From IMG/VR virus record IMGVR_UViG_3300049473_000071, positions 1 through 28,967 of that record: a stretch of DNA of 28,967 bases; one strand, given 5' to 3'. Source of the stretch: a virus. The notes beneath the pieces are model-generated. The model was not told the DNA's origin and ran no database searches. It was given only the letters and a program-made list of their open reading frames with translations. Below, in pieces: positions 1-28,967 of the stretch. A program made the position numbers and the translations under genes. How positions within the stretch are numbered: position 1 is the stretch's first letter; each line of letters begins with the position of its first letter.

Positions 1-105
1 ATTAAGTATATATGTGCATTAGTTTGTGTGGGCTCTATAGTATGTTTGTGTGGTTTTTTGGGGAGGGAGCACACCCCCTGTAACACTCTAACAATAACGT
101 ATTAC

Positions 106-117
106 ATTACATGTAAT
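106..117. promoter_or_regulatory. Perfect palindrome, operator-like
   Basis: ATTACATGTAAT is a perfect 12-bp palindrome, preceded by another ATTACA half-site at 101-106. The same half-sites (ATTACA and TGTAAT) bound the dyad at 1006-1028, and related ones occur at 1027-1049 and 750-760. This suggests one DNA-binding protein recognising several sites around the leftward gene. The binding role is inferred. Confidence 0.4.
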
Positions 118-127
118 TTTAGCATTA

Positions 128-153
128 TTTGATAACTCAATATGAGGCCGGGG
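128..153 (+). repeat. Left copy of inverted repeat flanking the leftward gene
   Basis: Its reverse complement matches 692-717 at 23 of 26 positions. The shared blocks are CCCGGCCTCATATT and TTATCAAA, separated by a short variable stretch. Both copies point inward toward the gene at 166-669. The right copy overlaps that gene's -10 box and 5' leader; the left copy lies just past its stop codon. Confidence 0.75.
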
Positions 154-165
154 ACATTTTAATCG

Positions 166-669
166 TTATTGTTCATCATCCTTGTTGGATGATTCATCAT
201 CAATCCACTCGGGCTCGGCGGGCTCATCAGGTTGAGTCGCAAACTCGGCCAGCAATTCTTTGACCTTTTCCTTAGGCGTGCGTAATGCAAGCTCAGCTTG
301 GTCACGATTGAAGCCCAATGATTCAAGAACTCGGATTGCCGCCTCATGTTTGTCGATCCCACCACCACGTTGAGCCGGATACTCCATCGGATCAATAATG
401 AGAGGTAGTTGCGCGACCTCGGCGGATGTTTTAATTTTGAACACCCTCGGTCTTAGTACTACAATGTTGACATCCTTGGCCGCATGTTTGAGAACTTGGT
501 CACCGTCCATGTGTTCCATGTTCATACCGAACTTGAAATAATGGTCTCCGTCCTTTAACTCGGTGACCTGTGACATCCATACAATGTTACCTTCAACGGA
601 AAATGTTCGCGGGTATTTTTCACCTTTGAGAACTTTGGTAACTTTACCAATGGTTTGCGTGTTATCCAT
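166..669 (-). CDS. Leftward hypothetical protein with UBA/RuvA-C-like helical segment
   Basis: This 167-residue protein is the only convincing leftward gene in the window. I do not recognise the family. Residues 1-100 look like a mixed alpha/beta or beta-rich domain. A segment around residues 108-142 (EAAIRVLESLGFNRDQAELAL) resembles the three-helix UBA or RuvA C-terminal fold: a hydrophobic helix, an LGF turn, then a second helix. The tail after about residue 145 is strongly acidic, as in some phage DNA-metabolism proteins, although that similarity is only of composition. The start is supported by AAGGAG about 8 nt upstream on the minus strand and by a promoter of form TTGACA-N17-GATAAT. The gene is enclosed by a 26-bp inverted repeat. 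A DNA-transaction or regulatory role is possible, but nothing catalytic is visible. Confidence 0.75.
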   Translation of the reverse strand: MDNTQTIGKVTKVLKGEKYPRTFSVEGNIVWMSQVTELKDGDHYFKFGMNMEHMDGDQVLKHAAKDVNIVVLRPRVFKIKTSAEVAQLPLIIDPMEYPAQRGGGIDKHEAAIRVLESLGFNRDQAELALRTPKEKVKELLAEFATQPDEPAEPEWIDDESSNKDDEQ

Positions 670-691
670 GACTTGACTCCTTGTGGTGTCA

Positions 692-717
692 ACCCGGCCT
701 CATATTCAATTATCAAA
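692..717 (-). repeat. Right copy of inverted repeat flanking the leftward gene
   Basis: This is the inverted partner of 128-153, with 23 of 26 positions identical. It covers the -10 hexamer (709-714) and the first part of the leader of the leftward gene. A protein binding here could therefore repress that gene. Alternatively, the pair marks the ends of an inserted or invertible cassette. Confidence 0.75.
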
Positions 718-737
718 GAGCGTGATGTTGATGTCAA
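709..737 (-). promoter_or_regulatory. Sigma70-type promoter for the leftward gene
   Basis: Read on the minus strand, TTGACA (737-732) is followed after 17 bp by GATAAT (714-709), a 5/6 match to the -10 consensus. Transcription would start near 702, about 33 nt before the ATG at 669. The -35 lies in a perfect dyad TGTCAAT-tccc-ATTGACA (732-749). A plus-strand TTGACA therefore faces the opposite way at 744-749, although I see no good -10 for that one. Confidence 0.65.
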
Positions 738-935
738 TTCCCATTGACAATTACAATGTACCATGAGTTGATTGTTTTGTCAAGGCCCCATGTGGATTTA
801 TTTTCATTGTGGGCTTGTGTCCATAAACTCGAAGGGGGTCATTCCCCATGAAACGCGGAGGAACCCACCTCTTACATTGCGCCTAGAAAAACCAATAACA
901 TCAAATGATGCTAACGCATCAGAATTTGCATCAAT

Positions 936-1001
936 GGATCTTCGATTCAGATATATAGAAAATTCTTAAATAAAATTTTCTTTGGATCTTCGATCCAGAT
1001 A
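936..1001. repeat. 18-bp direct repeat with palindromic core, 48-bp spacing
   Basis: GGATCTTCGATTCAGATA at 936-953 recurs as GGATCTTCGATCCAGATA at 984-1001, with 17 of 18 bases identical. The second copy contains the perfect dyad GGATC-TTC-GATCC. A hairpin-forming element sits between them at 956-981. Confidence 0.65.
956..981 (+). repeat. Recurrent hairpin element, copy 1
   Basis: TAGAAAATTC, a 7-nt loop, then AAATTTTCT gives an 8-bp stem. The same arrangement with the same loop length recurs at 13279-13305 and 23631-23656. Unlike those two, this copy lies upstream of a promoter rather than next to a Shine-Dalgarno sequence. Confidence 0.5.
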
Positions 1002-1005
1002 CGCA

Positions 1006-1049
1006 ATTACAACCAAAGATTATGTAATCACAACCAGAGGTTGTGTAAT
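1006..1049. promoter_or_regulatory. Two tandem operator-like dyads
   Basis: The first site (1006-1028) has ATTACA and TGTAAT ends. The second (1027-1049) contains the perfect dyad CACAACC-AGA-GGTTGTG and again ends in TGTAAT. The sites repeat every 21 bp, two turns of the helix, and end 15 bp before the -35 of the rightward promoter. That is a typical position for a repressor or activator. The regulator is not identified. Confidence 0.55.
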
Positions 1050-1064
1050 ATGCTCAAAAATGAG

Positions 1065-1093
1065 TTGACATTCAGACGTATATATGGTATAGA
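1065..1093 (+). promoter_or_regulatory. Sigma70-type promoter for the rightward operon
   Basis: TTGACA (1065-1070), a 17-bp spacer and TATAGA (1088-1093). Its flank TGAGTTGACATT is shared with the promoter before the portal gene. The predicted start of transcription (about 1100) is almost at the ATG of the first gene (1103), so that message could be leaderless. Confidence 0.65.
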
Positions 1094-1102
1094 CAATATG
1101 TT

Positions 1103-1711
1103 ATGATGAATAATTCTCAATACATACTTGATGATTTGATTACATCATTTGATGTAAAGACACCATCAATCCCCGCCCCTGATCCCAAGCCACAAGAGTA
1201 TTATTACGAGGCTCCACGCGAAAGAGATCGACGTCGAAGAGACCGCCGGACATTCGAGGTTTCCGAGATGAAGGAGCTTCACCACGAAATCGTCCGTCTT
1301 CACGTGGTAGGCGCATCGAATAAAGATATCGCGAAGACGCTCAATGTGTCGGAGCAAATGGTCTCCTACACCCTCAATTCCAAGGTCGTTCAAGATAAGA
1401 TAGATCTAATGCGTGCCTCGCGCGATGCAGATATAATTGATCTTACACGTGAGATTCGCCTGAAAGCGCCTAAGGCACTCAAGCTCTTAGAAGATATTAT
1501 TGACGATCACGGGAGGAATTATCATATTGCTTTAGCCGCAAAAACTGCCGAGAATTGGATGAATAGAGCTGGATATTCACCTGTGCAGAAATTCCAAGGT
1601 GCCGTGGCACATTTCACGGCTGAGGAGATAGAAGATCTAAAAAAGAAGGCATTAGAGAATGCTAAGATCTCTAATGTTATAGAAGCGGAGGTAGTAGAAA
1701 ATGAAAATTAA
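1103..1711 (+). CDS. Terminase small subunit-like protein
   Basis: This 202-residue protein has a disordered N-terminus with an arginine-rich patch (residues 39-49), a helix-turn-helix at about 69-92 (GASNKDIAKTLNVSEQMVSY), and a helical stretch at about 110-157 ending in an ENWMNRAGY motif. That order is typical of phage TerS proteins, which bind the packaging site and form a ring that delivers DNA to TerL. It is the first gene behind the rightward promoter. TerL lies 6.4 kb downstream instead of adjacent. The ATG at 1103 has almost no leader. A second start at 1268 (Met56) has a GAGGT seven bases upstream and would keep the helix-turn-helix. A transcription regulator is the main alternative. 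Confidence 0.7.
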   Translation: MMNNSQYILDDLITSFDVKTPSIPAPDPKPQEYYYEAPRERDRRRRDRRTFEVSEMKELHHEIVRLHVVGASNKDIAKTLNVSEQMVSYTLNSKVVQDKIDLMRASRDADIIDLTREIRLKAPKALKLLEDIIDDHGRNYHIALAAKTAENWMNRAGYSPVQKFQGAVAHFTAEEIEDLKKKALENAKISNVIEAEVVENEN

Positions 1712-1886
1712 GATGTGGAGTCTTGTAGACAAAAATAGCGGAAAGATTGTTCAGATTGATGCAGTATCGAATTTCACGGACAAGATCTGCTATGCTGTGG
1801 GTTTTGCAACGAAGAAAGATCTTAAAGAAGCTGTTGGTTCTTTAGATCATTCCGAGAAGATAGTAAAAATAGAAATGGAGATCTAA
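1701..1886 (+). CDS. Hypothetical small protein
   Basis: A 61-residue protein overlapping the end of the TerS-like gene by 11 bases, with GGAGG placed correctly before its ATG. It is a compact, charged, mixed alpha/beta-looking protein with no membrane segment and no recognisable domain. Its stop codon overlaps the ATG of the peptidase gene, so it is translationally coupled in the same operon. Its role is unknown. Confidence 0.7.
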   Translation: MKIKMWSLVDKNSGKIVQIDAVSNFTDKICYAVGFATKKDLKEAVGSLDHSEKIVKIEMEI

Positions 1887-2278
1887 TGCTCAATCCGACC
1901 GGCATGCCGATCCGAGGATCGGATAAGTGGGGGGAGGGTAGATATGGAGCTTCACGTGGTAGCCGAATTCACGAAGGAGCAGATTATATTTGTGAGCCTG
2001 GTCAGCCCGTTAGGGCTCCTATCGAGGGTGAGATCGTAAGAGAAGCAAAGCCATATCCAGAAAGCGGGTACTCTGGGCTTCTCATTCAAGGCAAATATAT
2101 GGCGATTAAGATGTTCTATCTTGAGCCTTTCCGTGATATGATAGGCAAGCATGTAGCTCAAGGTGATATAATCGGGGTAGCTCAAGATATCTCCAAGAGG
2201 TATGATAAAGAGATGACACCCCACATTCATCTTCAAATTGAGCATCTAAATCCAGAGATATTGACGGAAATGATATGA
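1886..2278 (+). CDS. M23-family metallopeptidase, probable endolysin
   Basis: This 130-residue protein carries the LytM/M23 zinc-site pattern: H29-x3-D33 (in IHEGADY) and H113-x-H115 (in TPHIHLQI). By family rules, H29, D33 and H115 bind zinc and H113 is catalytic. The usual YxHL motif before the second half is replaced by FYLEP, so the second active-site histidine of LytM is absent. I believe this variant occurs in other phage members, but cannot check it. M23 enzymes cut peptide bonds in peptidoglycan cross-links or stems. There is no signal peptide, so release would need a holin, and membrane-protein genes follow directly. A virion-associated peptidoglycan hydrolase is the alternative role. 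The domain fills the whole protein. Confidence 0.85.
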   Translation: MLNPTGMPIRGSDKWGEGRYGASRGSRIHEGADYICEPGQPVRAPIEGEIVREAKPYPESGYSGLLIQGKYMAIKMFYLEPFRDMIGKHVAQGDIIGVAQDISKRYDKEMTPHIHLQIEHLNPEILTEMI

Positions 2279-2287
2279 GCACAAGAG

Positions 2288-2497
2288 ATGAAGAGCCGCC
2301 TAGACAAGAAGTACAGGATAGTAAAATTCGTGTGTATTGCCTTAGGTGCCTTAACGATACCGCTAAGCACCTATATTGGCTTCTTATTGGGTGCAGGCAA
2401 TTATTCCCTTGCAGTCTCTTTGTGCTGCCTAGAGATTGTAGTGGTATTCGTTGATACAACAATGTGGGCTTGGTGTTTAGAGAGGATGACTGAATGA
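2288..2497 (+). CDS. Small two-helix membrane protein, holin-like
   Basis: A 69-residue protein with a basic N-terminus (residues 1-13) and two hydrophobic segments at about 14-34 and 40-62, ending in a short charged tail. It follows the M23 peptidase by nine bases. That size, topology and position fit a phage holin, which would permeabilise the inner membrane. The ribosome site is weak. An overlapping frame starting at 2275 was considered and rejected because only this frame gives a credible membrane protein. Confidence 0.6.
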   Translation: MKSRLDKKYRIVKFVCIALGALTIPLSTYIGFLLGAGNYSLAVSLCCLEIVVVFVDTTMWAWCLERMTE

Positions 2498-2646
2498 TTG
2501 AGATATCTTCACATGAGAATTTTACTTTCGGGTTTGAGATTGGGTGGATTTTCCTAGATCTATTTCTTGGATGTTACACAATAAGCTTTGATCTAAATCC
2601 TGGAGACAAAATCGAGTTCGAGGAAGATAAAAACGATGAGGAATAG
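2494..2646 (+). CDS. Hypothetical 50-residue protein
   Basis: This short frame starts at an ATG overlapping the previous stop (TGAATGA) and ends in an acidic tail (EFEEDKNDEE). Its middle contains a hydrophobic stretch (GWIFLDLFLGCYTI, residues 17-30) that could be a single membrane segment. It overlaps the next gene by 11 bases. Tight coupling on both sides supports it as real. It may belong to the lysis block, but I recognise no family. Confidence 0.5.
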   Translation: MIEISSHENFTFGFEIGWIFLDLFLGCYTISFDLNPGDKIEFEEDKNDEE

Positions 2647-3148
2647 ATGCTCAATTGGCTGGTACAAGATTGCTTGGGGTATGTGGATAGCATTATTTCT
2701 TTTGCTCGGAGTAATTCTCCTTAGTTGCTCGATTAGTAGAGACACCTTATCACGATCGTTCTCTGGGCATGATCGTATTACCATCCGCGTTGGAGGTCAT
2801 AACATAGAATGTGCATTACCAGAAGAGCTTAGGTGGGCTCAAATTGAGTCTAGTGGCCGAGAGCTATTGCCAAGTCCCAAAGGATCTTCCTTCATAAGAC
2901 TTGACTCGAGCGCTGCACAATTCTATGTTTATTGCTATTCTGCGTATCCAACCGAAGGTAAACCAGAGTGTTTCGTACAGCTTATCTACGTCAACGCCTC
3001 TGGAAGTTGGTGGTTACATAGCTGCGCTAGAGACGGAGTTCCTAAGATAGATCGGATTACTGAGGAGCAGGCTGGTTGGTGGATTAAATTATTTAAGGGG
3101 GAACTTTTTGAGATGATTCCCGGAGAAATAGTGTCTAAAGAAATGTAA
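2636..3148 (+). CDS. Membrane-anchored or lipoprotein-like exported protein
   Basis: A 170-residue protein with a basic N-terminus, a hydrophobic segment at about 13-30 and then LLSC, which resembles a lipobox around Cys31, although a leucine at -2 is not ideal. The remaining ~140 residues are soluble, with several cysteines and tryptophans, and would lie in the periplasm. GAGGAA lies before the ATG. The gene sits in the lysis/membrane block between two small membrane-protein genes. A superinfection-exclusion or lysis-accessory lipoprotein is possible, but there is no homology I can recall. Confidence 0.6.
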   Translation: MRNRCSIGWYKIAWGMWIALFLLLGVILLSCSISRDTLSRSFSGHDRITIRVGGHNIECALPEELRWAQIESSGRELLPSPKGSSFIRLDSSAAQFYVYCYSAYPTEGKPECFVQLIYVNASGSWWLHSCARDGVPKIDRITEEQAGWWIKLFKGELFEMIPGEIVSKEM

Positions 3149-3160
3149 GGAGGTTAAGAA

Positions 3161-3370
3161 ATGAATGGTAATAATCTTTTTCCTTTGTGGCTCCCTAAAG
3201 GCTCGGTAAGAGCGTTAATTGCTTTGGGAGTTGTTGCATCAACTATACTCATCGCGATAACGCAGCAGAGTGTCCCGGAAGTTCTTGGAACTCTGGCTGG
3301 CGTCGTTGTTACGTTCTATTTCAAGGATCGGGAGCGAGCTCAGGAGAAAAAGCCCGAATCCGGTGAGTAA
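3161..3370 (+). CDS. Small membrane protein, holin-like
   Basis: A 69-residue protein with a strong Shine-Dalgarno (AAGGAGG). It has a WLPKGSVRALIAL motif, two hydrophobic stretches (about residues 16-34 and 40-54), and a charged C-terminal tail (KDRERAQEKK). The LPxGSVRAL start leading into a membrane helix recurs in small phage and bacterial membrane proteins of unknown function. Given the peptidase and lipoprotein neighbours, a holin or holin partner is the best guess. Its stop overlaps the next ATG (TAATG). Confidence 0.65.
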   Translation: MNGNNLFPLWLPKGSVRALIALGVVASTILIAITQQSVPEVLGTLAGVVVTFYFKDRERAQEKKPESGE

Positions 3371-3591
3371 TGGCCTTAGGTGCTTGGATTTTGGCCGTCA
3401 GGACGGCTATAGACGTTTATAAGCTGGTTAGGGAGGAGATAAAATATGAGAAAACTACTGGCGTTGTTCTTGATGATAGCCTTCTCGCTCGTGTGCGCAA
3501 GTTGCGAGATGCTTCAGCTAAAAAAGCCGGAACAAAGCGAAAAAGTAATAACGAACATACTGGCCAGACGCGTAGCCTATATGATTGGTAA
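3370..3591 (+). CDS. Hypothetical protein; possible inner-spanin-like gene
   Basis: A 73-residue protein starting in a TAATG overlap. The N-terminus (GAWILAVRTAIDVYKLV) is amphipathic to mildly hydrophobic, and the remainder is basic and helical. The last 146 bases are shared, in another frame, with the start of a lipoprotein gene. This nested layout resembles Rz/Rz1 spanin pairs, in which an inner-membrane protein overlaps an outer-membrane lipoprotein. The membrane segment is weaker than in typical Rz, so the function is tentative. Confidence 0.5.
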   Translation: MALGAWILAVRTAIDVYKLVREEIKYEKTTGVVLDDSLLARVRKLRDASAKKAGTKRKSNNEHTGQTRSLYDW

Positions 3592-3871
3592 GAATAATCC
3601 GGATAAGGTAGATAGTTGGCTCAAATGGGTTGACAAGGGATTGTCCCTTAAACCTGGGGACACGCCTCTAGCACTGGAATCCTTATTGACTGACCTTCTT
3701 GGCTATGCTGATATAGAACCTCTGCTGCGCAAAGACATTGAAGATTTAATCTCTCTATTTGATATGCCCGAGTTACAGCCTGTAGATTCTCAGTATTTAG
3801 CGGAAGTTTATATAGAGAGAATACGACTGATCTTCAATGGATTCAGAGAAGGCCTGGAACTGGCCTCTTAA
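3446..3871 (+). CDS. Lipoprotein; possible outer-spanin-like
   Basis: A 141-residue protein with a strong GGAGG at 3432-3436 and a clear export signal: MRKLLALFLMIAFSLV followed by CASC, with Cys20 the likely lipidated residue. The mature part is helical and soluble, with no known domain. It starts inside the previous gene in a different frame. It is longer than typical Rz1 (about 60 residues) and not proline-rich, so an outer-spanin role is only a hypothesis. Other exported phage lipoproteins block superinfection. Confidence 0.7.
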   Translation: MRKLLALFLMIAFSLVCASCEMLQLKKPEQSEKVITNILARRVAYMIGKNNPDKVDSWLKWVDKGLSLKPGDTPLALESLLTDLLGYADIEPLLRKDIEDLISLFDMPELQPVDSQYLAEVYIERIRLIFNGFREGLELAS

Positions 3872-3910
3872 AGAAGTAAAATTGTGGCAACCTATAATCG
3901 CGGAGGCACT

Positions 3911-4690
3911 GTGAGGAGGTTACTAGCTTTTTTAATAGCCCTAGGACTTATTCTTTTTCCAGGTGCTCTGCTGGCTGCAGATAGGATTGAGGCAGAGAGC
4001 ATGGTTCTCACGAACTATGTAGTAGATTCTACGAATGTGTTCCCCTGGTTCTCTGGGAAGATCGTCAAGACAACTGGTACTGGTTCGGCGAAAGCTTCGT
4101 ATGTTTCTAACATGGCTGGTTACTATGATTTGAAAATTGCTTATATTGATGAATCCGATGGAGTTGGAAAAATAGCTGTTTTTAAGAATGACGTGACGAT
4201 CGACCAGTGGACGCTTAACCTTGATGTTGCAGATATAAGCTCGGAAAATAGCTATACTAGTAGGATTATCTTGAACGTTCCTCTTAACCCTGGAGATGTT
4301 ATTACTATCCAAGGAATCAGACATGAAGGAGAATTTGCTCGTGTTGATTATCTGGAGTTGATACCTCTGTATAGCAAATCGCTAACACTCGGTTGGGATG
4401 TTGGTTATGATCCGGATGGTGACCTGGCTGGCTATCGTCTGCATTACAAGATGAATACCCCTGGCCCACCTTATAATGGCGTGGGGCTAGTAGAGGGGAA
4501 CTCCCCGATAGATGTTGGGAACGTCGTGGAGTACGCCCTTTCTGGGCTTCAGATAGGAGTTTATTATTTTGTAGTCTCAGCATACGATGCTAGAGGGAAT
4601 ATCAGCGGCTACTCGAATGAGCTGGTATACGAAGTACAGGAAATAGGAGCAAGACCGCCTGTAGGCCCTCCGAGCCTTAGGATCAAATAA
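3911..4690 (+). CDS. Exported carbohydrate-binding (CBM6/35-like) and fibronectin III protein
   Basis: From the GTG at 3911 this is 259 residues. A Sec signal peptide covers 1-22 (VRRLLAFLIALGLILFPG, then LLAA). A beta-sandwich domain at about 25-155 begins IEAESM, contains a GYYDLKIAYID strand and ends with ARVDYLELIPL, as in CBM6/CBM35-type modules that bind sugars. A fibronectin type III domain follows at about 160-245 (LTLGWDVG, GYRLHYK, YYFVVSAYDARGNISGYSNE). GGAGG lies four bases before this GTG. An upstream GTG at 3884 is in frame but has no clear ribosome site and would lengthen the signal unusually. Glycan binding at the cell surface or on the virion is inferred. The signal peptide is unusual for a phage fibre-type protein. 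Confidence 0.75.
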   Translation: MRRLLAFLIALGLILFPGALLAADRIEAESMVLTNYVVDSTNVFPWFSGKIVKTTGTGSAKASYVSNMAGYYDLKIAYIDESDGVGKIAVFKNDVTIDQWTLNLDVADISSENSYTSRIILNVPLNPGDVITIQGIRHEGEFARVDYLELIPLYSKSLTLGWDVGYDPDGDLAGYRLHYKMNTPGPPYNGVGLVEGNSPIDVGNVVEYALSGLQIGVYYFVVSAYDARGNISGYSNELVYEVQEIGARPPVGPPSLRIK

Positions 4691-4726
4691 ATGGATACAA
4701 GACATTGAAATAGTAAGGAGGTTGAG

Positions 4727-5140
4727 ATGTCAGAATTTTCAGATTATATGGAGAATTTGGTTATTGACCATTTGTTAAGGGCGCAGGCGTATTCTCCGGT
4801 GACGGTTTACGTGGCGCTCTTTACGGCGGAGACCGGTTTGGAAGCAAATAACCCGACGGCAGAGGTTAGTTTTACTGGCACTGCCTATGCGCGCCAAGCC
4901 GCTGGATTGGGGGCAGCTTCGGGTGGAGCAAGCTCGAATGCTGCTGATATTACCTTTCCCACGGCTACAGCCAGCTGGGGAACTGTGACACATGTCGCTC
5001 TAGTTGATCATGCCACCAATGTCACTTGGGGCACGAATGTTAACGTGCTGATGTGGAGTCCCCTTGATGCCAGCAAAGCTGTTGGTAGTGGGGACACCTT
5101 CAAGATCAATGCCGGCGATTTGGATGTAACTGTGACTTAA
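4727..5140 (+). CDS. Phage tail-fibre-like structural protein
   Basis: A 137-residue protein preceded by a strong AAGGAGG. It matches from memory a common family of small phage structural proteins: an N-terminal LVIDHLLR helix, a VYVALFTAETG strand, AYARQA, an alanine/serine-rich ITFPTATASWGTVTHVALVD block, and a C-terminal GDTFKINAGDLDVTVT. These are annotated as tail-fibre or minor structural proteins. No catalytic motif is present. It begins the fibre/adhesin block and is probably a virion component. Confidence 0.75.
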   Translation: MSEFSDYMENLVIDHLLRAQAYSPVTVYVALFTAETGLEANNPTAEVSFTGTAYARQAAGLGAASGGASSNAADITFPTATASWGTVTHVALVDHATNVTWGTNVNVLMWSPLDASKAVGSGDTFKINAGDLDVTVT

Positions 5141-5144
5141 GATA

Positions 5145-6029
5145 ATGGCTACAAGACAAGAAATACAAGTAGGGCATGACTTAATTGTATTCACTGATAG
5201 AGTCTATGGCTGCTCATGGCATTCTAGCAAAGTGCTCCAATCATTGCATCCATCCACGGGCGAAACTCTCATGGTGCAGGATCAACCCCCTATTGATACT
5301 AATGATGAGTTGCCGGAAAGAGAACCAACTGTAGCTGATATTAAATCTATAGTTATGAATGTTACTGAGATAAGCCAAAACCATGTTTCCAAGATCGAGA
5401 GTTTCCTTGCCAAGTCGCCAATAAAACTTATTGATAATGGTCTCTTGGCTTATGGAACCAATAAAACCACAATAATATCCGATATTAATAAAGCTCGAAC
5501 TTTGCATCAAAATCTCGGTTTGAATCTAGCATCACTTGACTCGAAACTGAAGTTAAGGAACTTCGGAAAACAATGCCTTTATGAAGTCCAATTGCGTGAA
5601 GACTTGGGGATGACTTTGCTTCCTGTCTTTGAACCTCCTGTCACTAATCCACCTCCTATTAGGTTGACAAATATAGTCCACGATCTTCTTGATGCTATAA
5701 GTTATGAATTAAAAGGCGTCAGTTCGTATACTGGTGAAGTCATACCGCAAGAGTGGGAATATTTCAAAGAACTATCATTAGGTCGGCTAAAGGCAGTGAA
5801 GGTAGAACTTGCAGGTGCGAATCGGGTTTTTGCGGAGGAGATTAATCCGAAATTCAATGTGGATAAAGGGGCCTTAAGGCAAGACTTGGATTTGATGACA
5901 AACATCATTACGCATCTGACGGAATTTTTGCCAAAATGTCAAGGCGCCTTTGATCTTTATGATTTGGGATTTTATATAGATAGTCAACTTCCAAAATTGC
6001 CTTTGCTAAGAAGGCATTGGGCTTTATAA
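5145..6029 (+). CDS. Hypothetical structural-block protein
   Basis: A 294-residue protein of unknown family, four bases downstream of the previous gene. The first ~45 residues look beta-rich. A linker at about 46-62 is rich in Asp, Pro and Glu. The remainder is mostly helical, including a long region at about 175-275. There is a proline-rich hinge (PVTNPPPIRL). There is no signal peptide, membrane helix or catalytic motif that I can see, and no obvious Shine-Dalgarno. Its place between fibre-like genes suggests a structural or chaperone role. Confidence 0.65.
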   Translation: MATRQEIQVGHDLIVFTDRVYGCSWHSSKVLQSLHPSTGETLMVQDQPPIDTNDELPEREPTVADIKSIVMNVTEISQNHVSKIESFLAKSPIKLIDNGLLAYGTNKTTIISDINKARTLHQNLGLNLASLDSKLKLRNFGKQCLYEVQLREDLGMTLLPVFEPPVTNPPPIRLTNIVHDLLDAISYELKGVSSYTGEVIPQEWEYFKELSLGRLKAVKVELAGANRVFAEEINPKFNVDKGALRQDLDLMTNIITHLTEFLPKCQGAFDLYDLGFYIDSQLPKLPLLRRHWAL

Positions 6030-6030
6030 A

Positions 6031-7197
6031 ATGGCTGTAGATGTCGGCAAGGATTGTTTTGATGGTAATGGCTCCAGTAGCCCTAATAACACGGTTGTGA
6101 TACATGAGAATCCGGCTAACGCTGCGGGCACAATCGATAGTTTTAAAGTCTGGCCATATGCAGACATAACCGGGCTTGAAGTTGGAGTCTTCACCGACAA
6201 CGGTAGTAATTCCCTTACGTGCAAAGCCGGACACCATTGCAACGGAGCGAATTTATCCGCCGCTGCGGGGGCCTGTCGGACATTCAACGCACCGGGTGAT
6301 TTTACCGCTTTCAGTGTAGATTCTGGTGAATACGTAGGTACCCATTTTACCGGCGGGAACCTGGAAAGAAATTCCTCCGGTAGCGAGGGTTATTGGTACG
6401 ATGTCTACGACGGAATTAGTGATAATAACACGCACACTTATTCGTGGATTGCTAATCGGGTCATATCCATATACGCAACAGGGACGGAGTCGGGCGTTAC
6501 CCATTATGGATCTGCTATCCTGGCGGGAACAGGAATACTTGTTGGCGCTGGAAGTTATCTTCATTATGGATTAGCTACCTTAGCGGGAAGTGGCATTCTA
6601 GCGGCTATTGGCAGCTATGTTCATAAAGCAGTGGCAGTATTATCTGGCAGCGGGTTATTGACAGCCGCCGGCGGGGTGTATAAACTTGGTAGCGCAATAC
6701 TAGCCGGAACCGGTTCTCTGGCTGCGATTGGACATGGAATTTTCGTGGGATCAAGCGCCTTTTCAGGATTGGGTAGTTTGGCTGGCAAGGCGGTGGGTAT
6801 ATTTATTGGCAAAGCTGTATTATCTGGCGCTGGCGTACTGGCAGCTATCGGTGGAGTGTATAAATTGGGCAGCGCGTTGCTGGTAGGTGCAGGTTCTCTA
6901 GCAATCATTGGGCGTGGAATCTTTGTCGGAAAGGTTTCTTTCTCGGGCGTGGGTCTACTTGCTGCGATTGCTACTATAGTTGGTGGAGCCATCAAGTTAG
7001 CGTCAGCTACTCTATCTGGTATTGGTCAATTAGTAGTTAGAGCTATTTGGCCTCTTAGGGGCGGTGAGGTTTTTATGGGAGTATCTTCTCTCGTAGGTGT
7101 AGTGGCTGAGCAATCGAGGTTGTCCCCTCTACTTAGCAAAACTAGTGAGACGATTGGGACGTTCGAAGGGAGGTCGGCTCTTGGGAAAGATATATAA
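6031..7197 (+). CDS. Fibre-like protein with nine 20-residue repeats
   Basis: A 388-residue protein with two parts. Residues 1-150 form a beta-sandwich-like head (IDSFKVWPYADITGLEVGVF, GDFTAFSVDSGEYVGTHFTG, ISIYATG) resembling heads of phage fibre proteins. Residues 159-342 are nine tandem repeats of 20 residues (the eighth has 24) with consensus xGSAxLSGxGxLAAIGxxxx. The glycine/alanine/leucine pattern suggests a beta-solenoid or a tightly packed stalk. The C-terminal 45 residues are a short cap. There is no signal peptide. The repeats have drifted at DNA level, so they are old. A virion fibre or adhesin is likely. Confidence 0.7.
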   Translation: MAVDVGKDCFDGNGSSSPNNTVVIHENPANAAGTIDSFKVWPYADITGLEVGVFTDNGSNSLTCKAGHHCNGANLSAAAGACRTFNAPGDFTAFSVDSGEYVGTHFTGGNLERNSSGSEGYWYDVYDGISDNNTHTYSWIANRVISIYATGTESGVTHYGSAILAGTGILVGAGSYLHYGLATLAGSGILAAIGSYVHKAVAVLSGSGLLTAAGGVYKLGSAILAGTGSLAAIGHGIFVGSSAFSGLGSLAGKAVGIFIGKAVLSGAGVLAAIGGVYKLGSALLVGAGSLAIIGRGIFVGKVSFSGVGLLAAIATIVGGAIKLASATLSGIGQLVVRAIWPLRGGEVFMGVSSLVGVVAEQSRLSPLLSKTSETIGTFEGRSALGKDI

Positions 7198-7474
7198 GAC
7201 TCAAGATTACTTGAGGATAAAATTAAGCTTACTGCATAATTTAAGTAATGCCTCTTCTGCGAAGATCAAGTATAAGAAGCCTGATGGGACTACCGGCGAG
7301 TGGACGGCTATAATCGAGGATAAGAAAAAAGGTGTAATTTATTATGATCTTCCTCAGGGGTCGCCGCTGACGGATGCTGGAGCATGGACCCTTTGGGCAT
7401 ACGTAGCGTTCTCTGATGGAAGGGTGGCCGCGGGCGAGCCAGTCAGCATCACAATCTATAGCGAAGGGGATTAA
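7181..7474 (+). CDS. Small beta-rich phage protein, fibre-associated
   Basis: From the TTG at 7181 it is 97 residues. I chose this start because AAGGGAGG sits seven bases upstream (7166-7173). An in-frame GTG at 7145 lacks a ribosome site and would extend deeper into the previous gene. The protein reads as a single beta-sandwich: DYLRIKLSLLHNL, AKIKYKKPDGTTGEW, GVIYYDLP, AGAWTLWAYVAFSDGR, GEPVSITIY. This strand pattern recurs in small phage proteins next to fibres, whose exact role is unknown. It overlaps the end of the repeat protein by 17 bases. Confidence 0.7.
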   Translation: MGKIYKTQDYLRIKLSLLHNLSNASSAKIKYKKPDGTTGEWTAIIEDKKKGVIYYDLPQGSPLTDAGAWTLWAYVAFSDGRVAAGEPVSITIYSEGD

Positions 7475-7500
7475 ATAATCGAGAATTTGGAGGTAATTCC

Positions 7501-7965
7501 ATGAAACGCTTATCAATCCTCTTTCTCACCGCCATCCTCTGCCTCATGCCGATATGGGGATGGGGAGCAACCGAAACCTTCTATCTCACCGCCACGGGCG
7601 CGGGTACTAAGTCCGGCACTTCCCTTGCCAATGCCATGAGCCCCACGGAGTTCAACAATGGCGCCAATTGGGACACAGATGACCAAGACGATGACAAGAT
7701 AGGCCCGAATGATGATGTTGAGGTCTATGACGACCATGGGGTAATCCGGGCGCAGTTAACCATCCAGAAATCCGGCCTGAGCGGGAAACCGATCACAATC
7801 AAGGCGGGGAGTGGGGGGACTGTATATTTGGAGATGACAGTTAGCGGTGTGGATAACTATGGCGGGTGTACTAAAGCATTTCCGGTTATCTTCAAGACCG
7901 ATATTTACGCGGATATCTCGGGAACTGGAGCGAGTTACATCATAGAGTATGTAATACTTCATTAA
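7501..7965 (+). CDS. Exported beta-helix-like protein, short form
   Basis: A 154-residue protein with strong GGAGG and a Sec signal peptide of about 22 residues (MKRLSILFLTAILCLMP, then GWGA). The mature start TFYLTATGAGTKSGTSLANA and the later GLSGKPITIKAGSGGTV match the entry turns of right-handed parallel beta-helix proteins such as pectate-lyase-like enzymes. It ends soon after, with only about 50 residues beyond that motif, much less than a full beta-helix. It may be a truncated tailspike-like protein or a small binding module. Its signal peptide resembles that of the tailspike-like gene at 18531. Confidence 0.65.
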   Translation: MKRLSILFLTAILCLMPIWGWGATETFYLTATGAGTKSGTSLANAMSPTEFNNGANWDTDDQDDDKIGPNDDVEVYDDHGVIRAQLTIQKSGLSGKPITIKAGSGGTVYLEMTVSGVDNYGGCTKAFPVIFKTDIYADISGTGASYIIEYVILH

Positions 7966-7978
7966 TTCGAGGTTTGCA

Positions 7979-8182
7979 GTGTTAGGCGAAATTGGGATAG
8001 GGGCTGTTATTCTTGGTTGGTTTGGCTCCCTTGAATATAGATTGCGGAATATGGTCTCCAAGGAGCGTTTTGGTGATTTGAAGGAGCAAACTAATCGTGT
8101 GGAAGCGAAAATAGATGCTCTGTTACTCAAGAACGGTCTAGATCCAAAGAAGCATGATAACGAAGGACGACCCGGAAGTTAA
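7979..8182 (+). CDS. Small single-pass membrane protein with coiled coil
   Basis: A 67-residue protein from a GTG start, with an N-terminal hydrophobic segment (residues 2-18, IGIGAVILGWFGSL) and then a charged helix (KERFGDLKEQTNRVEAKIDALLLK) likely to form a coiled coil. The ribosome site is weak (GAGG). It overlaps the start of TerL by 29 bases. Size and topology fit a holin accessory or XhlA-like membrane protein, or an inner spanin. None is certain. Confidence 0.6.
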   Translation: MLGEIGIGAVILGWFGSLEYRLRNMVSKERFGDLKEQTNRVEAKIDALLLKNGLDPKKHDNEGRPGS

Positions 8183-9674
8183 GGAGATCCTTCAACAGTG
8201 TTATCTTTCCACTAAGGTAACAGCGAAGGTTCTCTTTCCAGACTTATTTTATGGGGAGTTCTCTCCTCTCCACGATCAAATAATTGATCTTATTGATTCT
8301 GGAGTGCAAAAGATTGCTATCGCTGCTCCACGTGGAATTGGCAAGACGACGATTGCTCGGACGGTAGTGTCTAAAAGTATCTTATTTAGAGATACTAATT
8401 TCATTGCCTACGTGTCCAATTCTGCGACTGTTGCAGAAATGCAGACGGAGAATATCAAGCGAGAACTTCAATCGAACGACGTTACAAGGAGGCTTTTCGG
8501 TGATATTAAGATTGCAGATTCGAGGACTGCTGGTCTGGATGATACGTTTTCCAAGCTCTCTTGGGTTGCGTTTGGCTCTTCGCTCGTGCTTCCTCGTGGA
8601 GCCCAACAGCAAATCCGTGGTCTTCTTTGGGGTAAACATAGGCCACAGCTCATTATTGTGGATGATCTCGAAAAGAAAGAAGAACTCAGAAATCAAGAAA
8701 ACCGAGAAAAGCTAAAAGAATGGTTCTTCTCGGATCTTATGAAGTGCACCAATAGATATAAAAACGATTGGCGTATAATTTATATAGACACGTTGAAACA
8801 TGAAGATTCTTTATTGCAGCTATTATTGGAATCAGACGATTGGGAGCATCTTAGGCTTTCTGTCTGCGATACGAATTACAATTCTTTAGCTCCATCATTC
8901 ATCTCTACCGAGGAGGTTAACGAAGAAGTAGAATCCCATCGTAAGAAAGGTATATTGGATGTATTCTATATGGAATTCATGAATATGCCTACTGGTGGGG
9001 AGGATGCTTCATTTAAGGAAGAGAATTTCAAGTATTATAATGAGACAGACGACGAGTTCAGAAAGAAAATCCTTCCTAGGTTGGAGAGTGTGGTCATCTT
9101 CGATCCTGCTAAAACGGTAAAGATGCAAAGTGCTGAGAGTGCTATCGTGGGAGTCGGAATTGATCTTCAAGGAGCCGGGATATATGTTCGTGATATAGTC
9201 TCCGAAAGATTATATCCAGACCAAGCTTATGATGAAATTTTCCAGATGTGCGCTCGTTTGAATGCTAGAGTGTTAGGTGTCGAAGTAACTGGGCTGCATG
9301 AGTTCGTGACTCAGCCCATCAGAAACGAGATGCTAAAAAGAAAAACGCTTTTCGAGTTAGTTGAATTAAGTGCTCGAAAGGGCGAGGGGGAGCCTGGGAA
9401 GGTAGCTCGGATTAAACAACTTGTTCCTTATTATCGTCAGGGTTATGTTTATCATAATAGAAGCTGCTGCGGTGGGCTTGAAGCCCAGCTCTTGAGTTTC
9501 CCTCGCTCGAGACTCTGGGACATTATGGATGCGCTAGCGTATATCATCGAGATGATGAGTCTTGGTGATAGGTACTTCGAGCCCACCGCAGATTCGGATG
9601 AGGATCAAGAAGAGGATTATAGAGAGCTCGAAAGTGAATATGAGCCAATCTTAGATAATTGGAGAGTTGTATAA
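8154..9674 (+). CDS. terL: Terminase large subunit
   Basis: A 506-residue protein, a normal length for TerL. The N-terminal ATPase shows Walker A at residues 58-66 (APRGIGKTT) and Walker B at 166-173 (LIIVDDLE, with DD plus catalytic Glu). An IYIDT segment follows near 235. The C-terminal RNase H-like nuclease shows VIFDPAKT, VEVTG and the final WDIMDALAYI motif, which supply the metal-binding acidic residues. TerL docks on the portal, pumps DNA into the prohead and cuts the concatemer. The C-terminus ends in an acidic stretch (ADSDEDQEEDYRELESEYE). The gene overlaps the small membrane-protein gene upstream and touches the next gene by a TAATG overlap. Confidence 0.95.
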   Translation: MITKDDPEVKEILQQCYLSTKVTAKVLFPDLFYGEFSPLHDQIIDLIDSGVQKIAIAAPRGIGKTTIARTVVSKSILFRDTNFIAYVSNSATVAEMQTENIKRELQSNDVTRRLFGDIKIADSRTAGLDDTFSKLSWVAFGSSLVLPRGAQQQIRGLLWGKHRPQLIIVDDLEKKEELRNQENREKLKEWFFSDLMKCTNRYKNDWRIIYIDTLKHEDSLLQLLLESDDWEHLRLSVCDTNYNSLAPSFISTEEVNEEVESHRKKGILDVFYMEFMNMPTGGEDASFKEENFKYYNETDDEFRKKILPRLESVVIFDPAKTVKMQSAESAIVGVGIDLQGAGIYVRDIVSERLYPDQAYDEIFQMCARLNARVLGVEVTGLHEFVTQPIRNEMLKRKTLFELVELSARKGEGEPGKVARIKQLVPYYRQGYVYHNRSCCGGLEAQLLSFPRSRLWDIMDALAYIIEMMSLGDRYFEPTADSDEDQEEDYRELESEYEPILDNWRVV

Positions 9675-10111
9675 TGGCAGTTAAATGGATAAAGATAGGA
9701 TCTTTTGGGCCGTTCAAATATGACGATGCGGTCTCGACGTATGCCTTAGAAACGGACGGAGATGTCTCGTTTGGAAGTGGTGGAGGTGCCTCGATAAAAT
9801 TACTTGATACTGACGAATCTAATACTCTTGAACTTAAATGGAATGAGAACGATACTGTTAATAGAGTCCTGAATTTCTTGGTTAATAGCGGAAATCGCTC
9901 TATATCGCTTAGCGGAAACCTTACCGTAGAGGCAGCAAGCCTGTTAAATCAAGATTTAACAAGCGATACAAGTCCTTCGTTTCTGTCACTATTTCTGACA
10001 GGAATCAAATCTGGCGCTACTCAAGTTGCTGCTGGGGCGGTCGCTAACGAGTTGTGGAAGACAAGTGGACATGCTACTTTGCCTGATAACGTGGTAATGA
10101 TTGGAGTCTAA
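9674..10111 (+). CDS. Head-fibre or tail-fibre-like structural protein
   Basis: A 145-residue protein from an ATG overlapping the TerL stop, with GGAG nine bases upstream. The middle (GNLTVEAASLLNQDLTSDTSPSF followed by LTGI) is a phrase seen in many phage fibre proteins, and the protein ends in ATLPDNVVMIGV. Low cysteine, beta-rich composition and a glycine-rich segment (SFGSGGGAS) fit a trimeric fibre or capsid decoration. The position between TerL and portal suggests a head component. Confidence 0.6.
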   Translation: MAVKWIKIGSFGPFKYDDAVSTYALETDGDVSFGSGGGASIKLLDTDESNTLELKWNENDTVNRVLNFLVNSGNRSISLSGNLTVEAASLLNQDLTSDTSPSFLSLFLTGIKSGATQVAAGAVANELWKTSGHATLPDNVVMIGV

Positions 10112-10133
10112 TACTAATATGCTAATAAATGAG

Positions 10134-10162
10134 TTGACATTTGCTCAGTAATACATTATCAT
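10134..10162 (+). promoter_or_regulatory. Sigma70-type promoter before portal
   Basis: TTGACA (10134-10139), 17 bp, then TATCAT (10157-10162), a 5/6 -10 match. The upstream context TGAGTTGACATT is identical to that of the TerS promoter. Transcription would start near 10169, 18 bases before the portal ATG. A perfect TATAAT also occurs at 10164-10169, but 24 bp from this -35. Confidence 0.6.
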
Positions 10163-10186
10163 GTATAATGAATTGAGGTCAATATA

Positions 10187-12127
10187 ATGCCAAACATCTT
10201 AGTCGATCCAAGATCTGTTGCAGCTCCAGCAGAGATATCTGATAAGAAATATAATTATGATTATCCTTATGGTTTAGATCTGAGACCTGGATCGGAATTG
10301 CATAATAAGATCAAAGCTGAGGTTCTTAACCGCGCAAGAGAATCTCGCAACATGATGGAGAAAAGATTCGATTCGTGGAATGAGATAGACGAGACTCTTA
10401 CGGTCTACGTCAAGCTCTCCTCTGAGGAGAAGAAAATAAGAGATAAAGATGCAAAGACTCCTTCTACCAAGCGGCCTGTGACAATAGTTTTTCCTTATAC
10501 ATATGCGGTTCTTGAAACGATATTGACGTATCTATTGTTGGCGTTTGCTCAAGATCCGATCTTCCGATACGAGGGTGTGTCGCCTGAAGACACGATTGGG
10601 GCAATTCTTCTTGAGAAGATCGTAGATGTTCATTGCAACAAATCGAAAGTTGCTCTCAACCTCCACACGATGAATAGAGACGCTGTTGCTTATGGTCTTG
10701 GAGCCTCTGCCCCAATGTGGAGAGAAAGGTGGGGTCAGAAGGTTCGAAGGGTAGCCTCCGAGAACATATTTGGCGAGCCTTATTCTAGAGAGACGGAGGA
10801 AACGTTGCTTTTTGAGGGTAATGCTCTTGAGAATATTGACCCTTATTTGTTCTTACCCGATCCTAATGTTCCGATTCAGAAGATTCAAGAAGGGGAATTC
10901 GTGGGGTGGGTAGATATAGATAATTATACTGGGCTTCTAAGTGAAGAATACTCAGACCCGGAGGTGTTTAACGTTAGATATCTCAAGCATCTACTCGGAA
11001 GAAAATCCATTTTCGCGGACAAGCAATCTAAGCGTCAAGAGTTTGCTGGCGGGCATTACGATCCCCTCAGCCAGATTTCCAAGCGTGTTGATACTGTTAA
11101 TATGTATATTACTCTCATTCCAAAGGAATGGAAGATAGATAACGAGGAGAAGCCGGAGAAATGGCTGTTTAGTCTTGCTAGTGACGAGATCGTAATTCGT
11201 GCTAAACCACTTGGATTGAATCACAATCTATACCCGATTGTCGTTACGGCCCCAGAGTTCGATGGATATTCTCCGACTCCAATATCGAGAGTAGAGGTTT
11301 TGAAGGGTCTACAAGGAGTTTTGGATTGGCTCTTCAATTCTCACATAGCAAATGTAAGAAAAGCGATCAATGATATGTTAGTTGTTGATCCGTATCTTGT
11401 GAACATGAAGGATTTGAGAGATCCAGAGGCTGGCAAGCTCATACGTATGCGTAGGCCTGCGTGGGGGCGTGGAGTTAAAGACGCCGTAATTCAGCTGGCA
11501 GTGACGGATGTGACTCGAGGCAATGTTGAAGATACTGCCATAATTACTCAATGGATGGATAGAATCGGTGGAGCCGATCAGAGCATGCAGGGTAGTCTTA
11601 GGCAGGGCGGGCCGGAAAGATTGACCAAAGGTGAGTTTCAAGGTACTAGATCCGGAGCAATCAATCGCTTGGAGCGTATCGCTAGAATCATTGGTCTGCA
11701 AGCTATGCAAGATATTGGCTATATGTTTGCTGCTCATACGCAACAACTTATGTCCCAAGAGACGTACGTTAAAACTACTGGTGAGTGGCAACAAAGATTA
11801 GTAGAAGAATTCGCGGCTAACATCCAAGATAACAGAATGAAGGTTACTCCTTATGATATTCTTGTGGATTACGACGTTTTGGTAAGAGATGGCACAGTTC
11901 CCGGAGGTAATTTCTCTGAAGCTTGGGTGCAAGTGTGGGGTATACTTGCAGATCATCCTGAACTCCAGAGGGAGTTCGATGTTTTCAGAATATTTTCTTA
12001 CATCGCAAGGAGCTTGGGTGCCAAGAATGTTCATGAATTTAAGAGAATCGAGATTGCTCAACCAGAGCAAGTTCAAGAGCAAGCTAGACAAGGCAATCTC
12101 ATTCCGTTTGCGGAGATGATGGGATAA
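10187..12127 (+). CDS. Portal protein (head-to-tail connector)
   Basis: A 646-residue protein in the size range of podovirus and SU10-like portals. Recognisable blocks are an N-terminal helical region with KRPVTIVFPYTYAVLETI, AVAYGLGASAPMWRERWG, an IDPYLFLPDPNVPIQKIQEG wing segment, PISRVEVLKGLQGVLDWLFNSHIANVRKAINDMLVVDP, and a C-terminal helical crown. The dodecameric portal sits at one head vertex, is the dock for TerL, and is the channel for DNA. GAGG precedes the ATG by eight bases. Promoter 10134-10162 lies directly upstream, so head genes have their own transcript start. The stop overlaps the next ATG. Confidence 0.9.
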   Translation: MPNILVDPRSVAAPAEISDKKYNYDYPYGLDLRPGSELHNKIKAEVLNRARESRNMMEKRFDSWNEIDETLTVYVKLSSEEKKIRDKDAKTPSTKRPVTIVFPYTYAVLETILTYLLLAFAQDPIFRYEGVSPEDTIGAILLEKIVDVHCNKSKVALNLHTMNRDAVAYGLGASAPMWRERWGQKVRRVASENIFGEPYSRETEETLLFEGNALENIDPYLFLPDPNVPIQKIQEGEFVGWVDIDNYTGLLSEEYSDPEVFNVRYLKHLLGRKSIFADKQSKRQEFAGGHYDPLSQISKRVDTVNMYITLIPKEWKIDNEEKPEKWLFSLASDEIVIRAKPLGLNHNLYPIVVTAPEFDGYSPTPISRVEVLKGLQGVLDWLFNSHIANVRKAINDMLVVDPYLVNMKDLRDPEAGKLIRMRRPAWGRGVKDAVIQLAVTDVTRGNVEDTAIITQWMDRIGGADQSMQGSLRQGGPERLTKGEFQGTRSGAINRLERIARIIGLQAMQDIGYMFAAHTQQLMSQETYVKTTGEWQQRLVEEFAANIQDNRMKVTPYDILVDYDVLVRDGTVPGGNFSEAWVQVWGILADHPELQREFDVFRIFSYIARSLGAKNVHEFKRIEIAQPEQVQEQARQGNLIPFAEMMG

Positions 12128-12399
12128 TGAGCGAATATATTAGCTCGCCAGAAATTTTTAAGAGTGGCATGGAGTCATCTTTTTGGAGGGACATAGACAA
12201 AGAGATGGATAGATGGCTTGATGATATTCACGAGGCTTTGGAGCTTGGAGTTTATATAGATGACTCTGGCAAGTCCGTAGAAATATCGGAGAGGCGTCTT
12301 TTTCAGCTTCAAGGAAGCGCTGAGGCAGTTCGTAAGTTCAAGCAATTGCCTCATGTAATTCTTGACAACATTTTAGAGGATAACGAGAGGGAGAAATAA
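12127..12399 (+). CDS. Small phage head-module protein
   Basis: A 90-residue helical, acidic protein coupled to the portal gene by a TAATG overlap. It contains MDRWLDDIHEAL and ISERRLFQLQGSAEAVRKFKQLPHVIL. This pattern recalls small conserved proteins between portal and scaffold genes in related phages. Function is unknown; a head-assembly helper is likely from the context. The next gene begins directly after its stop. Confidence 0.7.
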   Translation: MSEYISSPEIFKSGMESSFWRDIDKEMDRWLDDIHEALELGVYIDDSGKSVEISERRLFQLQGSAEAVRKFKQLPHVILDNILEDNEREK

Positions 12400-13281
12400 A
12401 TGAGCGAGATAGACGAGATGCTAGCTGGTTTGCTTCCCGCAGCGGGAGAAAAACCGGAGCAAAAGCCGGAGGAGGCTAAGACCCCAGAAGAACCGGCGGA
12501 AAAACCAGAAGAAAAGCCAGAAGAGGTGCCTGGCAAGAAGATCGAGGAGAAGCCAGAAGAGAAACCGGGTGAAAAGCCCGAAGAGAAGCCGGAGGAGACC
12601 CCAAAGGAGGTCCCAGAAGAGCCGGAAGAGCTCACCCCCGAGCAGGAACTTGCTTGGTTGAAGGAGCAGAATACAAAACTTCTGGCGCGTGTGGAGGAGC
12701 TTGCAACTCCAGAGGAATTTAGAAGGCAACCAGAGGTCGAGAAGCCCCCAGAGGAGAAGAAGCCCGAAGAGGAAAAGCCGCCTGAAAAGGCGCCTGAGCC
12801 CTCGAGGGTTCGCAATTTCCTTGAAGGTTTATCGCAAGAAGATATCGAAGAGCTAATGGGTGATCCGAAGAAGCTCAATGATCTCTTGAATCGTGTTGCT
12901 AACGATGCGTCTGCGCGGAACGTGGATATTGTTGTTGAGAAGATCATGCTTGCTATACCGAAGATGGTAGCTACTCACATTGTTCAACAGAGCAAGCTAA
13001 CGAAGCTTGTCGATAGCTTCTACGAGGCCAATGAAGATCTAACTAATTGCAAGCGAACGGTTGCCGCCTTTGCGAACAATGTTCATTCAGAGCATCCAGA
13101 TTGGACAGTCGCAAAGATATTTGATGAGGCAGGCAAGAGGACACGCGAGGCTTTGGGTTTAAGATCGAAAGCTTTGCGGAAACCTCAATCTCCAGCATTC
13201 GTTAAGCAAAGAGGCGCTAGATCGGACAAAGAGCCTAAGCTTAGCGGGCTGGAAGGAGAGATAGCTGATTTAATTACGTAG
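12400..13281 (+). CDS. Scaffolding-like protein with PEEKP repeats
   Basis: A 293-residue protein with three parts. Residues about 15-80 are a low-complexity run of PEE/KPEEKPEE repeats, with a second such run at about 110-135. A short coiled coil (LTPEQELAWLKEQNTKLLARVEEL) lies between them. Residues about 137-245 are helical (NFLEGLSQEDIEELMGD, then a long helix pair). The C-terminus is basic and ends GEIADLIT. Acidic, elongated, helical proteins between portal and capsid genes are usually scaffolds, directing prohead assembly and leaving before packaging. The repeat DNA is GC-rich compared with its neighbours. Confidence 0.75.
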   Translation: MSEIDEMLAGLLPAAGEKPEQKPEEAKTPEEPAEKPEEKPEEVPGKKIEEKPEEKPGEKPEEKPEETPKEVPEEPEELTPEQELAWLKEQNTKLLARVEELATPEEFRRQPEVEKPPEEKKPEEEKPPEKAPEPSRVRNFLEGLSQEDIEELMGDPKKLNDLLNRVANDASARNVDIVVEKIMLAIPKMVATHIVQQSKLTKLVDSFYEANEDLTNCKRTVAAFANNVHSEHPDWTVAKIFDEAGKRTREALGLRSKALRKPQSPAFVKQRGARSDKEPKLSGLEGEIADLIT

Positions 13282-13308
13282 AAGATTCCATTTGAGAATT
13301 TTCTATGT
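13276..13308 (+). repeat. Recurrent hairpin element, copy 2
   Basis: A 13-bp stem (with two G-U pairs) and a 7-nt loop: core TAGAAGATTC, loop catttga, GAATTTTCTA. It lies between the scaffold stop and a GGAGG at 13313-13317. It is therefore a leader hairpin for the next gene or a processing site between cistrons. There is no T-run for a terminator. Confidence 0.65.
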
Positions 13309-13323
13309 GGATGGAGGAGGATA

Positions 13324-13695
13324 ATGGAATCTAGAATTTCTAGACAAGACCGTGAGCTAGGCCTTGGTGTTATGAAGGCCAGTGATAGCTACAGAAGCGG
13401 CTACGTCTATACGATTGTTTCTTATGCTATGAGTGTAAGAGACTTCGTTGTGGAGGTTGGTCTGGCGGCTGGTAATATTACTATTACACTACCACCTGTG
13501 GCTGAGGCTAGGGGTAAGATTTACACCATTGCACTCTTAGATGCTGATACTCATGACTATACTGTCACTGATAAGGGTGATGACCCAAGATGGTCAGATA
13601 TCGTTCTTGGTGACGATCATGATTATCTCGTTCTCTTCTCAAACGGTAAGAGATGGTTTGAGTTAGCTGAGATGTCTGATGCTGGTGAGAGATAA
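13324..13695 (+). CDS. Capsid decoration-like or structural protein
   Basis: A 123-residue protein with GGAGGAGG six bases before its ATG. The middle is beta-rich, with NITITLPPVAEARGKIYTIALL, a phrase found in phage decoration and fibre domains, and the C-terminal strand contains YLVLFSNGKRWFEL. There is no signal peptide. It sits between scaffold and capsid genes, where decoration proteins are often found. A leader hairpin lies just upstream. Confidence 0.65.
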   Translation: MESRISRQDRELGLGVMKASDSYRSGYVYTIVSYAMSVRDFVVEVGLAAGNITITLPPVAEARGKIYTIALLDADTHDYTVTDKGDDPRWSDIVLGDDHDYLVLFSNGKRWFELAEMSDAGER

Positions 13696-13727
13696 CAATT
13701 TAACCGAAAGATAGAGGAGGTGCCGCC

Positions 13728-14306
13728 ATGTCTTTCAGAGGACAATTAGCAAGGCTGGGAATCGTGATTTCTGGCGACGTAGTGGACATTACCAGAACCC
13801 TGGCAAGGACAACTGGTAGTCTTCGATCTGTATCAGTTTCGCAGACTATGACTGGGGAGGCTTCGACCAACCAAGTAGAAGGGCTAAAGGTCAAGATAAC
13901 GTCTGATGTGAAGACGGGAGCTTGGTGTAATGCTATAACGGCAGCTCTTGATTACAGCACCAATGGTGCAGCTCATGGTGAGGCTGGTCCTTTGTATGCG
14001 GAGTTGACACTACCAAATAGCTCGTTAAGAAGAGGTGAGCTTTATGGTCTTGGTATCGGGATTGGCGTGGGTGCTAGCTCTAGCTGGGGAAGCGCTGGGC
14101 CGGTATCGTTCATCAAGTTCGATGCGTGGGGGACTCTAGCGAATCTTAATGCACATGGCTATCTATTCCATCTTGCTGGCATCACAGATACAGCTAATGG
14201 GCTATTTGACGTAATTGCCGCCGCAGGTTTCGATGGCTGCATCAAGATTCTGATAGGATCGACTGAGTATTTCATTCCGGTTTCGCTTGATAATGCTTTT
14301 GTCTAA
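13728..14306 (+). CDS. Capsid decoration/head-fibre-like structural protein
   Basis: A 192-residue beta-rich protein with a GAGG/AGGTG ribosome site. It has low-charge strands and the phrases LNAHGYLFHLAGI and CIKILIGSTEYFIPVSL, which resemble the C-terminal domain of decoration or surface proteins in phages with DUF5309-type capsids, as far as I recall. No catalytic motif is visible. It lies just upstream of the capsid gene cluster and is probably a virion surface protein. Confidence 0.65.
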   Translation: MSFRGQLARLGIVISGDVVDITRTLARTTGSLRSVSVSQTMTGEASTNQVEGLKVKITSDVKTGAWCNAITAALDYSTNGAAHGEAGPLYAELTLPNSSLRRGELYGLGIGIGVGASSSWGSAGPVSFIKFDAWGTLANLNAHGYLFHLAGITDTANGLFDVIAAAGFDGCIKILIGSTEYFIPVSLDNAFV

Positions 14307-14317
14307 TGGAGGCGACA

Positions 14318-14452
14318 ATGACTAGGGAAGAGCATATGGAAGAGCTCATCAAGCAAGAGGATGAGCGATTGAAGGGCATAGGGAACGAACCCGAGCCCAA
14401 GGAGGCTCCTTTGAAGGAGGCCGAAATCTTAGCTGAGGGAGTTAAGAAATGA
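14318..14452 (+). CDS. Short charged protein in the head module
   Basis: A 44-residue frame with GGAGG before its ATG and a stop overlapping the next ATG (ATGA). It is acidic and helical: MTREEHMEELIKQEDERLKG, then a proline spacer, then KEAEILAEGVKK. Good ribosome site and coupling support translation. Function is unknown. Confidence 0.6.
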   Translation: MTREEHMEELIKQEDERLKGIGNEPEPKEAPLKEAEILAEGVKK

Positions 14453-14796
14453 AATTAAGTGTGCTCGAGCGATTGGTCTTGTTGAGCATCCTTCCAAAGG
14501 AAGGAAACTTCATGACGTTGAGGCTTATTCGTAAAGCTCGCGAGAACTCGTCTTTCAGCGATGCTGAAAACAAGAAACTTGCTTTTGTGCAAGACGGAGA
14601 TCAAATTCGTTGGAATGAGACGGAGGCTAGACAGATTGTCAAAGACATCGAGCTAGGCGACACGGTCACGAATATTGTGATTGAGGCCTTGAAGAAGCTC
14701 GATAAAGACGGAAAGCTGAGGGACGATCACTTCAGTCTCTACGAGAAATTCGTGGAGAGTTCAGATGGACGAGAAAGAGAAGGTATATCCTCCTGA
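14449..14796 (+). CDS. Conserved small phage protein
   Basis: A 115-residue protein beginning KLSVLERLVLLSILPKEGNF and ending near DDHFSLYEKFVES. This start and end recur in small conserved proteins of many phages and prophages, with no known function. It is helical, charged and without membrane segments. GAGGGAG precedes the ATG. It overlaps the stop of the 44-residue frame and the start of the acidic micro-protein. Confidence 0.75.
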   Translation: MKLSVLERLVLLSILPKEGNFMTLRLIRKARENSSFSDAENKKLAFVQDGDQIRWNETEARQIVKDIELGDTVTNIVIEALKKLDKDGKLRDDHFSLYEKFVESSDGREREGISS

Positions 14797-14908
14797 TGAC
14801 GAGGAGGAAGAAGACGGAGACATCGTCTTCGTAGACGAAGAAGATCTCGATCTAGACGAAGATGATGAGACAGAGGATCTCGACGAGGAGGAGGAGGAAG
14901 TCGAGTAG
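14765..14908 (+). CDS. Highly acidic micro-protein
   Basis: A 47-residue frame, of which roughly two thirds are Asp or Glu; it ends DLDEEEEEVE. It starts inside the previous gene in another frame and ends 49 bases before the capsid ATG. Ribosome site is weak. Acidic short proteins near capsid genes can act as capsid-assembly or DNA-mimic factors, but this is only a guess. The low-complexity composition could also be a chance by-product of GAG/GAC-rich DNA. Confidence 0.45.
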   Translation: MDEKEKVYPPDDEEEEDGDIVFVDEEDLDLDEDDETEDLDEEEEEVE

Positions 14909-14957
14909 TTACTAACCGCTCGTGAGGGACGAGTGCAATCAATGATGGAGGTGTAAG

Positions 14958-16253
14958 ATGTTCGGTATGAGAGGCACGGGCGATTGGGCTACTGACCAGC
15001 GTCCGTACAACTGGCGTCAGACTATCCTCTACCTCTACCCTAACGGAATGGCGCCTCTGACGGCAATTCTAAGCAAACTGCCGGAGGAAAAGGTAGATGA
15101 TCCTCAGTACCATTGGTGGACGAAGATTCTGGCTTCACAGAAGTCGACTGGTACAGCTGGTGCATATATCTACACGGATGCTACACTGGCTACTGCATGC
15201 TCTGGTGCTATAAGTTCGGGTGATACGGTCTTCGTGAAGATGACTGCGGCCCACGTAGCTCATTTTCGTGTAGGTCATGTGGTAACGATGAGAGATGCCA
15301 GCGATTATAGATGTGATGCCAACGGTAAGGTCACGGCTGTTCAAGTAAACGGCTCAAGTTCCTATTGTGCTGTGAAGATGTTGGAGGACGAGAATCAGGG
15401 AACCGGTATGACGACTATTGATCAGGTTCTAATCACTGGTAATGTGAACCCTGAAGGTGGAACGAGGCCTGAGGCTATTTCGTATGATCCTGTAAAGTGG
15501 TATAACTATACTCAGATCTTTAGAACTCCTATGGAGATCACACGAACCGCTCGCGAGACCAGGCTAAGAACTGGTGACGCATATAAAGAAGCGAAGCGGG
15601 AGTGTCTAGAGCTCCACTCAATCGAGATGGAGAAGGCGTTCTTGTGGGGTTATAGATCTGAAGGCACTGGGTCTAATGGGAAGCCTGAGCGGACCACTAT
15701 GGGTCTTATTAGGGCCATCCAATATGGCTCTGATGGGACAGCTAATGTCGGCGTGACTAACGATTACGTTGCAAACGCCACTTACTCTGGCCAGACCTGG
15801 CTACAGGGTGGCGAGGATTGGTTGGATGAGCAGCTTGAGCAGATCTTCCGTTATGGAAGGCCTGAGAAGCTAGCTTTCGCTGGCTCTGGTGCGCTATTAG
15901 GTATCCAGAGGCTGGCCAAGGCGTCTGGGCAAATTCAACTTACTCCCGTATCCACATCTTACGGGATTAAGGTCTTGCAGTGGATTACTCCCTTCGGGGT
16001 AATCAATGTCAAGACTCATCCTCTCTTTAGCTTTGAGTCTACTAATCTCTACTCGATGGTTATCTTCGAGCCTGAGGATCTAAGATACCGCTACGTTACG
16101 GATACTATGTTCCGCAAGGCTCCGCCGGATAATCAGTCGCAAGTTGAGATCGACGGTACGGTTGAGGAGTATTTGACTGAATGTGGTCTTGAGTATCATC
16201 ATCCTAACGGATGGGCGTACTTGAACGGCTTCAATCAGACCAATACGGCCTAA
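14958..16253 (+). CDS. Major capsid protein (SU10 / DUF5309-like)
   Basis: A 431-residue protein with GGAGG eight bases before its ATG. It has the pattern I associate with the SU10-type (DUF5309) HK97-fold capsid protein: an N-terminal LYPNGMAPLTAILSKLPEEKVDDPQYHWWTK region, a YNYTQIFRTPMEITRTA segment, an ELHSIEMEKAFLWG helix, and the C-terminal GIKVLQWITPFGVINVKTHPLF strand. It forms the icosahedral shell. It is followed by a terminator-like hairpin, as is common for a strongly expressed gene. The family assignment is from memory. Confidence 0.88.
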   Translation: MFGMRGTGDWATDQRPYNWRQTILYLYPNGMAPLTAILSKLPEEKVDDPQYHWWTKILASQKSTGTAGAYIYTDATLATACSGAISSGDTVFVKMTAAHVAHFRVGHVVTMRDASDYRCDANGKVTAVQVNGSSSYCAVKMLEDENQGTGMTTIDQVLITGNVNPEGGTRPEAISYDPVKWYNYTQIFRTPMEITRTARETRLRTGDAYKEAKRECLELHSIEMEKAFLWGYRSEGTGSNGKPERTTMGLIRAIQYGSDGTANVGVTNDYVANATYSGQTWLQGGEDWLDEQLEQIFRYGRPEKLAFAGSGALLGIQRLAKASGQIQLTPVSTSYGIKVLQWITPFGVINVKTHPLFSFESTNLYSMVIFEPEDLRYRYVTDTMFRKAPPDNQSQVEIDGTVEEYLTECGLEYHHPNGWAYLNGFNQTNTA

Positions 16254-16281
16254 TTAGCTCACTCGCGAGTTGATTAGCATT

Positions 16282-16356
16282 AGCCTGGGCTCCTGAAAAA
16301 CTCGGATAAGTTCAGCAGGCTATGAGCAGCATAAAGGAGCCGAAAAGCTGCTTTTT
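16282..16356 (+). terminator. Terminator-like hairpins after the capsid gene
   Basis: The second hairpin has AGCAGC at 16325-16330, a 16-nt loop, GCTGCT at 16347-16352 and a run of T to 16356, as in Rho-independent terminators. The loop contains AAAGGAG. An imperfect stem-loop precedes it (AGCCTG at 16282-16287 with CAGGCT at 16316-16321, plus an inner AACT/AGTT). It probably reduces read-through from the capsid gene into the tail genes. Confidence 0.6.
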
Positions 16357-16368
16357 CTTGGAGACACT

Positions 16369-16623
16369 ATGAGCGATATTACAGAAAAGGTTCTGGAGGT
16401 CAGAAGTGCAGTTGTAAAGAAAGCTGTTATCTTCACAGCTGAGGACGTATCCACAGGTGATACCATTACGCTAGATGATCTTTCCGCCATTGATGGAGTT
16501 GCTATCCTCAATAGAGAAGATGGCTCTGAGGTGACACAGACCGTGGCTACAAATGTTATCACAATCGGTGGATCTTACTCCGACATTGATGTAATCGGCA
16601 TAGCCGTAGGAGATTCCGAATAA
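16369..16623 (+). CDS. Small structural protein
   Basis: An 84-residue beta-rich protein with GGAG before its ATG. Residues 15-84 look like a compact beta-sandwich (KKAVIFTAEDVSTGDTITL, VATNVITIGGSYSDIDVIGIAVG). Such short proteins commonly follow the capsid gene, where they may be decoration or head-completion proteins. The stop overlaps the next ATG. Confidence 0.65.
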   Translation: MSDITEKVLEVRSAVVKKAVIFTAEDVSTGDTITLDDLSAIDGVAILNREDGSEVTQTVATNVITIGGSYSDIDVIGIAVGDSE

Positions 16624-17348
16624 TGAATCTTAAAGAGATCAGAACAAAGTTTGTCGAGCTAAGTGGTAGATTTGATCTGGTTGTAGATACTACCGATTAT
16701 GTTGATAATGGAGCCAATTTCTTTATCCAATCCGGCCAAAGATGGCTCGATAGATTAGAGAATGTTTCCAAGAGCGTCGGCAAGGTATATAAGCGGATCG
16801 AGTCTGGAGATTGGTACGCAATCTTTAACGATTGTAGAGCGGTCAAGAAGATTTATGTTGCAGATGATGAGTCAAGATGGGAGCTCGTAAAGAAGGATCT
16901 TGGTTGGCTCATGTTAGAGTACGAAGATGCGATAGATGATATTGATGAAGGTAATCCGCAATACTACGCTCCCGCGATTCTGCGTGAGGTTCCTCAGAGC
17001 CTTGGTGCCATCACGATGTCAAAGTTCGTAGATGAAAATATCCAAGTCCAAGCAAGTCACATGCTCTATAACGGCATTATCTTTATGCCTCCAGCTGATG
17101 ACACGTTCATTATTGAGATTCAGGGCTTATTTTACTCCGAGAAATTGAAAGTTGATTCGGATATTAACCATTGGAGTATTAACGATCCTCTTATTCTTGT
17201 GTTTGCTGCTCTTCACGAACTTGAGGAATCTTATCGTAATACGGAAGGCGCTAAGGATTGGGAAGCGGCTGTTCGTAGTAAAGTCGTTGGTATTGGAATG
17301 GATCAAGTCGAAGAAGATATAGCAGACGTAGACCACATGGAGGGATAG
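16623..17348 (+). CDS. Head-tail adaptor-like protein
   Basis: A 241-residue protein starting MNLKEIRTKFVELSGRFDLV, with DNGANFFIQSGQRWLDRL and, further on, PLILVFAALHELEESYRN. These phrases match phage adaptor or connector proteins that sit under the portal and close the head in podoviruses. It directly follows the capsid/decoration genes, which fits. The protein is mixed alpha/beta with an acidic C-terminus. Family identity is from memory, without a search. Confidence 0.7.
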   Translation: MNLKEIRTKFVELSGRFDLVVDTTDYVDNGANFFIQSGQRWLDRLENVSKSVGKVYKRIESGDWYAIFNDCRAVKKIYVADDESRWELVKKDLGWLMLEYEDAIDDIDEGNPQYYAPAILREVPQSLGAITMSKFVDENIQVQASHMLYNGIIFMPPADDTFIIEIQGLFYSEKLKVDSDINHWSINDPLILVFAALHELEESYRNTEGAKDWEAAVRSKVVGIGMDQVEEDIADVDHMEG

Positions 17349-17891
17349 ATGGAACGCAAGTTTGCTAAGGGAGATAAGATCGACGAGCAAATCAATCGAA
17401 TTGATAAGACCTTGCAGCATTTCTCTAGGCGTCTATCTCACAAAGTAATTGGTGTATTGCCTGCGGCTCCGGTATTTGAATTCGTTTATGCCCCGAATTC
17501 AGATGGAGTAGTTCTAAGGAGAATTATTCCTGTGGCTGGAACAATATCTAAGGCCGCTATTTTTGTGCAGAGTAAAGAGACGAAAGGTGCATCTTTATTT
17601 AGACTTGAAGTCCGAAGAGGGGAAAAATACTGGGCTGAGGCATTTGAAGTAGGCAAGAAGCCACTTGTGGAGGCTCCAGGAATCAAGGTAGAGGCTGGTG
17701 ATCTTGTCACTTTAATGGTGGAGGAGCCGGAAGCGATTAGAGGAATATGGGCTGCGTTCTTATTTAACATTGCTGCAGCAGGGCTTGAGAAGACAGAATT
17801 TGTGTTCGATCAAATCGAGCACATGATGAAGGAGGATTTAGAAGATGCCAGCGAAGAGCAAGAAACAACGGAGGATGATGGCAATAGCTGA
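17349..17891 (+). CDS. Hypothetical virion-module protein
   Basis: A 180-residue protein with GGAGGG before its ATG. The N-terminal ~30 residues are basic and helical (KIDEQINRIDKTLQHFSRRL). The centre (about 40-145) is a beta-rich domain that includes GTISKAAIFVQSKETKGASLFRLEV and GIKVEAGDLVTLMVEEP. The C-terminus is very acidic (EDLEDASEEQETTEDD). No known family. It lies in the tail/adaptor block and overlaps the next gene by 47 bases. Confidence 0.6.
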   Translation: MERKFAKGDKIDEQINRIDKTLQHFSRRLSHKVIGVLPAAPVFEFVYAPNSDGVVLRRIIPVAGTISKAAIFVQSKETKGASLFRLEVRRGEKYWAEAFEVGKKPLVEAPGIKVEAGDLVTLMVEEPEAIRGIWAAFLFNIAAAGLEKTEFVFDQIEHMMKEDLEDASEEQETTEDDGNS

Positions 17892-18063
17892 GCACCATCC
17901 AGAGCAATTATACCCAGAGAATCGTGGTGTATTAAAGATGACTAAGGGGCAGCTTAGTGAATTTGCCACGACATCTGAGAAAGGCCTTCCATCTAAGAAG
18001 AAGAAACGAACTCATCATTCTGCCCCGATGGGTGAGTTTTGGGAGAAGAGGAGTAATCTATAA
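17845..18063 (+). CDS. Basic small phage protein, DUF3008-like
   Basis: A 72-residue, strongly basic protein beginning MPAKSKKQRRMMAIAEHHPE, then MTKGQLSEFATTSEKGLPSKKKK. This start and the KGQLxEFAxTxxKGLP element match small phage proteins of the DUF3008 type as I remember them. GGAGG precedes the ATG. Function is unknown; the basic charge suggests DNA or capsid interior contact. The stop overlaps the next ATG. Confidence 0.7.
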   Translation: MPAKSKKQRRMMAIAEHHPEQLYPENRGVLKMTKGQLSEFATTSEKGLPSKKKKRTHHSAPMGEFWEKRSNL

Positions 18064-18290
18064 TGGCTGAGAAATGGATTCAAGGCGCAATTAAAAGACC
18101 GGGAGCTTTCACGGAGAAGGCAAAGGCAGCTGGCATGAGTGTACAGGAGTATGCTGCAAAGGTAACGGCTCCTGGAAGTAAAGCTAGCACTCGCACCAAA
18201 AAGCAGGCAAATCTGGCTAAAACACTTAGAAAGATAGCTAGACATTCTTGTGACTATGGTGAGTTTATGCTGAAAAGGGCCAAGTTATAA
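18063..18290 (+). CDS. Basic small phage protein
   Basis: A 75-residue, lysine-rich protein starting MAEKWIQGAIKRPGAFTEKAK and ending in a basic helix (KTLRKIARH). The KWIQxAIKRPGAF start recurs in small phage proteins next to the DUF3008-like gene. It is coupled by TAATG on both sides. Function is unknown; a DNA-binding or packaging-related virion protein is plausible. Confidence 0.65.
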   Translation: MAEKWIQGAIKRPGAFTEKAKAAGMSVQEYAAKVTAPGSKASTRTKKQANLAKTLRKIARHSCDYGEFMLKRAKL

Positions 18291-18520
18291 TGCGCGAGTT
18301 CGAGGTTCCATTTAGAGAGGGATTGACGAAGGGCCTTCGTCGCCACTCTAAGAATCCTCTTAATACGGAGGCTTTGGTTGAATGTCATAATCTAGCTCCG
18401 ACAGAGTTTGGGTTGGAGCCTCATGAGGATATTATTCTTATGACTGCCGTCGAGTTAGTTTTGACTACTGAGGCTGGGGAAGGAATACTAACAGAGGGCG
18501 AAGATCGCATAGTCTTTTAG
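18290..18520 (+). CDS. N-terminal part of a tail protein, apparently split
   Basis: A 76-residue protein starting MREFEVPFREGLTKGLRRHS and continuing NPLNTEALVECHNLAPTEFGLEPHE. That opening is, from memory, the N-terminus of a ~500-700 residue phage tail protein, not a complete small protein. The frame stops at 18520. The sequence expected after it (a WPYP motif and following strands) appears 2.2 kb further on, at the start of the gene at 20676. The tailspike-like gene lies between. It may be a functional split subunit or a remnant. The ribosome site is AAGGG with a TAATG overlap. Confidence 0.65.
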   Translation: MREFEVPFREGLTKGLRRHSKNPLNTEALVECHNLAPTEFGLEPHEDIILMTAVELVLTTEAGEGILTEGEDRIVF

Positions 18521-18530
18521 GAGGAGAAAA

Positions 18531-20600
18531 ATGAAAAGGTGGAAAGTATATTTTCTTGCTTTATTACTCTGTCTAAGTCCTCTTGCAGTAGGGGCTGCAG
18601 ATGTAAAGATTTCTGATCTGACAGAGCTAAACGCTACTCCTACACATGATGATGATTTTGTAGTGGTGGATACTTCTGAGGCGACTACTAAGCGGATAAC
18701 GGCAGCCAATTTGCTAAATGCCGAGGATGTCGACGCTCGCGGAGGAATCGCAGCTTCTGTAGCGTATTGGAATTCGGATGGTGGCGATAAGGCTCTTTTA
18801 GTAAAGTCTCCTCAAACTATTTCGGCTGATCTGACGGTAAATAGCAATATTCATCTCGTCTTCTTAAAAGGCGGGGTTATTACGATCACTGAGGCTCATA
18901 CACTTACCATTAATGGACCCAAATCGGCTGGTTGTCACCAAATATTCGCAGGAGACGGAAGCGTCGAATTCGGTCCAGATGCAACTGAAGAGGTCTATCC
19001 AGAGTGGTTCGGGGCAAAAGCAGATGGAACCACGGACGACACAACGGCTATCGAGAACGCAATCGGAAGTATGACAGGGGGAGATAGGTTGATCTTTCCA
19101 GGCACCGGCACTGGCACTTATGCGATAAGTTCAACATTGAGCCAACTGCCAGATGACGTGGAGGTTGAGTTCCTTCCAGGGGCGAAGATAACCAAGGTTT
19201 CGGGTACGGGCTCTATTGAGTTCTTTACCCCGGGCGATAATAACATCCTGCGTGTGAATATAGATGCGGGAGAATCCTCGCCGTGGGGGGTTGAAAGCCG
19301 ATCAACTGGTATCTACTCCGCAGCAACCTATAATGGAGGAACACCCGTAAACAATGTCGTCATTCACGATTCGGTCATCGAAAATATATACGCACCTATC
19401 AGGGGAGACGGGGCGAAATATTGGAAAATTCATAATAATCAAATTATTACAAGTGGAGTATCTGGAATCCTTTTTGGAGCGGATGCTGATTCAACAGGAG
19501 CAGTAAGCCACAATATTATTACTGATAATTATTTGGAGGATATTGGCGATTGTGCAGTGGCCTTCTTCAAACTAGAGAATAATTCAGTCATTTCCTATAA
19601 TACAGTTGCCAACAATAATATAAAGAACACCAATACGGAAACAGGTGGTTATGCACTTAATATTGAACCTGGAAATGCTTCTGGATATCAACATCACAAT
19701 GTATTCGTAGGCAATCTAGTTGAACAGACTGACGATTATACATCTTATATTATGGGAGGAGTTCAACTTGGAGACTATTGCGAACATTGCGTAGTAACAT
19801 CCAACATACTTAAAGGTAATTTCCTGAATGCTGCACATGGAATTATTGTCCCCAATGGAAACTTTAATTTGATCGCAGGTAATAGTATAGATAATTTTTA
19901 TACGAATGGTATCTTCGTTTATGGAGGAAGTTTCATAACTATTAGTAACAATTTGATAGTTAATTGTGGTCACAGCTATACTTCTGGTGGAATAAGGTTT
20001 GCATATGCAGGTTATGGAATTGACCATCTTAAAATACATGGCAATTCCATTTCCTACAGCGATGGTTTTGGCGAGAAGGCCACTGGTATTTACTCACAAG
20101 GAGACGCATCTTCCCCATGTAGCCACGTGACGGTTTCTGATAACGACATTCGCGGATGCGTTGGTTACGGGGCGATATGCCTATACGGAACGGATAGCGG
20201 TGGTGAGATCACCGATCTTAAAGTAAAAGATAATAGCATTTGGGATATTACGCCCGATGGCGGTTATACGATTGATATATATTACGCGGACGGCGTTGTG
20301 GTTTGCAATAATACTATGGTAGACTGTACACTTCCCTTCCGTACGTCCGGATGCACTGAGCTATCTGTTTACCGGAATCAAGGCTTTGTGACGGAGAACG
20401 AGGGCATTACAGGTTCTATCGCTACTGGTACAGCGGTTGATCATGGATTAGACGGAACACCTGACATCGTAATTGTCACAGCAGCAGAAAGCGGTCCCAC
20501 GGACGTATACACATCGGAGGTAGGGGCTACAAGCTTTAAGATCAACTTCGGTGGAGGCGGAAATAAGACGTTCTACTGGAGGGCTATTTATAAGCCATAA
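18531..20600 (+). CDS. Tailspike-like beta-helix protein with Sec signal peptide
   Basis: A 689-residue protein with strong GGAGGAG. Residues 1-23 are a textbook Sec signal peptide (MKRWKVYFLALLLCLSPLAV, then GAAD). Next comes a fibre-type linker (VKISDLTEL, residues 25-33). A beta-helix entry motif (EWFGAKADGTTDDTTAIENA, 158-177) leads to a right-handed parallel beta-helix to about 610, with repeated N-x-I/V turns and asparagine ladders (HDSVIENI, ITDNYLEDI, VSDNDIRGC). The C-terminal ~65 residues are a small beta domain (HGLDGTPDIVIVTAAES, TFYWRAIYKP) seen on phage fibres. It should bind or cut surface polysaccharide. I see no certain catalytic triad. Export by Sec is unexpected for a virion spike. 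Confidence 0.8.
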   Translation: MKRWKVYFLALLLCLSPLAVGAADVKISDLTELNATPTHDDDFVVVDTSEATTKRITAANLLNAEDVDARGGIAASVAYWNSDGGDKALLVKSPQTISADLTVNSNIHLVFLKGGVITITEAHTLTINGPKSAGCHQIFAGDGSVEFGPDATEEVYPEWFGAKADGTTDDTTAIENAIGSMTGGDRLIFPGTGTGTYAISSTLSQLPDDVEVEFLPGAKITKVSGTGSIEFFTPGDNNILRVNIDAGESSPWGVESRSTGIYSAATYNGGTPVNNVVIHDSVIENIYAPIRGDGAKYWKIHNNQIITSGVSGILFGADADSTGAVSHNIITDNYLEDIGDCAVAFFKLENNSVISYNTVANNNIKNTNTETGGYALNIEPGNASGYQHHNVFVGNLVEQTDDYTSYIMGGVQLGDYCEHCVVTSNILKGNFLNAAHGIIVPNGNFNLIAGNSIDNFYTNGIFVYGGSFITISNNLIVNCGHSYTSGGIRFAYAGYGIDHLKIHGNSISYSDGFGEKATGIYSQGDASSPCSHVTVSDNDIRGCVGYGAICLYGTDSGGEITDLKVKDNSIWDITPDGGYTIDIYYADGVVVCNNTMVDCTLPFRTSGCTELSVYRNQGFVTENEGITGSIATGTAVDHGLDGTPDIVIVTAAESGPTDVYTSEVGATSFKINFGGGGNKTFYWRAIYKP

Positions 20601-20631
20601 TTGACATTAAGCATATTTTTTGAGGATTCTG

Positions 20632-20676
20632 ATGGCAAAGTCAACAGATATTACGACTATCGGGTGGATTAACTAA
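20632..20676 (+). CDS. 14-residue frame coupled to the tail gene
   Basis: A small frame, MAKSTDITTIGWIN, with GAGG seven bases before its ATG and a stop overlapping the next ATG (TAATG). It lies after a TTGACA at 20601 that has no clear -10. It could deliver ribosomes to the tail gene, or it could be a remnant of the join of a formerly continuous gene. Too short for any family call. Confidence 0.35.
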   Translation: MAKSTDITTIGWIN

Positions 20677-22079
20677 TGGGAATTGATGCTTGCTGCGGGA
20701 ATTGGAGTATTTCATGGCCTTATCCTAGAGCCCTCTTCCTGGGCAGCTATGTGTTGGGCTTTACCACAGCTGATATAGGTGAGTGCCAAAGAACAACGCC
20801 CGTAGGGGTAGATACCCTCGTGATGTTCGAAATGTATTATCAGTACGGTCAATGGCATGCTGTTCCGATATATAATTTCGGCGATCCGGATGATGTCGAC
20901 CAGATAGATGCAGCTGATTTTGGCGATTTCTATGTCGTGACCACATTCGGAGTAGACTCAGATGGTGATCCTATTCTCAGGGGTTGTATAAGGGACGCAG
21001 CAGTAGATTCTATGTGGGGGGCAGTTTCTCCTCTGCCCACTGTTTCTGCTCCCAAGTCTATTTCTTGCTGTAACTTTAATGGTCAGTGTATTATAGGCGG
21101 GGTTTCCTCGACTGAAGAAACCTGGAAAGGTTTGTGCCTAAACACTGTTGGATGGAGCGGGATCGGGAGCTACGAGTTTAGACCTGATGAGAATAAGACA
21201 GCTGGCTTCATGCCTTTGCCGTGGGCAAAACCTTGGGGGTCGGAACATAGGGTTCATGATAGAGTTAGAGGTTACAGGGGAGCAATATATAGAGTAGCCA
21301 AGCTTGGTAACAAAGTCGCAGTTTATGCCGACGAGGGAAGAGCAATTCTTGTTCCTTATTCTCAGGAGACAGCTTCAGGATTTGGGCTAGGAAGGTCCGT
21401 CGGGGGAGGCATAGCTTCTGGGAATCATATGGCAGGAGACGATAATATTCACTGCTTTATTGATGCATATAGGGATTTATGGCTTATTGATTCCAGCATG
21501 AAGGAAACCAAACTAGGCTATAGAGAATATATGGATAATCTATTAGATGAAATTGGTCCTACTATCATTACATATGTTCCTTCAAGAAAGAGATTCTATA
21601 TAAGTAACGGGGTCGAATGCTATGTGCTTACAGAACACGGCCTCTACTCAACTCATCAACTCGTCACCTCTGTTGGGGACTATCGAGGAAATGGTTTATT
21701 CGGCTTTTGGAAGAGTTCTGGGGATATTAAAGGAAGGATTACGACTGACACAATAGACTTTGGGCTTAGGGGGTTTAAAACGCTTTCGTGCACGGAATTA
21801 GGTGTTAATACTAACGAGGTCGATCAAGGCATAAAAATCTCTATTCATACGAGATCAAATAGTAAGGATGCTTTTACCCAATCTTCCTGGCGTTTGGCTA
21901 ATAAGGAGGGGGTCTCGATGGTTCCTCATACAGCTCAAGAATTTCGAGTAAGTGTGCAGGCGGACTCATACTCTGGACTGAATCTAAGTTACATAAACAA
22001 CCACGTCAAAGTAGTGGATAGAAGGTTTGTTAGGGGAGTATATGCTATGCAGAAATATGCAGAAGGACAGAGGGGATAA
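20676..22079 (+). CDS. Tail protein, C-terminal part of a split tail gene
   Basis: A 467-residue beta-rich protein. It opens with CGNWSISWPYPRALFLGSYV, which looks like an internal sequence of podovirus tail (stabilisation or tubular B-like) proteins. It continues with blade-like repeats (FGDFYVVTTFG, AVYADEGRAILVPYS, HCFIDAYRDLWLIDSS, GLYSTHQLVTSVGDYRG) and ends VDRRFVRGVYAMQKYAEG. I expect the N-terminal ~75 residues to be those encoded at 18290-18520. It probably forms the tail tube/nozzle below the adaptor. The ATG is coupled to a 14-residue frame. Assignment rests on pattern memory only. Confidence 0.7.
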   Translation: MGIDACCGNWSISWPYPRALFLGSYVLGFTTADIGECQRTTPVGVDTLVMFEMYYQYGQWHAVPIYNFGDPDDVDQIDAADFGDFYVVTTFGVDSDGDPILRGCIRDAAVDSMWGAVSPLPTVSAPKSISCCNFNGQCIIGGVSSTEETWKGLCLNTVGWSGIGSYEFRPDENKTAGFMPLPWAKPWGSEHRVHDRVRGYRGAIYRVAKLGNKVAVYADEGRAILVPYSQETASGFGLGRSVGGGIASGNHMAGDDNIHCFIDAYRDLWLIDSSMKETKLGYREYMDNLLDEIGPTIITYVPSRKRFYISNGVECYVLTEHGLYSTHQLVTSVGDYRGNGLFGFWKSSGDIKGRITTDTIDFGLRGFKTLSCTELGVNTNEVDQGIKISIHTRSNSKDAFTQSSWRLANKEGVSMVPHTAQEFRVSVQADSYSGLNLSYINNHVKVVDRRFVRGVYAMQKYAEGQRG

Positions 22080-22519
22080 TGCTCATAAGGCTTCTATCAG
22101 AGCAGATCTCTAATCACTGGCCGATTATTAAAGCAGCTATTACGGAATCATTACCGCCGATAGCCGGAGAGTCAAGTGAGAAGATGAATAGAATTTTGGA
22201 GAATCTACTCTGCGATAAAATGCAGTGCTGGGTCGGCTGCAAGGTAGACGCTAATAAACAGGAGATAGAAGGAGTAGCTGTAACTACTATATCATACGAT
22301 TTCTGTAGTGATACCAGAAGTCTTTTGATCTATTGCTTATATGGGTATCAAAAGATAGAGAAACAGACGTGGCTAGATGGGTTAGGGACCCTGACTAGTT
22401 ATGCAAGGTCCAAAGGTTGTATTAGGATTATAGCTTACTCAAATTTAGATTATATCATTGGACTTGCAGCAGGTCTGGGAGCTGACGTCGATTATAGACT
22501 TATATCCTTTAATATCTGA
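22079..22519 (+). CDS. GNAT-like phage protein
   Basis: A 146-residue protein with an acetyltransferase-like alpha/beta layout: an N-terminal helix pair, a strand at about 62-70 (IEGVAVTTI), a helix around 96-110 (LDGLGTLTSYARSKGC), then a strand IRIIAYS and a helix. The canonical acetyl-CoA pyrophosphate loop is not clear, so the enzyme activity is uncertain. Similar proteins sit between tail and internal-protein genes in related phages from memory. The ATG overlaps the tail-gene stop (TAATG). Confidence 0.55.
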   Translation: MLIRLLSEQISNHWPIIKAAITESLPPIAGESSEKMNRILENLLCDKMQCWVGCKVDANKQEIEGVAVTTISYDFCSDTRSLLIYCLYGYQKIEKQTWLDGLGTLTSYARSKGCIRIIAYSNLDYIIGLAAGLGADVDYRLISFNI

Positions 22520-22526
22520 GGTCAAG

Positions 22527-23606
22527 ATGAAAGTTTATAGGAAGGTCGTAATAGATGTGAAGAGCGGAGAAGATATCTACGAAGATTCCTTCGAGTACAG
22601 CGGGTCTGTCGCTTTGTGCAAAGGTGGTGGAGGTGGAGGTGGCGGTACTGGTGCAGTAGATTGGCCTGACTATATGGAAACATTCCAGGGCCAGATGCTT
22701 GACCACGCAGGAGCCGATACTCCTACTAGTAGCTACGTCGATCTCTTCAATGCGGCTATAGCTGCGAATCCTTTTACTGGAGTAGTGGCGTATGATCCAG
22801 CTACCAGGCTAGCCGCTATAGAGGGCGCGATTACTAGTTTTGACAGTGTGGTTAGCGCTCTAAGTGAGACTACCGACTGGGGATCGTTTGTTGCAGTTCT
22901 TAGGGCAAACACGTCTTCATGGGCAACCCTCGCTTCTGGGGTAAGAGTTGAGATAGATGCCTATATGGTGGACAAAGAAACTCTCAATGACGAGATAGAT
23001 GCTTACGCCGCTGAATTAGATGATCAGCTTCATAATGTGTCTCTACCACGCTTTGAGGCCGGAATGAGAGATATAGGTGCGGTTGTGAGTTCAGCCTTTT
23101 CTTTGGGAAGAGCTCATGTCATTGGTATGAGAGATCGGGATGTAGCAAGATTTAGTTCTGAACTCTATAGACGGACGTTTGAGCAGAGAAATGAATTGAT
23201 AGTGAGAGGCACTCAAGCAGCAGTAGCAATAGAAGATATTATTGCGAGGAACGTGCAGCAGCTAATAGCAATGGAAGAACTTAGAGTGAAATATAGTGGT
23301 GTAGTGGCAGGCCTTTCCGTGGAGAGTGGAAGGATGTCTATGATCGCGGAAAAAGAGGAAGCTGATAGACAAGCGCAGATAGACGAGATAGAAGCTCGAT
23401 GGAGTCTGAACATGCTGCAATACGGTGCCAATTTGCTTGCTAGTATCGGTGGTGGTGTTGTGTCGGAGGATGAGGCGACTCCGTTTCAAAGTGCTCTTGG
23501 AGGGGCTGCCTCTGGGGCCGCGATGGGTCTGATGTTAAGTGGGGGCAATCCTTGGGGGGCTCTCGTAGGCGGAGGAATGGGTCTAGGCATGGCTTTACTA
23601 GAATAG
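22527..23606 (+). CDS. Internal virion or ejection-type protein with glycine-rich ends
   Basis: From the ATG at 22527 (GAGG five bases upstream) this is 359 residues; a longer in-frame opening to 22458 would overlap the previous gene without a ribosome site. The N-terminal ~30 residues are beta-like, followed by eight consecutive glycines at 33-40. Residues ~60-310 are mostly long helices, including the charged QIDEIEARW stretch. Residues ~325-359 are a glycine-zipper-like segment (GGAASGAAMGLMLSGG, then GALVGGGMGLGMALL), which can insert into membranes. Such layouts fit podovirus internal proteins ejected to form a trans-envelope channel. No family is recognised. Confidence 0.65.
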   Translation: MKVYRKVVIDVKSGEDIYEDSFEYSGSVALCKGGGGGGGGTGAVDWPDYMETFQGQMLDHAGADTPTSSYVDLFNAAIAANPFTGVVAYDPATRLAAIEGAITSFDSVVSALSETTDWGSFVAVLRANTSSWATLASGVRVEIDAYMVDKETLNDEIDAYAAELDDQLHNVSLPRFEAGMRDIGAVVSSAFSLGRAHVIGMRDRDVARFSSELYRRTFEQRNELIVRGTQAAVAIEDIIARNVQQLIAMEELRVKYSGVVAGLSVESGRMSMIAEKEEADRQAQIDEIEARWSLNMLQYGANLLASIGGGVVSEDEATPFQSALGGAASGAAMGLMLSGGNPWGALVGGGMGLGMALLE

Positions 23607-23624
23607 TGATTAGATGTGACATTG

Positions 23625-23651
23625 TTGACATAGAAGATTCTTGAATAGAAT
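23625..23651 (+). promoter_or_regulatory. Possible promoter before internal-protein genes
   Basis: TTGACA (23625-23630) and TAGAAT (23646-23651, 5/6) are separated by 15 bp, shorter than the usual 17. They overlap the recurrent hairpin. A transcript starting here would carry only part of the hairpin. Confidence 0.4.
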
Positions 23652-23656
23652 TTTCT
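23631..23656 (+). repeat. Recurrent hairpin element, copy 3
   Basis: TAGAAGATTC, loop ttgaata (7 nt), GAATTTTCT: a 9-bp stem with one G-U pair. The left arm is identical to that of copy 2. It ends nine bases before GGAGG at 23666-23670, a spacing close to copy 2. Confidence 0.65.
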
Positions 23657-23675
23657 TTATATTATGGAGGAGAAG

Positions 23676-24053
23676 ATGGACGGAATAGAAAGTATTTTTA
23701 GTGACCCTACATTATTGTCTATGATCTTGGGTCAAACTGGTGCAGCTATGATGGGGCCGGAGCAGGAATCATGGCAAGCGAATATCGGGAAGATGGTCTC
23801 TGGCTTAGGTCAATCATTTAAGATGGCTAAGGCTCTAGAGGCGCAGAGAGCTGACGAAAGAAGCAGATGGGATCAGCTTCTTAGACTTCTTGCTGGTGGA
23901 GGCATGGAGACTCCAGCTTCATCGATCAGCCACGGAGTGCCTGCGCCAGCAGGGGAGAGAGCTAAATCTGGCTTCATGAGCCTTGGAACTCTAGAAAAGC
24001 CGCCAGTGACTGGGTTCCCTTCGTATATAACGAAGCTGATGGGAGGGTATTAA
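23676..24053 (+). CDS. Small internal-virion-module protein
   Basis: From the ATG at 23676 this is 125 residues. I chose this start because GGAGG is five bases upstream; the ATG at 23664 overlaps that ribosome site. The first half is helical and glycine/methionine-rich (SMILGQTGAAMMGPE, MVSGLGQSFKMAKALEA). The second half has a proline/serine linker, ending GFPSYITKLMGGY. There is no known family. The place before the two large proteins suggests a minor internal virion protein. Confidence 0.6.
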   Translation: MDGIESIFSDPTLLSMILGQTGAAMMGPEQESWQANIGKMVSGLGQSFKMAKALEAQRADERSRWDQLLRLLAGGGMETPASSISHGVPAPAGERAKSGFMSLGTLEKPPVTGFPSYITKLMGGY

Positions 24054-24054
24054 G

Positions 24055-25038
24055 ATGCCCGAGTATTCACCTTTTGCTCAAGCGCTCGCTGGGAGTGTGC
24101 AAGGAGACATTCAAGAGCCCATAAGGGGTATGATCCTTCAAGCTCTTCAGCCAGATAATCTAACTAAGATGATCATCAAAGAGGATGGTGGTATAGACTT
24201 TAAGATAACGCCCCAAACTCTTGAAAAGGTCGCTGGAGCTATGGGGCCTGCTAAAGGTCCTTCGGCTGGAGAGATGCGTGGATTAACTCCAGAGCAGATG
24301 ATGTCTATTATACAAGCTACTCAAGCTGGTGAGCAAAGCCGTAGGGAAACACTCCAGCAATTCATGGGCATCCCAACTCAGCGAGCACAGATAGAAGGTC
24401 TCAAGGCTCAAGTGGTTAGGAATATAGCTGAGGCGTTGGCTACTCGTCCACCGCTATCTATTGAAGAGCAGATAGCTCTAAGAAAAACTCCTGTAGGCGG
24501 TGTTCCTCCATTATCATTTGAAGAAAGATTGAAGATAGCAGAAACTCCTAAGGCAATAGAGCGCGGCATTGAGTGGAGAAATAAGAAAACTGGCGAGCTC
24601 AAATATCTACCCAAGGGTCAAGTTCCGAGTGGAGCAGATTGGGAAAAAGCTCCCGCGATTGAGCGCCAAGTTTCCGAGCTTCCTGGTATGAGATTTGAGG
24701 AATCCGTGGAGAGGAACGTAGCTAATATGGCGGATAAGGTCAGAAGCAATCTCGCATTTCCAGGAAATCCGGCTCTCATAGATTATATCAACAATCGCTC
24801 AACGAGCAATGTAGGATTTATCTGGGGGCCTGCTGCTAAAGAATCAATATGGTATGATCCGCGAACGTGGGTTGGGGAAGTAGATCAGGCCATTGAAGTA
24901 AAGTTGCCGCTTCTAAAGGGGAGGCAGGTTACAATGAAAGATGTTAGAGAAGAAGCTGCCGATCGTGAAATCGCTGTCGAGCAAGTTCTGGCGGAGATTC
25001 ATGCGGCCTACCAGAAGCTAGAGAAGGGAAAGAAATAG
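24055..25038 (+). CDS. Hypothetical internal-virion-module protein
   Basis: A 327-residue protein with GGGAGGG before its ATG. The N-terminus is helical and glycine/proline-containing (FAQALAGSVQGDIQEPIRGM). The middle has a long charged helix (QSRRETLQQFMGIPTQRAQI). The region near 185-200 (EWRNKKTGELKYLPKGQVPSG) resembles a small beta domain often found in phage structural proteins. The C-terminus is a helix ending EIHAAYQKLEKGKK. No catalytic motif is seen. The stop codon shares a base with the start of the giant gene. Confidence 0.65.
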   Translation: MPEYSPFAQALAGSVQGDIQEPIRGMILQALQPDNLTKMIIKEDGGIDFKITPQTLEKVAGAMGPAKGPSAGEMRGLTPEQMMSIIQATQAGEQSRRETLQQFMGIPTQRAQIEGLKAQVVRNIAEALATRPPLSIEEQIALRKTPVGGVPPLSFEERLKIAETPKAIERGIEWRNKKTGELKYLPKGQVPSGADWEKAPAIERQVSELPGMRFEESVERNVANMADKVRSNLAFPGNPALIDYINNRSTSNVGFIWGPAAKESIWYDPRTWVGEVDQAIEVKLPLLKGRQVTMKDVREEAADREIAVEQVLAEIHAAYQKLEKGKK

Positions 25039-28000
25039 TGGCGACGTTAGCCGAACGAATGTTGTCCGAGCAAGAAGTTCCTCCTGCCGAAGGGACTATA
25101 GCTAATAGAATGCTCGGCCTTGAGGAGGTTTCTCCCGCTCGAGAGAAGATGGCGGAAGTAGAGCCCGTGAAGGAGCCTCTTGAAGCGCAAGAGCGCTTGA
25201 AGACGTTAGAACTCTCCGGACTTCCTATCATCACTCCTCGAACTACAAAAGAGCTTATGGAACCAGCTCTTGCAATCCCTCGTGGAGTTGCAGGGGCCGC
25301 CAAGGATCTCGGTCTCGCCATTCCGGATCTTATGTATCTCGGCCCTCGTATGCTGTATGAGATCGTGAGTGGAGAACCAGCCGAGGTAGCCGAGAAGAAG
25401 GCTTGGGAATCTGCGTACAAACCATCCAAAGGATGGAGTGATATAGCATTCATGCTAGCCGGAGCTCCTCCTCCCGTCACGAAGGCCGAGCAAAAGGTCT
25501 CCGAATATGCTATGAAACCTTTTGAGCTCATCCGCGAAGGCGTGTTGTGGGCTATTCCTAAGTTCATCCGTGCGGAGTTAAGAGGTCAAGGATTAAGTAA
25601 TAAGCAGATTGATGCATTAGAGAAGAATGCTAAGATCTATCCATACATAGCCACAGCCCTCGGTGTTCCGGCGGAAGCTGGAACTTACGCGCTCATTGGT
25701 AGAGCTCTTAAGGGTAGGGCTGGCGAGGCTGAGCCTACTCTCACGCAGATAAAAGAGTCAATCTCAGAAGCTACTAGGGCCAAGAAAGTCGAAGCTCCTC
25801 CGGCTGAGGCTATCCCTCCAATAGAGGAATTAAGGAAAGCCCCGGTGCGTCCCAAGGCTGAGGAGGACGTACTTCTCAGAAGTAGGGAGGCAAAAGAATT
25901 ATCCGCTGCGTTAAAGAAGATTCTTGCAGAGGAGGCTCCGGCCGAAGAAGTAGTTCCATCTCCTAAACCAATACCAGAAGTTCCTCCTGAGGCCGCCCCT
26001 ATATATGAAGGCCTGAGACCTGGCGCTCCAGAATGGATGAGATATTGGAGGGAACATCCAGAAGAACAATCTGCTATGGCTGCTTATGCTAGAGGCGAAG
26101 CTCTAACCGAAGCACCTTTGCCAGATATATCTCCAGTTGCATCTTCAGCGGAAGCTCTAACTCCAGAGTTTATGGAAAGATTTAGAGCAGCTGCCAAAGA
26201 GCAGAGAGCTACGATTGCCGAGTCTATCAGACAAGAGGAACTAAGAAAACTTCCTATAGCGGCTAAGGCTGAGGCCTTAGAGGAGGCCTTTGGAAGAAAG
26301 CTAACGGCAGCGGAGGAGACTCACTTAGCTGCTGGGGGAACTATAGAAGAGGTGATTCGCAAATCTGTAGGAATTAAGGAAGAGATTGAAGCTGCTCCTC
26401 CAAAAGCTCCAGAGACTATTGCCGAGCCAAGGGTTGCTAAGGAGGTACCTTATACAAAAGTCAAGACGGAACTTAGGGAGGTATTTGATAAACTTGATGA
26501 GGTAGTTCCGACGCAAGCTAAGGGTGCTCTAGCGCGGAAGAAAAATTTTCGTATTAAGGAACATATTCTAGCTCCCGGAGAAAGAGGAGAGGTCCCTCCT
26601 ACTTGGCATGATGGAACGTTCAGGTATACTGTATTTCGTTATCCAGATGGCAGACTAGAGATTGGCGCAGCGGGTAGTTATGATACTGTACTACTTCCTG
26701 GACATGCAGCTGCAGGCGGCAAGGGCGCGCTTCCACCTGGGGCTGTAGCTTATATCGTTGATCTAGGTCCAGGCGATTTTAGGCTAATCAACATTTATAG
26801 AGGCTCTGGGAAAATCCAGAGACCGGCAAAGCTTATAGAGAAAGCCCCAGAGACTATTATCGAGCCTGAAGTTATAGATGCCAAAACTAAGTCTACTATC
26901 AAAGCTATGGACGCCGAAGGCTTTGATACGTTTAAGATAGCAGATAGATTGAATCTCAAGGAAAGCGAAGTTGGTGAGTATCTCGAAGGTGAGTGGTTCA
27001 AAGAACCTAAGAAAATAATCAAGGTGGAGGAGATCGAAACTGAGGCTAGATCTCTACTAGAGGAGGCTAAGGATCTTGATGAGGCTTATGAGAAGATTCG
27101 TGAGCTTACTACCAGATATGAAGACAATGTAGACGTGAGATTCGCTGACGAGTTTGAGAGACATAGATATCGTGAGTGGGGAGATGATATTCTCAGTAAG
27201 ATAATCAAGGCTCGAAGAGACAAAGGTATGCCAGATCCTCCAGCAGTAACGCTTGAGTCGTTCGGGTTGCAGCATTATTATGAGTTTGCAAGAGAAGGAG
27301 CTGAGAAAGTAGCAGAAAGCTTTAGAAGAAAGTTTGGAGTAACAGAGGATCCAAATCTATCTATGTACATCGACGAGGCCGGAAGACGCATCAAGATGCC
27401 CGGTACTTATGAGCGGACTAGAAGACTCGTTGATGTGGCAGTCCACGGAGAAGTAGATCAGCTTAACTTCGGAAGAGATGTACTTCCTGGAGAGCTCGCT
27501 CGTAGAGCTGGGTGGCTTGAGATTAGAGATAACGGGAGTATAGCCTGGGTAAGATCATATACTAGGTTGTCTGATAAGCAGATTGACTTCTTGAGGAAGC
27601 TCTCTAACGAGCGGGCTAGGATAGATGTGGATATGAACGACGCCGAAGGAGTCCCAATTAGAGATTTTACAAAGGAGGATCTGTCGCAATTCTTTGCTCT
27701 AGCCAGACCGGCCTCCAAAGCAGCGGCCCCCATCCACGAGCTTCTAGATTTCGGCGGCTTTCAGAAGATGTACGAGATGTTTGCTAATGGCATAAGAAGC
27801 AAAGCAAAGAAACCTCTTTCGGCTAGAGCCGAAGATATGTTGAATCGTGGAGAGATTGTCAAGCAAAGGAAAAAAGGGACTAGGACCTATCCTCCTATAT
27901 ACGAGGCCGAATATCATGTGCTCAAAGGAGCAAAGGTTCTAGATGAGACATGGTTTGGGAGAGCTCTTACTACTATGCCGCGAGTCTTTGAGGAAGCCGG

Positions 28001-28967
28001 AGGTGAACCGCTCTTAAATCTAACGACTCATCCTTACCACGCAGCTGAAAAGGCTTTCATAACAACTTGGGAACATGCTCAGAAGAGTCTCAACAGGCTA
28101 GAGAAGCAATTCTCTAGAAGAGAGCGCAGAAACATAATGACTCACGCCGTATCGCAGCAAGACAAAGGACCTGCGATGTTGAAGTGGATGGGTATCAAGG
28201 AAGTTCCGAAGCTCTCCCCGAAAGAGATGGAGGGATATACCCAGCTCCGACAGAGATATGAGAGTTTGTTCAAGAGGTTGAACCGCGTAAGGAGAGCTTG
28301 TGGTATTAAAGAGTTCCCGAAACAAGAAAATTATTTTACGTTTTTTAGATCTATGTCGCTGATGGAAGAGCTTGGATTTCGTCCGTTCGATATGCCTCTT
28401 GACGTATTTAACAAGCAATACATCAAGATGAGAGCTACTCCTTTTAAATTCGCGAGACGGAGAACAAGAGCCCTCTATCGTCTAGAGATGGATCCTTTCT
28501 GGGTAATAAAGCGCTACGAACGTACAGCTTTAAGACATATCCATATGTCTCCTCTCATTGCCAAAGTTAGGGAATATCTTAATGTCATTAAAGATCCTAT
28601 AACTGGTGAGCCGTTTGATATAAAAGTCGAGAACCCAGTTCTCGCTCGAGCTCTCGATGGATGGATCTCTCACATAGCCGGACAAAGGCATCCGTGGAGT
28701 ATGGGGCGAAGGTTAGATGCGGCAGCGATGAGAGTCAGTAGCAATCTAGTAGCGTCGACGCTTGGGGCTAATGTAAGATCCGCTCTTATCCAACCTACAG
28801 CTCTCAGAAATACCGTGGCGGAGATAGGGTTCGATTACACTGCGAAGGGAATAAGAAGCCTAGTAGATCCAAGGGCACGAAATTTCGCTCTCAAGAGATC
28901 AAAGGTTCTTGTTACTCGAAAGGCTGGTGGATATGACGTAACAGCGATGGACGCTCTTCGTGCGATA
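25038..28967 (+). CDS. Giant polyvalent-like/internal virion protein, partial at the window end
   Basis: I translated this frame from the GTG at 25038 (TAGTG overlap, AAGGG nine bases upstream) to the window edge with no stop: at least 1310 residues. Residues about 1-50 carry two similar LAERML/IANRML pieces. About 75-125 is a glycine/leucine-rich segment that could touch membrane. About 248-330 is proline/glutamate-rich linker. About 475-595 looks like a beta-rich domain. About 618-660 resembles a helix-turn-helix (FDTFKIADRLNLKESEVGEYL). Near 1235-1260, NLVASTLGANVRSALIQPTA recalls helical domains of phage polyvalent proteins (LPD38-like). Such large modular proteins are carried in the virion and injected. 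No active site is certain. The 3' part lies outside the window. Confidence 0.8.
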   Translation, partial: MATLAERMLSEQEVPPAEGTIANRMLGLEEVSPAREKMAEVEPVKEPLEAQERLKTLELSGLPIITPRTTKELMEPALAIPRGVAGAAKDLGLAIPDLMYLGPRMLYEIVSGEPAEVAEKKAWESAYKPSKGWSDIAFMLAGAPPPVTKAEQKVSEYAMKPFELIREGVLWAIPKFIRAELRGQGLSNKQIDALEKNAKIYPYIATALGVPAEAGTYALIGRALKGRAGEAEPTLTQIKESISEATRAKKVEAPPAEAIPPIEELRKAPVRPKAEEDVLLRSREAKELSAALKKILAEEAPAEEVVPSPKPIPEVPPEAAPIYEGLRPGAPEWMRYWREHPEEQSAMAAYARGEALTEAPLPDISPVASSAEALTPEFMERFRAAAKEQRATIAESIRQEELRKLPIAAKAEALEEAFGRKLTAAEETHLAAGGTIEEVIRKSVGIKEEIEAAPPKAPETIAEPRVAKEVPYTKVKTELREVFDKLDEVVPTQAKGALARKKNFRIKEHILAPGERGEVPPTWHDGTFRYTVFRYPDGRLEIGAAGSYDTVLLPGHAAAGGKGALPPGAVAYIVDLGPGDFRLINIYRGSGKIQRPAKLIEKAPETIIEPEVIDAKTKSTIKAMDAEGFDTFKIADRLNLKESEVGEYLEGEWFKEPKKIIKVEEIETEARSLLEEAKDLDEAYEKIRELTTRYEDNVDVRFADEFERHRYREWGDDILSKIIKARRDKGMPDPPAVTLESFGLQHYYEFAREGAEKVAESFRRKFGVTEDPNLSMYIDEAGRRIKMPGTYERTRRLVDVAVHGEVDQLNFGRDVLPGELARRAGWLEIRDNGSIAWVRSYTRLSDKQIDFLRKLSNERARIDVDMNDAEGVPIRDFTKEDLSQFFALARPASKAAAPIHELLDFGGFQKMYEMFANGIRSKAKKPLSARAEDMLNRGEIVKQRKKGTRTYPPIYEAEYHVLKGAKVLDETWFGRALTTMPRVFEEAGGEPLLNLTTHPYHAAEKAFITTWEHAQKSLNRLEKQFSRRERRNIMTHAVSQQDKGPAMLKWMGIKEVPKLSPKEMEGYTQLRQRYESLFKRLNRVRRACGIKEFPKQENYFTFFRSMSLMEELGFRPFDMPLDVFNKQYIKMRATPFKFARRRTRALYRLEMDPFWVIKRYERTALRHIHMSPLIAKVREYLNVIKDPITGEPFDIKVENPVLARALDGWISHIAGQRHPWSMGRRLDAAAMRVSSNLVASTLGANVRSALIQPTALRNTVAEIGFDYTAKGIRSLVDPRARNFALKRSKVLVTRKAGGYDVTAMDALRAI

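Follow-up and report, generated by a model that had tools for sequence, protein, structure and literature searches.

A tailspike-like protein with a predicted Sec signal peptide is encoded in the late region, of podovirus type, of the virus record analysed here, a linear record of 28,967 bases (the window) from an uncultivated short-tailed phage. Judged from the sequence, the protein is a phage spike with a real start and a strong signal, and the signal recurs as an optional module at the front of adaptor-type spikes. The usual view is that tail spikes fold and assemble in the cytoplasm. A signal that is recurrently retained on spikes of unrelated uncultivated phages would either break this rule or reveal a secreted counterpart of the spike, and it may be that certain phages export spike proteins across the host membrane rather than just incorporating them into particles. 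Our favoured reading, to which we give slightly less than an even chance, is that the protein is a polysaccharide-directed spike that is exported by Sec and acts in the periplasm and at lysis.

A tailspike-like gene with a predicted signal peptide

The spike gene and its parts are as follows.

18531-20600, plus strand: signal-bearing tailspike-like protein of 689 amino acids (ORF with Shine-Dalgarno sequence; Pfam Beta_helix/NosD; PHROG tail spike)
18519-18524, plus strand: AGGAGG ribosome-binding site of the spike, read from the sequence, overlapping the stop codon of the N-terminal part of the hub gene
18531-18596, plus strand: Sec/SPI signal peptide of 22 amino acids by a home-made rule, with predicted cleavage between VGA and ADV
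18606-18719, plus strand: 'ISDL' fibre-type N-terminal domain, which in other phage tail proteins lies at residues 2-5
18816-19130, plus strand: spike adaptor region (TLTINGP..AG.HQIF..VYPEWFGA)
19728-20315, plus strand: right-handed parallel beta-helix body (Pfam PF13229, PF05048)
20376-20585, plus strand: C-terminal domain of the spike (43% identity with the spike of MW202733)

Translation from the ATG at 18531 is backed by a perfect Shine-Dalgarno sequence, AGGAGG, and the next in-frame ATG, GTG or TTG codons (codons 45, 46 and 61) lie within the N-terminal domain and have no ribosome site. An alternative start removing the signal, which the earlier note had named as a refutation, was looked for in the spike gene of the window, and no start was found that keeps the N-terminal domain while dropping the signal. 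By a simple home-made rule, used in place of SignalP for all signal calls in this work, the N-terminus has the n-, h- and c-regions of a signal peptide with an AXA-like cleavage site (MKRWKVYFLALLLCLSPLAVGA, followed by ADV), and of 20,000 N-termini produced by resampling or shuffling, only 0.06-0.26% reached its score. The ORF, its start and its signal are thus as the earlier note had described them.

The spike matched Beta_helix (E=3e-14) and NosD (E=2e-10) in Pfam and tail spike in PHROG (E=1e-17), and its last 70 residues are 43% identical to the beta-helix protein encoded after the hub gene in podovirus MW202733 (UOF81157). Together with the ISDL domain, these matches bear out the fibre-type N-terminal, beta-helix and C-terminal domains assigned before. 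With podoviral virion tailspikes (P22 gp9 type; MW202733 UOF81157) the window spike shares the right-handed beta-helix, the fibre-type N-terminal domain and the adjacency to the hub gene. It differs from the P22 gp9-type tailspikes in its location within a split hub gene and in the Sec signal, which precedes the N-terminal domain by its 22 residues so that this domain is not at the very start. The mature spike would have 11 cysteines, and one may speculate that they form periplasmic disulphides. Sequence searches found no relative in the PDB and no close full-length relative in IMG/VR or phage records, and an AlphaFold model from the single sequence was unusable (pLDDT 34).

A signal fused from a bacterial gene, which had also been put forward, fits less well. 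The domains downstream of the signal all match phage-type proteins, nothing related to the signal and N-terminal domain together turned up in a scan of bacterial genomes, and the signals in the window are partly alike in DNA, as described below.

Signals recur on spikes that share the adaptor region

Among 43 other distinct complete phage proteins in IMG/VR with the ISDL domain, which always starts at residues 2-5, none has a signal ahead of it. Of the generic phage spikes whose N-terminus is complete, 67 in all, only one carries a signal, and this spike (L068) lies on the same contig as L153. A signal is not the norm for these phage proteins, as had been supposed. In contrast, the survey of relatives suggested in the earlier note found a signal on 9 of the 19 spikes that share the adaptor region (the window, L037, L148, L150/L159, L153, L156, L157, L158 and L161) and none on the others (L149, L151, L152, L154, L155, L160, L162, L003/L040, L012/L014 and L045). 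The difference from the generic spikes and the ISDL proteins (Fisher p about 2e-6) comes from modest counts, that is, from surveys of mostly contig fragments and not from a census. The queries included hand-made consensus sequences, which were substituted for the adaptor-region profile in the locus search since that profile is too diverse.

The signal-free L151 has an N-terminus of a well-known virion type, and two further signal-bearing adaptor-type spikes (L269 and L275) were found after the 19 had been counted. Signal-bearing spikes lie near a baseplate gene (L156), beside tail-assembly genes (L269), or downstream of large virion-protein-like genes (L148, L153 and L158). Since about half of the adaptor spikes have signals, and these spikes lie in the tail loci of various types of phage, the signal is a recurring module at their front that is optional. 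In a collection of 50,697 isolate records, the signal-bearing spikes had no match or matched at the generic spike core only.

In the spikes at L019:5942, L024:1327 and L046:947, the signal and the first 100 or so residues are 74-94% identical, while the body of about 500 residues is replaced. This is what would be expected if the signal is retained and the glycan target changes.

Other signal-bearing products

Two further ORFs of the window have a clear signal.

3911-4690, plus strand: signal-bearing FN3 protein of 259 amino acids
7501-7965, plus strand: signal-bearing short beta-helix-type protein of 154 amino acids

The earlier note had counted at least four exported products. Three are clear (3911, 7501 and 18531), and the fourth, 3446-3871, is only probable, its lipobox (VCAS-C) being atypical. 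At 3370-3871, an overlapping ORF pair with a lipoprotein-like start on the second ORF resembles an overlapping spanin pair. The product of 7501-7965 is predicted to be exported as claimed; what had been called a fragment belongs to a viral beta-helix family in which 6 of 10 distinct members have signals by the rule and 8 of 10 by eye.

Such genes also travel together elsewhere. In G003/L058, a relative of the window by terminase and capsid, genes for four proteins (one LamG-like, one beta-helix-like, one of 166 amino acids, and a spike) stand in a row, all signal-bearing by rule or eye; the run (L058:8267-15964) is upstream of the terminase gene, and a truncated fibre lies at the contig end. 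Signal-bearing genes are also found in tandem in L148 (three) and L275 (two), and this recurrence supports the proposal that the phage encodes a set of exported surface proteins. At the DNA level, the signal at 18531 resembles those at 7501 and 3911 beyond codon-shuffled controls, and that at 3446 has no such likeness, in what is a weak test. The likeness hints that a signal module moves between genes within this phage.

An exported, polysaccharide-directed spike as the favoured reading

The main genes of the late region upstream of the spike are listed here.

8154-9674: large terminase, 54% identical to that of Desulfofustis phage OP947158
9659-10111, plus strand: short protein of fibre type, encoded between terminase and portal; it matches the N-terminal region of a signal-free, longer fibre in L002
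at 10187: portal-like gene
at 14958: SU10-type major capsid protein

The region ends with capsid, spike, hub and a large protein that runs off the end of the record. The product of 9659-10111 is very short; its counterpart in the close relative L002 is a 522-amino-acid fibre, and the window protein may serve as an anchor or represent a fibre cut short.

We favour an exported, polysaccharide-directed spike because several signal-bearing genes of glycan type travel together and because the separate signal-free fibre gene, longer in L002, provides virions with another candidate receptor-binding protein. The single usable start with its perfect Shine-Dalgarno sequence, the strong signal, the position within the late tail operon, and the high frequency of signals among adaptor spikes relative to generic spikes and same-domain proteins argue in the same direction, as does the precedent of an exported tailspike fold in WceF of Pantoea stewartii (PMC7949094). 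Late in infection, the phage would send a tailspike-derived protein through the host Sec machinery, signal peptidase would remove the first 22 residues, and the mature spike, probably trimeric, would fold in the periplasm. It would then bind or cut host envelope or extracellular polysaccharide in that compartment, on the cell surface and in the lysate, acting as one of a set of exported products; a cleaving activity is suggested by the fold family. The likely gain would be that progeny are freed from host debris or matrix, or spared loss on them. No signal for passage of the outer membrane was found, which counts against this reading; release past this membrane may come from lysis itself.

Among described proteins, the exported tailspike fold nearest to this one is that of the bacterial WceF, a glycanase encoded in an exopolysaccharide operon (PMC7949094). 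WceF and the window spike both have a tailspike-like beta-helix with an export signal and, for the window spike presumptively, a polysaccharide target. However, WceF is a bacterial protein with a Tat signal whereas the window spike is a phage protein with a Sec signal, and we claim no sequence link between them. Three levan-degrading GH32 enzymes of Bacillus phages (PMC4595243) are likewise phage-encoded with extracellular polysaccharide as the proposed target, but that study reports no signal peptide on them, and the GH32 fold differs from the beta-helix. A full-text literature search of incomplete coverage found no account of Sec signals on tailed-phage spikes.

The spike gene lies inside a split tail hub gene

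The spike gene is flanked by two ORFs and a short leader.

18290-18520, plus strand: N-terminal arm of a P22-gp10-like tail hub, as a separate ORF of 76 amino acids
20632-20676, plus strand: leader ORF of 14 codons that has a GAGGA ribosome site and whose stop codon overlaps the start of the C-terminal hub part (TAATG)
20676-22079, plus strand: tail-hub core (beta-rich nozzle) of 467 amino acids, an unsplit relative having the fold of the P22 gp10/SU10/VP1 nozzle

In relatives, a single gene corresponds to both ORFs, its start to 18290-18520 and its remainder to 20676-22079, so that the spike gene sits inside the hub gene, a placement that the earlier note had not recognised. The unsplit hub of L164 was modelled (pLDDT 78, with low confidence for residues 1-60), and Foldseek matched the model to Pa223, VP1, P22 gp10 and SU10 at E 1e-14 to 1e-9 (8eap, 7z4b, 8zkk), with several BFVD matches named P22 Gp10. 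On this model, the two flanking ORFs, taken together, would correspond to the P22 gp10/SU10/VP1 nozzle fold; unlike those proteins, the window hub is two polypeptides with the spike gene between them. The leader ORF possibly couples translation to the C-terminal hub part.

A hub of two ORFs is found in the window and 12 relatives, with the split at either of two positions. The first, between the N-terminal arm and the ordered core, is used in the window, L055/L166 and L165/L167, and the second, in the loop between 'CNxNGQ' and 'WSxIG', in L059, L060, L065, L169-L171 and L173-L176. The hub is unsplit in L051, L057/L168, L062/L164, L063 and L066. It is also unsplit at L061:15201-17093 (the same gene as L043:11133-13019), where a carbohydrate-binding-like domain stands in frame at the first split site. 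On a tree of capsid proteins, the split or whole state needs at least 4 changes, or 6 if the two sites are kept apart, counts that exchange of tail modules among phages would inflate. In relatives, the genes in the hub gap include ones for RCC1-like and Kelch propellers and fibre-like proteins, which are of receptor-binding type, and the rule detected no signal in any of them. If the hub gene is split time and again at two positions to make room for receptor-binding-type genes, this would show how a host-range part can be exchanged without breaking the tail.

An intron in the hub gene found no backing, as the window has no Rfam match and 18290-20800 gave only chance-level matches at a loose threshold. 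Flanking direct repeats that might mark an insertion were also sought, and the only pair, of 23 nt and 74% identity, is weak, lies within the spike gene and is likely due to chance.

Alternative readings of the signal

Because the spike occupies a hub slot used for receptor-binding-type genes, a role in the virion must stay in consideration, and this slot, together with the intact fibre-type N-terminal domain, points to the particle and against the favoured reading. The spike could be made in the periplasm, lose its signal and attach to the hub or the short fibre at lysis, in which case it would be a genuine spike of the virion, though assembled by an unusual route. We regard this as possible though rather unlikely. 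In vitro, the tailspikes of P22 join heads that are already complete, and in the window spike the fibre-type domain stands immediately behind the signal. The swapping of bodies behind a conserved signal and N-terminus resembles a receptor-binding protein, the closest C-terminal match (MW202733) follows a hub gene, and no signal-free fibre candidate was seen in G003, which is an incomplete contig. On the other hand, the window has a separate short fibre gene, no docking partner was identified, and the route is documented for no known tailed phage within the searchable literature. A broader form of the idea, in which a class of uncultivated phages exports receptor-binding spikes to the periplasm by Sec and joins them to particles only at lysis, here in a naturally split hub-gene slot, seems to us a little less likely still.

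Less probable again is a signal that is weak, ignored or vestigial, with the spike folding in the cytoplasm before Sec can act and entering virions as usual. Fast-folding proteins can evade Sec, and the remainder of the protein is an ordinary spike. However, the signal is strong, such signals are kept across many divergent phages, even where the body is replaced (L019/L024/L046), and the same N-terminal domain elsewhere has nothing ahead of it.

It is improbable that the exported spike is a non-enzymatic blocker or decoy that binds the host surface receptor against superinfection or re-adsorption to debris. Llp of T5 is a known exported blocker, and the spike is an exported late product with a receptor-binding fold, but the beta-helix class is usually enzymatic and a route through the outer membrane is missing.

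An artefact, be it a wrong start, a chimeric assembly or bacterial contamination, is very improbable, for although the gene comes from one metagenome contig and has no full-length relative in IMG/VR or phage records, it has a perfect ribosome site and an operon context, the same kind of gene occurs in many independent contigs, and split hubs recur.
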